A stretch of DNA of 56,521 nt from Desulfarculus sp. (GTDB lineage: Bacteria; Desulfobacterota; Desulfarculia; Desulfarculales; Desulfarculaceae). A model generated the notes under the pieces. That model ran no database searches. It was not told the DNA's origin and worked only from the letters and a program-made list of their open reading frames with translations. Positions 1 to 56,521 of this stretch are shown here, in pieces. The translations under genes were made by a program, and so were the position numbers. Positions within the stretch are counted from its first letter, which is position 1, and the number at the start of each line of letters is the position of its first letter. The stretch covers positions 1 to 56,521 of the forward strand of contig QZKP01000059.1 of assembly GCA_003605055.1 (NCBI GenBank), written 5' to 3'.

Positions 1-69
1 CTGCAAAAGGGCCAGCACCCGCCTGTAGACCCCGGCGCCGGGGGCCGGGCCCTGGGCGGCCATGTCCAT
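1..69 (-). CDS. N-terminus of a divergent gene cut by the window edge
   Basis: Reading leftward, an open frame starts at one of two ATGs (69 or 63) and runs off the window without a stop after about 20 codons. GAGAGG lies 6 nt upstream of the ATG at 63, which favours that start. The visible residues read MAAQGPAPGAGVYRRVLALLQ. The VYRRVLALLQ stretch resembles the start of MsbA-type ABC exporters, but this is too short to decide. The gene is divergent from the enoyl-CoA hydratase gene, with about 145 bp between the start codons. Confidence 0.4.
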   Translation of the reverse strand, partial: MDMAAQGPAPGAGVYRRVLALLQ

Positions 70-215
70 CCTCTCGGGCAATAGGTTGAAACCGGGGCCA
101 ATTCTAGCCGCGGGCCGCGGGGCGGGTCAAGGCCGTCTTGCCAGGCCGGCCTTGGCTGTGGCAAGGTGGGGTTGCCCCGTGAACCAAAACTTAGGAAACA
201 AAGAGGCGCGCAGCC

Positions 216-1013
216 ATGAACCGCCCCCTGGTGCGCTGTGAGCGCCGCGGCCCGGTGGCCACGGTGACCATGGACAACCCCCAGACCATGAACGCCATGG
301 ACACCGAGCTGGGCCCGCAACTGGTGCAGGCCCTGGAGGGGCTGGCCCGGGAGCCAGAGACGGCGGCGGTGGTGCTCACCGGCGCGGGCGCCAACTTCAC
401 CGGCGGCGGCAACCTCAAGAAGGCCGGCGAGCACCTGGACCAGCACCCCGGCCAGGGCGCGGGGCCGGTGTTCGGGGGCTATCTGCGGTACGTGCTGCGG
501 GTGGTGCAGGCCCTGACCGGCATGCCCCAGCCGGTGGTCTGCGCGGTGGAGGGCGCGGCCTCGGGCGCGGGCCTGGCCTGGATGCTGGCCAGCGATTTCG
601 TGCTCTGCGCCGACGACGCCCGCATCCTGCCGGGTTTTCTGGGCGTGGGTCTGGTGCCGGCCGCGGGCGTGACCCTGCACCTGCCGCGGCTGGTGGGGCT
701 GGCCCGGGCCAGCGAGATGCTGATGCTGGGCCGGCCCATAGCGCCCCCGCGGGCCCTGGAGCTGGGCCTGGTGCATGGGCTGACGCCCCCGGGCGCTGCC
801 CTCCGCCTGGCCCAGGAGTTGGCCGTGGAGCTGGCCGGCGGCCCCCGGCGGGCCCTGGCTGCCACCAAGCGCCTGCTGGGCCGGGCCGCCCGGCCCGGCC
901 TGACGGCCCAGTTGGAGGCCGAGCGCCGCGCGGTGATGGCCGCCGCCGACCATGAAGAGTTCGCCAGACGCCTGCGCCGCTTCCTGAACCGCGGCGCGGG
1001 CAAGGAGGGATAA
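216..1013 (+). CDS. enoyl-CoA hydratase/isomerase family protein
   Basis: A 265-residue crotonase-fold protein of usual family length. Family members hydrate or isomerise acyl-CoA thioesters in the cytoplasm. Visible hallmarks are the N-terminal substrate-binding stretch VTMDNPQTMNAMD, an oxyanion-loop region (GAGANFTGGGN), and the second oxyanion-hole motif VEGAASGAGL near residues 110-119. The start ATG follows GAGG. The canonical hydratase Glu pair is not obvious: the position after GVGLVPAAG carries no Glu. An isomerase or another crotonase activity is therefore possible, and the substrate cannot be named. It forms a two-gene unit with the nitroreductase that starts 3 bp downstream. Confidence 0.88.
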   Translation: MNRPLVRCERRGPVATVTMDNPQTMNAMDTELGPQLVQALEGLAREPETAAVVLTGAGANFTGGGNLKKAGEHLDQHPGQGAGPVFGGYLRYVLRVVQALTGMPQPVVCAVEGAASGAGLAWMLASDFVLCADDARILPGFLGVGLVPAAGVTLHLPRLVGLARASEMLMLGRPIAPPRALELGLVHGLTPPGAALRLAQELAVELAGGPRRALAATKRLLGRAARPGLTAQLEAERRAVMAAADHEEFARRLRRFLNRGAGKEG

Positions 1014-1016
1014 GCC

Positions 1017-1682
1017 GTGGAGTTGGAACAAGCCCTGCGGGAGCGCTTCTCCTGCCGCCGATTCCTGGACCAGCCGGTCGCCCTGGAGCAGGTGCGCACC
1101 CTGGCCGCCCTGGCCCAGCGGTTGCCCTCCTGGGGCAACACCCAGCCCAGTAAGCTCTACGCGGTGGGCGGGGAAAAGGCCCGCGCGGTGCGCGAGAACC
1201 TGGTGACCGCCATGCAGTCCGGCAGCCCCCAGGCCCCGGACATCGCCATGCCCGCCTCCTTCGAGGGCGCGCTGATGGACCGCTACCGGGACCTGGGCCG
1301 GGCCCTGTTCAAGGAGCTGGGCATCGGCCGGGAGGACCACAACCAGCGGGCGGCGCACTACGCCAACAACTTCGACGCCTTCGGCGCGCCCTGCCTGCTC
1401 TACGTCACCGTGCCCAAGGGCCAGACCAGCTACGTGGTGCTGGACGCCGGGGCCTACGTCACCGGCCTGTGCCTGGCCGCCGCCTCCCTGGGCCTGGCCA
1501 CCTGCATCCTGGCCGCCCTGGCCCGCTTTCCCGAGGAGGTGCGCAAGGTGGTGCCCATCCCGCCCCAGGAGGCCATCCTCATCGGCGTGGCTCTGGGCTA
1601 TGCGGATCCCGAGGCCCCGGCCAACCGCTTCCGCTCCGAGCGCCTGCCCCTGGAGCAGGTGCTCACCAGCTTCGATCTGTAG
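1017..1682 (+). CDS. nitroreductase family protein
   Basis: A 221-residue FMN-dependent NAD(P)H oxidoreductase of the nitroreductase superfamily. The N-terminus has the FMN-phosphate binding signature RFSCRRFLDQPV and then the WGNTQPSK segment. The C-terminal half has LDAGAYVTGLCLAAASLGLATC, the helix that packs on the flavin at the dimer interface, and IPPQEAILIGVALGYADP near the end. The GTG start is preceded by AGGAGGGA with 6 nt spacing, overlapping the end of the upstream hydratase gene, so the two are probably co-translated. The physiological substrate is unknown. The hydratase partner hints at reduction of an unsaturated or aromatic CoA-linked intermediate, which is inference. Confidence 0.9.
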   Translation: MELEQALRERFSCRRFLDQPVALEQVRTLAALAQRLPSWGNTQPSKLYAVGGEKARAVRENLVTAMQSGSPQAPDIAMPASFEGALMDRYRDLGRALFKELGIGREDHNQRAAHYANNFDAFGAPCLLYVTVPKGQTSYVVLDAGAYVTGLCLAAASLGLATCILAALARFPEEVRKVVPIPPQEAILIGVALGYADPEAPANRFRSERLPLEQVLTSFDL

Positions 1683-1706
1683 CTCGCGGCCGGGGCATAT
1701 ATTTGG

Positions 1707-1735
1707 TTTACACCGCAGTTTCAATTATATATACT
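1707..1735 (+). promoter_or_regulatory. sigma70-type promoter
   Basis: TTTACA (1707-1712), a 17-bp spacer, and TATACT (1730-1735) lie in an AT-rich patch between the nitroreductase and the coiled-coil transglycosylase gene. The predicted transcript would start near 1742, just before a perfect hairpin. Confidence 0.6.
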
Positions 1736-1744
1736 CAGGCTGGC

Positions 1745-1770
1745 GAGGTGCGCGGGGCATGGCGCACCTC
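1745..1770 (+). other. perfect 9-bp inverted repeat in the predicted 5' leader
   Basis: GAGGTGCGC (1745-1753) and GCGCACCTC (1762-1770) pair perfectly around an 8-nt loop. No T-run follows, so it is a weak terminator candidate for the nitroreductase unit. It would sit at the 5' end of the mRNA made from the promoter at 1707-1735, where it could stabilise or regulate the message. Confidence 0.5.
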
Positions 1771-1803
1771 CAATCATAGTCCTTAATCAAAAGCGGGGTT
1801 CTG

Positions 1804-4695
1804 GTGACTAGCCCTGGGTCCGCCGCAGCCACCATGGACGAACTGGCTCGCTTGGCCCGGCAGGTGCTGGCTTTGGCCGGCCCCTGGCTGGACCGGCTGG
1901 CCACCGGCGCGCCCGGCCGGGCGCAGATCAGCGCCGCGGCCGTGGGGGCCGAGGCGGCCCGGCTGCGCGAGGAGCGCCAGAAGCTCTCCGCTCAGGTGGA
2001 ACGCTACCAGGACGCCCTGCACTCGGGCCGCCACCGCCTGACCACCACCGGCGGCCACACCCCCCTTGACCAGCGCGACCGCCTGCGCCGGGCCCTGCGC
2101 GCGGCCGCCTTCCAACTTCGCGCCCAGCAGGACGCCCTGGCCCGCTGCGAGCAGGAGTTGGCCGCGGCCGAGCAGGTGGCGGTGGTCTACTCCCGCCTGC
2201 TCTCGCTGGCCCGGCGGGTCCTGGCGGCGGCCGGCCCGGCCCCGGAGCCGCCCTCGGTGGAGCCCACCCTGCAGGAGACCAGCCAGGGCCTGGAGCAGAG
2301 CGAGCGCGCGGCCCAGGGCCTGCGCCGCCTGACCGCCCTCTGGGAGCAGATACAGGGCCGCCTCACCCTCAACCGGCGGGAGGGGGTGGCCCTCTTGGCC
2401 CAGGCCGAGCAGGTCAACCAGGAGATCATCAGCCTGGAGCAGGCCTGCCAGGGCCAGCCCTCGCCCACCCGCCAGGCCTGCCTTTCCGCGGCCCTGGACG
2501 AGCTGGCCCCCCGGGCCCGCGGGCTCTTCGAAAAGCTGAACCAACTGGCCGCGGCGCTGGTCCAAGGCCTGGACCAGGCCCGCCGCTGCCAGCGCTCCTG
2601 GGAAAAGGCGGCCGAGCGCCAGCGGCAGACGCTGGACCGTGCCGGCCAGCAGTTGGAGCGCGCCCGCCAGGTCATGCAGACCGCCCGCCAGCAGGCCAAG
2701 CGCCTGCAAGGCGCGGCCGCGGCCGTCAGCCAGGCCCTGAACGGCCTGGGTTCGGCCGAGCTGGACCCGGAGGTGGCCGCGGTGGCCCTGCAGGCCTGGG
2801 AGCTGGAGCTGCCCTGCCTGCGTTACGAGATGGAGCTGGCCTCCCTGAGCGACCGCCTGGAGGCCGCCCAGGCCTTGCCGCCCCCGCCGACGCCCCAGCC
2901 CAGCGCCCAGGACCAGCGCCTGCTGGCCGGGGACTGGCTGCACCTGGACCGCCTGCAGCGCTCCCATGAAACGGTGCAGCAGGTGCTGCACCGCACCCTG
3001 GACACCATGATGGCCGCCAAGCGCTCCCGACAGGAGCAGGAGCTAAAAGAGCGCCTGACCGAAATGGACCAGGAGAACAAGCGCCTCAGCGGCGTGCTGG
3101 AGCGCAGCCTGGAGCGGCAGCGCCAGCTGCGCCAGCAGCAGCAGGACAGCCAGCAGCGCCTGACCCAGGTCCTGGCCCAGCACAACCGCCAGCAGGCGGT
3201 GGACGAGCAGCTCAACACCGAGCTGGCGCTGGCCCGCCGCGAGGTGGAGCGCTGGCAGGGCCTGGCCCGCTCGTTGTCCATCTCCCTGGCCCTGGCCGGC
3301 CGCGCCGCCGGCAAGGACAACCAGGGCCTGAGCAAGCAGATGGACGGGCTGCAGGACCAGGTGGCCCACCTGCAAAAGCAACTGCAGGGCCTCAGCTCCC
3401 TGGTCAACCTCACCGACCGGGCCCCGGAGCAGTCCCGCCCGGCGGCCCTGCGCCTGATCAACGCCAGCCAGGAGCAGGTGGAGCAGGCCATCGGCCGCCT
3501 GGCCGCCGCCGGCCGCCAGATGCAGAAGCTGGGCCGCAGCCGCCTGACCCAGTGGCTGCTCATCATCGGCCTGACCAGCGGGCTGGTGTTCCTGCCCCAG
3601 AGCCACTCCCCCGAGGCCACCCCCCGGGACCTGCGGGTGCAGAACTACACCGTGGGCCAGCGGGCCCCCCTGCCACCCCGGCTGCCGGTCAGCCTGTCCC
3701 TGGACCCCCTGGCCCAGGACCAGCCGGGCGCCTCCACGCTCCTGCTGGACCCGGCCTGGCGGCGTCTGGCCCGGCAGGCCGGCCTCTCGCCGGAGGAGCT
3801 GAACCGCACGGCCGGCCGGGGCTATAGCCTGGCGGGCTCCCTGCCCGCGCACCGGGCCCAGGAGCTGTCCAGCCTGACCGAGAGCCTGGCCCTGCGCCAC
3901 CCCCTGATCCTCAAGGACCTGGTGGAGGGAGGCCTGCCCGGCGAGCTGGTCGCCCTCCTGACCCTGGGGCCGCCGACCGAGCACGGCCAGAGCCTGTTCC
4001 TGGACCGGCTCTACGGCGAGTACCGCCGCCTGGGCTACTCCTCCCAGAGGGCGCTCAAGGCGGTTATCACCAACGAGCTGGCCTCGGCGGCCATGCGCGA
4101 GTCCTGGCGCCTGCCCCAGAATTACCGCGGCCGCGTGCAGCCCCTGCCGGCGGTGGAGCAGATGAACCTGGCCCAGTTCCTGGAGCGCATCACGCCCTTC
4201 GTGGCCGAGCGCTGCGAGAGCTTCCTGCGCTATCTGGGCCGCCGGGTGCCGGCCAACCTGCAGCAGTACGCCCGCGACCTGGCCTTTGACATGTACTGCG
4301 CGGCCCAGAAGTTCAAGGTGCCGGTCTCCTTCCTGCTGGCCATCGCCCACCAGGAGACCTTCTACGCCAACGTGCTGGGCGACCAGAACCGCTCGGCCAG
4401 CCCCTTCCAGATCTTCGCCCCCACCCTGCCGCTGATCGTGCGCTCCATGCAGGGCGCCGGCTTCGCGGCCCCGCCGCGGCGCATTCGGCTGCAGCACTAC
4501 CTGACCATGGCCACCTACCTGGCCGCCTTCCACCTGCGCGAGTTGATGCAGGAGTCCTACCTGGGGCCCACCACCCGGCGCCGGGCGGCGGTGGACATGG
4601 ACCGGGTCATGCGCCGCTACAACGGCTCCTCGGCCTACGCCGCGCGGGTGGCCTTCCGCCGGGCCGAGCTGGCCCGCTACCTGGGCGGCGGCTAG
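1804..4695 (+). CDS. coiled-coil membrane protein with C-terminal lytic transglycosylase (SLT) domain
   Basis: A 963-residue protein. Residues 1 to about 575 are dominated by Gln/Glu/Arg/Leu-rich heptads (long coiled coil). A single hydrophobic segment, LTQWLLIIGLTSGLVF, lies near residues 580-597. The remainder ends in an SLT-like domain: AIAHQETFYANVLG carries the probable catalytic Glu near residue 851, followed by SASPFQIFAPT and a C-terminal MRRYNGSSAYAARV stretch as in Slt/MltC enzymes. The layout implies a cytoplasmic coiled coil tethered through the membrane to a periplasmic peptidoglycan-cleaving domain. The GTG start follows GCGGGG; an ATG at 1834 is the alternative. It has its own promoter-like sequence upstream. 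Its cellular role (for example placing an envelope machine) is unknown. Confidence 0.85.
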   Translation: MTSPGSAAATMDELARLARQVLALAGPWLDRLATGAPGRAQISAAAVGAEAARLREERQKLSAQVERYQDALHSGRHRLTTTGGHTPLDQRDRLRRALRAAAFQLRAQQDALARCEQELAAAEQVAVVYSRLLSLARRVLAAAGPAPEPPSVEPTLQETSQGLEQSERAAQGLRRLTALWEQIQGRLTLNRREGVALLAQAEQVNQEIISLEQACQGQPSPTRQACLSAALDELAPRARGLFEKLNQLAAALVQGLDQARRCQRSWEKAAERQRQTLDRAGQQLERARQVMQTARQQAKRLQGAAAAVSQALNGLGSAELDPEVAAVALQAWELELPCLRYEMELASLSDRLEAAQALPPPPTPQPSAQDQRLLAGDWLHLDRLQRSHETVQQVLHRTLDTMMAAKRSRQEQELKERLTEMDQENKRLSGVLERSLERQRQLRQQQQDSQQRLTQVLAQHNRQQAVDEQLNTELALARREVERWQGLARSLSISLALAGRAAGKDNQGLSKQMDGLQDQVAHLQKQLQGLSSLVNLTDRAPEQSRPAALRLINASQEQVEQAIGRLAAAGRQMQKLGRSRLTQWLLIIGLTSGLVFLPQSHSPEATPRDLRVQNYTVGQRAPLPPRLPVSLSLDPLAQDQPGASTLLLDPAWRRLARQAGLSPEELNRTAGRGYSLAGSLPAHRAQELSSLTESLALRHPLILKDLVEGGLPGELVALLTLGPPTEHGQSLFLDRLYGEYRRLGYSSQRALKAVITNELASAAMRESWRLPQNYRGRVQPLPAVEQMNLAQFLERITPFVAERCESFLRYLGRRVPANLQQYARDLAFDMYCAAQKFKVPVSFLLAIAHQETFYANVLGDQNRSASPFQIFAPTLPLIVRSMQGAGFAAPPRRIRLQHYLTMATYLAAFHLRELMQESYLGPTTRRRAAVDMDRVMRRYNGSSAYAARVAFRRAELARYLGGG

Positions 4696-4813
4696 CCCCG
4701 CTCCCGGACAGGCATCTGATAGAAGACCAGCGGTGGATAAGGCGTTAGGCGTCTCGCCTGCGGGTATGACGGGTTTTTGCCGGGCAGGAGGGCCCCTGAA
4801 CCGGGCCGGCCTC

Positions 4814-5251
4814 CTACTGCGGCCGCAGGGCCAGCCAGCGGCCGGGCCGCCAGAGCAGCCAGAGGGCGGGCAGCATCATCAAAAAGTCGCGCAGGGCGGA
4901 CTCGAAGCCGGCCGGGTGCCCGGCCCCGGCCGGGAAGCAGCCGCAGTCAAAGCCCGCGCCGGTGAAGCCGGCCCAGACCATCAGGCCGGTGAACAGGGCC
5001 AACAGCGCCGCGGCCCAGGCCGCCGCCGCCCGCAGCCAGACCCCCAGCAGCAAAAGCAGGCCCAGCACCAGCTCCAGCCAGGCCAGGGCCACGCTGGCCG
5101 GGTTCACCGCCCACAGGGGCAGCATGTCGTATTCGGCCATGGCCGCGGCGAACTCGGCCGGCAGCCAGACCTTGTCGTGCGCGGCCCAGAGGTACAGGCC
5201 GCCCAGGAACAACCGGCAGGCCAGGGAGAGCGCCTCGCTCCAGGGTCTCAT
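4814..5251 (-). CDS. MauE/DoxX-family redox-associated membrane protein
   Basis: A 145-residue integral membrane protein with about four hydrophobic helices. The family mark is the C-x-C motif in GFDCGCFPAG (Cys103 and Cys105), seen in MauE/DoxX-type proteins thought to move thiol redox equivalents across the membrane. The ATG start overlaps the stop of the rhodanese gene by 4 bp (ATGA), so the two are translationally coupled. The longer open frame upstream runs through the rhodanese gene and is not real. The function is probably a thiol-redox or sulfur-handling membrane module with its partner; the substrate is not visible. Confidence 0.82.
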   Translation of the reverse strand: MRPWSEALSLACRLFLGGLYLWAAHDKVWLPAEFAAAMAEYDMLPLWAVNPASVALAWLELVLGLLLLLGVWLRAAAAWAAALLALFTGLMVWAGFTGAGFDCGCFPAGAGHPAGFESALRDFLMMLPALWLLWRPGRWLALRPQ

Positions 5252-5733
5252 GAGCCGCTCCGGCGGCGCGGGGCCTGCACCGGCAGCCCGGCCGCCCGCC
5301 AGGCCGCGAAGTCCTCTTGCAGGACGTACACCCGGCCCAGGCCCTGCCCGCGCAGGAACTGGCCGATCTCCGCGGCCGGGAAGCGGCTGCGGCTGCGGCC
5401 GTAGACCACCACCAGCGGGGCCTGGGCCAGGGTGTCCTTGAGCAGGGGGTAGATGAGCTTCAGCTCGCTGGGGTAGAGGCTGAGCGCCCCGCGCACCCGG
5501 GCCGCCTTGTACTGGCTGGGGTCGCGGGCGTCCACGAACAGGGCCCCCTGGCGGTGCAGCGCGGCGGCCGGCGCCAGTCCCACCGGCTGCCACAGGGGCC
5601 GGCTGATCCAGGGCGGCAGCCAGCCTATGCCCTGGGGCATGAAGAGGTTGCAGGCCAGCCCCAGCAGCAGGGCCGCGGCCAGGATAAGGCCGCAGGCCAG
5701 GGCCAGGCCAGGGGTTTTGCGTTCAGCGGGCAA
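5248..5733 (-). CDS. membrane-anchored rhodanese-like protein lacking the catalytic Cys
   Basis: About 161 residues: an N-terminal hydrophobic anchor (GLALACGLILAAALLLGL), then a rhodanese fold with LFVDARDPSQYKAARVRGAL and LVVVYGRSRSRFPAAEI. Active rhodaneses have a cysteine (CxxGxR) where this reads GRSRSR, so sulfur transfer by the usual persulfide is unlikely. The start is chosen at a TTG (5731-5733) with AGGAGG 6 nt upstream; an upstream TTG at 5799 would add 22 residues without a good ribosome site. It is coupled by a 4-bp overlap to the DoxX/MauE gene. The pair may act together at the membrane, with the rhodanese as a binding or scaffold domain. Confidence 0.82.
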   Translation of the reverse strand: MPAERKTPGLALACGLILAAALLLGLACNLFMPQGIGWLPPWISRPLWQPVGLAPAAALHRQGALFVDARDPSQYKAARVRGALSLYPSELKLIYPLLKDTLAQAPLVVVYGRSRSRFPAAEIGQFLRGQGLGRVYVLQEDFAAWRAAGLPVQAPRRRSGS

Positions 5734-5815
5734 CCATTGCCTCCTCCACTGCCCAGGGCGCAGAGGCTTCAGTCTAGCCCTGGCCGGCGACGCTGACAAG
5801 GCCGCGTCTGGCGTA

Positions 5816-5844
5816 TTGTGCCCTGTTGTTTATAGTGGTATGCT
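5816..5844 (+). promoter_or_regulatory. candidate promoter for the SGNH lipoprotein
   Basis: TTGTGC (5816-5821), 17 bp, and TATGCT (5839-5844) lie in the AT-rich divergent interval between the rhodanese gene and the lipoprotein gene. It is plausible but not strong. Confidence 0.35.
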
Positions 5845-5896
5845 TTTCGGCGTTTATCAACTGACATCGGTTATCAAGTTGAGCGAGGTGCGTGCC

Positions 5897-6526
5897 GTGA
5901 GACGTGCGCTGGCGTTGCTGACATTGTTGGTTCTGGCTCTTTCCTTCCTCGGTTCGTGCAGCGGCGGCGGCGGCGGCAGCTCGGGCAGCACCCTGAAAAA
6001 AGAAGACCTGATCATCATGCTGGGCAACTCCATCACCGCCCGCGGCGATTGGAGCGGCCTTATGCCCAACAACACGGTGCTGAACATGGGCGTGGGCGGG
6101 GACCGCACCAGCGGCATGCTCTCGCGCCTGGCCTCGGCCCTGGCCCGCAACCCCAAGGTTCTCTGCGTGATGGGGGGCATCAACGACCTCATCGCCCACG
6201 CCTCTGTAAACTCGGTCTACAACAACCTGGAGCAGATAGTGCTGCGGGCCAAGGCCGCCGGGGTCTATGTGATCATCCAGGGGACTCTGATGACCGGGGC
6301 CGCCTACCCCAACTCCGGCACCTTAAACCCCGCCATCCGGGACCAGCTCAACCCCATGCTGAGCGCCCTGGCCTCCCGGGAGAGCAACGTCCGCTACCTG
6401 GACGTGAACCGGGTGCTGGGCAACGGCTCCGAGACCAAGGATGAGTACCTCACCGCGGACCGCCTGCACATCAACGACGCGGCCTACGCCCTTTGGGCCA
6501 GCGAGCTGCAGAAGGTCCTGCCCTAG
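5897..6526 (+). CDS. SGNH/GDSL-family esterase, probable lipoprotein
   Basis: 209 residues from a GTG start with GCGAGG 8 nt upstream. The N-terminus is a signal peptide (VRRALALLTLLVLALSFLGSC) ending in a lipobox-like LGSC, followed by a Gly/Ser linker, so the protein is likely lipid-anchored and exported. SGNH blocks: GNSIT replaces the usual GDS(L) block I (Ser nucleophile kept), GVGGDRTSG is block II, GGINDL is block III (Asn), and DRLHIND is block V with the Asp-x-x-His pair. This matches the TAP-like/GDSL lipase group that hydrolyses acyl esters or thioesters. The reading frame extends far upstream but overlaps the rhodanese gene and is not coding there. Confidence 0.85.
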   Translation: MRRALALLTLLVLALSFLGSCSGGGGGSSGSTLKKEDLIIMLGNSITARGDWSGLMPNNTVLNMGVGGDRTSGMLSRLASALARNPKVLCVMGGINDLIAHASVNSVYNNLEQIVLRAKAAGVYVIIQGTLMTGAAYPNSGTLNPAIRDQLNPMLSALASRESNVRYLDVNRVLGNGSETKDEYLTADRLHINDAAYALWASELQKVLP

Positions 6527-6630
6527 TTTTGACTGAATAATCGCGCGCGGCCGCAAAACGACGGCCCCCGGCAACGCAGCCAGCGGGGCTCAGGCCGAAC
6601 CGGGCGCCCGACCTTCGTGAAATAAAGGGG

Positions 6631-7920
6631 CTAGGCTGCCGCCGCCGGGCTGCGGTGCGGCCGGCGTCGGCGCCGCCGGCGGCGGCGCTTCTTGCTCGGC
6701 CGGGCGCCGGGGCCGTCCAAGGCCTTGAGGTCGTGGCCCAGCAACCCGGCCAGGGTGCAGGCCTCGGCGAAGTAGCCCTTGTCGCGCACCTTCTTGGGCA
6801 GGCGCTGGTCGGGCAGGGGGTAGCGCACGAAGCCCATCAGGCCGCCGATCTGGCAGGCCCGCTCCACCACCCGCTTGGGAAAGCTCACCGCCTGGGCCAG
6901 CTCCGGCAGGGCCCGGCGCACCAGCAGCGACCACTGCACCCGCCCGGCCCGGCCCGGCGGGAACTCCTCCCTCTGGGCCACTGCCTCCAGGGCCGGCCAG
7001 AGCAGGGCGGCCAGAATCACCGGCTCCGGCGGGGCCTGGCCCGCGGCCAGGGCCTGGTCCAGCTTGGCCAGCAGGCCGGCGGCCTGGACGCGCTCGGCGC
7101 TGTCCGGCGGGCCGTAGATGGCCTCCAGGGAGGGCAGCAGGCAGTAGAGCACGCGCGTGTCGTGGGCCAGCTCCAGCCAGGCGGCCGCGGCCCCGCCCTT
7201 GAGGTCGCGCATCAGCTCGTCGCGCACCCGGCTGGAGGGGCACAGGGCCAGCTCCTGGGCGTGGGCCTCCACCGCCTGGCGGGTCTCGGGGGTGAGCGTG
7301 AAGCCGGTGCGGGCGGCGTGGCGCACCGCCCGCAGCACCCGCACCGGGTCGCGGTGGAAGCGCACCTGGGGGTCGCCCACGGCCCGGATCAGCCCGGCGC
7401 GCAGGTCCTTGAGCCCGCCCACGTAGTCCACCACCGAGAAGTCGGCTATGTTGTAGAAAAGGGCGTTGATGGTCAGGTCGCGGCGCAGGGCGTCCTGGGC
7501 CGGGGTGCCGTAGGTGTTGTTGGCCCCCAGCACCTCGTCGCCGTCGGTCTCCTCGGCGGTGCGGCGGAAGGTGCTCACCTCGATGATCTTGCCGCCCCTG
7601 AAGAACACCTGCACCAGCCGAAAGCGCCGGCCGATGACCCGGCTGTTGCCGAACAGCCGGCGTATCTGGCCGGGCGGGGCGTCGGTGCCCACGTCAAAGT
7701 CCTTGGGCCGCCGGCCCAGGAGTAGGTCGCGCACCCCGCCGCCCACCAGATAGGCCAGGTAGCCCTGGTTGTGCAGGCGGTAGAGGACCTTCAGGGCCTC
7801 GGGGTCCACGTCCCGGCGGCTGATGTTGTGCTCGGCCCGGGGAATAATGCGGGGCTCAAGGCTGTCGGCGGATTCGGCTGTTGTGAGATCAGCTTGGGTC
7901 ACGGGTGCTTCCGGAAGCAT
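6631..7920 (-). CDS. pcnB: poly(A) polymerase / CCA-adding family nucleotidyltransferase (PcnB-like)
   Basis: 429 residues. The class II nucleotidyltransferase core shows YLVGGGVRDLLLGR (58-70) and PKDFDVGTD (72-80) with the two metal-binding Asp residues, then the arm RRDLTINALFYN and the RFHRDPVRVLRAVRHAARTGF neck helix. The N-terminal EHNISRRDVDPEALKVLYRLH is typical of PcnB rather than Cca. The C-terminus is an extremely basic tail (a KKRRRR tract) before an Ala/Pro end, a common RNA-binding extension of PcnB. It probably adds 3' poly(A) tails that promote RNA decay. It is divergent from the inositol phosphatase gene. Confidence 0.88.
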   Translation of the reverse strand: MLPEAPVTQADLTTAESADSLEPRIIPRAEHNISRRDVDPEALKVLYRLHNQGYLAYLVGGGVRDLLLGRRPKDFDVGTDAPPGQIRRLFGNSRVIGRRFRLVQVFFRGGKIIEVSTFRRTAEETDGDEVLGANNTYGTPAQDALRRDLTINALFYNIADFSVVDYVGGLKDLRAGLIRAVGDPQVRFHRDPVRVLRAVRHAARTGFTLTPETRQAVEAHAQELALCPSSRVRDELMRDLKGGAAAAWLELAHDTRVLYCLLPSLEAIYGPPDSAERVQAAGLLAKLDQALAAGQAPPEPVILAALLWPALEAVAQREEFPPGRAGRVQWSLLVRRALPELAQAVSFPKRVVERACQIGGLMGFVRYPLPDQRLPKKVRDKGYFAEACTLAGLLGHDLKALDGPGARPSKKRRRRRRRRRPHRSPAAAA

Positions 7921-7994
7921 GTTGGGCTATTATCATATAGCATACCGCCCACTAAATAAAAGGCCTTGTATGGGCAAAGACCGATGGCAATGAC

Positions 7995-8822
7995 ATGAGG
8001 GGCGCGGCGGATAAATACCTGCAAACCGCCCGCCTGGCGGCCCGGGCCGGGGCCCGGGTGCTGCGCCGGCGCTGGGGGGGACGCCTGCGGGTGGAGCCCA
8101 AGCAGCGCTTCGATTTCGTGACCGACGCGGACCTGGCCAGCCAGGAGGCGGTGCTGGCCGCGATCCGGGAGCGCCACCCGGAGCACGCGGTGCTGGCCGA
8201 GGAGACCCCGGCCGACCTGGCCCGCCTGGCCGCGGAGCAGGGGCCCCTGTGGGTGGTGGACCCCCTGGACGGCACCACCAACTACATCCACGGCTTCCCC
8301 CACGTGGCGGTCAGCGTGGCCCTGGTCCGGGAGGGACGGCCCCAGGCCGGGGTGGTGCTGGACGTGACCCGCGGCGAGGAGTTCAGCGCCGCGCGGGGCC
8401 AAGGGGCCTGGCTGGACGGCCAGGCCATCAGGGTGGCCGAGACCCCTGGTCCGGAGCAGGCCCTGTTGATGACCGGCTTCCCCTTCCGCCGCAAGGAGCT
8501 GCTGGACCCCTACCTGGCCCTGTTCCGGGAGATATTCGAGCAGACCTCCGGCGTGCGGCGGGCCGGCTCGGCGGCCCTGGACCTGGCCTACGTGGCCGCC
8601 GGGCGGGGCCAGGGCTTCTGGGAGCTGGGCCTGTCCCCCTGGGACCTGGCCGCGGGCATACTCCTGGTGGAGGAGGCCGGGGGCGTGGTCAGCGACTTCG
8701 CCGGCAAGGGCGGCGCCCTGTGGGGCGGGGACGTGGTGGCCGCCGCGCCGGGATTGCATGCCTGGTTGCAGCAGACCTGCGCCAAGCACTTTCCGGCCGG
8801 CTCCGAGGGAGAGAGTGCTTGA
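7995..8822 (+). CDS. suhB: inositol monophosphatase family protein
   Basis: 275 residues, full family length. Metal-binding motifs of the Mg2+-dependent IMPase superfamily are all present: the AEE segment (68-70), VVDPLDGTTNYIHGFPH (from about residue 87), and a late SPWDLAAGILLVEEAGG. The enzyme hydrolyses a sugar or inositol phosphate in the cytoplasm. In many bacteria the SuhB homolog also binds the rRNA antitermination complex, which cannot be judged here. It starts at an ATG in a short divergent interval opposite pcnB and stands alone. The symbol is by family resemblance only. Confidence 0.86.
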   Translation: MRGAADKYLQTARLAARAGARVLRRRWGGRLRVEPKQRFDFVTDADLASQEAVLAAIRERHPEHAVLAEETPADLARLAAEQGPLWVVDPLDGTTNYIHGFPHVAVSVALVREGRPQAGVVLDVTRGEEFSAARGQGAWLDGQAIRVAETPGPEQALLMTGFPFRRKELLDPYLALFREIFEQTSGVRRAGSAALDLAYVAAGRGQGFWELGLSPWDLAAGILLVEEAGGVVSDFAGKGGALWGGDVVAAAPGLHAWLQQTCAKHFPAGSEGESA

Positions 8823-8872
8823 TTTATTGAGAGCTTGGCGCGGTTCCGCGCCACAGGGCCGCGCCAGGGAGG

Positions 8873-9088
8873 CTAGCTGCCGCCCCAGATGTCTTCCCAA
8901 CCCGGCGCGCAGAGGTCCAGCTCCTCGATCTTGGTGTCCTTGCGGCTCTTCTGGTAGATGCACAGCTCGCAGGTGAAGTTGGGCCACATGTTGGCCGCGG
9001 CGATGTCCAGGCAGAACACATAGTGGGGGCACTCGAAGTTGCGCGCTCCGGGATGGTTGCGAGGGTTGGCGTCGTCTGGCAGATACAA
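8873..9088 (-). CDS. small Cys-rich protein, probable metal binder
   Basis: 71 residues from a TTG start with GGGGAGG 5 nt upstream; an upstream TTG at 9124 is less well supported. Four conserved-looking cysteines sit in FECPHYVFCLDIAAANMW and NFTCELCIYQ (CxxxxxC then CxxC), typical of small zinc- or iron-binding proteins. I recall similar short proteins in deltaproteobacteria but know no function. It is convergent with the IMPase gene and divergent from dinB across about 77 bp. Confidence 0.7.
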   Translation of the reverse strand: MYLPDDANPRNHPGARNFECPHYVFCLDIAAANMWPNFTCELCIYQKSRKDTKIEELDLCAPGWEDIWGGS

Positions 9089-9165
9089 ACCGTCCTCCCC
9101 GACCGGTGGCTGTCCGGTTCGCAATACGGGTGCGACGCTAGCACGTTTTTAGGTGTGACGCAAGC

Positions 9166-10383
9166 ATGGCCGCAGTCAATGAAAATATAATCGCCCACGT
9201 GGACATGGACGCCTTTTACGCGGCCGTGGAGGTGCTGGATCGGCCGGAGTTGGCCGGCCGTCCCATCATCGTGGGCGGAGGCGCGCGGGGGGTGGTCTCG
9301 GCCGCCTCCTACGAGGCCCGGGCTTACGGCGTGCGCTCGGCCATGCCCATGTTCAAGGCCCGCGCCCTCTGCCCCCAGGGGGTGTTCCTGCCCGGCCGCA
9401 TGGGGCGCTACAGCCAGGTGAGCCGGGTGGTGATGGGCGCGCTGGAGCGATTCTCGCCCCTGTTGGAGCCGGTGAGCGTGGACGAGGCCTACCTGGACCT
9501 GAGCGGCACCCAGCGGCTGTGGGGCTCGCCGGCCGAGGCCGGCCGGGCCATCAAGGCCGCGGTGCACCAGGCCACGGGACTGACCTGCTCGGTGGGCCTG
9601 GCCCCGGTGCGCTTCCTGGCCAAGATCGCCAGCGACCGCGACAAGCCCGACGGCCTGACCCTGGTCAGGGACCTGGAGGCCTTTTTGCAGACCGTGACCC
9701 TGGCCGAGGTGCCCGGGGTGGGGGCCCGGGCCCGGGAGCGCCTGGCGGCGATGGGGCTCAAGCGCCTGGTGGAGCTGCGCGCCCTGGGCCTGGAGCGGCT
9801 GGAGCGGCTCATGGGCCGCTTCGGCCGGCGCCTGCACGAGCTGGCCTGGGGCCTTGACCCCTCGGGGGTCAGCCCCGGCCGGCCGGTCAAGAGCGTGAGC
9901 AACGAGCTGACCCTGGAGGCGGACAGCGGCGACCGGGAGCTGCTGGCCGCCCACCTGCTGGCCCTGTGCCAGAAGGTGGCCCGCCGCCTGCGGCGCCACG
10001 GCCTGATGGGCCGCACGGTGACGCTGAAGCTCAAGCACGCCGACCACCGCCTGATCACCCGCAGCCAGTCCCTGGCCGACCACACGGACCAGGCCGCCGA
10101 GGTGTTCGCCGCCGCCCGGGGGCTGCTCCTGGACTACCGGCCGCCGGGCCCCTTCCGGCTGATCGGGGCGGGGGTCAGCGGCCTGCTGGCGGCGGGCCAG
10201 GGCCCCCAGCCGTTGTTCGACGAGCAGGGCCGGGAGAGGAGCCGGGCCCTCAGCCAAGCCGAGGACGCCATCGTGGCCCGCTTCGGGGAGGGGGCCCTCT
10301 CGCGGGCCGGGGCCCTGCCCGCCCGGCGGCCGGCCCTGGACCGTGAACGCCCGAGCGGGCATAATAGGGTCAAACCCAAATAG
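9166..10383 (+). CDS. dinB: DNA polymerase IV (Y-family)
   Basis: 405 residues. Y-family palm motifs: AHVDMDAFYAAVE (10-22) with the first catalytic Asp residues and PVSVDEAYLDLSG (about 103-115) with the Asp-Glu pair. Next come the helix-hairpin-helix thumb (AEVPGVGARARERLAAMG) and the little-finger domain. The enzyme does translesion synthesis. No CTG-N10-CAG LexA-type box was seen in the 40 bp upstream, so SOS control is not evident. The C-terminus ends in a basic tail that lacks a clear beta-clamp QLxLF motif; QPLFDEQGR near residue 350 is the nearest candidate. Confidence 0.93.
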   Translation: MAAVNENIIAHVDMDAFYAAVEVLDRPELAGRPIIVGGGARGVVSAASYEARAYGVRSAMPMFKARALCPQGVFLPGRMGRYSQVSRVVMGALERFSPLLEPVSVDEAYLDLSGTQRLWGSPAEAGRAIKAAVHQATGLTCSVGLAPVRFLAKIASDRDKPDGLTLVRDLEAFLQTVTLAEVPGVGARARERLAAMGLKRLVELRALGLERLERLMGRFGRRLHELAWGLDPSGVSPGRPVKSVSNELTLEADSGDRELLAAHLLALCQKVARRLRRHGLMGRTVTLKLKHADHRLITRSQSLADHTDQAAEVFAAARGLLLDYRPPGPFRLIGAGVSGLLAAGQGPQPLFDEQGRERSRALSQAEDAIVARFGEGALSRAGALPARRPALDRERPSGHNRVKPK

Positions 10384-10431
10384 ACCGCGCCGCGGCCGTC
10401 GGGGCGCCGAACCCAGCCGAGGAGCCCACCC

Positions 10432-11793
10432 ATGCCCAGCTTCGCCCAGACCCACGCCCGGGTCACCACATACTACGTGCTGCAGGACAAGCAGGACATC
10501 CTAGAGCAGCTCGTCCACGCCGCCCGCTGGAAGAAGCCGGTGTTGATCGTGCCGGCCCTGGCCAGCGAGTTCACCGACCCCAACACCCGGCCGGTGTTCG
10601 AGAACATCGTGGCCGAGCTGGCCGGGGCCAAGTACCTGGCCCAGGTGATCTTCGGCCTGGACCAGGCCAGCGAGGACGACGTGCGCCTGCTGATAGAAAT
10701 CTGCCAGCGGCACGAGATGATGAACTACATCATTCAGTGGAACGACGGCCCGGCCATCAGCGCCATCTACAACCAACTGGCCGAGGCCGGCTTTGACCTC
10801 TCCCGCCGGGGCAAGGGCCGCAACGTGTTCATGGGCTTCGGGGTGGCCATCGCCCTGGGCGCCACCTGCGTGGGGCTGTTGGACGCGGACATCAAGACTT
10901 TTCAGCGGCGGCACCTGGACCGGATCTTCTTCCCCATCCTGGTGCACAACTATCCGTTCAGCAAGGCCTTCTACGCCCGCTGGAACGGCCAGCGCCTGTT
11001 CGGACGGGTCAAGCGCCTGCTGCTGGACCCGCTCCTGCTGGCCCTGAAACGCAAGTTCAGCGAGGGCAGCGAGGAGAAGATGCTGCGGCTGGTGGACTTT
11101 TTGCTGTCCTTCGACTACCAGCTCTCGGGCGAGGTGGCCATGGACATGTGGCTGCTCAGAAAGATGCGCTACTCCCTGGACTGGGGCGTGGAGATATTCA
11201 CCCTCATCGAGGTCTTCCGCAAGGCCTCCCACGTGGCCCAGGTGGAGTTCACCCGCAAGAGCTTCGACCACAAGCACCAGCGGGTGAGCGTGGATGACCC
11301 CAAGACCGGCCTGCACAAGATGTCCCTGGACATCATCGCCACCCTGCTGCACGCCCTGATCGTGGAGGAGGGCCTGGAGGTGGGCGAGGAGTTCTTCCGG
11401 GACTTGGCCCTGACCTATGAGTCCATCGCCGAGGAGATCATCAAGAAGTACTCGGACAACGCCGAGTTCAACAACCTCAACTACGACCGGGACGCCGAGG
11501 AGGAGATGGTCTATCAGGTGCTGTCCCGGGCCATCGTGCAGACCGGAGACCATCTGACCGCGCCGGGCCACCTGGCCAGCATGATGCTGCGCTTCACGGC
11601 CAGCCACCCGGAGTTCAAGCCCTACGTGGAGCAGGGCCTGCAGCAGACCATCCTGGCCCTGGAGGAGCGGCTGCGGGAGGAGTCGCTGAACGTGCGCCAC
11701 CTGCCCTCCTGGGAGCGCATACTCTGGAAGCTGCCCGAGTTGAGCAGCGGCATCGTGGACGCCCTGGAGGAGGACAAGCAGCGCTTCAAGTAG
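10432..11793 (+). CDS. GT81-like glycosyltransferase (glucosyl-3-phosphoglycerate synthase-like)
   Basis: 453 residues. A GT-A type nucleotide-sugar transferase core is suggested by VFMGFGVAIALGA followed by GLLDADIKTF (about 148-157), which supplies the metal-binding DxD-like motif. The helix-rich remainder, with HNYPFSKAFYARW and an EVAMDMWLLRKM segment, resembles glucosyl-3-phosphoglycerate synthase and related GT81 proteins that make compatible solutes such as glucosylglycerate. No GpgP-like phosphatase is adjacent, although the inositol phosphatase two genes upstream is a phosphatase of another family. Start ATG with GAGGAG upstream. The product is inferred, not proven. Confidence 0.72.
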   Translation: MPSFAQTHARVTTYYVLQDKQDILEQLVHAARWKKPVLIVPALASEFTDPNTRPVFENIVAELAGAKYLAQVIFGLDQASEDDVRLLIEICQRHEMMNYIIQWNDGPAISAIYNQLAEAGFDLSRRGKGRNVFMGFGVAIALGATCVGLLDADIKTFQRRHLDRIFFPILVHNYPFSKAFYARWNGQRLFGRVKRLLLDPLLLALKRKFSEGSEEKMLRLVDFLLSFDYQLSGEVAMDMWLLRKMRYSLDWGVEIFTLIEVFRKASHVAQVEFTRKSFDHKHQRVSVDDPKTGLHKMSLDIIATLLHALIVEEGLEVGEEFFRDLALTYESIAEEIIKKYSDNAEFNNLNYDRDAEEEMVYQVLSRAIVQTGDHLTAPGHLASMMLRFTASHPEFKPYVEQGLQQTILALEERLREESLNVRHLPSWERILWKLPELSSGIVDALEEDKQRFK

Positions 11794-11896
11794 GCCGGCC
11801 ATTTCATGAAGGTTGGGCGGATTCGAGCCTTATTGGCGGGGTGGCCAGGAAAAATCATTGTAACCGGCTGAGTGGTTTGCAACTTGGTCCGGCACG

Positions 11897-12002
11897 GCCA
11901 GCCGCCGGCAGACAAGGCGGCCGGCGAGCGAGGGCCGCAGGTGTAGTCAAAGCTACATCCAGGCGCGAGCGAAGCCGGCAGCGCAGTATGCCGGCGGCTG
12001 GC
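11897..12002. repeat. 106-bp extended palindromic intergenic element
   Basis: The outer arms GCCAGCCGCCGGC (11897-11909) and GCCGGCGGCTGGC (11990-12002) are a perfect 13-bp inverted repeat. The apex TGTAG-TCAAAG-CTACA (11942-11957) shares exactly the same centre, 11949.5. In between, GCCGGC pairs again, and both arms carry a same-strand GCGAGCGA-like motif that breaks the symmetry. This looks like a large REP/MITE-like hairpin element sitting 45 bp before the next gene. Confidence 0.75.
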
Positions 12003-12047
12003 GAAGCCGGGCGGGGCGCGCACGCATCAACAGAGAGGACGGATACA

Positions 12048-12332
12048 TTGGCCAGCGACTATGATCAGCTAACCGTGCAGTACGAAGAGGACGGCCAGGT
12101 CCTGGTGGAGCAAATGGACAAGGTGGTGCTCAACAAGGGCCAGTGGACCACGGTGCTGTTCCTCTACCGCGAGCGCGACCGGGGCAGCGGGCAGTTCGGC
12201 CCGGCCAAGGCCGGCCTGCGCCGCTACCAGAAGGTGGCCGGCCAGTTCCGCAAGCGCGACGCCATCAACTTCAGCGCCAAGACCGCGCCGATGGTGGTGG
12301 AGCAGCTCCGCAAATGGTTTGAGCTGGCCTGA
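12048..12332 (+). CDS. small conserved hypothetical protein
   Basis: 94 residues from a TTG start with GAGAGG about 9 nt upstream. The sequence (YDQLTVQYEEDGQVLVEQMDK then WTTVLFLYRERDR and GLRRYQKVAGQFRKRDAINF) is a compact mixed alpha/beta protein without signal peptide, membrane segment or metal motif. I recall similar proteins in sulfate reducers but know no function. It lies 19 bp upstream of the asparagine-synthase-like gene, so the two probably share a transcript. The open frame extends upstream into the palindromic element but that part is not coding. Confidence 0.75.
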   Translation: MASDYDQLTVQYEEDGQVLVEQMDKVVLNKGQWTTVLFLYRERDRGSGQFGPAKAGLRRYQKVAGQFRKRDAINFSAKTAPMVVEQLRKWFELA

Positions 12333-12351
12333 GCCAGGCCCGGGGGCGCCC

Positions 12352-13917
12352 ATGCTCATGGAGTTCGCCAACGCCCGGCTGGAACTGACGCGCCTGCCGG
12401 AGCTGGAGGCCAGCCAGACCCTGCACCTGGCCGGGGCCCAGGTGCACCTGTTCGGCCGGCCGGGCTGGCTGGTGAACTACCGCGAACTGGCCTATGAGGA
12501 CGATCCCCAGGCCATCGCCGCCGCCCTGCCCGAGCTCTTGGCCGGCTTTCTGGCCGAGCCGGACCAGGGCCGCCACGGCCTGGCCCGGCTCTCCGGGGCC
12601 TTTCTGATGCTGATCGCGCGGGAGCGGCGGCTGGAGCAGGTGATCACCTCCGACGAGCTGCCCAACCTGGTCTATTGGCACCTGCGCCAGGGGCAGGTGG
12701 TCATAACCGACCACTGGCAAGATTTCCTGCGCGGCCGGGACCCGCGCGATCCGGCCGCCTACAGCGCGCCCAACCTGCGCTGGTTCAGCGCCCGCAAGAC
12801 CTGCATCCCGGGCCAGACCTGGCTCAGCGGCCTGTTCCGCCTGCGGCCGGCCACCGTCTACCGGGCGGCCGCCGAGGGGCTTGCCGAGCAGGCGGCGGTG
12901 TATCCGCTCCGGGAGCCGGGGCAGGAGCTAAGCGGGCAGGAGCTGTACGAGGTGGTGGGCCGCCGCCTGGGGCCCGGCCCCTTCAGCCTCTGCTACAGCA
13001 CGGGCATCGACTCCCACCACCTGCTCAGCTCCCTGGCCCCGCGCATCAAGGACGTGTGCACCATCTACTACCGCGCGCCCCACCAGGACCAGGAGCGCAG
13101 CAAGGAGGCGGCCGCGGCCCTGGTCAACTGCCTGGCCGCGGGCAAGCCCTACACCCCGGTGGCCGTGGACCTGGCCGATCCGGGCCAGGTGCCCTTCACC
13201 GAGCACGCGGTGCTGACCGACCCCTTCGCCGCCCACCACTCCTGCTCCATGTACCGCCTGTTCGCCGCGGCCCAGAGCCAGCAGGTGGTCACCGGCCAGA
13301 ACGCGGACACCATGCAGTTCTTCGCCCTCACCTCGCGCATGGGGCCCAAGGAGCTTTTGTTCCGGAGCCCGGCCTCGCGCCAGAGCCCAGCGGGCCGGCT
13401 CTACTACCGCTGGTCCGCGGCCCGCTCCTATGGCCGCCCACCCCTGGGCGGCATGCTGGAGCGGCGCATGCTCCTGGGCCTGGGCGCGCAGATGGCCCGG
13501 CTCACCGGCCCCCACGGCTACTGGCCCATCTTCTACTTCAAGCGCATCCACAACATGACCACCGGCAACACGGCCCTGTTCAAGAACGCCGCCCGCTACT
13601 GGGGCAAGCAGGTGTTCTTCCCCTACACCGAGCCACTGGTGTTCTACGTGGCCGCCTACTATCGCCGGCCCCTGCGCCTGCTGCTGAACCCCAAGGGCCC
13701 CCTCAAGGCCCGCTACCGCTACCTGCGCCACAGCCAGATAAAGCTGCCCTTTGGCCAGGGCCGGCCCTTCCGGGAAAGCCCCCTGTTCGCCCAGGCCGCC
13801 CAGGGCCTGGACCGACTTGAGCCCCGTCTCAAGGCCTTCTTCGAGACCCAGGCGCGCGAGCCCATGGCCCTGGTGGTGCTCTACACCTTCGCCCGCCTGG
13901 CCCTGGAGGGGCGTTAG
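12352..13917 (+). CDS. asparagine-synthase-like ATP-pyrophosphatase protein
   Basis: About 521 residues; ATGs at 12352 and 12358 are both possible. The N-terminal 190 residues resemble the glutaminase-like half of AsnB (LARLSGAFLMLIARERRLEQVITSDEL), but there is no N-terminal Cys nucleophile, so ammonia is not made from glutamine in the usual way. The C-terminal half has the PP-loop SLCYSTGIDSHHLL (about 212-225) that binds ATP pyrophosphate. Relatives adenylate a carboxylate and form an amide or lactam. The substrate is unknown. The 94-residue protein just upstream is a likely partner. Confidence 0.8.
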   Translation: MLMEFANARLELTRLPELEASQTLHLAGAQVHLFGRPGWLVNYRELAYEDDPQAIAAALPELLAGFLAEPDQGRHGLARLSGAFLMLIARERRLEQVITSDELPNLVYWHLRQGQVVITDHWQDFLRGRDPRDPAAYSAPNLRWFSARKTCIPGQTWLSGLFRLRPATVYRAAAEGLAEQAAVYPLREPGQELSGQELYEVVGRRLGPGPFSLCYSTGIDSHHLLSSLAPRIKDVCTIYYRAPHQDQERSKEAAAALVNCLAAGKPYTPVAVDLADPGQVPFTEHAVLTDPFAAHHSCSMYRLFAAAQSQQVVTGQNADTMQFFALTSRMGPKELLFRSPASRQSPAGRLYYRWSAARSYGRPPLGGMLERRMLLGLGAQMARLTGPHGYWPIFYFKRIHNMTTGNTALFKNAARYWGKQVFFPYTEPLVFYVAAYYRRPLRLLLNPKGPLKARYRYLRHSQIKLPFGQGRPFRESPLFAQAAQGLDRLEPRLKAFFETQAREPMALVVLYTFARLALEGR

Positions 13918-14016
13918 CAGAGGCCCCCGGCGGGTTGGCTGCGGCCTTAATGTTATGTTAGGCTGCATAATTGTCGGGTCCTGTGCTTCGGACCAGCATT
14001 CCGCGGAGGCCAAGCG

Positions 14017-14853
14017 GTGAGGTTTACTTTCTGGGGAACCCGGGGCTCCATCCCAGTGCCCGGGCCCGGCACCCTGCGCTACGGCGGCAACAGCACCTGC
14101 TGCGAGCTGGACCTGGACGGCCAGCGGGTGATCATCGACGCCGGCTCGGGCATCCGCCCCCTGGGCCAGGCCCTGGGGCCGCAGCCGGGCGAGCTGATCC
14201 TCCTGCTCACCCACCTGCACTGGGACCACGTGATGGGCTTCCCCTTCTTCGCCCCGGCCTACTCCCACCAGGCCGTGATCCGGGTGGGCGGCTGGCCGCG
14301 GGGCCTGCCCGGCCTGGAGCAGATGTTCCACTCGGTGCACGTCCAGGGATATTTCCCCATTGATTTCGGATATTTCCCCATTGATTTCAAAGACCTGCAC
14401 GCTGATATCCTGCGCGATCCCTCCCTGGACCCGCCCCGCTTTGCCATCGGCCGCCACCAGATTACTACCATCCCCCTCAACCACCCCCAGGGCGCCATCG
14501 GCTACCGCCTGGAGGGCCCCGGCGGGGCGCTGGTGTTCATCACCGACAATGAGCTGGACCCCCTTGCCCCGGCCCCGCCGGAGCTGGTGGAGTTCTGCCG
14601 CGGGGCCGACATCCTTATCCACGACGCCCAGTTCCTGCCCTCGGAGATGGCACTGCGCCGGGGCTGGGGCCACTCGGACTGGGCCAGCGCCCTGCGGCTG
14701 GCCCAGGCCGCCGGCGTGGGGCGGCTGCTTTTCACCCACCACGACCCCGGCCGCGACGACCAGGCCTTGGAGCGCGTGGTGGAGCAGGCCCGGGCCCAGG
14801 CCGGCGGCCTGCCCGTGGAGGCGGCCGCCGAGGGCCAGGTGCTGGAGCTCTAG
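14017..14853 (+). CDS. MBL-fold metallo-hydrolase with a recent 7-residue tandem duplication
   Basis: 278 residues from a GTG with GGAGG 7 nt upstream. The metallo-beta-lactamase fold is shown by FWGTRGSIPVPGP at the start, LLTHLHWDHVMGFPFF (metal-binding HxHxDH), FITDNE, LIHDAQF and FTHHDPGRDD. This set is typical of cyclic-phosphodiesterase or tRNase-Z-like members. Residues 111-124 are an exact GYFPIDF doublet encoded by an exact 21-bp tandem repeat, which is AT-rich against its surroundings. The insert lies in a loop after the first metal motif and keeps the frame. The hydrolysed substrate is unknown. Confidence 0.85.
   Translation: MRFTFWGTRGSIPVPGPGTLRYGGNSTCCELDLDGQRVIIDAGSGIRPLGQALGPQPGELILLLTHLHWDHVMGFPFFAPAYSHQAVIRVGGWPRGLPGLEQMFHSVHVQGYFPIDFGYFPIDFKDLHADILRDPSLDPPRFAIGRHQITTIPLNHPQGAIGYRLEGPGGALVFITDNELDPLAPAPPELVEFCRGADILIHDAQFLPSEMALRRGWGHSDWASALRLAQAAGVGRLLFTHHDPGRDDQALERVVEQARAQAGGLPVEAAAEGQVLEL
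14347..14388 (+). repeat. perfect 21-bp tandem duplication within the MBL gene
   Basis: Two identical adjacent 21-bp copies (14347-14367 and 14368-14388), each beginning GGATATTTCCCC and ending GATTTC, encode GYFPIDF twice. Perfect identity points to a recent event or an assembly artefact. Confidence 0.95.
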
Positions 14854-14875
14854 CCGCCCGCGGCCAAGGGCGGGT
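14854..14875 (+). terminator. possible terminator hairpin after the MBL gene
   Basis: CCGCCC and GGGCGG pair around an 8-nt loop directly after the stop codon, followed by GTTATGTTT. The T-run is poor, so confidence is low. Confidence 0.3.
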
Positions 14876-14947
14876 TATGTTTCCCGGCCGGGGACGGGGG
14901 TGTTACGATAATATGAATGCGGCCTAAGCGGCCTGGGGAAGGATGAT

Positions 14948-15970
14948 ATGCGCATCGCCTTTCTGATGGACCCGCTGGAGTCCATCCAGCCGGAGATGGA
15001 GACCACCAGCTGGCTCATGTATGAGTGCAATCAGCGGGGACACCAGGTCTTTTTTCTGGAGCCCCACGACATCTACGCCCGCGGTTCGCGCCTGGTGGCC
15101 CGCATGCGCGACGTGAGCGTGGCCCCGGACCTGCCCATGGACCAGTACTGGACCCGGGCCATCGGGTGTCTGCGCAAAGAGGAGCTGATCTTCGAGGAGA
15201 TCACGGAGATAGACGCCTTGTTCCTGCGCAAGGACCCGCCCCTGATCCACCAGACCATGGAGTTTCTGACCCCGGTGCAGGACCAGATGTTCATCATCAA
15301 CTCCACCATCGGCCAGATGGTGGCCAACAGCAAGCTGTACCTGCTCAACTTCCCCGAGATCACCCCCGAGACCCACATCTCCCGCGACCCGACCCGCCTG
15401 CGCAAGATCATTGACGAGTTCGGCGGCGAGATGGTGGTCAAGCCGCTCTCCCGCTCCCGGGGCGAGGGGGTGATCAAGGTCAGCTCCGCCGACCGGGACA
15501 ACCTAAACTCCCTGATCCACTATTACGTGCACTCCTACCTGCCCTACCCCCAGCGCGAGGTGATCATGGTGCAGGAGTACCTGCACGAGGTCAAGGAGCA
15601 GGGCGACGTGCGCATCATGCTGTTGGGCGGGGAGATCGTGGGGGCCATGCGCCGCATCCCGGCCGAGGGCGACTTCCGGACCAACATCCACGCCGGGGCC
15701 CGGCCGGCCAAGCACGAGATCACCGAGACCGACCGGCGCATCTGCCGCATAATCAAGCCCCGCCTGCTGGCCGACGGCCTGGTGTTCGTGGGCATAGACA
15801 TCATCGGCGACAAGCTGGTGGAGATCAACGTGGTCAGCCCCGGCGGCATCCCGCGCATCAACCGCCTGAACAACGACCAGATCGAGAAGCGGGTGATTGA
15901 TTTCGTGGAAGAGCGGGTGGCCCAGCTCAAGGCCCCCACCCCGGCGGCGGCGGCGGGACTGCGCTCGTGA
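14948..15970 (+). CDS. gshB: glutathione synthetase (ATP-grasp)
   Basis: 340 residues, typical of proteobacterial GshB. The N-terminus MRIAFLMDPLESIQPEMETT matches the GshB substrate domain; FLRKDPP and the ATP-grasp parts VVKPLSRSRGEGVIKV, VQEYLHEVKEQGDVRIMLLGGEIVGAMRR and EINVVSPGGI (metal-binding Glu/Asn) follow. It joins gamma-glutamylcysteine and glycine. No gshA is visible in the window. Its stop overlaps the GTG start of the next gene by 4 bp (GTGA), indicating translational coupling with the N-formylglutamate amidohydrolase homolog. Confidence 0.92.
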   Translation: MRIAFLMDPLESIQPEMETTSWLMYECNQRGHQVFFLEPHDIYARGSRLVARMRDVSVAPDLPMDQYWTRAIGCLRKEELIFEEITEIDALFLRKDPPLIHQTMEFLTPVQDQMFIINSTIGQMVANSKLYLLNFPEITPETHISRDPTRLRKIIDEFGGEMVVKPLSRSRGEGVIKVSSADRDNLNSLIHYYVHSYLPYPQREVIMVQEYLHEVKEQGDVRIMLLGGEIVGAMRRIPAEGDFRTNIHAGARPAKHEITETDRRICRIIKPRLLADGLVFVGIDIIGDKLVEINVVSPGGIPRINRLNNDQIEKRVIDFVEERVAQLKAPTPAAAAGLRS

Positions 15971-16740
15971 CCCTGCCCTTCGTCTTTTCCCTGCCCCACA
16001 GCTCCCAAGAGGTCCCGCCCGAGGTGCGGCCGGACCTGGCCCTGGACCAGGGGCAGATTTTCGCCAACCTGGACCTGGGCGCGGCCGAGGTGTTCGCGGA
16101 GCTGCCCGGCCTGGCCTTGCTGCCGGCCGACTATTCCCGCCTGGTGGTGGACCTGAACCGCAACGCGGTCAACCACGGGGCCAAGGGGGTGGTGGCGCTC
16201 ACGGACTACACCGGCCGGGCCATCTTCCGGCCGGGCCGGGAGCCGGAGCCGGACACGGTGCGGCTGCGGGTGGAGCGCTACTGGCGGCCCTGGCACCAGC
16301 GGCTGGAGCGGGTCCTGGCCGCCCCCGGGCTCCGGGGGCTCATAGACTGCCACTCCCTGGACGGCACCGGCCCGGCCGAGGCCCCGGACCCCGGGCAAAG
16401 GCGGGCGGACCTGACCCTGGGCAACAACGGCGGCCCGGGCGGCGAGCCGGACCCGGCCAAGGAGGGGCGCCTGGCCTGCCCGCCGGCCGCCCTGCAGGCC
16501 CTGGGCCGGGCCCTGGAGCGGCGCGGCCTGGCGGTGGCCTACAACCGGCCCTACTCCGGGGGCTACATCGCGCAGCACTACGGCCCCCGGCTCATGGCCC
16601 GGGGGACCTTCGCCGTGCAGATAGAGATCAACAAGGACCTGGTGGCCGAGGCGGGCTACACCCGGGTGCGGCCGGAGCGGGCGCGGGAGCTCAGGCGGAT
16701 GGTTGCGGAGGCGCTGCGGGAGTTCGCGGCTGGTCTGTGA
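15967..16740 (+). CDS. N-formylglutamate amidohydrolase family protein
   Basis: 257 residues from a GTG that overlaps gshB by 4 bp. Family signatures are FSLPHSSQEVP (8-18), YSRLVVDLNRNAVN, IDCHSLDG (about 126-133) and FAVQIEINKDL near the end. The family cleaves N-formyl (or similar) groups from glutamate-type amino acids and uses a metal-dependent carboxypeptidase-like site. Coupling to gshB suggests a role in gamma-glutamyl or glutathione-related amide hydrolysis rather than histidine breakdown; no hut genes are present. The last 50 bp overlap the end of the convergent cNMP-binding gene. Confidence 0.86.
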   Translation: MTLPFVFSLPHSSQEVPPEVRPDLALDQGQIFANLDLGAAEVFAELPGLALLPADYSRLVVDLNRNAVNHGAKGVVALTDYTGRAIFRPGREPEPDTVRLRVERYWRPWHQRLERVLAAPGLRGLIDCHSLDGTGPAEAPDPGQRRADLTLGNNGGPGGEPDPAKEGRLACPPAALQALGRALERRGLAVAYNRPYSGGYIAQHYGPRLMARGTFAVQIEINKDLVAEAGYTRVRPERARELRRMVAEALREFAAGL

Positions 16741-17218
16741 GGGCCCTCTGGGGCAGCTCGCACACGGGCAAGGCGTGGATGCGCTGGTGCAGGGCCCGCA
16801 GCCGCCGGGAGAGCTCTTTGCAGATCTGCAGGGCCACCTGGGGGTATTCGCGCACCGTCTCCTCGAACTCCCGCTTGTGCAGGACCAGCAGGTGCGCCTC
16901 GCCCATGGCCGTGACCGTGGCCGAGCGCGGGGCGTCGTCGAACAGGGACATCTCGCCCACGTAGTCGCCCTCGCCCAGGCGGGCCAGCTCCAGGGCGCAG
17001 CCGTCCTCGCCCGTCTGGCTTACGCTCACCTCGCCCCGGACGATGAGATACATGCTCTCGCCCGGGTCGTCCTTTTTGATGAAGACCTCGCCCGGCTGGG
17101 TGGTGTAGTCTTCGCACACCGAGGCCACCGCGGCCAGCTCGGCCACGGCCAGGGCCTCGAAGATCTCCATGCGCCGCAGCAGCAGTATCTTCTCCGACAG
17201 GCTGGTTTTCTGGGGCAT
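16691..17218 (-). CDS. cyclic nucleotide-binding domain protein without DNA-binding domain
   Basis: 175 residues. A Crp-type sensor fold is clear: FEALAVAELAAVASVCEDY, GEVFIKKDDPGESMYLIVRGEVSV, and the phosphate-binding cassette GEMSLFDDAPRSATVTA near residues 86-102 with the Glu and Arg that hold the cyclic phosphate. After the sensor there is only a short helix and a Pro-rich tail, with no helix-turn-helix, so it is not a Crp/Fnr transcription factor. It lies 23 bp downstream of the nucleotide-carrier gene on the same strand. Such stand-alone sensors often regulate a partner protein. Convergent 50-bp overlap with the amidohydrolase gene. Confidence 0.88.
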   Translation of the reverse strand: MPQKTSLSEKILLLRRMEIFEALAVAELAAVASVCEDYTTQPGEVFIKKDDPGESMYLIVRGEVSVSQTGEDGCALELARLGEGDYVGEMSLFDDAPRSATVTAMGEAHLLVLHKREFEETVREYPQVALQICKELSRRLRALHQRIHALPVCELPQRALTDQPRTPAAPPQPSA

Positions 17219-17241
17219 CTTCAGCCTCCTCCCCCGGGGGC

Positions 17242-19983
17242 TCAGGCCTCGGCCAACCGCCGGGCCGCCTCCTCGCGGACGTAAGGGTTCCTGTGCCGGG
17301 CCAGCCGCCGCAAATCATCCAGGTAGGCCTCCAGCGGGCCTTCGTGCTGGCCCAGCACCACCAGGCTCAGATACAAGGTCACCCAGTGCTTCTTGGCCAG
17401 CACGTGCTGGAACAGCTCCTCCTGGCCCTCAAAGGCCAGGGGCAGCTTGAACAGCCGGCGACCGGCGGCCAGGGTCTGCTCCATGGGCCCCTCGTCCAGC
17501 AGCGGCATCATGGCCTCGGACAGGGCGTGGCCCACCATGGACTCCAGGGCCTCCACCGCGTTGCTGCGCAGCTTGGCGTCGGCCGAGGAGAGCCCCCGGA
17601 TCACCAGACGCATCTGGTCCGACTGCTCCTGGGTGGCCAGCACCCGCAGGATGGCCTGCAGGCGGGCCTTCTGGCGCTGGCCCAGGTGCGTGATCAACAG
17701 GTCGCGCTCCGGGCTGGCGGGCAGATGGGCAACGGCCTGGGCCTCGGCCAGGCTCCAGTAGGCCAGCTCCAGGTTGGTCCGGGCAAAGGATATGATCTCC
17801 CGGTCGCCGATCTTCAGTTGGGCCATGAGGGTGTAGACCCCCTCCCGCACCCGGCGGTTGGGCAGGGTCAAGGCCTCGATGAGCACCTCGCTGGTCAGCT
17901 CCTCGGACTCCGACAGCCGCTCCAGGGCCAGCCCCCGCCGGGCCTGATCCCCGCTGCCCAGCAGACGCAGGAAGGCCTTCAGCTCGGTCTCTCCGCTGAG
18001 GCGGAAGTTCTGGAGCACCTCCAGGGGCACCGCGGCCGGGTCCTTTTGCAGGTCCCTGAGCACCAGCTCGTGCAGGTCCGGGTCTTGCAGGCGGGCCAGG
18101 GCGATGAGCGCCTGGCTGTGCAGCTCCGGGTCCTGTTCCTGGCCCAGCATCTGGCGCAGGCGCGGGGTGAAGGCCTGGTCGCCCGAGCCGCCGGCGGCCG
18201 CGGCCCCGGCCAGGCGCTGGGCCGGGTCGGGGCTGTCCAGCCAGCCCTGGATCAGGGGCCGGTAGCGCCCCGGGTCGTGGGGGTAGAGCCCGCTCACCGC
18301 CTGGGCCTGCACCCTCAGATCGCTTTGTTCGCTGAGCAGCTTGTCCAAGAAGGGCACCCCCATCTCCCCGGGCAGGCTGCCGGCGGCCCGGGCCAGGGCC
18401 GCGTTGAGCTGCGGCCGGGCCGGATCCACCAGCTCCAGGTAGGCGGTCAGGGCCTCGTCCCCGGCCTCGGGCGGGATAAGGGGTAGCAGGGCCAGGGCCG
18501 TGGGCTCGTCCTTGCTGCGGATCAGCTCCAGCAGGTGGCGGTCCACCTCGGGCATCTGCTGGGCCTTCATGAGCTGGGCGTACCACAGGCAGGCCTGCCC
18601 CTGGGAGCCGCGGCAGGCCTCCCAGAGCTGCTCCTGCGCCCGCGTGTCCTTGAAGATCAGGCTCAGGTCCTGTTCGGCCAGGGAGCGCATGTCTATCACG
18701 TTGCGCCCGATCAGGTCCAACAGGATGTCGGAGTAGGTGCGCTTGAGCCAGACCGAGGAGGCCACCCAGGCCAGGCTCACCGCGGCGCCGATGATGGCCA
18801 GCCAGCGGGGGTGGAACAGGTGCTCGGACAGGAAGATGACGCCCGAGCCCAACAGGATGCCCACCCGCACCACGGTGCCCCGCAAAAAGGGCCGCAGCAG
18901 GGAGCGGAACTGGTCCGGGAACAGGCCCACCAGGATGTTGCGGGCCGGGTTGTTGATGGTGTTCAGTAGCACCCGGGTGGAGATGCGGGCGTACATGGCC
19001 AGGTAAACGTCGAAGCGGAACAACAGGCCCAGGAAGGCCAGCACGTAGTTGATGGGGTGGAACATCAGGGCCACCGGCAGGCCCCACCGGGTGTAGAGCT
19101 TGCCCACGAACAGAAGAATCACCAGGCTGATGACGTTGAGCACCCCCCGGAAGTAGCCGAAGAAGGCGATCAGGCCGCCCTCGGTGGCGAAGGTCTCGTT
19201 CACCGCGAAGTTGAACTGGTAGTTCATTATGGGCAGCACGATGTTGGGCAGCAGGGTTAAGAGCACCAGGATCTGGAGCAGGGTGGACTGCTTGAGCATG
19301 GGCACCACCTGCTTGATCTCATCGCTGAGGCGGGTCTTCTTGCCCGCCTTCTTGACCTGGCGCTCGGGCAGGTTGAGCACCGGGTATTGCCGCGACATCT
19401 GCCAGACCACCGCCGCCCCGGCCAGACAGGCGGCCAGGTAGGCCAGCATCAGGTTGTCGAAGTGGATGGCCCGGGACAGGGCCGGGGTTAAGAAGCTGCC
19501 CACGATGGCCCCGATCACCCCGCCGGCGGTGATCAGGGGGAAGATGCGCTTGGACTGGCGGGTGTTGAACAGATCGTTGGCCAGGTTCCAGAACACCAGG
19601 GCCATCAGCCCCTCGTACTGGGCCTTGAGCACGAACATCACCGGATAGACCAGCTCCAGGCCCAGGCCCACCACCGGCCGCAACAGGGCCACCGACACCC
19701 CGCAGAAGGCCATCAGGTAGGCCAGCATGCGGCCGCTGGGCAGCCGGCGCAAGAGCCCGGTCATGGCCCCCATGATCACGAAGGTGACCAGGGAGTTGAT
19801 CATGTAGACGATGGGCAGGTACTGCACGCCGTAGCGCTTGAGGAAGGCGGTCTCGGCGAAGTTGTCGAAGAGGATGTTGGAGGTGCGGATCAGGTACAAC
19901 AGGGCCGCCGACCACAGGAACAGGGCGATCTCCTCCGGCTGCACCTTGAGCCAGCGGTTGACCAGGGATTTTACGGCCGCCAT
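17242..19983 (-). CDS. ADP/ATP-translocase-like (NPT/MFS) carrier fused to HEAT repeats
   Basis: 913 residues. The first ~430 residues form about 12 membrane helices (for example IALFLWSAALLYLIRTSNILFDNFAETAFL and NLANDLFNTRQSKRIFPLITAGGVIGAIVG), like the nucleotide transporter (Npt/ATP-ADP translocase) family of MFS-related carriers. From about 520 to the end the protein is an array of helical HEAT-like repeats (MLGQEQDPELHSQALIALARL; GLSSADAKLRSNAVEALESM; HRNPYVREEAARRLAEA), likely cytoplasmic and protein-binding. The gene leads a two-gene unit with the cNMP-binding protein. In free-living bacteria these fusions are not energy parasites; the substrate is unknown. Confidence 0.85.
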   Translation of the reverse strand: MAAVKSLVNRWLKVQPEEIALFLWSAALLYLIRTSNILFDNFAETAFLKRYGVQYLPIVYMINSLVTFVIMGAMTGLLRRLPSGRMLAYLMAFCGVSVALLRPVVGLGLELVYPVMFVLKAQYEGLMALVFWNLANDLFNTRQSKRIFPLITAGGVIGAIVGSFLTPALSRAIHFDNLMLAYLAACLAGAAVVWQMSRQYPVLNLPERQVKKAGKKTRLSDEIKQVVPMLKQSTLLQILVLLTLLPNIVLPIMNYQFNFAVNETFATEGGLIAFFGYFRGVLNVISLVILLFVGKLYTRWGLPVALMFHPINYVLAFLGLLFRFDVYLAMYARISTRVLLNTINNPARNILVGLFPDQFRSLLRPFLRGTVVRVGILLGSGVIFLSEHLFHPRWLAIIGAAVSLAWVASSVWLKRTYSDILLDLIGRNVIDMRSLAEQDLSLIFKDTRAQEQLWEACRGSQGQACLWYAQLMKAQQMPEVDRHLLELIRSKDEPTALALLPLIPPEAGDEALTAYLELVDPARPQLNAALARAAGSLPGEMGVPFLDKLLSEQSDLRVQAQAVSGLYPHDPGRYRPLIQGWLDSPDPAQRLAGAAAAGGSGDQAFTPRLRQMLGQEQDPELHSQALIALARLQDPDLHELVLRDLQKDPAAVPLEVLQNFRLSGETELKAFLRLLGSGDQARRGLALERLSESEELTSEVLIEALTLPNRRVREGVYTLMAQLKIGDREIISFARTNLELAYWSLAEAQAVAHLPASPERDLLITHLGQRQKARLQAILRVLATQEQSDQMRLVIRGLSSADAKLRSNAVEALESMVGHALSEAMMPLLDEGPMEQTLAAGRRLFKLPLAFEGQEELFQHVLAKKHWVTLYLSLVVLGQHEGPLEAYLDDLRRLARHRNPYVREEAARRLAEA

Positions 19984-20074
19984 GCAGCTCCGCCCGTCAG
20001 GGGTGGCGAGGATCCCGTCTCATACTATTCCTGACCCGCGGCAGAGACAAGGGCGCTCGCGCCCGCACTCGAGG

Positions 20075-21136
20075 CTAGCCGCCGCCCAGGCGGCAGGCCT
20101 CGCCCGGGGCCGGCTCCCCGTCGCCGTGGTCGGGCTGGGCGAAGTGGCACAGGGCCGCCTGCTCTGGCCCGGCCGGGTGCCAGTCCGGATAGCTGCGGCT
20201 GCACAGCAGGCGCTCGGCCCGCCGGCAGCGGGGGAAGAAGGGGCAGCCGGCCAGGCCCGAGGCCTCGCGCGGGGCGCTCAAGAGGGTGCCGTAGACCGGC
20301 ACCGCCTCGCAGCGGCCGAACTTGGGCGTGGCGTCTATCAGGGCCTGGGTGTAGGGGTGCTTGGGGTTGGCGATGACCTGGGCCGCCGGCCCGATCTCCA
20401 TCAGATGGCCGTGGTAGATCACCGCGATGCGGTCGCAGAGGTAGCGGGCCGCGGCCAGGCTGTGGGTGATGAAGATGATGGTGGCCCCCATCTGGCCGCG
20501 CACCCCCAGCAGGATGTCGAATATCTGGGCCGAGTAGGAGGCGTCCAGCATGGAGGTGGGCTCGTCGGCCACCAGCAGCCCCGGCTGCACCACGATGGCC
20601 CGGGCGATGGCCACCCGCTGGCGCTGGCCGCCGGAGAGCTGGTGGGGGAAGCGGTAGACGAAGTCCTCGGCCGGGGAGAGCCCCACCGTGTCCAGCACCT
20701 CCAGCACCCGCCGCAGGTGGTCGCGGGGATCGCCGATGCGGTTGGTGATCAGCGGCTCGGCCACGCTGTCGGCGATGGAGACCTGGGGGTTCAGGGACTG
20801 GTAGGGGTCCTGGAAGACCATCTGCACCCGGCGGCGGTAGTCCTGCATCTGCCGGCCCTTGAGGTGGGTGATGTCCCCCCCCTCCAGCAATATGGAGCCT
20901 TCGTCCGGCTCCTCCAGGCGCACGATGAGCCGGCCGGCGGTGGTCTTGCCGCTGCCGCTCTCGCCCACCAGGCCGAACACCTCCCCCCGTCCGATGGACA
21001 GCGAGAGCTGGTTCAGGGCCACCACCCGCTGGGCCCCCCGGCCGAAGATGTTGCCCTTGGTGAAGTAGATGCGGCTGACCCTATCCAGGACCAGGATGGG
21101 GTCGGGCACGTTTATGGGCGCGGGCTGGGGGGGCAT
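20075..21136 (-). CDS. dppF: peptide ABC transporter ATP-binding protein (DppF/OppF type)
   Basis: 353 residues. Walker [13 protein letters not shown] near residue 55, Q-loop [11 protein letters not shown], signature [14 protein letters not shown], Walker [13 protein letters not shown] and the H-loop IFITHS are all present. A C-terminal oligopeptide-transporter extension with CPFFPRC and further Cys residues may carry an Fe-S cluster as in other Opp/Dpp ATPases. It is the last gene of a five-gene leftward operon (binding protein, DppB, DppC, DppD, DppF), 10 bp after dppD. Confidence 0.93.
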
Positions 21137-21146
21137 GGGACCTTCC

Positions 21147-22100
21147 TCAACAGTGGTCGCAGAGCACCCGGTGACCTGCCGCCACCTCCTGCCACGAGGG
21201 CGGCTCCAGCTTGCAAAAGGCCTCGGAGCGCGGGCAGCGGTCGCAGAAGCGGCAGCCGGGTATGACGCCTATCAGGTTGGGCGGCTCGCCGGGGATGGGC
21301 GTCAGCTCCTTCCGCTCGCCGGTCAAGGTGGGGAAGGAGTTGACCAGGGCCATGGTGTAGGGGTGGCGCGGGGAGTAGAAGACCTGCTCGGTGCTGCCGC
21401 TCTCCACCAACTGGCCGGCGTACATCACCCCGATGTGCTGGCAGACCTCGGCCACGATGGAGATGTCGTGGGAGATGAAGATGATCCCCATGTGGAACTT
21501 ATCCTGCAGGGCCTTGGTCTCCTTGAGTATCTGATCCTGCACCACCACGTCCAGGGCCGTGGTGGGCTCGTCGGCGATGATCAGCTTGGGGTTCAGGGCC
21601 AGGGCCATGGCGATGATGGCCCGCTGCTTCATGCCCCCCGAGTACTGGTGGGGGTAGTCGTGCAGCCGCGCCAGGGGCAGCCCCACCAACTGGAACAGGC
21701 CCTCCACCTGCCCCAGCAGTTCCTCCTTGCCCAGCTCCGGGCGGTGGGTGCTGATGGCCTCGGTCATCTGCCGGCTCACCCGCTGCACCGGGTTCAGCGC
21801 GTTCATGGCCGCCTGGAAGATCATGGCCACGTCCCGCCAGCGCACCGCGCGCAGCTCCTCCTCGCTGAGCGCGGCCAGGTCCACCCCGTCCAGCACGATG
21901 CGGCCCTCGCTGATGCGGCCGTTGGGCGGCAGCAGCCCCATCAGGGCCATGCCGATGGTGGTCTTGCCGCAGCCGGACTCGCCCACCAGGCCCAGGGAGC
22001 TGCCCGCCTCCAGGGTGAAGTTCACCCCCTCCACGGCCTTCAGCAGGCCCTGGGCCGTGCGGTAGCCGATGCACAGGTTTTCTACGCTCAACAGCGGCAT
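21147..22100 (-). CDS. dppD: peptide ABC transporter ATP-binding protein (DppD/OppD type)
   Basis: 317 residues from the ATG at 22100, 2 bp after the dppC stop; the longer open frame overlaps dppC and is not used. Walker A GLVGESGCGKTT near residue 36, IFQAAMNALNPVQRV, signature YSGGMKQRAIIAMA, Walker B LIIADEPTTALD and H-loop IFISHD are intact. The C-terminal CRFCDRCPRSEAFC is the Cys motif of Opp/Dpp ATPases. It works as a heterodimer with DppF to power dipeptide, oligopeptide or nickel-type import. Confidence 0.93.
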   Translation of the reverse strand: MPLLSVENLCIGYRTAQGLLKAVEGVNFTLEAGSSLGLVGESGCGKTTIGMALMGLLPPNGRISEGRIVLDGVDLAALSEEELRAVRWRDVAMIFQAAMNALNPVQRVSRQMTEAISTHRPELGKEELLGQVEGLFQLVGLPLARLHDYPHQYSGGMKQRAIIAMALALNPKLIIADEPTTALDVVVQDQILKETKALQDKFHMGIIFISHDISIVAEVCQHIGVMYAGQLVESGSTEQVFYSPRHPYTMALVNSFPTLTGERKELTPIPGEPPNLIGVIPGCRFCDRCPRSEAFCKLEPPSWQEVAAGHRVLCDHC

Positions 22101-22102
22101 GG

Positions 22103-23032
22103 CTATTCCCGCTGGCCCTCCTCGCGCAGGCGGGGGTCCAGGACCTCGTCCATGGCCCGGCCCAGCATGTAGAAGCTGAGGGTGATCAGGGAGATGCAGA
22201 TGCCCGGGGGCAGCAGCCAGTAAGGCGCGGTGAACATGTGGCCGGTCTTCCACACCCATTGCAGCATCATGCCCCAGCTCACGGTGCCCGGGTCGCCGAA
22301 GCCCAGGAAGGCCAGGCCCGCCTCGATGACGATGGCCGCCGTGACCCGGAAGGTCATGTAAAGAAAGGCCAGGGGCAGCACGTTGGGCATGATGTGGCGG
22401 AAGATGATGCGGAAGTGGGAGGCCCCGGCCACCCGGGCCGCGTCTATGAAGGGGCGCTGCTTCAGGCTCAGGGTCTGGGCGCGGATCACCCGGCTGACCC
22501 CTGGCCAGCGGAACAGGGCGATCATGAGCACGATGGTCCAGATGTTGAGCTTGCCGAACAGGGCGGCCAGCAACAGGATTATCAACAGGGTGGGCATGAC
22601 CATGATCATGTCCGCCAGGCGCATGAGGATGGTCTCGGTGAGCCTACCCATGTAGCCGGCGGTCATGCCCACCGCCGTGCCCAGCACCACGGCCATAAAG
22701 GCGGCCGACACGCCCACCATGAAGGCCACCCGGGCCCCGGCCAGGAGCTGGCTGAATATGTCCCGGCCCATGAAGTCCGTGCCCAGCCAGTGGCGGGCGC
22801 TGGGCGGGGTGGATTTGAGCACCAGGGGGTCCACGCCGGTCATGGGATGGTACATGGGGTCCAGCAAGGGCGGTATGTAGCTGCCGGCGGCCATGAGTCC
22901 GAACAGGAGCAGCAGGGCCATGCCGATCTTGCCCAGCAGGCTGCTCCGGAAGACCCGCCAGTCCTCGGCCAGGCGCTCCTGCCAGGGGTGGCGCCGGGCC
23001 AACCGGGGAGAGGCTTTCAGCAGCTTGCTCAC
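22103..23032 (-). CDS. dppC: peptide ABC transporter permease (DppC type)
   Basis: 309 residues, GTG start. It has an N-terminal cytoplasmic arm, a first membrane helix (IGMALLLLFGLMAAG), the DppC-typical LGTDFMGRDIFSQLLAGARVAF and the EAA loop IDAARVAGASHFRIIFRHIMPN that contacts the ATPases, followed by AGLAFLGFGDP. It forms the inner-membrane channel together with DppB, 12 bp after dppB. Confidence 0.93.
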   Translation of the reverse strand: MSKLLKASPRLARRHPWQERLAEDWRVFRSSLLGKIGMALLLLFGLMAAGSYIPPLLDPMYHPMTGVDPLVLKSTPPSARHWLGTDFMGRDIFSQLLAGARVAFMVGVSAAFMAVVLGTAVGMTAGYMGRLTETILMRLADMIMVMPTLLIILLLAALFGKLNIWTIVLMIALFRWPGVSRVIRAQTLSLKQRPFIDAARVAGASHFRIIFRHIMPNVLPLAFLYMTFRVTAAIVIEAGLAFLGFGDPGTVSWGMMLQWVWKTGHMFTAPYWLLPPGICISLITLSFYMLGRAMDEVLDPRLREEGQRE

Positions 23033-23044
23033 GCGCGGCCTCCC

Positions 23045-24016
23045 CTAATAGCGAATCCGGGGGTCCAGGTAGGCATAGAGCACGTCCACCACCAGGTTGG
23101 CCATGAGCACCACCGCGGCGATCAAAAGGAACGAGGCCTGGGCCAGGGGATAATCGTTGTTGCTGACCGCGAAGACCATCTCCCGGCCGATGCCCGGCCA
23201 GGAGAACACCGTCTCGGTCAGCGCCCCGCCGTTGATGGAAAAGGCCAGGGACAGGCCCACGCTGGTCACCACCGGCAGCCAGGCGTTGGGCGCCGCGTGC
23301 TGGTTGCGGATGGCCCGCTCGCTCAGGCCCTTGGCCCGGGCCAGCAGGATGTAGTCCTCCTTGAGCGTCTCCAGCATGGACGAGCGCATCACCAGCAGGT
23401 AGCTGCCGAAGTGGATGAGGAACAGGGTGGCCAGGGGCAGCACCATGTGGTGGGCCACGTCAACGAGCTTGCCGAAGAACCCGCTGGAGGGGTCCAGCCA
23501 GATCTCGTCGGAGATCATGCCGGTGATGGGAAACCACTCCATGTGATAGGCGAAGACCCAGACCAACAACAGGGCCAGCCAGGGCAGGAACAGGGTGTGG
23601 GTCACCAGGGAGGCGATGGTCAGGAGGATGTCCTGGAACCTGCCCTTCTTCCAGGCGGCGATCTTGCCCCAGGAGATGCCCACCAGCGCGGCCAGGATCA
23701 CGGCGGTGGTGAAGAGCATCACCGTGTTGGGCAGCCGCTCCCAAATCACCTTGGCCACCGGTTCGCCGTAGTGGAAGGAGTAGCCGAACTCGCCGGAGGC
23801 GAAGTTCTTCAAGTACATCAGATACTGGGTCCAGATGGGCTCCTTGAGGCCCATCTGCTCGATGAGGTGGTCGGCCTCCTCGGGGGTCAGGTTGGGGTCC
23901 ACCAGCCGCGAGACCGGGTCGCCCGGGGCCAGGCGGAAGAGCACGAACAGGATGGTGAGGATCAAAAAAAGGATCACCACCACCTGGAGCAGGCGCTTGA
24001 GTATGAACTTCCTCAT
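23045..24016 (-). CDS. dppB: peptide ABC transporter permease (DppB type)
   Basis: 323 residues with six predicted helices. The N-terminal FILKRLLQVVVILFLILTILFVLFRLAPGDP is the DppB signature, GLKEPIWTQYLMYLKNFASGEFGYSF matches the family, and the EAA loop reads LLARAKGLSERAIRNQHAAPNAW. It pairs with DppC in the inner membrane. It lies 58 bp downstream of the binding-protein gene. Confidence 0.93.
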   Translation of the reverse strand: MRKFILKRLLQVVVILFLILTILFVLFRLAPGDPVSRLVDPNLTPEEADHLIEQMGLKEPIWTQYLMYLKNFASGEFGYSFHYGEPVAKVIWERLPNTVMLFTTAVILAALVGISWGKIAAWKKGRFQDILLTIASLVTHTLFLPWLALLLVWVFAYHMEWFPITGMISDEIWLDPSSGFFGKLVDVAHHMVLPLATLFLIHFGSYLLVMRSSMLETLKEDYILLARAKGLSERAIRNQHAAPNAWLPVVTSVGLSLAFSINGGALTETVFSWPGIGREMVFAVSNNDYPLAQASFLLIAAVVLMANLVVDVLYAYLDPRIRY

Positions 24017-24074
24017 CAGGCGCTCCAGCCGCGGCCGCCGCGGGTGCCCGGCTCAGGGGACATGTGCGCGCCGC

Positions 24075-25802
24075 TCACTTCACCAGTTTGATCACACAGA
24101 AGGACCACTCGTTGCCGATGCCGCCCAGGGAAGGAACCCAGCCCGAGAAGCGGTTCTTGCGCACCCCCTCCACCACCAGCGGGTTGTACAGGGGCACGTA
24201 AGGCAGGTCCTGCATGATCATCGCCTGCATCTTGTGGATCAACTGCCGGCGGACCGCGGGGTCCATGGCGTTTTCCGACTCGTCGGCCAGGCGGTCGAAG
24301 TCCGGGTTGCGGTAGCCGCTCATATTGTAGCCCCGGGGCCGGTCCATGGCCGAATGGAAAAAGGCCCGCAGATAGCCCGGGTCCAGGGAAAGCTTGGCAT
24401 AGCCCAGCACGAAGCAGTCGAAGTCGCGCTGGTCCTTGATCCGCTGCACCATGGCCCCGAAGGACATGGGCCGGCTCAGGGCCGGGATGCCCACCGCCCG
24501 CAGCCACTCCTGGATCATCTGGCCGCTCATGGCCCGGTGGGGGTCGTAGTCCGCCGGCGGGGTGAGGATGGTGAACTCGGCCAGGGGCTGGCCGCCGGGC
24601 AGGCGGATGCCCTGGCCCTTGACCACCTCGCCGCTGGCGTTCACCGGCGGCACCTGCCAGGTGTAGCCGGCCTTCTTGAGGATCTGGTAGGCCGTCTGGA
24701 CCCGCTGGTTCCAGTCCAGGCCGTCGCCGTAGCGGGGCACCTGGGGGTTGTAGTAGAACTCATTGCCCGGCGGCACCAGGGAGTGCATCACCTCGGCCTC
24801 GCCCTGCAGAATGCGCTGGATGATGAATTCCTTGCTCACCAGGGTGGCCACCGCCCGGCGGAAGTTCACGTCGTTGAAGGGCGCCTTGCGCAGGTTGAAG
24901 CCCAGGAAGTAGACGGCGCTCTTCTTGTTCACGAACAGCTTGACCTCCGGGTCGTCCTTGATCTGCTGGATGTAGCCGGGCTGGATGCTGTTCCAGTAGT
25001 AGTCTATCTCGCCCTTGCGCAGGGCCAGCACCGCCGCGTCGGCGGTGCCGAAGACCTTCAGGATCATGCCCTTGATATAGGGGCCCAGGGGGTAGCCGGC
25101 GATGGTCTGGTTCCGGCCGAAGAAATGGGGGTTGCGCAGCAGATAGACGAACACCCCCCTCTTCCAACTGGCCAGCATGAAGGGCCCGGTGCCCACCGGC
25201 TTGTCCATCTTGTGCCGCAGGAGCACCTGCAGGGGCTTCTGGGCGCCCTGGGCCGACTTGGCGATGGGCTCCCACTGCTTCTTCTGCACGATGGGCGTGA
25301 GCAGGGTGCGGGAGAGGAAGATGGCCTTGGGCTTCTGCAGCCAGTAGCGCACGGTGTGCTTGTCCAGGGCCTCCACCTTCTTGATGAACTTCCACTTGGA
25401 GCTGTGCAGGGGCATCTGGAAGTCCTGGATCAGCTTGCCGGTGAAGACCACGTCCTGGGCGGTGAGATCGCTGCCGTCGGACCACTTGGCCGGCCGCAGC
25501 TTGACCGTGTAGGCCAGCTGGGCCGCGTCGAACTGGGGCGGCCCGGCCGCCAGCCAGGGCACCAGCTCCTGGCCCTTGGGGCCGTGCACGTACAGGGGCT
25601 CGTAGATCAGGTCCACCACCCGCTGGGACCAGGTGTCGTTGGCCAGCCAGAGGTTGAGGCTCTTGGGCTCCTCCAACACGCCCACCCGGATGATGTCATC
25701 GCTCAAGGCACGGGCCGCGCCGGCGGCCAGGCCCAGGCACAAAAGCGCCGCGGCGGCGCCCAGCAGGGCCCGCCGGATCTTCTCACCCACGCCTGCTGCC
25801 AT
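24075..25802 (-). CDS. extracellular peptide-type substrate-binding protein (SBP family 5)
   Basis: 575 residues. The ATG at 25802 has GAGAGG 7 nt upstream; a GTG at 25817 is possible. The Sec signal peptide ends around AAGAARALSDD. The SBP_5 fold is shown by LRPAKWSDGSDLTAQDVVFTGKL, the DKPVGTGPFMLASWKRG stretch, FNLRKAPFNDVNFRRAVA and C-terminal MQDLPYVPLYNPLVVEGVR. It delivers peptides (or another Dpp-class ligand such as a metal chelate) to DppBC. It is the first gene of the operon, with TATAAT upstream at 25866-25871. Confidence 0.92.
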   Translation of the reverse strand: MAAGVGEKIRRALLGAAAALLCLGLAAGAARALSDDIIRVGVLEEPKSLNLWLANDTWSQRVVDLIYEPLYVHGPKGQELVPWLAAGPPQFDAAQLAYTVKLRPAKWSDGSDLTAQDVVFTGKLIQDFQMPLHSSKWKFIKKVEALDKHTVRYWLQKPKAIFLSRTLLTPIVQKKQWEPIAKSAQGAQKPLQVLLRHKMDKPVGTGPFMLASWKRGVFVYLLRNPHFFGRNQTIAGYPLGPYIKGMILKVFGTADAAVLALRKGEIDYYWNSIQPGYIQQIKDDPEVKLFVNKKSAVYFLGFNLRKAPFNDVNFRRAVATLVSKEFIIQRILQGEAEVMHSLVPPGNEFYYNPQVPRYGDGLDWNQRVQTAYQILKKAGYTWQVPPVNASGEVVKGQGIRLPGGQPLAEFTILTPPADYDPHRAMSGQMIQEWLRAVGIPALSRPMSFGAMVQRIKDQRDFDCFVLGYAKLSLDPGYLRAFFHSAMDRPRGYNMSGYRNPDFDRLADESENAMDPAVRRQLIHKMQAMIMQDLPYVPLYNPLVVEGVRKNRFSGWVPSLGGIGNEWSFCVIKLVK

Positions 25803-25865
25803 GCAAAAACCTCTCACCCTTCCCGGAGCTTGCTGCGAAAGCCGAGGAGAAACAGACTAAGGCCT

Positions 25866-25871
25866 ATTATA
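25866..25871 (-). promoter_or_regulatory. -10 element (TATAAT) for the dpp-type operon
   Basis: A perfect TATAAT on the minus strand lies about 64 bp upstream of the binding-protein start. No good -35 is found at 16-18 bp, so an activator or an alternative -35 is possible. Confidence 0.4.
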
Positions 25872-25916
25872 CGGAACCCAGCCCGGCGCTGGCCACTCAA
25901 AATGTAGGAATTGTTA

Positions 25917-26807
25917 CTAGAGCGGGCTGGCGCCCCGGGCCCGGGCCGCGGCGTGGTCCAGCAGCAGGCCGGCCACGTCCAGGCCGGTGGCCTGCTCCAG
26001 GCCCTGGAAGCCCGGGGAGTAGTTGGCCTCCAACAGGAGCAGGCCGGCGGGCGTGTCCATCAGGTCCAGGCCGGCGATCTCCAGGCCCAGGGCCTGGCAG
26101 GCGGCCAGGGCCAGGCGGGCGGGCTCGCCGGTGGGCTCCAGGGCCCGGGCGGCGCCGCCCAGGTGCACGTTGCTGCGGAACTCGCCCGGGGCCGGGGTCA
26201 GGCTCACCGCCGCCGCGGCCCGTCCGCCCACCACCAGCACGCGCAGGTCCCGGCGGCCTGAGGGCGGGTGAAAGCGCTGCAGGAGCAGGCCCTGGCGCTG
26301 GCGCAGCAGGAGCTCCTGGGCCCACTGGGCCTGGCCGGCGCCCTTGAGCAGGCACACGCCCTGGCCCTGGCGTCCGCGGGCCAGCTTGAGCACCACCGGG
26401 TAGCCGCCCAGGCGCTCCAGGGCCGGGCCCCAGCCCGAGGGCCGGTTGACCAGCATTGTCTCGGGCACCGGCAGCCCGGCCGCGGCCAGGGTCTGCAGGG
26501 TCAGGTACTTGTGGCTGGCCAGGCGGATGGCCGCCGCCCGGTTGATGACGGTCAGGCCCATCAGCTCCAGATGGCTGATCAGGGCCAGGGAGTAGTCGCT
26601 GACCGTGGCCCCCAGGCGGGGCAGCACCGCGGCCAGGCCGGCCGCGGCCGGCTGGCTCAGCAGCTCCGGACCCGGGCCGCCCAGGGCGGGCCAGGCCCGG
26701 AAGGGGTGTAGCAGGACCAGCTCGTGGCCCCGGGCCGCGGCCGCCTGGGCCAGCCGCCGGTTGGGGTGGAAATCCGGCCCCCGCACGCTGATCACCCCCA
26801 GCCTCAC
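25917..26807 (-). CDS. ATP-grasp (RimK-like) ligase
   Basis: 296 residues from a GTG that overlaps the stop of the upstream gene (GTGA); the longer frame shadows that gene. The start VRLGVISVRGPDFHPNRRLAQAAAARGHELVLLHP and the ATP-grasp elements (INRAAAIRLASHKYLTLQTLAAAGLPVPETM; GYPVVLKLARGRQGQGVCLLKG; RDLRVLVVGGRAAAAVSL; LEIAGLDLMDTPAGLLLLEANYSPGF with metal-binding Glu and Asn) place it with RimK/LysX enzymes. These add amino acids to a carboxylate. Coupling to a GNAT-bearing protein suggests one pathway that acylates and then ligates, but the substrate is unknown. Confidence 0.85.
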   Translation of the reverse strand: MRLGVISVRGPDFHPNRRLAQAAAARGHELVLLHPFRAWPALGGPGPELLSQPAAAGLAAVLPRLGATVSDYSLALISHLELMGLTVINRAAAIRLASHKYLTLQTLAAAGLPVPETMLVNRPSGWGPALERLGGYPVVLKLARGRQGQGVCLLKGAGQAQWAQELLLRQRQGLLLQRFHPPSGRRDLRVLVVGGRAAAAVSLTPAPGEFRSNVHLGGAARALEPTGEPARLALAACQALGLEIAGLDLMDTPAGLLLLEANYSPGFQGLEQATGLDVAGLLLDHAAARARGASPL

Positions 26808-28534
26808 CGCGCGCCCCTCAGCGCCTCCTCCATTGGCGGCGGCTCCTGGTCCACGGGCATCCAGATGCCCATCTCCTTGCCCATCTTGTGGCTGTAGTAG
26901 GTGGTCACCAGCCGGGTCTGGTTGTGGGCCAGCACCTGCTCCCCGCTGGGGTTGTCCCGGCCCACGATGACGAACATCTTCAGGCCGCCGGCCCGGGCCA
27001 CCAGTTGCTTGATCAACTGGCCGCCCAGGCCCAGGCTCCGGTACTCGGGCCGCACGGAGATGTAGCCGCGCTCGGTGTAGCCGGTCAGGTCCATGCCGCT
27101 GTAGGACTTGATGACCGCCAGGTACTCCGGCCGCGGCCGCTTGAGGGTGTCGGTGCCCACCAGGACCCCCTCCTCCTCGGCCCAGCCCACCACGTAGGCC
27201 CGGGCCAGGTTGTGCCGCAGCCACTTGGGCCTCACCCGGCCCCCGGCCAGCACCAGTTGGGCGATCTCCTCCAGGCGCTCCTTGGGCACCTCGGACGGGG
27301 GGTGGAAGTGGTAGGTCACGCCCCGGCCCAGGGTGTAGACGCTGCGGCCGTCGGCGCGCACCCGCCAGCGGCTCACCTGCGGGCAGCCGTGGCGGGCCAG
27401 ATACAACGACAGGTGGGCCGGCTCGGCCAGGGCCTGCCACAGGGGCCGGCCCGGCAGGGGCGGCAGCTGGCTGTAGCCCCCGATGTCGGCCCGCAGGGGC
27501 GCGGCCGGGGCCGGCGACCAGGGCCAGGCCGGCGGCGGGGACCAGGAATGGGCCAGGTGGGGGTTGAGCCCCAGCAGGCGCAGCAGGCCCCGCAGCAGGG
27601 CCTCCGGGGCCCGGCGCGGCAGTTGCAGGTGGCTCCACAGACCGGCCCGGGCCGCGGCCCGCAGCAGCCGGCGCAGGGCGGCCAGGCGCTCGGCCGGAGG
27701 GGCCGCGCCGCCCTCCTCCAGCCGCCAGCGCACCAGGCGCACCCCGGCCTGGGCCAGGGCCTTAAGACCCTCGCCCTCCCCCTGCCGCTGGGCCCAGAGC
27801 ACCGGGCCCAGCTCGGTCACCGGCTCGGGCGAGAGGTACTGGTCCAGGGGCAGGCCGCTGAAATCCGGCGCGGCCGCCGGCCGCTCCGGCGCGCTCTGGC
27901 CGGCCAGCTCGGCCGCCAGGCGCAGCAGCTCCCCGGGCCCGGCCAACTGGTAATGGAAGGGGCCGCCAGCCGGGGGCAGCGCCGGGCCCAGCAAGGCCAC
28001 GCGGGTTTTGGGCCGCAGGCGGCGGGCGGCCGCGGCCAGGCTGAGGGCCCCCAGCCACTGGCCGGGCGCGGCCAGGCTGAGCACCAACAGGGACGTCTCC
28101 GGCCCCAGGCGGGCCTCCAGCCCCCGGGCCAGGAAGCCGTACAAAGGGTTGCGGGCCTGGTCGCCGGCCCAGGCCGCGGCCTGGGCCAGGCTGGTCAGGC
28201 CCGGGTGCTCCAGACCCTGCCAGGTGAAGCGCGCCGGCGCCCAGGGCCGGCCGGCCGCGGCCAGCAGCCGCTGTATCTCCTGCTCAGCCGAGAGATAGTG
28301 CTCGGGCTGCCAGAAGGACTGGCCGCGCAGCACGGCCAGGGGGCTGGCCGCCTCCGGCCGGGGGCCCAGCAGCTCCTGCAGCCAGTACTCCAGGCTGGCG
28401 TCCCAGAGCGCGGGCCGCAGCCCCAGGCCGCGCAAGGCGCCCGCGGCCCGGGCCAGGGCCCGCGGCGGGGCGGCCGGGCCGGCCAGGGGCGGGTTCACCA
28501 GCAGAATCTGCAAGGGCTCTGTATCCTGAGCCAT
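26804..28534 (-). CDS. degenerate B12-binding/radical-SAM-like protein fused to a GNAT acetyltransferase
   Basis: 576 residues. The N-terminus LQILLVNPPLAGP with GLRPALWDASLEYW copies the entry of B12-binding radical SAM proteins. A middle part (GLKALAQAGVRLVRWRLEEGG and RLLRAAARAGLWSHLQLPR) resembles the later strands of a radical-SAM barrel, but there is no CxxxCxxC; only one Cys occurs (LARHGC). Residues from about 400 form a GNAT domain (AYVVGWAEEEGVLVGTDTL; GYISVRPEYRSLGLGGQLIKQLVARAG with the acetyl-CoA loop). It appears to have lost radical chemistry and kept the acyltransferase. It is coupled by a 4-bp overlap to the RimK-like ligase. No precise family is known to me. Confidence 0.75.
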   Translation of the reverse strand: MAQDTEPLQILLVNPPLAGPAAPPRALARAAGALRGLGLRPALWDASLEYWLQELLGPRPEAASPLAVLRGQSFWQPEHYLSAEQEIQRLLAAAGRPWAPARFTWQGLEHPGLTSLAQAAAWAGDQARNPLYGFLARGLEARLGPETSLLVLSLAAPGQWLGALSLAAAARRLRPKTRVALLGPALPPAGGPFHYQLAGPGELLRLAAELAGQSAPERPAAAPDFSGLPLDQYLSPEPVTELGPVLWAQRQGEGEGLKALAQAGVRLVRWRLEEGGAAPPAERLAALRRLLRAAARAGLWSHLQLPRRAPEALLRGLLRLLGLNPHLAHSWSPPPAWPWSPAPAAPLRADIGGYSQLPPLPGRPLWQALAEPAHLSLYLARHGCPQVSRWRVRADGRSVYTLGRGVTYHFHPPSEVPKERLEEIAQLVLAGGRVRPKWLRHNLARAYVVGWAEEEGVLVGTDTLKRPRPEYLAVIKSYSGMDLTGYTERGYISVRPEYRSLGLGGQLIKQLVARAGGLKMFVIVGRDNPSGEQVLAHNQTRLVTTYYSHKMGKEMGIWMPVDQEPPPMEEALRGAR

Positions 28535-28650
28535 ATGGTCTTCACCCCTCCCTCAGCGGTTTCATAGTTCTCCCCGCGGCCCGGGGCCGTCAAGCCCTTT
28601 GTGGCCGAGGCTGTGCTAACATCAGGGCATACTCTCCCGGAGTAAAGTTC

Positions 28651-30258
28651 TTGACCGATCCCGCGCCCCAGCCCGCCAACCCAGCCGCGCCCCCGCCGGA
28701 CCGCCTTTCCCTGCGCACGGTCATGGTGCAGATAGTGGCCAACCAAGTGGGCGTGTTCTTCTGCGTCACCTACTTCATGTACGTGGAGCCGCTTAATTTC
28801 ACCCTGGCCTGGTCCCGGGACCTGGCGGTGGTGGTGGTCCTGTGCGCCCTGCTTTTCGCCCTGGGCACGGTCATGGCCGTGCGCTGGGAGCGGGACATGA
28901 AGGCCGCCTGGCGCCTGTTCCGCCAGGGCCGGCCGGCGCCAAAGGACCTCCTCGCCCGGGCCCAGGGCAGGGTGCTCAACTGGCCCTGGTTCTCGGCCTT
29001 GATCTCCCTGCAAAACTGGTTCATCGCCGCGGTGGCCATGACCATCTACAATTATTTTTGGGGCCCGCAGGCGGCCGCCGCCGGCTACGGGCCGGGCCAG
29101 TCCCTGCGGGTGGGGGTGGGCATCCTGCTGGCCGGGGTGGCCTCGGCGGCCATCGTCTACTTCGCGCAGGTGGAGGTGATACGGGCGGCCATCCCCTGGT
29201 TCTTCCCCCAAGGCGGCCTGAGCCAGGTGCAGGGCGTGTACCGGCTGGGGGTGCGGGCCCGGCTGTCCATGACCTTCCTGATGGTGGGCTTGGGGCCCCT
29301 GGTCCTGGTGGCCCTGATCGTCTACCACCACCTCAAGGCCCCGCCCTCGCCCGACCCCGGCCTGGCCGCCCAGGGGTTGATGATCATCATCTTCTACTTC
29401 CTGGCCGGCGCGGCGGCCCTGGCCCTGGTGCTCACCGCCTTGGTGGCCCGCTCGGTGGCCCTGCCGGTCAAGGAACTGGAGCGGGCCACCCGCCGGGTGC
29501 GGGAGGGCGACCTGAGCGTGCGGGTGGCGGTGCGCGACACCGATGAGCTGGGGTCCCTGGCCGAGAGCTTCAACCAGATGACCGCCGGCCTGGCCGAGCG
29601 CGAGCGCATCAAGGAGGCCTTCGGCCGCTTCGTCACCCCGGCCATCGCCCGGGCCATCCTGGCCAACCCGCCCCGGCCCGGCGGCGCCAGCACCGAGGTC
29701 ACGGTGCTCTTCAGCGACATCCGCAGCTACACCCGGCTCAGCGAGCGCATGAGCCCGGGCGAGGTGATCGCCTTCCTCAACGCCTACTTCAGCCACATGG
29801 TCCCCGCCGTCGAGAAGCACCAGGGCCTGGTGTACCAGTTCGTGGGCGACGCCATCATGGCCGTGTTCAACGCCCCTCTGGCCACCCCGGACCACGCCAC
29901 CCTGGCCGTAAAGGCCGGCCTGGAGATGCTAAAGGCCCTGGAGCGCTTCAACGCCGGCCGGAGCGGCGAGCCGGTGCGCATGGGCATCGGCGTGCACAGC
30001 GGGCCGGTGGTGGCCGGCATCATCGGCAGCCAGGACCGCATGGAGTACCGGGTGGTGGGCGACACGGTCAACCTGGCCGCCCGGGTGGAGGGGCTGACCA
30101 AGAAGCTGGGCGCGCCGCTCATCATCAGCCAGGCCACCCGCCAGCGCCTGTCGCTGGAGTTCGCTCTCAGAGACCTCAGCACCCACGCGGTCAAGGGCCG
30201 CCAGGAGCCGGTGCGGGTGTTCGCGGTGCAGGGCGGGCCGGCCGCGCTCAGATCATGA
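28651..30258 (+). CDS. membrane adenylate/guanylate cyclase with HAMP domain
   Basis: 535 residues from a TTG with GGAG 8 nt upstream. It has several membrane helices over residues 20-260, then HAMP (LPVKELERATRRVREGDLSVRV, about 270-320), then a class III cyclase domain: VTVLFSDIRSYTRLSERMSP (first metal Asp near 353), YQFVGDAIMAVFNAP (second Asp), IGVHSGPVVAGIIG and YRVVGDTVNLAARVEG (transition-state Asn/Arg region). It makes cAMP or cGMP in response to a membrane signal. The cNMP-binding protein 11 kb away in the same window is a conceivable effector. Its 3' end overlaps the convergent ligase gene by 11 bp. Confidence 0.92.
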   Translation: MTDPAPQPANPAAPPPDRLSLRTVMVQIVANQVGVFFCVTYFMYVEPLNFTLAWSRDLAVVVVLCALLFALGTVMAVRWERDMKAAWRLFRQGRPAPKDLLARAQGRVLNWPWFSALISLQNWFIAAVAMTIYNYFWGPQAAAAGYGPGQSLRVGVGILLAGVASAAIVYFAQVEVIRAAIPWFFPQGGLSQVQGVYRLGVRARLSMTFLMVGLGPLVLVALIVYHHLKAPPSPDPGLAAQGLMIIIFYFLAGAAALALVLTALVARSVALPVKELERATRRVREGDLSVRVAVRDTDELGSLAESFNQMTAGLAERERIKEAFGRFVTPAIARAILANPPRPGGASTEVTVLFSDIRSYTRLSERMSPGEVIAFLNAYFSHMVPAVEKHQGLVYQFVGDAIMAVFNAPLATPDHATLAVKAGLEMLKALERFNAGRSGEPVRMGIGVHSGPVVAGIIGSQDRMEYRVVGDTVNLAARVEGLTKKLGAPLIISQATRQRLSLEFALRDLSTHAVKGRQEPVRVFAVQGGPAALRS

Positions 30259-31786
30259 ACTCCCGCTGGCCCCAGTAGCGCTGGCGCAGCTCCCGCTTGA
30301 GGACCTTGCCCACCGGGCTGCGCGGCAGGGCCTCCACGAACTCCACCGAGCGGGGCTTGAGGTAGTCGGCCAGCTTGTCCTGGCAGAAGTCCATGATCTC
30401 CTGGGGGTCGGCCCGCTGGCCGTTCTTGAGCACCACCAGGGCCTTGAGCGACTCGCCCCACTTGGAGTCCGGCACCCCGATCACCGCCGCCTCGGCGATC
30501 CGGGGGTGGCGCAAGAGCACCTCCTCCACCTCGCTGGGGTAGATGTTCTCCCCGCCGCTGATGACCATGTCCGTCTTGCGGTCCACCAGGTACAGGTAGC
30601 CATCATCGTCCAAGCGGCCCATGTCCCCCAGGCTGAACCAGCTTCCCCGGAAGGCCTGGCGGGTGCGCTCCTGGTCCCGGTAGTAGCCGGAGAACAGGGA
30701 GGGGCACTTGAGGTAAACCTCGCCCACCTGGCCGGCGGGCACCTCCTGGCCGTTGTCGTTCAGCAGACGCAAATACACGTCGCGCACCGGCCGGCCCACC
30801 GAGCGCCTCTTCAGGCCGATCTCCCCGGCGTTGATGCTGGTCAGGATCAGGGTCTCGGTGGCCGCGTAGAACTCGTGCAGGATGGGCCCGAAGCGCCCCA
30901 GCGCCGCCTCCTTGAGGGGGGTGGGCAGGGGCGAGCCGCCCGAGAGCAGGGCGCGCAGGCTGGAGGTGTCGTAGTCCTGGTGGCCGGCCGTCTCCAGGAT
31001 GGCGGCGAACATGGTGGGCACCAGGAAGCTCAGGGTGACCCGGTGCCGGGCCAGCAGGCGCAGGTACTGGATTGGGTCGAAGCTCCTCATCACCACCGTG
31101 GTGCCGCCCAGGTACAGGGCCAGGTGGCTGAAGTTGCGCGGGGCGGTGTGCCAGAAGGGGCCGGGGTTGAGGGTGACCACGTGCTGGTCCAGGCCATACT
31201 CGATGATCTTGTGCAGGTGCCCCACCATGATGGCCCGGTTGGAGATCAGGGCGCCCTTGGCGCGGCCGGTGGTGCCGCCGGTGTAGCCGATGAAAAGGAT
31301 GTCCTCGGGGTGTATGTCCACCTGCGGCTCGGCCTCGCCGCTCATCTCCAGGGCCTGTTCGTAGGAGGTGGTGCCGGCCGGAAAGGGCCCGGGGTCCAGC
31401 ACCAGCACCCGGCGGCCGATGGCCTTGCGCGCCGCCGGGGGCATCTGCTCCAGGACCCACAGGTAGCGCGGCCCTAGGATCAGGGACGTGGCCTGGGAGT
31501 GCTCCAGGCGAAAGCCCGCCTCCGGGGCCTTGAGGCGGTGGTTGATGGGCACCATCCACACGCCCAGCTTGGCGGCGGCGTGGTAGATCTCCAGGTACTC
31601 GTTGCCGTTTTCGGCCATCACCGCCAGCCGGTCGCCCTTGGTCAGGCCCCAGGCCGCCAGGGCCCCGGCCAGGCGGTTGACCCGGGCGTTGAACTGGGCG
31701 TAGGTCCAGGAGCGGTCCTCGAAGATCAGCGCCGTCTTGTGCGGGTGGCGCTGGGCGCACCGGCTCAAGGCCAGACCCATCATCAT
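30248..31786 (-). CDS. AMP-forming acyl-CoA synthetase
   Basis: 512 residues. Three ATGs occur in a row; the one at 31786 overlaps the TRAP permease stop (ATGA) and has GGGAGAG 6 nt upstream. ANL-superfamily motifs: P-loop GYTGGTTGRAKGAL (about 166-179), EFYAATET, SLGDMGRLDDDGYLYLVDRKTDMVISGGENIYP, and the final PRSPVGKVLKRELR with the catalytic Lys. It activates a carboxylic acid to its CoA thioester. Coupling to a TAXI-TRAP transporter suggests uptake of a carboxylate followed by CoA trapping. The identity of the acid is not visible. Confidence 0.92.
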   Translation of the reverse strand: MMMGLALSRCAQRHPHKTALIFEDRSWTYAQFNARVNRLAGALAAWGLTKGDRLAVMAENGNEYLEIYHAAAKLGVWMVPINHRLKAPEAGFRLEHSQATSLILGPRYLWVLEQMPPAARKAIGRRVLVLDPGPFPAGTTSYEQALEMSGEAEPQVDIHPEDILFIGYTGGTTGRAKGALISNRAIMVGHLHKIIEYGLDQHVVTLNPGPFWHTAPRNFSHLALYLGGTTVVMRSFDPIQYLRLLARHRVTLSFLVPTMFAAILETAGHQDYDTSSLRALLSGGSPLPTPLKEAALGRFGPILHEFYAATETLILTSINAGEIGLKRRSVGRPVRDVYLRLLNDNGQEVPAGQVGEVYLKCPSLFSGYYRDQERTRQAFRGSWFSLGDMGRLDDDGYLYLVDRKTDMVISGGENIYPSEVEEVLLRHPRIAEAAVIGVPDSKWGESLKALVVLKNGQRADPQEIMDFCQDKLADYLKPRSVEFVEALPRSPVGKVLKRELRQRYWGQREFMI

Positions 31787-33681
31787 GAGCTTCTCTCCCA
31801 CAGCCACGGCGGCTCGGGCGGGCGGGCGGCGGCCGGGCGCCCGGCCCGGCGCCGGTGCAGGTTCCACAGCAGGGCCGCCGTCAAGAGGAGCAGGGCCGCG
31901 GGCAGGGTCCACAAGGGGCCCCGGCCGGCGAAGACCAGCAGCCCCAGGCCCGCGGCCAGGGCCAGGCCCCGCTCGCCCAGGCCCATGCGGGTGAAGGCCA
32001 GGCCCACGAAGCCCACCTGGAACACGGCCAGCCCGGCCAGGGTGGCCGCGATGGCCACGGTCAGGGAGCCGGCGCCGGGCAGCAGCAGGAGCTGGCCGTT
32101 GTAGGCGAAGACGAAGGGCACCAGGAAGCCGGCGGCGGCGGCGGCCATGGAGTGCCAGGCGGTGCGCACGTAGGGAGCGCCCGCGATGCGGCTGGCCACG
32201 ATGGCGGCCATGCCCACGGGCGGGGTCAGGGCCGAGAAGGCCCCGAAGTAAAAGGCGAACATGTGGGCCTGCGCCGGTTGCAGTCCCAGGCGCACCAGGG
32301 CCGGGATGGCCACCATGGCCGCGATGAGATAGGCGGCCACCGTGGGCACCTCCAGGCCCAGGACGATCACGCAGCCCATGGCGATCAACAGGGCCAAGAG
32401 CAGGCTGCCCCCGGCCCACAGCTCCACGGAATAGCCCAGGGTCAGGCCCAGGCCGGTCTTGGTGACCAGGGCGATGATGGGCCCCAGGGTGGCGCAGGCC
32501 ACCGCCACCTTGGCCCCGATCACCGCGCCCTTGACGCAGCCGTCCAGCACCCGGCGCCAGGAGGGGCGGGTGCGCGGGTTGATGAGGCTCAGGCCCAGCA
32601 CGCTGACCACGCCCCAGAAGGCGGCCAGCATGGCCGGGTAGCCCAGGTACAACAGGGCCAGGATCGCCGCCATTGGCACCATGAACAGCGGCGCGGCCGA
32701 CAACAGCTTGGCCAGGTCCACCGGCTCGCGCCGGGGCTGCACCCCGTTCTTGATGGCTTGCAGGTGCACGAACAGGGCCACGGAGGCGAAGTACAACAGG
32801 GCCGGGATGGCGGCGTAGGTGACGATCTCGGCGTAGGACACGCCCAGCAGATCGGCCATAACGAAGGCGCCGGCGCCCATGATGGGCGGCATGATCTGGG
32901 CCCCGCCCGAGGCGGCGGCCTCGATGGAGGCGGCCACCGAGGGCTGGTAGCCCACCTTCTTCATCAGGGGGATGGTGAAGGCGCCGGTGACGGCGATGTT
33001 GGGCGTGGCCTGGCCGGTGGTCATGCCCATCAGGCAGGAGGAGATGACCGCGGTCATGGCCGGCCCGGAGCGGGAGTAGCGGCCCACCACCTTGCCCAGC
33101 TCCAGGAAGAAGTCGTTGGCCCCCAGCGCGGCCAGCAGCCCGCCGAAGAGCACGAAGAGGAATATCACGTTGGCCGAGATGATCAGGATGCTGCCCCAGA
33201 GGTCGTAGGAGCCGAAGGTCAGGTCCACGGTGGTGATGATCTCCTGCACCGAGAGAATGGGCCCGCCCAGGTAGCGGCCCAGGAAGCCGTAGGCCAGCAA
33301 CAGGCAGGCCATGAGCGGCAGGATCACCCCGAAGCTCTGCCAGCAGGCCAAAAAGACCACGCCCAGGACGATGAAGCCCACCACCACGTCCAGGGGCAGG
33401 GGGAAGCCCATGTCGAACAGCAGCCGCTCCAGGTTCAGGCGCAGATAGACCACGCTGGCCAGGGCCAGGGCCAGCAGGAGCAGCCAGAACCAGGTCCGCC
33501 GGCGCTCCTGGGCCGCGGAGAGGAAGATCAGGCCCAGGGCGAAGAGCAGGTGGATCATGCGGTGCTCGATGGTGCCGGCCAGGGAGACGTAGCAGTCCAG
33601 CAGGTGGTAGAGGCTCATGGCCACGGCCACCGCGGCCGTGGCCCGGGCCAGGCCCTGGTGGCTGGGCAAGGAGGCGTTCAC
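31783..33681 (-). CDS. TRAP transporter fused 4TM/12TM permease
   Basis: 632 residues, GTG start. The N-terminal part has four helices (the small DctQ-like subunit), and the rest is the DctM-like large permease with GQATPNIAVTGAFTIPLMKKVGYQPSVAASIEAAASGGAQIMPPIMGAGAFVMA, a hallmark of TAXI-associated fused permeases. It uses an ion gradient to import carboxylates delivered by the TAXI binding protein. Operon order is binding protein, permease, acyl-CoA synthetase. The 37-bp gap to the binding protein and the 4-bp overlap with the ligase indicate one transcript. Confidence 0.93.
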   Translation of the reverse strand: MNASLPSHQGLARATAAVAVAMSLYHLLDCYVSLAGTIEHRMIHLLFALGLIFLSAAQERRRTWFWLLLLALALASVVYLRLNLERLLFDMGFPLPLDVVVGFIVLGVVFLACWQSFGVILPLMACLLLAYGFLGRYLGGPILSVQEIITTVDLTFGSYDLWGSILIISANVIFLFVLFGGLLAALGANDFFLELGKVVGRYSRSGPAMTAVISSCLMGMTTGQATPNIAVTGAFTIPLMKKVGYQPSVAASIEAAASGGAQIMPPIMGAGAFVMADLLGVSYAEIVTYAAIPALLYFASVALFVHLQAIKNGVQPRREPVDLAKLLSAAPLFMVPMAAILALLYLGYPAMLAAFWGVVSVLGLSLINPRTRPSWRRVLDGCVKGAVIGAKVAVACATLGPIIALVTKTGLGLTLGYSVELWAGGSLLLALLIAMGCVIVLGLEVPTVAAYLIAAMVAIPALVRLGLQPAQAHMFAFYFGAFSALTPPVGMAAIVASRIAGAPYVRTAWHSMAAAAAGFLVPFVFAYNGQLLLLPGAGSLTVAIAATLAGLAVFQVGFVGLAFTRMGLGERGLALAAGLGLLVFAGRGPLWTLPAALLLLTAALLWNLHRRRAGRPAAARPPEPPWLWERSS

Positions 33682-33718
33682 GTCTCAGTCCTCTTGGGCG
33701 GCGGGGGCCCGGCCGCGC

Positions 33719-34783
33719 CTAATCCAGGGGATAAAGCTTGTTGTAGTGCTGGCGGCCGTAGGGGATGTTGTTCTCCTCGAAGAACTTGCGCGCCCCGGGG
33801 TGCCAGTCCTCTTTGGGGGCCGGATAGGCGCCCCACTTGTCCCGCGTCCAGCTTCGGCCCGCGCTGTGGTAGGTCTTCATCTGGCCGCCGTGCTGGGTGG
33901 TAACCTTGAGAATCTCGTAAACCACCTCGGCGGGCATCTGGGGATACACGCCCCAGCCCAGGATGATGTTGAAGCCCACGGTGTCCTGGTTGGGCGCGCC
34001 ATCGCCCAGCACGCCCTTTTTCATGACCGCGGTGGCGCCGTAGGCGTCGCCGAAGAGCTTGGCCGAGAGCCGGCGCATGGCCGGCGTGGCGGTGATGAAA
34101 TACACCTTGCGCTTGGACATGAGCTCCTTGAGCTTGGGCACCGTGGTGTAGCCCTGGCCCAGCTCCGGGCAGAAGGTGAAGGCCGCGTCCACCTTGCCCA
34201 GGATCATGTCGTTGTAGCCGGCGTAGCCGGTGTACTGCCAGCGGATCGAGTCCACCACCTCCTTGCCGGCCCCGGCGATGAGCTTGTAGGTCATGTCCCA
34301 CTTGGAGGTGCCCCGGGGCCAGGTGGCCACCCGCTTGCCCTTGAGGTCGGCCAGGGTGCGCAGCTTGGGGTCCATGGTGATCATCACCCCGGCCAGGGCC
34401 TGCTGGTTGGCCATGATCATCAGGTCCTTGAACTTGTCCGCCTGTTTGTCAAAGGGCGGCTGGCCCAGCTTGGCGGCCTGGAACATCTCAAAGGCCAGGG
34501 TGAAGAAGGTGCGCTTGCGCTTGGCCGGGTCCAGGCCCACCACCTTGATGTTCTCCGGGGTGCCGCTGGACTCCAGCACCGCGCCGCGCACCCAGCCCGA
34601 GTACTTGTTGAGCAGGTCGCACATGCCGAAGCCCAGGATGTAGCTGGAGCCGCCGAAGGTGGTGGTGCGGGCCTCCACGCGATAGGTCTTGCGCTGCTCG
34701 GCGGCGGCAGGGGCGGACAGGGAGGCCAGGCCCAGGGTCAGCCCCAGTACCAGGCACAGGCCGATGATGGCGCCTCTTTGCAT
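33719..34783 (-). CDS. TAXI-family TRAP solute-binding protein
   Basis: 354 residues with a signal peptide (MQRGAIIGLCLVLGLTLGLA, cleavage near APAAAEQ). The mature start YRVEARTTTFGGSSYILGFGMCDLLNKYSG is the TAXI signature region; further down are GKRVATWPRGTSKWDMTYKL and PEEVY-like C-terminal helices. It captures a carboxylate in the periplasm for the fused permease. The upstream 189 bp are AT-rich, hold an inverted repeat (34919-34941), and probably contain the operon promoter. Confidence 0.92.
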   Translation of the reverse strand: MQRGAIIGLCLVLGLTLGLASLSAPAAAEQRKTYRVEARTTTFGGSSYILGFGMCDLLNKYSGWVRGAVLESSGTPENIKVVGLDPAKRKRTFFTLAFEMFQAAKLGQPPFDKQADKFKDLMIMANQQALAGVMITMDPKLRTLADLKGKRVATWPRGTSKWDMTYKLIAGAGKEVVDSIRWQYTGYAGYNDMILGKVDAAFTFCPELGQGYTTVPKLKELMSKRKVYFITATPAMRRLSAKLFGDAYGATAVMKKGVLGDGAPNQDTVGFNIILGWGVYPQMPAEVVYEILKVTTQHGGQMKTYHSAGRSWTRDKWGAYPAPKEDWHPGARKFFEENNIPYGRQHYNKLYPLD

Positions 34784-34918
34784 GGGCAGGTTCTCCTATG
34801 GCTATGGGGAAGAACAAAAACGACCGGCCCTCTCCCTTGCGGGACGCGGCCTGGCTGTCTGTGGTTTACAGGCTAAACCCAGGCAGGGCGGGAATAAAAG
34901 ATAAATTAATAGTAGGAT

Positions 34919-34941
34919 AATAATAGTAACAAACTATTATT
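34919..34941. promoter_or_regulatory. AT-rich inverted repeat upstream of the TAXI-TRAP operon
   Basis: AATAATAGT (34919-34927), loop AACAA and ACTATTATT (34933-34941) form a perfect 9-bp dyad. It lies between the PAS-LuxR gene and the TRAP operon, about 136 bp upstream of the binding-protein start. It could be an operator for the neighbouring regulator or a weak terminator of the regulator gene. Confidence 0.45.
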
Positions 34942-34972
34942 TTATTGAGACAAATTTGGGGCTCGAACGCGC

Positions 34973-35902
34973 CTACGTTTCGGCTAACTGGCGCAGGTAG
35001 CTGTGGAGATTTATCTTTTTGGTCTTAATTCCCAGTTTGCCCCGGATGTTCTGGCGGTGGAAGGCCACCGCGTAGTCGGAGATGGCCAACAGCTCGCCGA
35101 TTTCGCTGGAGCTCTTGCCCTCCTTGACCAGGTGGGCCACCTCCAATTCCTTGGGGGTGAGCCCCACCAGTTGGGAGGACAGGCGGCGGGTGAAGGGGCT
35201 GGTTATCTCCTGCACCCCCGCGCTGACCATCTTGACCAGGGCCCGCTGGTCGCCGGTCAGGCCGCTGGCCTGCAGGCGCTCTAAGAGGGGCCGGATGAGC
35301 CGGTCGGCGCTGGCCTTCACCTTCTCCTCCAGCTCCCGCCGCTCGTCGGAGCGGTGGTTGAGCAGCACCTGCAGGGCGGTGTTGGCCGCCTGCAGCTCCG
35401 CGGTGCGCTCGGCCACCTTGGCCTCCAGCTCCTCCTGGGCCGCCTTGAGCGCCTCCTCGGCCTGCTTGCGCTCGCTGACGTCCTCCACCAGCACCACGAA
35501 GTATCGGGGCCGGCCGGCCTCGTCGCGCACCAGGTAGCAGTTCACGCTGGCCCACCATACGCTGCCGTCCCGGCGCAGATAGCGCTTCTCCAAGACGTAG
35601 TCGTCTATCTCTCCGGCCAAGAGCTTCTTGAAGCGCTCCACGGTCCACAGGTCGTCGGGGTGGGTGCACTGCCACAGGCGCAGATTGATGAACTCCGACT
35701 CCTGGTCGTAGCCGAACAGCTCGCGGATGCGGCGGTTGGTCAGGCGCAGGGCCCCGCGCAGGTCGCCGAAGACGATGCCCACCGGCGCCAGCTCAAAGGT
35801 GACCCGGAAGCGCTCCTCGCTCTCTTGCAGGGCGGCCTGGGCCTGGGCCAGCTCGTCCGCACCCTTGCCCGGCGAATCTGGTTTTTTACTGCCCGCGTCC
35901 AT
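34973..35902 (-). CDS. PAS-domain LuxR-type transcriptional regulator
   Basis: 309 residues from the ATG at 35902, which has GGGAGG 8 nt upstream; a frame start at 35941 lacks this. The N-terminal PAS domain (ESEERFRVTFELAPVGIVFGD to YFVVLVEDVSERKQAEEA) is followed by a coiled-coil linker and a C-terminal LuxR helix-turn-helix (LTPKELEVAHLVKEGKSSSEIGELLAISDYAVAFHRQNIRGKLG). There is no kinase or receiver domain, so it likely senses a small molecule or redox state directly. It lies upstream of the TAXI-TRAP operon on the same strand and may control it. Confidence 0.87.
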   Translation of the reverse strand: MDAGSKKPDSPGKGADELAQAQAALQESEERFRVTFELAPVGIVFGDLRGALRLTNRRIRELFGYDQESEFINLRLWQCTHPDDLWTVERFKKLLAGEIDDYVLEKRYLRRDGSVWWASVNCYLVRDEAGRPRYFVVLVEDVSERKQAEEALKAAQEELEAKVAERTAELQAANTALQVLLNHRSDERRELEEKVKASADRLIRPLLERLQASGLTGDQRALVKMVSAGVQEITSPFTRRLSSQLVGLTPKELEVAHLVKEGKSSSEIGELLAISDYAVAFHRQNIRGKLGIKTKKINLHSYLRQLAET

Positions 35903-35976
35903 GGACAAGGCCTCCCGCGGCCTTATTATCACCGCCGGCACCAGGCCGCGACAGCAAAAAGCGCCCGCCCCTGAAG

Positions 35977-36672
35977 CTAGGGCCGTCCGCCCCGCAGGCG
36001 CAGGGCCGCCTGCGGCCGGTCGGTGATGATGCCCTGCACCTGGCCGCCGGCCAGGAACTGGGCCAGCAGCCGGTCGCTGTTCACGGTCCAGACATAGACC
36101 GGCCGGCCGAATTTCTTGGCCCGCGGCCAGAGGCCGGCGCGCAGGAGCTTGTAGTGGGGCAGCAGGATGTCGGCCCGCGCCCGCCGGCAGCGCTCCAGGA
36201 CAGAGGGCCCGCCGCGGCCGCCCGCCGGGGGCGCGGCCAGCAGCAGCCCGGTGGTGAGTCCGGGCAGCAGGCGCTTGAGCTTGACCAGCGAGGGTTCGTG
36301 GAAGGAGCTGAGGATGAACTGCTCCGGGCTCAGGAAATCCAAGACCCGCCGCGCCGCCTCCTCCTCGTAGCCCGGCTCCTTGAGCTCGATGTCCAGGCCG
36401 ATGCGGCCCCGGGCCAGCGCCAGGACCTCCTCCAGGGCCGGCGCCGGCTGGCCCTGGCTCAGGGCCTGCACCTGGGCGTAGCTCAACTCGGCGACGGCCG
36501 CGCCCCCCAGGCCGGGGTCGTGGCGCACCACCAGGCGCCGGTCCTGGGTCCGGCGCAGGTCCAGCTCGATCATGTCCGCGCCCAGGTCAATGGCCGCCTG
36601 GAACGCAGCCAGGCTGTTTTCCGGCGCCGGGCCGTGGGCCCCGCGATGGGCGATGATCAGGATGGAGCCCAC
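35977..36672 (-). CDS. glycerophosphodiester phosphodiesterase
   Basis: 231 residues from a GTG. Family motifs: IIAHRGAHGPAPENSLAAFQAAIDLGADMIELDLRRTQD (catalytic His, and metal-binding Glu/Asp), VVRHDPGLGG, IGLDIELKEPG, and the C-terminal VYVWTVNSDRLLAQFLAGGQVQGIITDRPQ. It cleaves glycerophosphodiesters to glycerol-3-phosphate and an alcohol. There is no signal peptide, so it is cytoplasmic. It is not obviously in an operon. Confidence 0.92.
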   Translation of the reverse strand: MGSILIIAHRGAHGPAPENSLAAFQAAIDLGADMIELDLRRTQDRRLVVRHDPGLGGAAVAELSYAQVQALSQGQPAPALEEVLALARGRIGLDIELKEPGYEEEAARRVLDFLSPEQFILSSFHEPSLVKLKRLLPGLTTGLLLAAPPAGGRGGPSVLERCRRARADILLPHYKLLRAGLWPRAKKFGRPVYVWTVNSDRLLAQFLAGGQVQGIITDRPQAALRLRGGRP

Positions 36673-36719
36673 GCTGTCCTCCCAGGTTTTTCCAGCCGGG
36701 CCCCGCGACGAACGAGAAG

Positions 36720-36765
36720 CCCCGCGGCCCGCCCCTAGATGATAGCAGATGGACGGGCCGCGGGG
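36720..36765. other. perfect 12-bp stem between the porin and GDPD genes
   Basis: CCCCGCGGCCCG (36720-36731) and CGGGCCGCGGGG (36754-36765) pair around a 22-nt loop, just after the porin stop on its transcribed strand. There is no T-run, so it is either a processing or stability hairpin or a Rho-independent-like barrier. Confidence 0.5.
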
Positions 36766-36783
36766 GCGCAGGTGGCTGGCCGG

Positions 36784-38064
36784 CTAGAAGGCCACGCCGA
36801 TCTGGGTGGTGACCAGGTCGCGGGTGGCGCCGTCCATGAACTCGCCGCGCATGTACTCCACGGCCAGGGTGGTGTCGGGCAGGAACTGCCAGGTCACCGC
36901 CCCGCCCCAGGCCCGTTCCGGCTGCTGGGCGTACAGGTCGCCGCCGCCCTCGTAGCGCACCGCGAAGGTCCACTTGTCCCAGGGCATGAAGGCCAGCTCC
37001 AGGTTGAAGGCATAGGGCTGCGGCCGCACCCCGGCCGGCGCGAAGCTCAGCTCGCCGGGGTTGAACTCGCCGGCGGCGATGTACTCGCCGGTGAAGGCCC
37101 ACAGGCCGTAGCTGGCGCTGGCGTTGACCGACAGGGCCGAGACCAGGCTGGCCAGGGTCTGGCCGGGCACCTGATCCACCAGGAACTTGCTGTCGGCGAT
37201 GTTGCTGGTGTAGGCCGCGCCCAGGCGCAGCTTGAGCCCGCCCAGGGCGCCTTCGGGGGTGACCAGGTCCGCCCGGGCGTAGAAGCTGTTGAGGTTGCTG
37301 TCCCCGCCGTCGCCGGCCTCGTGTACGCCGGCGTTGTAGCCGCCCAGGCTGGCCAGCAGCCAGCGGCCGGCGTAGCCCAGCTCCAGGGCGGCCTGGCGGG
37401 TCTCGAATACCTGCTTGGTGACGGGGTCGGTGACCAGGTAGGTCTCGAACAGGCCCACCGCCGGGTAGATGCGCCCGGCCAGGGCGTAGAAGGGCATGTC
37501 CCCGGTGCGGCCCAGGAGCAGGAAGGCCTCGTCCATCTCCACCCCGCTGAAGCCCTCCTCGTAGAGGAAGTGCAGCACGCCCTGGAGGTAGGGGTTTATC
37601 TGGCCGGTGAAGAAGATCTCGGCGGTGCGCACCTGGAAGCGGCTGTCGCTCTGGCTGGGGCCGGAGCCGGGTTGAGTGCGCGAATAGACCCCCTCCACCT
37701 TCAGGTGTCCGTGCACGCTGAGCTTTTTGCCCGCCGCCGTGACCAGGCCCTCCTTGGGCCGCGGGGCGGTCTCCGCCTCCCGAGAGGCCTTGATGGAGCC
37801 GGCCTCGGTGCCCAGCAGGGTCTTGTGGACCAGTTGGGCCTCCTGCTGGGCCTGCTGGGCCATCTGCTGGGCCTGGGCGGCCGCCTGGGAGGCCTCCTCG
37901 GTGCGGGCCTGGTGCCCGGCCAGTTGCTTCTCCAGGCCGGCCACCCGGGCCTTGAGCTCCTTGATCTCCTTGAGCAGTTCGGCCACGGCCGGGTCGGCGG
38001 CCAGGGAGGCCGCGGGCAGGGCCAGGCAGGCGATGATCAGTAGGCTGACGACGATGGCTTTCAC
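36784..38064 (-). CDS. LbtU-like outer-membrane porin with N-terminal coiled coil
   Basis: 426 residues from a GTG preceded by GAGAAGAAAA. Signal peptide VKAIVVSLLIIACLALPAASLA, then a coiled-coil (ELLKEIKELKARVAGLEKQLAG) that may trimerise or bind peptidoglycan, then a beta-barrel. The stretch from VHGHLKVEGVYSRT through GQINPYLQGVLHFLYEEGF, DEAFLLLGRTG and TDPVTKQVFETRQAALELGY resembles LbtU-family siderophore porins. The C-terminus ends in Phe (QIGVAF), the usual barrel-assembly signal. The divergent neighbour is a DtxR-type regulator, consistent with an iron or manganese response. Confidence 0.8.
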   Translation of the reverse strand: MKAIVVSLLIIACLALPAASLAADPAVAELLKEIKELKARVAGLEKQLAGHQARTEEASQAAAQAQQMAQQAQQEAQLVHKTLLGTEAGSIKASREAETAPRPKEGLVTAAGKKLSVHGHLKVEGVYSRTQPGSGPSQSDSRFQVRTAEIFFTGQINPYLQGVLHFLYEEGFSGVEMDEAFLLLGRTGDMPFYALAGRIYPAVGLFETYLVTDPVTKQVFETRQAALELGYAGRWLLASLGGYNAGVHEAGDGGDSNLNSFYARADLVTPEGALGGLKLRLGAAYTSNIADSKFLVDQVPGQTLASLVSALSVNASASYGLWAFTGEYIAAGEFNPGELSFAPAGVRPQPYAFNLELAFMPWDKWTFAVRYEGGGDLYAQQPERAWGGAVTWQFLPDTTLAVEYMRGEFMDGATRDLVTTQIGVAF

Positions 38065-38271
38065 TTTTCTTCTCCTATGTTCCCCGGAGGCCCGGCCCTG
38101 GCCGGGCCCAAGGGTTGCAGGGGCCGCTCTGTTGGGGGTAGAGCCTTCTGCCGGCGGCCGAAGCCGCAACCGGGCCGCATCAGTATTACATCGTATTACT
38201 TGCGGGGCAACTCCCATGCGGCCGCGGCCGCCGCGGCCAGGCAGGATGGGCCTGCCCCTGCCGCCGGGGAA

Positions 38272-38424
38272 CAAAAAAACCCGCTCCCCAGCGGGAAGCG
38301 GGTTTCATCCCCGATGCTGCTGTCCGTCCCCCAGCCGGGACGGGCTATGGCCTGGTCCGGTCGGGCCTCCTGGCCCCTGGGGCGGGCGCTTCCAGCGCCC
38401 AGTGCAATGGCAACCTTGCCCCGT
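38272..38424 (-). ncRNA. candidate small RNA or regulatory leader with GGA hairpin loops
   Basis: On the minus strand, TTGACA-N17-TATGAG predicts a start near 38424. About 150 nt later, the stem AACCCGCT/AGCGGGTT (38278-38304) is followed by seven U residues (38273-38279), a textbook intrinsic terminator. Inside are perfect hairpins: GGGCGC-TGGAA-GCGCCC (38384-38400), GGGCC-AGGA-GGCCC (38363-38376) and CCGTCCC/GGGACGG (38324-38343). Two loops expose GGA, and other GGA motifs are present, as in CsrA/RsmA-titrating RNAs. It could instead be an attenuated leader of the porin gene, which starts about 208 bp further along the same strand. Confidence 0.6.
38273..38304 (-). terminator. Rho-independent terminator of the small RNA/leader
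   Basis: An 8-bp stem AACCCGCT (38297-38304 read leftward) with AGCGGGTT (38278-38285) is followed by a U7 tract on the minus strand. An internal alternative pairing of AGCGGG with CCCGCT exists, which could make it switchable. Confidence 0.75.
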
Positions 38425-38430
38425 AAGATG

Positions 38431-38459
38431 CTCATAAGCTTTTGCGCCGCCATTGTCAA
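38431..38459 (-). promoter_or_regulatory. strong sigma70 promoter for the small RNA
   Basis: Perfect -35 TTGACA (38454-38459, read on the minus strand), 17-bp spacer, and -10 TATGAG (38431-38436). It points away from the dtxR-type gene. Confidence 0.65.
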
Positions 38460-38467
38460 TCCCCTTT

Positions 38468-38517
38468 GCGCCCTGACCCGGGCCGCAAACATCCTCCGGC
38501 GGCCCGGGTCAGGGCGC
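38468..38517. repeat. perfect 19-bp inverted repeat
   Basis: GCGCCCTGACCCGGGCCGC (38468-38486) and its exact reverse complement (38499-38517) flank the 12-nt loop AAACATCCTCCG. It lies 8 bp behind the -35 of the small RNA promoter and upstream of the dtxR-type promoter. Confidence 0.9.
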
Positions 38518-38547
38518 TGCTGAGGCACTTCAGAGGACTTTGGTGAA

Positions 38548-38561
38548 TTAGATATACCTAA
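38548..38561. promoter_or_regulatory. candidate DtxR-family operator
   Basis: TTAGATATACCTAA is a near-perfect 14-bp palindrome (TTAG...CTAA) as in DtxR/IdeR-type boxes. It lies about 34 bp upstream of the -35 of the dtxR-type gene, in the interval shared with the porin and the small RNA. Confidence 0.4.
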
Positions 38562-38594
38562 CTTTATTATGTGTCAATAATTTTTTTACGGGCA

Positions 38595-38623
38595 TTGACA
38601 TCTTGTTATGTGAGTGCGATATT
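38595..38623 (+). promoter_or_regulatory. promoter of the dtxR-type gene
   Basis: TTGACA (38595-38600), 17 bp, GATATT (38618-38623), about 32 bp before the ATG. Two TTGTTAT copies occur in and after the spacer. Confidence 0.55.
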
Positions 38624-38654
38624 GTTATAGGGAATTTCATGGGGGAGTTAGATA

Positions 38655-39170
38655 ATGAGCGCCAAACCCGCCGAGGACCTCTCCTCCAACCTGGAGGACT
38701 ACCTGGAGGCCATATACCGCCTGGAGAAAACCAGCCGGGTGGCCCGGGCCAAGGACATCGCCGACCGCCTGGAGGTGTCCCGGGCCTCGGTCTCCGGCGC
38801 GCTCAAGGCCCTGGCCGACAAGGGCCTGATCAACTACGAGCCCTACTCCTACGTGACCCTGACCAAGCAGGGCCAGGACATCGCCCGGGGCATAGACCGC
38901 CGGCACCGCATCCTGCGCGACTTCCTGCAGCGCATCCTGCAGATGGAGCCCCAGGCCGCCGACGACAACGCCTGCCGCATGGAGCACGGCATGGACGCCC
39001 AGGCCCTGGAGCGCCTGGTGCGCTTTCTGGAGTTTCTGCGCGAGTGCCCGCGGGTGGGCGAGGACTGGCTGGCGGCCTTCAACCAGTACTGCCAGGGCGG
39101 CCTGGACCCCAAGCGCTGCAAGCCCTGCCTGAAGAACGCAGGCCAGGGCCAGCCCGCGCCGCTGGACTGA
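38655..39170 (+). CDS. DtxR/IdeR-type metal-dependent regulator
   Basis: 171 residues, ATG with GGGGGAG 7 nt upstream. The winged helix (EDYLEAIYRL; AKDIADRLEVSRASVSGALKALADKGLI) is followed by the metal-dimerisation domain. His84, Cys107, Glu110 and His111 have the same relative spacing as His79, Cys102, Glu105 and His106 of DtxR, pointing to an iron-type rather than MntR-type site. It lacks the C-terminal SH3-like domain and ends with a Cys-containing tail (CQGGLDPKRCKPCLKN). It is divergent from the LbtU-like porin, a plausible target. Confidence 0.88.
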   Translation: MSAKPAEDLSSNLEDYLEAIYRLEKTSRVARAKDIADRLEVSRASVSGALKALADKGLINYEPYSYVTLTKQGQDIARGIDRRHRILRDFLQRILQMEPQAADDNACRMEHGMDAQALERLVRFLEFLRECPRVGEDWLAAFNQYCQGGLDPKRCKPCLKNAGQGQPAPLD

Positions 39171-39226
39171 GCCCGGCCATCGCCGGGCGCTGAAGATTAG
39201 TAGAGACGACGAAATTTATTGGGGGG

Positions 39227-39370
39227 CTTATGCCGACCCGTATAACCCGACATAAGAAAACGCCGATGCGGAGATAAGCCATTAAAATTATTTGGTTTAA
39301 CTAGATAATGGAACAATTTACAGAGGCGTCTTATACGGACAGAAACGAACAACTCCGCATCTTATGCGGA
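39227..39370. repeat. cluster of CTTATGCSGA-like repeats (recombinase-site-like)
   Basis: Related 9-11 bp motifs occur in both orientations: CTTATGCCGAC (39227-39237), CTTATGTCG on the minus strand (39248-39256), GATGCGGAG (39265-39273), CTTATACGGAC (39330-39340) and CTCCGCATCTTATGCGG (39353-39369). GATGCGGAG and CTCCGCATC are a perfect 9-bp inverted pair 79 bp apart. The block sits exactly where GC content falls, just before the integron-like cassette, and resembles the ends or core sites of a tyrosine-recombinase element. Confidence 0.55.
39282..39309 (+). promoter_or_regulatory. weak candidate promoter reading into the cassette
   Basis: TTAAAA (39282-39287), 16 bp, GATAAT (39304-39309). 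It would transcribe the SIR2 cassette. Confidence 0.3.
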
Positions 39371-39384
39371 TACATCTAATTATT

Positions 39385-39391
39385 GTTAGCA
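39385..39391 (+). other. 5' core recombination site of an integron cassette (GTTAGCA)
   Basis: GTTAGCA is the exact reverse complement of the R'' core TGCTAAC of the attC at the other end of the SIR2 gene. It is preceded by CTAA-N5, giving CTAATTATTGTTAG, which resembles the simple site of attI1 (CTAA-N6-GTTAG). The cassette would run from 39386 to 40558. Confidence 0.7.
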
Positions 39392-39415
39392 GTACAAGCA
39401 TCGAGGAGGCACATG

Positions 39416-40492
39416 ATGATTAATACAGCAATTTTTCTAGGGGCAGGAGCTTCAAAAGCTGAAGGTGCTCCTCTTCAGGGTGAACTTTTCCGAGATTATT
39501 TCTCGTCCAATCATTTCAGAAGCAGCAACGATTCAATGGATAGGGAGTTGGCAACTTTCTTTATGCTAATGTTTGGTATCGATGTAGACAATGGTGATAT
39601 TTTGAATACTAATTTCCCAACATTTGAAGAGGTCTTAGGGCTGACAGACCTTGCAATTCTACGTAAGGAGTCATTTCGAAATTTTGACATCGAGAATAGA
39701 GCGACAAATAGTGGCCGTTTACGGTTCATCGCTCAATATTTGGTTTTTCTGGTGGCAAAGGTACTAGATTCAAAATTGCAGCTTAGCAAGAATATACATG
39801 GAAAGCTTGTTCGTAACCTAAAAAATGCGGACGCTTTGAAGAACGTGACTTTCATTTCTACCAACTATGACATCCTCATCGATAATGTTTTAACTGAACT
39901 CTATAACGAAAACATCGACTTAGATTACGGTATAGAATTCCGCAATTTCGAGCGGCATGGCGATTGGAAACGACCTCGCCGGGAATTTCAAGTAAGTCTA
40001 TTTAAGCCCCATGGTTCTTTGAATTGGCTTTTCTGCCCAACATGCAATGAACTCGAAATAACACCGAAGGAAAAAGGCGTTGTTACTCGTTTAATATCAG
40101 ATTTTACACAGGCATCATGCCCTGAATGTCAAAGTATTTATATGCCGTTAATCGTACCTCCAACTTTTTACAAAGATTTAAACAATGCTTTTTTGAGTTC
40201 AATATGGAATCAAACAGATAAGGCCCTCCGTAAGGTAGATCATATCGTATTTTGTGGCTATTCTTTTCCTGATGCTGATATACACATAAAATATTTGCTT
40301 AAAAGAGCTCAAACTAATAGGAATAATAGGAATACTCTGAAATTTACAGTCATAAATAATTTCAAAGAAAAACTTCCTATGGTTCGCGATGAAGAGGAAT
40401 ATAGGTATAAACGTTTTCTGGGACCTGCTGTAAATTATTCGTCGTTGTCCTTTGAGCAGTTTGCCGATAATCCTATGGCTGTAATTCGATAA
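39416..40492 (+). CDS. SIR2-domain protein carried on an integron cassette
   Basis: 358 residues; the second of two adjacent ATGs has AGGAGG 6 nt upstream. The SIR2-like NAD-binding fold shows INTAIFLGAGASKAEGAP (2-18), FISTNYDILIDN (about 146-157), KPHGSLNW, a CPTC...CPEC zinc knuckle, and VFCGYSFPDADIHI. The gene is AT-rich, unlike its roughly 70% GC surroundings. Stand-alone SIR2 proteins of this kind are common in anti-phage islands, where they deplete NAD+ or act with partners. No partner gene is in the same cassette. Defence is a reasonable inference, not shown. Confidence 0.88.
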   Translation: MINTAIFLGAGASKAEGAPLQGELFRDYFSSNHFRSSNDSMDRELATFFMLMFGIDVDNGDILNTNFPTFEEVLGLTDLAILRKESFRNFDIENRATNSGRLRFIAQYLVFLVAKVLDSKLQLSKNIHGKLVRNLKNADALKNVTFISTNYDILIDNVLTELYNENIDLDYGIEFRNFERHGDWKRPRREFQVSLFKPHGSLNWLFCPTCNELEITPKEKGVVTRLISDFTQASCPECQSIYMPLIVPPTFYKDLNNAFLSSIWNQTDKALRKVDHIVFCGYSFPDADIHIKYLLKRAQTNRNNRNTLKFTVINNFKEKLPMVRDEEEYRYKRFLGPAVNYSSLSFEQFADNPMAVIR

Positions 40493-40497
40493 AGTTC

Positions 40498-40564
40498 TGC
40501 TAACCAGCGCCTGTACGCGGACGCGCGAAAGCCCGCCGCGCGCCGGTAAGGCGCAACGTTGGGC
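40498..40564 (+). other. attC: integron attC site (67 bp)
   Basis: R'' TGCTAAC (40498-40504), L'' GCGCC (40507-40511), central stem CGG-A-CGCGC (40518-40526) pairing with GCGCG-CCG (40538-40545) and leaving A40521 extrahelical, an 11-nt loop, L' GGCGC (40550-40554), and R' GTTGGGC (40558-40564), which fits GTTRRRY. The layout (R''-L''-stem with extrahelical base-L'-R') is the folded attC structure recognised by IntI. Confidence 0.8.
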
Positions 40565-40629
40565 TTGTATATGAGCCAAGCTATCGCATCAGGCTTTGAT
40601 TGCCAACACACGCAACACAGGAAAACGTA

Positions 40630-41370
40630 ATGATTCCCGATAAGACTGAGCCGCGCATTTCCCGGATAAATAGCCTCATTACGATACTCACCGCCTCCCT
40701 TATTTTCGTACTGGTCGTCATTGTAATCAACATGATCAGCAAGATGCTGTTTGGAACAATTATGGCCTCTGGGATAAGAGCGAGGGTAACGGTTGAATTG
40801 ACTGGTGCGATGCTCAGCGAAATCGTTGTCCTTGTTTTGCTTGTGTTTTATCTCAAGCGCCGGGGCATGGGGCTTCGACAGATCGGACTGTGGGCTTCCT
40901 CTCCGGCGCGCGGCTGGATTGCGGCCGCCATAGTAGCGGGCCTCTTCATGTGGTTCAATCTGGCGCTTCCCCTGAGGAACGAGCAAAACCTTGGGGAGGT
41001 GAGTCTGTTCCATATCTACAACGCGCTTACGGCAGGTGTGATCGCCGGTTTTGTGGAGGAAATTTTTTTTCGTGGCTTCTTCATGACCCAACTGGCTTGG
41101 GCTGGCTTTGGAAAGGTAGCGCAGGTAACCATTTCGGCGATTTTGTATGGACTGGTTCATTCCGCTTGGGGCCTCACTTCGGGAATGTTCACTATGCAGA
41201 TGATCGGAGGCGCCGTAATCGGTACTGCCGTATTCGGGGTATTTTCTTCGATTGTGTATTTGGTCAGTCGGCGGAGCTTGATGCCTGTCATTATCGGCCA
41301 TGCAGCCATTGACATAGTCATTGAGCCTTGGTTGTTCGTGGTTGCCATAACCATGGCTCAAGCACATTGA
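40630..41370 (+). CDS. CPBP-family intramembrane metalloprotease
   Basis: 246 residues from an ATG after AGGAAAA. It has about eight hydrophobic helices. The CAAX-protease/bacteriocin-processing motifs are intact: EEIFFRGFF (EExxxR, near 143-151), ILYGLVHSAWG with the motif 2 His, and IIGHAAID (motif 3). Members cleave membrane substrates or give self-immunity to bacteriocins. GC content is between the SIR2 gene and the chromosome. It starts 66 bp after the attC R' core, the usual spacing in a cassette, but I see no attC after its stop, so it may be a cassette that lost its 3' end. Confidence 0.87.
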   Translation: MIPDKTEPRISRINSLITILTASLIFVLVVIVINMISKMLFGTIMASGIRARVTVELTGAMLSEIVVLVLLVFYLKRRGMGLRQIGLWASSPARGWIAAAIVAGLFMWFNLALPLRNEQNLGEVSLFHIYNALTAGVIAGFVEEIFFRGFFMTQLAWAGFGKVAQVTISAILYGLVHSAWGLTSGMFTMQMIGGAVIGTAVFGVFSSIVYLVSRRSLMPVIIGHAAIDIVIEPWLFVVAITMAQAH

Positions 41371-41406
41371 GGACGAAACAGGCAACAAGGCAACCCGCCC
41401 CGCGGC

Positions 41407-42582
41407 CTAGAACACCGGGGTGGGCACGGTGCCCCAGCCGGTGACCCGGGGCAGGTCCCGCACGCTCAGCACCTGCAATTCGTGCACGTTCAGGTCCAGC
41501 ATGAAGACCGGAATCCGGCGCGCGCTGATGGCAAACAGGCCATAGGGCACGGCCCCCGCGTCATCGATCTCCAAAAAAACCAGTCTGCGCACCACCCCCG
41601 GCTGGCCCCCGGCCATGCTATGCAAGGCCCCGGGCAGGGCGTGGTGCCCCTGGCTCAGGTGCCGGAAGGGGTGGAATATCCAGTCGGTGATCATGGACAG
41701 CGCGTGGTGCTGCTTGTATAGCCGCCACTGGCCGCCGGTGTCGGCGATGAGGCCCTGCATGATGTAGTTGGCCGGCAAAAAGTAGACCAGATAGGTCTTG
41801 CCCTTAGCCAGCCTGGCCTTGACCGGGGCCAGGTCCAGCACGCCGGGCATCCGGTGCTGCATGATGGGCAGGTCCCCGGAGGTTATGGCCAAGGCAGCGA
41901 CGTTGCCCGCTGACCAGAGGTCCAGGTGCCTGATGGTGTAGTAGCGCAGGGCAAAGGCCCCGCCTATGGCGATGACGGCGATCAAGACGGCCCCCAGGAC
42001 CTTCCCCCAGATGCCGGCGGGCAGGATGTATCTTTCAATGGCCCGGGGCAGGAACATCCCGGTTTTTTGCATGTATTGCCTGTATTGCTCCGGGTAGTCC
42101 TTTAGCATCCGCCTTTCCTCGTCCTTGGCCAGGAGCAGGTACAGCAGCACCATGACCACCCAGAGCGCCACCACCAAGAATCGCGGCCAGAGGATGAACA
42201 GGCCCACGCCGGCCACGGCCAGGCCCAGGTACTGCGGGTGCCGGATCACCGAGTAGAGCCCCTTCAGGGCCGCGCCCTTTTTAAAGAACTTATTGAAGTA
42301 CACCTGGAAGGCGCAGACGAAGAACACGGCCAGGCCCAAGAGGAACAACACCGACCCCGCCACCCGGATGACCTTCAGAAAGGCATCCGGCGGCACCACC
42401 ATGTGGGGCAGGAAGAAGGCGCTGAGCCATCTGGTAGCGGGATATTTGGCTATGGCCAACAAAACCGGGTTGAAGGCCGAATAAAAAAAGCCCGCGAAGG
42501 GGCTTATCATGATTAATATTTCCAACCCGATTATAAAGTACAGGATGATTGCGCTATTGAGAACGGCCTTGCCCCTGTTCAT
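41407..42582 (-). CDS. isoprenylcysteine-carboxylmethyltransferase-like membrane protein
   Basis: 391 residues. The N-terminal half has several membrane helices and the ICMT/PEMT signature GLYSVIRHPQYLGLAVAGVG followed by EERRMLKDYPEQYRQYMQKTGMFLP, which binds S-adenosylmethionine and a lipid-type substrate. After another helix (VLGAVLIAVIAIGGAFALRYY) there is an extra ~170-residue soluble domain not typical of the family (DLAPVKARLAKGKTYLVYFLP; FMLDLNVHELQVLSV). The added domain and the substrate are unknown. GC content is moderate. It is convergent with the CPBP gene. Confidence 0.75.
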   Translation of the reverse strand: MNRGKAVLNSAIILYFIIGLEILIMISPFAGFFYSAFNPVLLAIAKYPATRWLSAFFLPHMVVPPDAFLKVIRVAGSVLFLLGLAVFFVCAFQVYFNKFFKKGAALKGLYSVIRHPQYLGLAVAGVGLFILWPRFLVVALWVVMVLLYLLLAKDEERRMLKDYPEQYRQYMQKTGMFLPRAIERYILPAGIWGKVLGAVLIAVIAIGGAFALRYYTIRHLDLWSAGNVAALAITSGDLPIMQHRMPGVLDLAPVKARLAKGKTYLVYFLPANYIMQGLIADTGGQWRLYKQHHALSMITDWIFHPFRHLSQGHHALPGALHSMAGGQPGVVRRLVFLEIDDAGAVPYGLFAISARRIPVFMLDLNVHELQVLSVRDLPRVTGWGTVPTPVF

Positions 42583-42894
42583 GGAAACCCTCCCTTAAAT
42601 ACGGCACCGCGTACCCGGAAGCTGGCATAGATAACGATGCAGAAAGCATGCCCAGGGTTGGCTGGGCCGAAACTCTAGCAAGTAAATATATAATTGGTAC
42701 ATATTACACCACACGGCCCGCCCGCGAGCCTCGATCGGCCCTGCGTAAACATTGCCCCCTCCCCGTCCAGAGGGGTATTTTTTATGCAATGGCGGGCGCT
42801 GCCCCGGCGCCAGAAGGCGGGCCTGCCTGCGCTAACCCGCCCTATGGCTCTACGGCGCCACGCACGCGAGGGCCGTGCGCTGCGGGGAAAAAGG
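42583..42894. other. 312-bp interval with a rightward promoter-terminator pair
   Basis: Short open frames here are not convincing. On the plus strand a TATAAT (42689-42694) without a good -35 is followed about 62 bp later by a terminator. On the minus strand it must hold the promoter of the methyltransferase gene; no clear one is seen. Confidence 0.4.
42756..42783 (+). terminator. Rho-independent terminator
   Basis: CCCCTC and GAGGGG pair around an 8-nt loop and are followed by TATTTTTT on the plus strand. No annotated plus-strand gene ends nearby, so it may close a short RNA starting near 42701. Confidence 0.55.
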
Positions 42895-44112
42895 CTAGGC
42901 GGCGATCATGGGCCGGCGGCCGTGGCGCGGGGGCCGCGGGGCGGCCAGCTCGCGGGGCGGGAGGCTCGCCAAGTCGCCATAGGCGCGGGAGTCCTGCACC
43001 GGCACCGCCTGACGGATCAGGCGCTCGATGTTGCGCAGGTAGGTTCTTTCCTGGGCGTCGCAGAAGGAGATGGCCACCCCGTCGGCCCCGGCCCGGCCGG
43101 TGCGGCCTATGCGGTGCACATAGCTCTCGGGCTCGTTGGGCAGATCGTAGTTGATCACGTGAGTGATGCCCTCCACGTCTATGCCGCGGGAGGCGATGTC
43201 CGTGGCCACCAACACCCTGGTGCGGCCGCTGCGGAAATTGGCCAGGGCGGCCTGTCTGACATTCTGCGGCTTGTCGCCGTGGATGGCCTCGGCCTTAACT
43301 TGGCTGCGCACCAGCTGCCGGACCACCCGGTCGGCGGCGTGCTTGGTGCGGGTGAAGACCAGGACGCGCTCGGTCTGGGAGTCCTTGAGCACCTCGCCCA
43401 GCAGGGCCCGCTTGTCCCCCTGGGCCACGAAAAGCACCCGCTGGTCAATACGCTCCACCGGGGTGGCGCCGGGGGTGACCTGGACCTTCACCGGGTTGAC
43501 CAGGATGCTGTCGGCCAGCCTGGCGATGGCCGGCGGCATGGTGGCCGAGAAGAACAGGCTCTGGCGCCGCTGGGGGATCAAGGCCAACAACCGCTTGATA
43601 TCAGGCAGGAAGCCCATATCCAGCATGCGGTCGGCCTCGTCCAGGACGAACACCTCCAAGCTGCTCAGGCGCAGATAGCCCCGGGATATGAGGTCCAGCA
43701 GCCGGCCGGGGGTGGCCACCAGGACGTCCAGGCCCTGGGCGCAGGCCCGGATCTGCGGGCCCTGACTCACCCCGCCGAAGACCATCATCAGCTTCAGGCT
43801 CAGATGGCGCCCGTAGTCTTGGAAGCTGCCGGCGATCTGCATGGCCAGCTCCCGGGTGGGGGTGAGCACCAGGGCGCGGGTGTTGCGCGGGGCCGGCCGC
43901 CGCTTGGCGGCGGACAGCCGGTGCAGAATAGGCAGGGCAAAGGCGGCCGTCTTGCCGGTGCCGGTCTGGGCGCAGCCCAGCAGGTCGCGTCCTTCCAGGA
44001 TAGAGGGAATGCTGGCGGCCTGCACGGGCGTTGGCCTCTGGTAGCCCAGGCCGCGCAGGGCGCGCTGCAAGGGGGCGCTCAGCGCCAACTGATCGAACGA
44101 ACTAAGGGACAT
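42895..44112 (-). CDS. DEAD-box ATP-dependent RNA helicase (RhlE-like)
   Basis: 405 residues. All helicase motifs are visible: Q motif (FDQLALSAPLQRALRGLGYQRPTPVQ), GCAQTGTGKTAAF, LTPTRELAMQI, VATPGRLLD, VLDEADRMLDMGF, FFSATMP, VLVFTRTKHAADR, LVATDIASRGIDV and YVHRIGRTGRAG. The C-terminal basic tail (RPPRHGRRP) is short. It unwinds RNA duplexes, often in cold adaptation or ribosome assembly. An RNA-recognition-motif protein gene lies 126 bp upstream on the same strand, and the two probably form one cold-response-like unit. Confidence 0.94.
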   Translation of the reverse strand: MSLSSFDQLALSAPLQRALRGLGYQRPTPVQAASIPSILEGRDLLGCAQTGTGKTAAFALPILHRLSAAKRRPAPRNTRALVLTPTRELAMQIAGSFQDYGRHLSLKLMMVFGGVSQGPQIRACAQGLDVLVATPGRLLDLISRGYLRLSSLEVFVLDEADRMLDMGFLPDIKRLLALIPQRRQSLFFSATMPPAIARLADSILVNPVKVQVTPGATPVERIDQRVLFVAQGDKRALLGEVLKDSQTERVLVFTRTKHAADRVVRQLVRSQVKAEAIHGDKPQNVRQAALANFRSGRTRVLVATDIASRGIDVEGITHVINYDLPNEPESYVHRIGRTGRAGADGVAISFCDAQERTYLRNIERLIRQAVPVQDSRAYGDLASLPPRELAAPRPPRHGRRPMIAA

Positions 44113-44238
44113 CTTGTGTTTCTTCCATGAGATGCGTGGGGGGAAGCCGAAGGCTCCAGCCCCTGGTTATCAAAGCAAGGCCCCGCCCCGGCCAGGCCGA
44201 AGCGGGGTCGTCGATTATGTGCTTAGCTTGGGCTTAGG

Positions 44239-44508
44239 CTACCAGCGTTGGGGCGGACGAGACTCCCGGGGCTTGGCCTCGTTGACCTTCAGGGCCCGGC
44301 CGTCCAGATCGGTGCCGTTCAGGGCCTGGATGGCGGCGCTGGCCTCTCCGGCGTCCATCTCCACGAAGCCGAAGCCGCGCGACCTGCCGGTTTCCCGGTC
44401 CTCGATCATCTTGACCGAAAGCACCGTGCCATACCGCTCGAAAAGCGTGCGTATGGCCTGTTCGTTGGAATCATAGGACAGATTGCCAACATAGATACTG
44501 GTTCCCAT
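44239..44508 (-). CDS. RRM-domain RNA-binding protein
   Basis: 89 residues from the ATG at 44508 with AAGGAG 8 nt upstream; the longer frame start is not supported. A single RNA recognition motif spans nearly the whole protein: RNP2 SIYVGNL at the start and RNP1 RSRGFGFVEM in the middle. It ends in a short Arg/Pro tail. Such glycine-poor bacterial RRM proteins are often cold-induced. It precedes the DEAD-box helicase gene and has a long 5' leader (about 150 nt) from the promoter at 44663-44690. Confidence 0.92.
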   Translation of the reverse strand: MGTSIYVGNLSYDSNEQAIRTLFERYGTVLSVKMIEDRETGRSRGFGFVEMDAGEASAAIQALNGTDLDGRALKVNEAKPRESRPPQRW

Positions 44509-44662
44509 CTGCAAAACTCCTTTGAAAAGAATAGTTGAGCATCCCACCCTGCGGGAGGGTTGCACGAAACCAAAGAGCCTAAATTTTTCTGCTAATATGG
44601 GCGGCGCGGATTGGCCAGCACGTTTAGCGGAGACTTGGGCTGGATGGTCTGGTTACTGAACT

Positions 44663-44690
44663 AGTGTACAGGTAACGCCTGGTTTGTCAA
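44663..44690 (-). promoter_or_regulatory. promoter of the RRM protein gene with long 5' leader
   Basis: On the minus strand: TTGACA (44685-44690), 16 bp, TACACT (44663-44668). The predicted leader of about 150 nt contains a small ACCCT/AGGGT hairpin, as often seen in cold-regulated messages. Confidence 0.55.
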
Positions 44691-44784
44691 CTCGCCGGCC
44701 CGGTTTGGCGCGGAACGCCCCCGGTCGGGAAGAAACAGAAGGCGGACCACGCCGGCCCACCCCGCCAGATTCCAGGCGCCGCCG

Positions 44785-45579
44785 CTACTCCACGAAGGAG
44801 ACCTTGACCGACCCCACTCCATTGCCGAAGTGCGCGTAGAAGCAGTCGCCGGCCTGGGCCGCGTGCATCAGGCCGATGGAGCCGGACATGACGATCTCCC
44901 CCGCCTTCAGGCCCACGCCGTAGCCGGCCAGCTTGTTGGCCAGCCAGGCCACGGACTCCGCCGGGCTGCCCAGCACGGCCGCGCTGCACGACATGTCAAT
45001 GGGCTGGCCGTTCTTCTCGATGACCAGGCCGATGGTCCGGAAATCCAGGCCTGGGACGGGCGTAAGCTTGGCCCCCAGGACGATCCTGCCGCAGGCCGCG
45101 TTGTCGCAGATGCTGTCCTTCACGGACTTGCACAGGGGGAAGAACCGGCGCTCCACGATCTCCAAGGCCGGCATGACCCCGGCCGTGGCCTCTATGACCT
45201 TGCCCGCGGTCACGCCCGGGCCCTGAAGGTCTTTGTTCAGCACAAAGGCCAGCTCGGCTTCGACGGCCGGAGCCGACGTCAGCGCCGATAGCTTGAGCGG
45301 CAGGTCCTGGTTGCCCATGAGCACGTCCATGATGTGGCCGTAGTCCGGCTCGGAGATGCCGCGCGCCTTCTGCACCGCGATGTTGGTCAGCCCGATCTTC
45401 TTGCCCACGATCCGCTGCCCGGCCTTTAGCTTCAGATCCACCGCGGCCAGTTGAATCTTGTACGCCTCCTCGATGGTCATGTCCGGGTGGGAGGTCTCGG
45501 TGAAGGGCGGGATCGCCTTGCGCTGCACCTCGGCCTGGAAGATCTTGCGGGCCAGCTTTTTGATGGTCGCGGCGTCCAT
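44785..45579 (-). CDS. 2-keto-4-pentenoate hydratase / 4-oxalocrotonate decarboxylase family (MhpD-like)
   Basis: 264 residues, full family length. Signatures: TIEEAYKIQLAAVDLKLKAGQRIVGKKIGLT (with the Lys pair), EPDYGHIMDVLM, AVEAELAFVLNKDLQGPG (metal-binding Glu-x-Glu), MPALEIVERRF, and ELGSP-like AVLGSPAESVAWLANKL near the end. The enzyme hydrates 2-hydroxypenta-2,4-dienoate or decarboxylates oxalocrotonate in meta-cleavage pathways. No other pathway genes are adjacent, so its substrate here is uncertain. It lies alone between the RRM gene and the R-M insert. Confidence 0.9.
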   Translation of the reverse strand: MDAATIKKLARKIFQAEVQRKAIPPFTETSHPDMTIEEAYKIQLAAVDLKLKAGQRIVGKKIGLTNIAVQKARGISEPDYGHIMDVLMGNQDLPLKLSALTSAPAVEAELAFVLNKDLQGPGVTAGKVIEATAGVMPALEIVERRFFPLCKSVKDSICDNAACGRIVLGAKLTPVPGLDFRTIGLVIEKNGQPIDMSCSAAVLGSPAESVAWLANKLAGYGVGLKAGEIVMSGSIGLMHAAQAGDCFYAHFGNGVGSVKVSFVE

Positions 45580-45663
45580 GAGCGGTCTCCGATGGGATGG
45601 ATGTGGGCGGCAAAATTTGGGAAGTAGGTTAAGCTGCGGTAAAATGCCCTACAGCGCTGAAGT

Positions 45664-46899
45664 TCACAGCCAGCTAGCCGACACATCAAACTCAATTAAC
45701 TCTTTTTTTGAGTTGCGTTTGCGAATAGGTCTAACCTCGATGTTGTTGAACCCAATTTCATCCAATATTTGCGCATAGATCAGTTCCACCGGTAATAGCT
45801 CACCGTAAAAAGTAGAGTTTCCTACAATGTAGTGAATTGACGCACCAGATGCGAGGATAGTCCGAAGTTCAGCGAGGTGTTCATATATATCATTAACGTA
45901 TTTTCTAATGTAGTTGGCAAGTAGCTTTCCGTTGGCGTTACACGGGCTAGAGATACTATCAAGCGTTCTCTCTAATCTTTCCGAATTGCAACGATTCCTC
46001 GCGGGCTTCCATTTATTTAGACGGCTAGTCGCAATTCCCCATGTTCCACCGATAGCAAGCCAATCTAATTCGCCTGCATCTTGCGGTTTCTGGAGGAAGC
46101 CCAGCCAGTACATATATGGACGCAACTCGCGAATATATGACATTCTATTTGCATATGGAGGTGAAGTAATAACGAGACCAAATGGCTCTAACTTTAATCT
46201 CGAAAGCAGTCGTGCGTCATGAAGAATAGTTTCCACCTCCCCGGTGGGATTCTGGAGGGCCCCTCTGAGGACAAATTCTAGATTATCTCTAAAGATTTCT
46301 TTAAATTCATATTGGATGCCGAGTGTGAGCTGAGAGCTGTTTTTAAAAGACATCGATTGGTGGTTGAATGCTGCATTAGAGCAAGCGATCAACGTGCGGC
46401 AGAACGCGACGCACAAAAGTGTCCCTTCTTGAGTCTGAAAGGGCATCGTACACTCTATCGCGGCCCGGAGATCACCAAGAAAGGCAAGAGCGTCGGCATG
46501 CCACCATCGCTCTATATTATGTATTGGGGGTACTTGGGCCGGGTCGATTTCCCCTGCGCCAACTAAGGCTAGCGCATCCTCACATGCTTTTCGGGTTCTT
46601 GAAACAGTAGCGTATGAATAGCGTGCTGTCTTCGCTCGGGCTAGCCAAACTAAGAAAGGATTTATATCTGTCGTCGCTGCGTCATGTCCGTGATAGGCGG
46701 CGCTAAGAGCAGTAGTTGCTGTTCCGCAGAATGGATCAAATACGCGCACTTTACTGCTGGCCTGCTTCATTATTTCTTCGACTAATCGTAGTGAATATGC
46801 CGGAGTGAGGCGAAGCCAGCCGTGCCGTCCCGTCTTAAGGTTGTAGCTGTGGGTGTAGTCGGCGCGTTGCCGGAGTTGGTCGTGAGCAGGCTGTGTCAC
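45664..46899 (-). CDS. DNA methyltransferase (TSPPY type) of a type II restriction-modification system
   Basis: 411 residues from a GTG that overlaps the upstream gene stop (GTGA). The SAM-binding motif I VFDPFCGTATTALSA (53-67) precedes the catalytic motif IV VITSPPYANRMSYIRELRPY near residues 242-262. TSPPY is typical of N4-cytosine and some N6-adenine methyltransferases. Motif order I then IV with about 185 residues between them suggests an alpha-like arrangement with an inserted recognition domain. GC content and codon use are far lower than in the flanks, indicating horizontal gain. It protects host DNA from the coupled nuclease. Confidence 0.87.
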   Translation of the reverse strand: MTQPAHDQLRQRADYTHSYNLKTGRHGWLRLTPAYSLRLVEEIMKQASSKVRVFDPFCGTATTALSAAYHGHDAATTDINPFLVWLARAKTARYSYATVSRTRKACEDALALVGAGEIDPAQVPPIHNIERWWHADALAFLGDLRAAIECTMPFQTQEGTLLCVAFCRTLIACSNAAFNHQSMSFKNSSQLTLGIQYEFKEIFRDNLEFVLRGALQNPTGEVETILHDARLLSRLKLEPFGLVITSPPYANRMSYIRELRPYMYWLGFLQKPQDAGELDWLAIGGTWGIATSRLNKWKPARNRCNSERLERTLDSISSPCNANGKLLANYIRKYVNDIYEHLAELRTILASGASIHYIVGNSTFYGELLPVELIYAQILDEIGFNNIEVRPIRKRNSKKELIEFDVSASWL

Positions 46900-47708
46900 G
46901 TGGCCTCCGGTGTTAGCAGCGAGCGAAGAATAAGATCGATCTCGTTGCGAAGGGTTTCTTTGTTCCGTTCGAAAAAAGCGGCAAGATTGTAGCCGATGAT
47001 ATCGCGCGTGAAATCGTAGGTTGAGCGAAGAGGATTATTCAAGCCAACAAGGCCGGTGAGTACTGACCACTTTTCGGCGCGATAACGAGCCAGGATATCC
47101 GAGTCGATCTGAGCAGAAAGGATAACAGCGCAGGGGAGGTAGCCCTTTATGTATGCAGTAGCGGCGTTGGAGATATCCGCATTTTGTCGCTTCGAGTCTT
47201 TACTTTTGTAGCCCTGGCGGACTTCGAAGATGGTTCCTGTAATCGCAGAGAAGACATTGTTATCTACCCCGACTTCCGCCGCTGATGCTTTCATCCAGTC
47301 ATGAAATCGTTTTCGGGCATGGATGCTCGGAATATCTGTAAGTGACACCCGCCCATCAAGGTGGAGCTTGCGTTTCTTACCGTTTGTGCCGACCACTTCA
47401 TATGACCAAGTGACTGCTTCTGCAGAAAGTTCAAGGCTATCTTGTAATATAACTCTGAATAGGCGCTCACAACCAATTCCAATCTGACGATAGACGCTCG
47501 TCATTCCACCGGCGGCCTTGTGTGCGGCATACATTAGAGGGTTATCAAGACCAAGCCAGCTATAAAATGAGTCTTTCTGGTATAGTGATTGGAACTGTTC
47601 AAGAGTCAACCCTCCCCGCTGACCTTGCCCGAATTTGGGCCTATAATTGGCGCAGACACGGACCGGGCCCAAAATGATTTCCAGGTATTTGGCGTCATTC
47701 TCTTCCAA
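46896..47708 (-). CDS. probable type II restriction endonuclease
   Basis: 270 residues from a TTG with AAGGAG about 9 nt upstream. It has no close motif outside a PD-(D/E)xK-like core: HLDGR (116-120) supplies a candidate Asp and FEVRQGYKSKDSK (161-173) a candidate Glu-x-x-x...Lys set. The assignment rests mostly on its translational coupling to the methyltransferase and its matching low GC. It might belong to the ApaLI-like endonuclease group, but I cannot confirm that. The recognition site is unknown. Confidence 0.68.
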   Translation of the reverse strand: MEENDAKYLEIILGPVRVCANYRPKFGQGQRGGLTLEQFQSLYQKDSFYSWLGLDNPLMYAAHKAAGGMTSVYRQIGIGCERLFRVILQDSLELSAEAVTWSYEVVGTNGKKRKLHLDGRVSLTDIPSIHARKRFHDWMKASAAEVGVDNNVFSAITGTIFEVRQGYKSKDSKRQNADISNAATAYIKGYLPCAVILSAQIDSDILARYRAEKWSVLTGLVGLNNPLRSTYDFTRDIIGYNLAAFFERNKETLRNEIDLILRSLLTPEAT

Positions 47709-47909
47709 TTAAGTGAGCTCCTTCAGATATCGGACTTAGCATAGTGCGGATAACTCTATTAAATGGCTAACTGAAATTAAACATCGCAACACCTGGGAAA
47801 ACTTTGTGTCGACAGGCTTGGCCCACAACCCATTCCCATAGTACAAGATAGATATCATAAGGATGAAGATTATTTTCTTGTTCTCTGCACATCCTTTTAC
47901 TACCTCCCC

Positions 47910-49292
47910 CTACTCCCCTCCTCCCGGCAGCTTCCCCCGGCTCAGCGAGGCGAACATCCCCGCCACGCACAGGGCCGCGAAGATGACGAAGGCCGCTTGC
48001 AGGCTGGCCAGCAGCCCGGCCTGGTTGCTGGCCGCCAGGCGCACGTGCCCCACGTACACGGCCAGCATGGAGGTGGCCACGCCCATGGAGGTCATCTGCC
48101 CCAGGATGCGCATGGAGGCCACCGCGCCGGAGGCGATGCCGTAGTAGCGCTGCTCCACCGAGGACATGATGGCGTTCATGTTGGGCGAGGAGAACACGCC
48201 GAAGCCCACGCCGTTGATCACCAGGCAGAGGGTGATGTAGCCCAGGCCGCTGTCGGCGCGCAGCAGGGACAGGGCGCTCAGGCCCAGGGCGGTGAGCCCC
48301 ATGCCCAGCGAGGCCACGATGCGCGGCTGCACCCGGTCGGACAGGCGGCCGGCCAGGGGCGAGAACAGGGCCATCATCATGGGCTGGACCGCCAGCACCA
48401 AGCCGGCCTGCTGGGGGCTGAGGCCCTTGACCTGCTGCAAGTACAGGCTCAGGAGGAAGGTGACGGCGAAGGTGGCCGCGTAGTTGATCATGGCCGCCAG
48501 GCAGGACAGGGCGAAGGGCCGGTTGCGGCGCAGCAGGTGCATGTGGAACACCGGCGCGGGCGCGCGGCCCTCCCACCAGGCGAAGGCGAGCAGCAGCCCC
48601 AGGCCCACGGCGATGAGCCCCAGGCCCAGGGGGCTGGGCAGCAGGGCCAGGCCCTCTATGATGGCCACCAGGCCCAGGCCGTAGATGAGGCTGCCCGCGA
48701 GGTCGAAGCTCTCGCCGGCGGCCTCGGCCCACTCGGCCTTGAGCCGGCCCAGGGCCACCCACAGGGCCAGGGCCGAGAAGGGCGCCCCCAGGGCGAAGAC
48801 GCTGCGCCAGCCCAGGTGCTGGGTGAGCGCCCCGCCCAACAGAGGGCCCAGGGACAGGCCGATGTAGATGGAGGCCACGGCCACGCCCATGGCCCGGCCG
48901 CGCTGGCCAGGGGGGAAGGCGGCCGAGAGGATGGCCATGCCGGTGGCGAAGATCATGGCGCTGCCCAGGCCCTGCACGACGCGGGCGGTCATGATCAGGG
49001 CCGCCCCTGGCGCCAGGCTGGCCAGGAGCGAGGCCAGGCCGAACACGGCCATGCCCCAGACGAAGACGCGCTTGCGGCCGTGGATGTCGGCCAGGCGGCC
49101 GGCGGGCAGGACGAACACCGCCGTGGACAGCAGGTAGGAGGTCTGCACCCAGGACAGGGTCACCGCGGTCAGGCCCAGGTCCGCGCCCAGCGCCGGCAGG
49201 GCCAGGTTCACCGCCGAGGCCATCACCGGCGTGACGAAGGAGCTGATCACCGCCAGGCTCAGGGCCGCCCGTTGCAGAACGCGGTCGGGCAC
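47910..49292 (-). CDS. MFS drug/metabolite exporter (EmrB/QacA-like DHA2)
   Basis: 460 residues from a GTG at 49292, 5 bp after the stop of the PurM-like gene; the longer frame upstream is a shadow. There are about 14 membrane helices. The MFS motif A is seen as GRLADIHGRKRVFVWG and motif C-like GLSLGPLLGGALTQHLGWRSVF. It exports hydrophobic compounds with proton exchange. As the last gene of the Nit1C-like train it is a candidate exporter of that pathway's product, or a self-protection pump. Confidence 0.9.
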   Translation of the reverse strand: MPDRVLQRAALSLAVISSFVTPVMASAVNLALPALGADLGLTAVTLSWVQTSYLLSTAVFVLPAGRLADIHGRKRVFVWGMAVFGLASLLASLAPGAALIMTARVVQGLGSAMIFATGMAILSAAFPPGQRGRAMGVAVASIYIGLSLGPLLGGALTQHLGWRSVFALGAPFSALALWVALGRLKAEWAEAAGESFDLAGSLIYGLGLVAIIEGLALLPSPLGLGLIAVGLGLLLAFAWWEGRAPAPVFHMHLLRRNRPFALSCLAAMINYAATFAVTFLLSLYLQQVKGLSPQQAGLVLAVQPMMMALFSPLAGRLSDRVQPRIVASLGMGLTALGLSALSLLRADSGLGYITLCLVINGVGFGVFSSPNMNAIMSSVEQRYYGIASGAVASMRILGQMTSMGVATSMLAVYVGHVRLAASNQAGLLASLQAAFVIFAALCVAGMFASLSRGKLPGGGE

Positions 49293-49297
49293 GGCGG

Positions 49298-50284
49298 TTA
49301 TGGGCTCCGGTGGGAGATGCCGGTGATGGGCTGGCGGGCCAGGTCCATGAGCAGCTCGCGCCGGCCTTCGTGCACCAGGCTCACCAGGGGCTCGGCCTGC
49401 ACCTTGCCGATCACCTCGGCGGCCAGCTCCCGCTCGCGGAACATGGCCAGCACCTGGGCGCTGCGGCCGGGGTCCGCGGACAGCACGAAGCCGAAGCTCA
49501 TGAAGGCGGTCAGCCAGGCCGAGAGCTCGATCTGCGGCGGCCGGGGGATGGCCGCCAGGTCTATCTCGGCGCCAAAGCCCGAGTTCTCCATCATGATGGC
49601 CGCGGTGCCGATGAGCCCGGCGTTGCTGATGTCCTTGCAGGCGCGGGCCAGCTCCTGCTCGGCGATGTGGGGCAGCACCTCCAGGCGGGCCAGGAGCTCC
49701 TCGCTGGTCTTGCCGCTGTTGGCGTCCCAACTGACCACGCTCTGGCAGCCGGCCCGGCCGCTCAGGTCGCAGGCCACGATCAGATCGTCGCCGGGCCGGG
49801 CCAGGTGGCTGCGCAGGAGCTTCTGGGCCCAGCCCAGGATGGACACGGACAGGGCCGGTTGCTCGGCCGGGGCGTCGGGGTGCAAATGGCCGCCCACCAT
49901 GGGCACCCGCAGCTTCTGGCAGCCCTTCTGGATGCCGGCCACCACCTGGGCCCGCTGCTCGGGCTCGCCGCTGGCCAGCACGTTGACCATGGCCAGGGGC
50001 CGGCCGCCCATGGAGTAGATGTCGCCCACCACCACCATCACCGCGGCCTTGCCCGCGGCATAGGGCTCGTTGACCAGCAGCCGGGTCATGATGCCGTCGC
50101 AGGCCAAGAGCAGGTAGCCGTCCGGGAAGGGAATGGCCGCGGCGTCGTCGCCCCAGGAGGGGAGCTGGGGCCCGGCCGGGCCGTCGGTCACCAGGCTCTT
50201 GTACACCTCGGCGATGGGGCGCTTGCGGGTCAGGCCGGGATACTCGCGGATGGCCTGGGCCAGGGCGGCCAGATCAAGCTCCAT
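49298..50284 (-). CDS. AIR-synthase-related PurM-like protein (sll0787/Nit1C type)
   Basis: 328 residues, ATG start. The PurM/ThiL/HypE fold is shown by PSWGDDAAAIPFPDGYLLLACDGI (glycine-rich nucleotide-binding part) and AVMVVVGDIYSMGGRPLAMVNVLASGEPEQ, then VPMVGGHLHPDAP and KDISNAGLIGTAAIM. Relatives phosphorylate an oxygen with ATP to form amidines or nitriles (HypE makes a cyano group). The placement directly after the radical-SAM/GNAT fusion matches the Nit1C cluster partner of unknown function. A nitrile- or amidine-forming step is an inference. Confidence 0.83.
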   Translation of the reverse strand: MELDLAALAQAIREYPGLTRKRPIAEVYKSLVTDGPAGPQLPSWGDDAAAIPFPDGYLLLACDGIMTRLLVNEPYAAGKAAVMVVVGDIYSMGGRPLAMVNVLASGEPEQRAQVVAGIQKGCQKLRVPMVGGHLHPDAPAEQPALSVSILGWAQKLLRSHLARPGDDLIVACDLSGRAGCQSVVSWDANSGKTSEELLARLEVLPHIAEQELARACKDISNAGLIGTAAIMMENSGFGAEIDLAAIPRPPQIELSAWLTAFMSFGFVLSADPGRSAQVLAMFRERELAAEVIGKVQAEPLVSLVHEGRRELLMDLARQPITGISHRSP

Positions 50285-50359
50285 GGGGCTGCCTTTCTCT
50301 AATAGAGTCGCGGGCTCTAGGGAGCATACACCAGGCGCGGCAACGGGGGAATACGCGGG

Positions 50360-51880
50360 CTAAGCATGGTCCAGGTCCGCCTTCATGAGCTGGTGGGGCC
50401 AGCCGTGGATATCGAAGACCTCGCCCTCGGCCGTCCAGCCCAGGCGCTGGAAGAAAGGCAGGTTGGCCTGCTGCACCGTGGCCGTGAAGCGGGTGCAGCC
50501 CCGCCGGGCCACCGTGCGCACGGCCTCTTGCACCAGGGCCGCGCCCGCCCCGCCGCGGCGCTGGCCCGCGGCCACGGCCAGGCGGCCGCCCACCCACTCG
50601 CCGGGACGGCCGGCCCGGGGGAAAACCCGCACCGTGCCCACGATCTGCCCGCCCCGCCGGGCCACCAGGTGGATGGCCGTCTCATCGGCCTGGTCCTGGT
50701 CCGTGTGCTCCACGATGCCCTGCTCGGCCACGAACACCTCTTGCCGGATGGCCAAGGCCGCCCGCAGCTCGGCCGCGGTGCGCGCCGGGTGGCAGACCAG
50801 CTCCGCGGGCGCCAGCTCCCAGGCCGCGATGGCCGAGCAGGCCCCGCAGCGCACGCAGCCGGCCTTGCTCTGGGCCGCGGACAGGCCCGCGGCTTGCAGT
50901 ATCTTGGCCGCCTCCTGGTACAGCCCGGCCATGAGCCCCGGCTCCGGGGGCCGGGCCTCGGCCAAGAGCGAGCCGGGGATGGGCCGCAGGGGCAGCAGAA
51001 AGGGATATACCCCCATCTCGGCCAGCAGTTGGCAGCCGGCCAGCAAAGACTCCGGCTCCTCGCCCAGGCCGGCGATCAGGAAGCTACTCACCTGGCCCGG
51101 CCCGAACAGCTCCACGGCCTGGCGCCAGGCGGCCAGGAAGCGGTCCAGGCCCAGGCCGGCCTTGACCGGCGCGTGGCGGGCCAGGGCCGCGGGGTCCAGG
51201 CTCTCGATGTGGATGCCCACCGTGTCCACGCCGGCGTCCTTGAGGCGCTCCTGGTCGCGCTCAAAGGGCGGAGGCAGGTATTGGGCGTGGATGGCCAGCC
51301 CGGTGGCGGCCTTGATGGCCGCGGCGCAGGCGGCCAGGTGCCTGATCTCGCTGCCGGCCGGCACCCCGCCGCCGGCGGTGAGCACCACCTGGGCCACGGC
51401 GTCCAGCTCCTGGGCCCGCCGGGCGGCCAGGGCCAGTTGCTCGGGGGTCTTCTGGGCCAGGGTCTGGCCGGTCTCCAGGGACAGGCCGATGCCGCAGAAG
51501 GAGCAGCGCATGGGCCCCTCCCAGAAGGCGCAGCTTTGCAGCACCGTGCTGGCCAGGCAGTCGCGGCCGTGCAGCAGGGCGATCTGCTTGAGCGGCACGC
51601 CCTGGGGCGTGGCCTGGCCGTAGAAGCGGGGCGGGCCCACCAGCTCCACCGGGCAGACGGCCCGGCCTTCGCGCCGCAGCAGGGGCTGGCCGCCGCTCTG
51701 GTCCAGGGACCAGGGCGAGCCGGCCACAAAGGGGCTGGCCGAGGGCGCGTTAAATACCCGGCCCTGCACCACCAGGGTGTGGCCCTCGGCCGGTCCGGCC
51801 CCGCCCCGGCGGCCGCCGAGGGATGATTCCACCCGCAAGCCCAGGCTTTGCAGCTCGGTGATGATCTCCGCGGCGCGCAA
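50360..51880 (-). CDS. fused radical SAM (MSMEG_0568-type) and GNAT acetyltransferase (MSMEG_0567-type)
   Basis: 506 residues. The start is a TTG with GGAGG 4 nt upstream, 10 bp after the flavoprotein stop. Cys117, Cys126 and Cys129 (QSCAFWEGPMRCSFCGIG) make a non-canonical CX8CX2C cluster motif followed by SLETGQTLAQKTPEQLALA, then radical-SAM barrel strands (VVLTAGGGVP; GIHIESLDPAAL). A second Cys set CVRCGAC lies near residues 338-346. From about residue 360 there is a GNAT domain (ALAIRQEVFVAEQGI; GGRLAVAAGQRRGGAGAALV). The two domains are separate proteins in many Nit1C clusters; here they are fused. Reaction unknown. Confidence 0.87.
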   Translation of the reverse strand: MRAAEIITELQSLGLRVESSLGGRRGGAGPAEGHTLVVQGRVFNAPSASPFVAGSPWSLDQSGGQPLLRREGRAVCPVELVGPPRFYGQATPQGVPLKQIALLHGRDCLASTVLQSCAFWEGPMRCSFCGIGLSLETGQTLAQKTPEQLALAARRAQELDAVAQVVLTAGGGVPAGSEIRHLAACAAAIKAATGLAIHAQYLPPPFERDQERLKDAGVDTVGIHIESLDPAALARHAPVKAGLGLDRFLAAWRQAVELFGPGQVSSFLIAGLGEEPESLLAGCQLLAEMGVYPFLLPLRPIPGSLLAEARPPEPGLMAGLYQEAAKILQAAGLSAAQSKAGCVRCGACSAIAAWELAPAELVCHPARTAAELRAALAIRQEVFVAEQGIVEHTDQDQADETAIHLVARRGGQIVGTVRVFPRAGRPGEWVGGRLAVAAGQRRGGAGAALVQEAVRTVARRGCTRFTATVQQANLPFFQRLGWTAEGEVFDIHGWPHQLMKADLDHA

Positions 51881-51890
51881 GGCCCCTCCC

Positions 51891-52502
51891 TTAGCCGGCG
51901 TGCAGGCGGGCGGCCAACTCGGCCACCCGCTGGCCCAGGGCACGGGCCGTGCCCAGGCCGAACTCGTCGGCCGCCACCCCGCCCGGCCCGCCGCTCCAGG
52001 CGGTGCCCCCGAAGTGGGCCGTGGGCATGCCCTCGCTGACCACCACCATGTCCTGCACCAGCATGGCCGCCTGGATGCACTGGATGGTCAGCTCCTGGCC
52101 GCCGCTGCGGAAGCCGCCCACGGCCAGGGCCCCGCCCACCTTGTTGCGCAGCAGGAAGCCGTTGCGCCGGAACATCACCAGGCGGTCCAGGAAGGCCTTG
52201 GCCTGGGAGGTGAGGCCGCCCATGTACACCGGGCTGGCCAGGATCAGGCCGCCCAGGGCCGGGTCGGCCAGGGTCTGGATCAGGGGCGGGAAGTCGTCGG
52301 CCTGGCTGCAGCAGAGCTTCTTGGCGCAGGCCCCGCAGGCCTGGCAGCCGTTGATCTGCTTGCCAGCCAGCTCGATGAGGTCGGTGGTCACGCCCTCCAC
52401 GGCCTGGGCCGCGGCCCTTAGGGCCTCCTGCAGTATGGTGAAGCTGGCCTGGCCCGGCCGGGGGCTGGCCGCCACGCCCACTATCTTGATGTCGCTGCGC
52501 AT
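51891..52502 (-). CDS. iron-sulfur flavoprotein / NADPH-dependent FMN reductase family
   Basis: 203 residues, ATG with AGGAGG 6 nt upstream. Flavodoxin-like fold: IKIVGVAASPRPGQASFTIL (FMN phosphate loop) and LILASPVYMGGLTSQAKAFLDR. The compact motif CQACGACAKKLCC (Cys53, 56, 59, 64/65; CX2CX2CX4C) is that of Isf-type flavoproteins, which hold a 4Fe-4S cluster and FMN and pass electrons between one- and two-electron carriers. It sits between the ABC transporter and the radical-SAM fusion, and may supply electrons to the radical-SAM enzyme. Confidence 0.88.
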   Translation of the reverse strand: MRSDIKIVGVAASPRPGQASFTILQEALRAAAQAVEGVTTDLIELAGKQINGCQACGACAKKLCCSQADDFPPLIQTLADPALGGLILASPVYMGGLTSQAKAFLDRLVMFRRNGFLLRNKVGGALAVGGFRSGGQELTIQCIQAAMLVQDMVVVSEGMPTAHFGGTAWSGGPGGVAADEFGLGTARALGQRVAELAARLHAG

Positions 52503-52517
52503 GCTGGGCCTCCTCCT

Positions 52518-53282
52518 TTAGACCAGCCCCACCTGCTCCTGCTTGAGCAGGGACAGGATTTGCCGCCGCAGGTCGTTGCTGGCCGGGCTGGTGCGGTCCC
52601 GCGGCCGGGCCTGGGGCACCTCCAGGCGGGCCAGCACCCGGGCCGGCCGCCGCGAGAGCACCAGTATCTCGTCGCTCAGGAACACCGCCTCGTCCACGTT
52701 GTGGGTGACGAAGACGATGGTGTCCTGCCGCTGCTGCCAGAGCGAGAGCAGGAACTCCTGCATGGCGTCGCGGGTCTGGCTGTCCAGGGAGCCGAAGGGC
52801 TCGTCCATGAGTACCAGCTCCGGCTTGAGTATCAGGGTGCGGGCGATGGCCACCCGCTGCTGCATGCCGCCGGAGAGCTGGTGGGGAAAGCTGTGCTCAA
52901 AGCCGGCCAGGCCGAAGGCCTCCACGTACTCCCGGGCCGCGGCCCGGCGCTGGTCGCGCTCCAGGCCGGCCATCTCCAGGCCCAGCTCGATGTTGCCCAG
53001 GGTGCTGCGCCAGGGCAGCAGGGCGTACTGCTGGAACACCATCCCCACCCGGCGGCTGGGGCCGGCCAGGGCCGCGCCCTGCCAGAGCACCCGGCCCCGG
53101 TCGGCCGGCTCCAGGCCGGCGATGATCCTGAGCAGGGTGGTCTTGCCGCAGCCCGAGGGCCCCACCACCGACACCAGGCGGCCGGCCTCCACGGCGCAGT
53201 CCAGGCCGGCCAGCACCTTCAGCGGCGGGGCCCCGTTTTCGCCGGGGAAGCTCTTGTGGATGCCGGTCAGGCTGAGCGACAT
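52518..53282 (-). CDS. ABC transporter ATPase (nitrate/sulfonate/taurine type)
   Basis: 254 residues from the ATG at 53282; longer frames shadow the permease gene. Walker A VVGPSGCGKTTLLRIIAG, Q-loop MVFQQYALLPW, signature LSGGMQQRVAIARTL, Walker B LVLMDEPFGSLD, H-loop FVTHNVDEAV. These fit SsuB/TauB/NrtD-like import ATPases. It is 8 bp downstream of the permease gene and 15 bp before the flavoprotein gene, so it belongs to the same leftward transcript. Confidence 0.93.
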   Translation of the reverse strand: MSLSLTGIHKSFPGENGAPPLKVLAGLDCAVEAGRLVSVVGPSGCGKTTLLRIIAGLEPADRGRVLWQGAALAGPSRRVGMVFQQYALLPWRSTLGNIELGLEMAGLERDQRRAAAREYVEAFGLAGFEHSFPHQLSGGMQQRVAIARTLILKPELVLMDEPFGSLDSQTRDAMQEFLLSLWQQRQDTIVFVTHNVDEAVFLSDEILVLSRRPARVLARLEVPQARPRDRTSPASNDLRRQILSLLKQEQVGLV

Positions 53283-53290
53283 GGCCGGCC

Positions 53291-54046
53291 TCACTGCCAG
53301 GGGACCAGGCGGCGCTGCAGCAGGCGCACCAGGCCGTCTATGCACAGGCCGGTGAGCCCGATCACGGCCATGCCGGCCATGATCTCGTCCGGCCGCTGGA
53401 TGTCCCGGGCGGTCATGATCATGTAGCCCAGGCCGTAGCCGGACTTGACGCCGGTGAACTCGGCGGCCACCAGGGTCATCCAGCCGATGCCCAGGCCGAT
53501 GCGCAGGCCCACGAAGATGTTGGGCAGGGCGCCGGGCAGGAGCACCTTGCGCACGATCTCCCGCCGGCCCGCGCCCAGGGTGCGCACCGCCTCCACCAAA
53601 AGCGGGCTCACCGAGGTGACGCCGGCGATGGTGTTGAGCACGATGGGGAAGAAGGCGCCCAGGAAGATGATGAAGCCCGCCGAGGGCAGGCCGATGCCGA
53701 ACCAGAGAATGGAGATGGGAATCCAGGCCAGGGGCGGCACCGGCCGCAGCATCTCGATCAGGGGGCTGACCAGGCGGCCCGCCCGCGGCGAGGCCCCCAT
53801 AATGAGGCCCAGGGGCACGCCGATCAGCGCGGCGGCGGCAAAGCCCGCCCCCACCCGCAACAGGCTGTAGAGCAGGTGCCAGTGCAGGCGCTGGCCCGGC
53901 GGCATGCCCTGGCTGGCCAGGTCCACCAAGCCGGCGATGATGGCCAGGGGCGAGGGCAGCTTGTAGGGCGGGAACACGCCCAGGGAGCACAGCCCCTGCC
54001 ACAGCACCAGCAGGGCCAGGGGCAGCCACCAGCGCCCGAGCCTCAT
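53291..54046 (-). CDS. ABC transporter permease (nitrate/sulfonate/taurine type)
   Basis: 251 residues with six predicted helices. The EAA-type loop reads LLVEAVRTLGAGRREIVRKVLLPGALPNIFVGLRIGLG, characteristic of SsuC/TauC permeases, and RPVPPLAWIPISILWFGIG precedes it. The ATG start overlaps the binding-protein stop by 4 bp (ATGA). It forms the homodimeric channel with the ATPase gene that follows. Confidence 0.93.
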   Translation of the reverse strand: MRLGRWWLPLALLVLWQGLCSLGVFPPYKLPSPLAIIAGLVDLASQGMPPGQRLHWHLLYSLLRVGAGFAAAALIGVPLGLIMGASPRAGRLVSPLIEMLRPVPPLAWIPISILWFGIGLPSAGFIIFLGAFFPIVLNTIAGVTSVSPLLVEAVRTLGAGRREIVRKVLLPGALPNIFVGLRIGLGIGWMTLVAAEFTGVKSGYGLGYMIMTARDIQRPDEIMAGMAVIGLTGLCIDGLVRLLQRRLVPWQ

Positions 54047-55008
54047 CTCTTGAGCACTTCCTCCAGCAGCCGGCGGTTAAGGAAGCGGTCCACGAAGCCC
54101 TGCACGTCGCCCAGCTTGATGTAGCCCAGCTTGGTCAAAAAGGCCACGTACTCCCGCTCGCCGGCCACGCTGATCTGAAAGGTGTACTTGACGCCCGCCA
54201 TGGCCAGGCGCACCGTGGCTCGGTCCATGCCCGTGTAGCGCACGCCGATGGCCAGGGCCTCATGCGGGTGCTCGGCGATAAAGCGGGTGGCGCGCACGTG
54301 GGCCCGCAGCATGGCGCGCACATCATCCGGCCGGGCGGCCAGGAAGCGCTCATCGGCCACCAGCACGCAGCAGGGGTGGTCCCGCCATATCTGGCCCGAG
54401 GCCATCAGCACCCGGCCCACGCCCATGGTCTGGGCCTTGGCCGGATAGGGCTGCCAGGCGATGAAGGCCGCGATCTGCCTCTCGCGCAGGGCGCCGATCA
54501 TCTCCGGCGGCTTGAGCACCAGGGCCTGCACCGCGTCCAGGGGCAGGCCGGCCTGGCTCAGGGCCTTCTTGAGCAGGAAGTCCTGCACCGTGGAGTGGCC
54601 GGGGATGGCCACCCGTTGGCCCTTGAGCCCGGCCAGGCCGGCCGCGGCGCTGGCCTTCTGCACCACGATGGCCGAGCCCTCGGTGTTGACCTGGGCCACC
54701 ACCTGCACCCGGGCCGCGCCGTTGGCCACGGCCGTGGTGGCCGGGGCCTCGCCCACGTAGCCCATGTCCAGGTCGCCGGCGGCAAAGGCGCTCATCTCCT
54801 CGGGCCCGGCCCGGAAGATGCCCGCCACCTGCACCTTCAGGCCTTCGGCCTGGTAAAAGCCCTTATCCAGGGCCACCCAGCAGGCGAGCTGGTGGATGTC
54901 GGCCTGGAGATAGCCGATGCGGATGGGCGGCCGGCCGGCCGGGGCCGGAGCGGCCAGGCCCAGGATCAGCAGCGCCGACAACGCCAATAGCAGCAGATGT
55001 CTTTTCAT
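54043..55008 (-). CDS. ABC substrate-binding protein (SsuA/THI5-like/NMT1 family)
   Basis: 321 residues from the ATG at 55008 that opens a good signal peptide (MKRHLLLLALSALLILGLAA). Mature fold: IRIGYLQADIHQLACWVALDKGFYQAEGL, DLDMGYVGEAPATTAVANGA, and GQRVAIPGHSTVQDFLLKKAL, typical of periplasmic receptors for sulfonates, nitrate, cyanate or thiamine precursors. The ligand cannot be read from sequence. It is the transporter gene nearest the operon start and precedes a presumed enzymatic cluster that could consume the ligand. Confidence 0.9.
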   Translation of the reverse strand: MKRHLLLLALSALLILGLAAPAPAGRPPIRIGYLQADIHQLACWVALDKGFYQAEGLKVQVAGIFRAGPEEMSAFAAGDLDMGYVGEAPATTAVANGAARVQVVAQVNTEGSAIVVQKASAAAGLAGLKGQRVAIPGHSTVQDFLLKKALSQAGLPLDAVQALVLKPPEMIGALRERQIAAFIAWQPYPAKAQTMGVGRVLMASGQIWRDHPCCVLVADERFLAARPDDVRAMLRAHVRATRFIAEHPHEALAIGVRYTGMDRATVRLAMAGVKYTFQISVAGEREYVAFLTKLGYIKLGDVQGFVDRFLNRRLLEEVLKR

Positions 55009-55106
55009 GACCTGTATCCGGAAGAAGCTCTGATCTCGGCCGCGCCCCGTGGGCGCGGTCATCTCATCATACCGGCTGCCGACAGCGGCGGCAAAGGATT
55101 CGCGCC

Positions 55107-56521
55107 CTAGGCGGGCGGGGCCTTCGGCGGCGCGCCCAGGCCCAGGGCCGCCTCCACCAGGGCCGTTAGGTCCCGGGCCACCAGGTTGGAGCTGAGCGCA
55201 TTGATGCCCACCTGCAAGCCCTGGTAGCAGAAGGGGCAGCAGGAAACCAGCTCGCCGGCGCCGGTGGCCTCGGCCTCCTGCACCCGGGCCTGGGCCATCT
55301 TGCCCTGGATGTCCGGGTAGCCGGACTTGAGCCCGCCGCCGGCCCCGCAGCAGCGGGAGTACTCCCGGTTGCGCGGCATCTCCCTCAGCTCCAGGCCCGG
55401 GATGGCCTGCATGATGAAGCGGGGGTCGTCGTAGACGCGGCTGGCCCGGCCCAAATGGCAGGGGTCGTGATAGGTGACCACCCGCTCCAAGGGACTGGTG
55501 AACTTCAGGCGGCCCTGCTCTATCAGGCGTCGCAAAAACTGGGCCGTGTGCATCACCTCCAGCTCCACCCGCCCCACCCGCGGGTAGTCCTCGCTGATGG
55601 TCTTGAAGCAGCCCGCGCAGGAGGTGACCAGGGTGGCGGCCCCCAGGCTGTTGAACTGCTCGATGTTCTGGCCGGCGATGCGCTGGAACTCCGGGTCGCC
55701 CATGCGCAGCATCACCGAGCCGCAGCAGCGCTCCTTGTTGCCCAGGATGCCGAAGTCAATGCCCAGGTGGTTGAAGATGTTCACCGTGCTGACGGCCACC
55801 TGGCGCACGTTGGTGTCAAAGCTGGCCGTGCAGCCCAGGTACAGGAGCACCTCGGCCGGCTGCTTGCTGATGTCCTGGGGCTCCTCGGCGATGAGCCCCT
55901 CTTTCTTGGCCCGGCGGGCCCACTTGGCCCGGGCGGTGCGCGGCTGCTGCCAGGGATTGTCGTAGGACTTGACGCTCTTGACCAGGGCCTTCTGGCTGGG
56001 CAGGGGCCCGTAGCCGGCCATGACGATGGCCTTGCGGATCTCCTCCCAGAGGTTGACCGTGTCTATGCCCGCCGGGCAGACGATCTGGCACTGGCCGCAG
56101 GTGGAGCACTCGTAGAGGCTGGCCGCGAATCGCTCCACCTCCTCGCGGCTGATGTCCTTATGCCCCAGCAGCCGGGCCAGCAGCCGGCGCAGGGGGCCGG
56201 GGTCGCCGCCGCCGTGGGCCAGTTGGGCCAGGAGCCCGTGCTGGCCCTTGATGATGCGCAAAAACTCGGCTGCCTTGGCCCGGGGCAGGATGTCCTGGCG
56301 CTGGTCCTGGTCGTAGACCGGGCACCAGTTCAGGCACTCGCCGCAGCGGGTGCAGGCCTCCAGTTGCAGCAGGCGCTTGGCCGCCAGGGCCTGCACGGGG
56401 ATGGGCGCGGCCTTGGCCTCGGCCGCAGGCCGGGCCGCCTCGGGCCGGACCGGAGCCTCGGCGGCCGGCGGAGCGGCGGGCGGAGTTGCGGGCGCGGCGG
56501 CCGGCGGAGACGCCGGTGCGG
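55107..56521 (-). CDS. HdrD/GlpC-like iron-sulfur protein with CCG domains (5' end outside window)
   Basis: At least 471 codons; the frame stays open to the window edge. The visible part has an Ala/Pro-rich linker, then two ferredoxin motifs (CTRCGECLNWCPV and CSTCGQCQIVCPAG) and two cysteine-rich CCG domains (RCCGSVMLRMG with SCAGCFKT; YHDPCHLG with RCCGAGGG and SCCPFC). This is the heterodisulfide-reductase D / glycolate-oxidase F / GlpC pattern: a hub passing electrons from quinone or flavin partners. A GTG at 56396 is a possible internal start, but the linker suggests fusion to an upstream domain. It may belong to the gene train that follows or be separate (98-bp gap). Confidence 0.88.
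   Translation of the reverse strand, partial: APASPPAAAPATPPAAPPAAEAPVRPEAARPAAEAKAAPIPVQALAAKRLLQLEACTRCGECLNWCPVYDQDQRQDILPRAKAAEFLRIIKGQHGLLAQLAHGGGDPGPLRRLLARLLGHKDISREEVERFAASLYECSTCGQCQIVCPAGIDTVNLWEEIRKAIVMAGYGPLPSQKALVKSVKSYDNPWQQPRTARAKWARRAKKEGLIAEEPQDISKQPAEVLLYLGCTASFDTNVRQVAVSTVNIFNHLGIDFGILGNKERCCGSVMLRMGDPEFQRIAGQNIEQFNSLGAATLVTSCAGCFKTISEDYPRVGRVELEVMHTAQFLRRLIEQGRLKFTSPLERVVTYHDPCHLGRASRVYDDPRFIMQAIPGLELREMPRNREYSRCCGAGGGLKSGYPDIQGKMAQARVQEAEATGAGELVSCCPFCYQGLQVGINALSSNLVARDLTALVEAALGLGAPPKAPPA

Follow-up and report, generated by a model that had tools for sequence, protein, structure and literature searches.

Why does a gene for a SIR2-domain protein, low in GC and followed by what looks like an integron recombination site, stand between two host genes with no integron integrase beside it? 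The locus lies on contig QZKP01000059.1 of Desulfarculus sp. (assembly GCA_003605055.1), of which positions 1-56,521 were analysed. This whole stretch of 56,521 bases is called the window below; it is one (C17) of the 78 contigs of the 3.6 Mb host genome (G000). The original prediction had proposed a lone SIR2 cassette of an integron in a host with no integrase in view.

Results

The SIR2 gene is an integron cassette

The GC content is 0.385 at 39601-40200, against about 0.70 around it, so the GC drop described earlier is borne out. The boundaries of the unit are also as claimed: the core GTTAGCA at 39385-39391 and TGCTAAC at 40498-40504 are exact reverse complements, and the attC that begins with the latter (R'') closes with GTTGGGC (R') at 40564. 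This gives a site of 67 bp (40498..40564, plus strand) and a cassette that measures 1,173 bp from one crossover point to the other (39386..40558, plus strand), which agrees with the coordinates of the original prediction.

A covariance-model search, which had been proposed as a check, was performed with a model (R1) built from 14 of 23 attC sites from outside the window; eight longer sites and one of 74 bases were excluded, and the structure was written by hand. With the search filters off and the window's own attC kept out of the model, 40498-40564 scores 45.9 bits (E 2.3e-8), while the next best match in the 56,521 bases scores 13.0 bits. Together, the exact cores, the closing attC and this independent model confirm the SIR2 gene as a genuine integron cassette. 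The folding energy of the hairpin alone is unremarkable and not decisive: -21.2 kcal/mol for the bottom strand, z -1.42, with 17 of 200 shuffles as stable. Rfam at gathering thresholds has no match anywhere in the window.

The cassette is not alone. Directly after the GTTGGGC that ends the attC, a probable cassette 2 begins at 40559; it carries an ORF (40630..41370, plus strand) for a CAAX-protease-like (Rce1-like/CPBP) membrane protein (PF02517, 56.1 bits). A closing attC for this cassette, with the expected R'' GCCCAAC and a hairpin, was not found; by eye there is a possible, uncertain stump of one, AGGCAACAAGGC (AGGCAAC AAGGC), at 41380..41391 on the plus strand, just before the host gene at 41407.

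The left neighbour (38655..39170, plus strand) is a host gene for an iron-dependent (DtxR-type) repressor (Pfam PF02742 75.5 bits, PF01325 62.7 bits). It is present at 63-75% identity in all five same-genus genomes searched, and beside it in these five there is no cassette DNA and no SIR2 or CPBP match. To the right lies a host gene for a phospholipid/isoprenylcysteine methyltransferase-like protein (41407..42582, minus strand; PF04191 28.1 bits, cut-off 25), which is 75% identical in the same-genus genome G007; DNA similarity ends at 41408. An empty-site comparison of the locus gave no match, as the surroundings of the repressor gene are unmatched in congeners and the methyltransferase-like gene adjoins different DNA in G007. 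Further along the window, at 45664-47708 on the minus strand, there is a second low-GC island, with a type II methyltransferase (PADLOC, 77 bits) beside a type II restriction enzyme (PADLOC, E 5.5e-84).

An attI site precedes the cassette

The stretch directly upstream of the SIR2 cassette is an attI site (39227..39391, plus strand), with its crossover at G/TTAGCA. It is 91% identical to a site on contig C96 of genome G031, and 88% to sites on the host contig C26 and on contig C71 of G021. By eye, four repeats of the type TTATRCGGAYC can be seen on the plus strand: two in an imperfect palindrome at 39228-39245, and the others at 39331-39339 and 39362-39371. The palindrome adjoins the place where, again by eye, the stop codon of the integrase gene (intI) stands in relatives. 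The crossover ATTATTG/TTA and the four repeats form a predicted integrase-binding layout.

With a recognisable attI upstream, the SIR2 gene occupies the first position (cassette 1) of an integron platform and has not been left behind at some random place; the original prediction was right about the cassette and missed this setting.

A second site of this type is found on host contig C39, which carries the last third of a second integron integrase. There, about 170 bp separate the intI stub from a cassette on the same strand; this cassette runs from GTTAGGC to an attC with R'' GCCTAAC. The window from 39227 to the crossover aligns with the attI stretch of C39 with a score of 118, while 300 shuffles never exceed 42. 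The C39 locus also adjoins an ORF (L009:1602-2144, minus strand) whose product, by eye, looks like a minor head protein of a phage.

A DNA search of 98 genomes, the host among them, with 39227-39391 as query matched 9 places in 5 genomes. Upstream of several of the nine there are 3' remnants of intI; on C96 of G031 the last 34 codons of intI stand directly upstream of attI. In relatives this type of site lies between intI, complete at 5 and a remnant at 25 of 114 loci, and the first cassette. Judged by its sequence, the window's attI is that of integrons whose intI is transcribed towards the array.

These 165 bp bear on the idea that a circular SIR2 cassette was put by a trans-acting integrase into a secondary (attG-like) site, where no platform ever stood. 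Such insertion is known for IntI1 (PMC12901181, PMC12444791), and the host genome does hold an intact intI. A random secondary site would not, however, match attI sites that elsewhere have intI stubs or complete intI upstream; once the attI was recognised, this explanation was rejected, and we regard it as very improbable.

If the attI is real, the attC at the end of the first cassette should have an R'' exactly complementary to the crossover core. Such closure, with exact R'' and a hairpin, is seen at 14 of 33 attI loci; random cores, drawn 40 times, gave a mean of 0.175 and at most 1. In an enlarged set 34 of 114 loci pass, while 20 draws average 1.05 and never exceed 3. With a looser test that allowed one mismatch and 6 kb the contrast was weaker: 18 of 34 loci passed, and six draws gave 6 to 9. 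Many of the 80 loci out of 114 that fail the closure test were read only about 1.5 kb downstream, and some of them may be decayed. A chance origin of hairpin and matching cores, without any integron, might be suspected from the folding energy, which falls within the shuffles, but the core test against its null and the attC model (45.9 bits, next 13.0) rule it out, and the homology of the attI speaks against it as well; we consider its probability negligible.

No intI in the window, one in the genome

No intI match was found upstream of the window's attI, and the locus is in this respect not a complete integron. The homology of the site to the attI profile begins at profile position 121 of 286. 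The junction where intI would be expected (39171..39226, no strand assigned) is the place at which locus L019 carries the last 34 codons of intI.

That no integrase is in view holds for the window only, since host contig C63 encodes an intact, full-length integron integrase (491.5 bits against TIGR02249, cut-off 265). Its frame at L001:1153-2448 extends about 100 codons upstream, outside the integrase match; the start of this upstream part presumably resembles a three-Cys-motif partner protein. On the whole host genome model R1 found four attC sites, one each on C26, C39, C17 (the window) and C63, with 150 of 4599 first-look candidates scored and with the C26 and C39 sites, but not those of the window or C63, in its training set.

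The attI of C63 itself shows no alignment to the window's attI above shuffles (score 26, against 39 in shuffles). The same is true in general of the 29 nearest relatives of the C63 integrase for which loci could be retrieved (L062-L090, with intI complete or almost complete): none has a convincing attI of the window's type. With best scores of 25-34, all but four of these loci fail to exceed the best of 20 shuffles; the four do so by 1-3 points, and an attI could be hidden where a contig stops shortly after intI. The C63 integrase might still act in trans on the attI and attC of the window.

The attI type is spread over several phyla

The exact attI core pattern TTATGCGGATNNATCTAATTATTGTTA occurs in 14 stretches among 84,980 species genomes. 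The matches are assigned to Deltaproteobacteria, Proteobacteria, Nitrospirae, Bacteroidetes, Hydrogenedentota, Syntrophobacteraceae, Syntrophales, Chlorobium ferrooxidans DSM 13031, a planctomycete, Desulfobacteraceae, Chlorobiaceae and Sumerlaeota; 13 of the 14 are metagenome bins, in which single taxon assignments may be wrong, while Chlorobium ferrooxidans DSM 13031 is not a bin. No exact match to the core pattern was found in viral_contigs.

When up to three mismatches are allowed, the phylum of the host has 17 matches in 13 of 395 genomes, and the phylum of the Bacteroidetes bin G443 has 138 matches in 55 of 395 genomes, with up to eight in one genome. The reversed control pattern gave 0 of 395 in both cases. 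From the 138 matches 83 were examined, 15 of which were known before. The resulting pool contains 114 loci from 58 genomes (46 first loci, then 28 and 40 further ones); L102 (G022), with no match to the attI profile, was left out of it. The profile, itself built from the first 46, matches 113 of the 114.

Two arrangements within this family deserve mention on their own. At L210 (contig C11 of G567) and at L196/L197 (contig C31 of G521) two attI copies lie on the same strand, about 1.4 kb and 2.3 kb apart, so that arrays may in some cases have more than one attI. At L032/L130 in Chlorobium ferrooxidans there is a mini-attI, in which the last codons of intI are fused almost directly to the last ~28 bp of attI; it looks as if recombination between TTATGC repeats took out the middle.

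Seventeen first cassettes were found in the first 47 loci, and ten besides SIR2 were compared with Pfam. They encode a GmrSD-type restriction protein (host contig C26), a PemK/MazF-like toxin, a TIR-like protein just below the cut-off, a DUF6988 protein, two DUF2283 proteins, a T5orf172-like protein and a UPF0489 protein; the cassettes of L019 and of host contig C39 gave no match. Defence-type genes are thus present among first cassettes.

intI has been deleted in place at comparable loci

Beside 84 of the 114 attI loci there is no intI at all. Since some contigs end near attI (for example L033 and L171), a few of these 84 could hide more. The five complete copies are at L206, L217, L225, L227 and L232, in five different genomes. 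They overturn the statement that no complete intI goes with this attI, which was true of the first 46 loci and of 28 more.

How intI disappears can be seen where related loci are aligned. In L151, the DNA before intI (358-432 in the coordinates of L225, which has a complete intI) is joined straight to the 3' part of intI and attI (L225 1188-1628), with about 755 bp missing relative to L225. In L215, likewise, the parts that correspond to L225 360-460 and 1115-1627 are joined, with about 655 bp missing. An upstream flank is common to L151, L208, L215 and L232, of which L232 has a complete intI. Further, L031 and L144 keep both ends of intI with an internal deletion between them. As read from these alignments, intI is deleted in place at comparable loci of one other phylum. 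Random truncation from the 5' side, as retrotransposition would produce it, had been considered from the continuum of left ends; it was set aside because of the internal deletions and the shared upstream flanks.

L144 (Bacteroidetes bin, contig C4 of G443) is also of interest in itself: by its attI stands an in-frame integrase that misses about 85 residues of the N-terminal part and keeps the catalytic domain. This could be either decay or a shortened enzyme.

The material can also be read differently, namely that attI and cassette move together as a unit without integrase, in which case intI never stood at the window's spot. Three attI loci of the window's type exist in the host genome and none in its seven congeners, a genome can hold up to eight pattern matches, and the left ends of the attI homology vary continuously among loci. 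In addition, attI copies are more alike within genomes (median identity 0.69, 69 pairs) than between them (0.61, 2346 pairs), which leaves room for multiplication within a genome. However, of 42 attI copies only 5 have their nearest relative within the genome they come from, an argument against recent multiplication of this kind. Moreover, comparison of the flanks of 47 loci revealed no common carrier: what they match is intI stubs, attC-like stretches and three short unexplained pieces (L119/L126, 165 bp at 70%; L147/L153; L151/L152). When the in-place deletions at other loci are added, a moving unit without integrase seems rather improbable to us.

Around the orphan attI of host contig C26, the two neighbouring genes stand side by side, with no cassette between them, in all five congeners whose fetched loci span both; the borders of the insertion are unreadable, because the intergenic DNA has diverged too much.

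The SIR2 protein

The gene of cassette 1 (39413..40492, plus strand), which has an AGGAGG-like ribosome site just 5' of it (by eye), encodes a protein of 359 aa (P0001) with a match to PF13289 (SIR2_2; 36.6 bits, cut-off 24.5). Among the PADLOC models the SIR2 models are best (PDLC04087, 4.6e-14), and the protein also matches a solved SIR2-like protein (PDB 8w9l_A, E 1.7e-4). It contains the motifs GAGAS (10), STNYD (149) and HGS (200), and the latter two align with 8w9l_A; we take the Asn of STNYD and the His of HGS to be the catalytic residues.

The closest relative found, in 60 genomes searched of which 5 had a match, is 47% identical and comes from G020, a relative at the order level. No attC was found within 1.5 kb on either side of the G020 gene; the gene therefore also lives outside cassettes. 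In agreement with the cassette reading, a homologue, 27% identical, on a Vibrio plasmid is a cassette of an array, with attC model matches on both sides. Relatives in phages were not found, and peptide patterns had no match in viral_contigs or genome_contigs.

From its family, P0001 is likely an NAD+-consuming defence protein. An ordinary sirtuin-like deacylase, or another metabolic enzyme, is the less likely reading. In its favour, the protein has a CPTC/CPEC pair at 208 and 236, which by eye is kept as CPTC/CDDC in the G020 homologue and resembles the zinc ribbon of sirtuins. Further, the anti-phage SIR2 equivalog of NCBIfam (NF042942) gives P0001 only 21 bits, far from its cut-off of 500. 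On the other hand, the best Pfam family is SIR2_2, the best PADLOC models are defence models, and another orphan attI cassette of the same genome encodes the GmrSD-type restriction protein. Weighing these, we think a metabolic role unlikely.

Discussion

In our view the window most probably contains a decayed integron, of the kind with intI pointing towards attI: the attI, the SIR2 gene as cassette 1 and the probable cassette 2 remain, while intI has been deleted. A complete integron would have stood at the locus, with intI at 39171-39226, and would have captured the SIR2 cassette at its attI. Loss of intI by deletion would then have fixed the array with its useful cassette. Selection against a costly integrase, together with selection for a useful cassette, could be expected to give such an outcome. 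The SIR2 protein would be the useful part, as an NAD+-consuming anti-phage effector, read from its own ribosome site and presumably from a promoter in or near attI; a promoter scan of 39100-41450 gave 3 promoter-like sites, against a shuffle mean of 3.9.

The window holds no remnant of intI, and no clean empty or complete version of its exact locus was found in the genomes compared, so the argument for deletion at the window itself rests on loci of another phylum. Three orphan attI loci in the host, with no match in seven congeners, would also need three gains and three losses.

One intact integrase may, alternatively, serve several chromosomal attI sites, each with its own first cassette and its own expression context. 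The loss of neighbouring intI would then be tolerated and the attI sites would stay in use. G666, G767, G495, G533 and G655 have 8, 8, 6, 3 and 3 attI matches, and one complete intI each among the 8, 8, 6, 3 and 2 examined. The host similarly has a single intact intI besides three more attI loci, but the attI of C63 is unlike that of the window. We hold this arrangement to be quite improbable.

Several parts of this picture are already known: the available texts describe arrays with attC and no neighbouring intI (CALINs), pseudogenes and deletions of intI, loss of the integrase, and defence cassettes. CALINs have been proposed to be degraded integrons (PMC9024848). With an attC and no intI beside it the window is such an array, yet unlike the CALINs of that description it keeps an attI, with one recognised attC. 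IntegronFinder 2 calls CALINs by default from at least two attC and detects attI for class 1 only (PMC9024848); loci such as the window's, with a single recognised attC, would therefore be passed over.

In Treponema-type integrons intI is transcribed towards attI, and T. phagedenis has lost intI with attC left behind (PMC3607928). The window's type shares with them an intI, attI and cassettes on one strand. The Treponema work, as far as its available text goes, is based on attC with remnants in one species (PMC3607928), whereas here an attI family is followed over several phyla. In a survey from 2008 nearly a third of intI genes were pseudogenes (PMC2426708), and large deletions are described in Xanthomonas (PMC12444791). 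Compared with these, a complete intI is present at only 5 of the 114 loci examined here.

Pieces of attI away from intI are known from the delta-attI-type gene cassettes of class 1 and 2 integrons, in which, as described, they replace attC downstream of the gene (PMC12901181); the attI of the window lies upstream of the first cassette. Single anti-phage cassettes are on record for sedentary and mobile integrons (PMC12409362), and defence cassettes in integrons were reported in 2025 by Darracq, Kieffer and Getz, as cited in PMC12409362 and PMC12444791. SIR2 has 0 occurrences in the available text of the review of defence cassettes (PMC12409362), and the platform of the window differs further in having no intI.

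What looks new is the family of orphan attI sites across phyla, with up to eight pattern matches per genome. A non-exhaustive literature search found no attI family traced without its integrase over phyla, nor, in the papers listed, the phrases "orphan attI" and "attI remnant".

Tests of where integrase-less arrays come from have been difficult, since descriptions of attI sites other than those of class 1 are poor (PMC9024848, in its available text). An attI that outlives its integrase separates two origins: arrays with attI come from the loss of intI, and arrays without it possibly from insertion at secondary sites. The attI family described here is a sequence tag for relics without intI, and suggests that single-cassette relics, some of them with defence-type genes, are missed by present tools.
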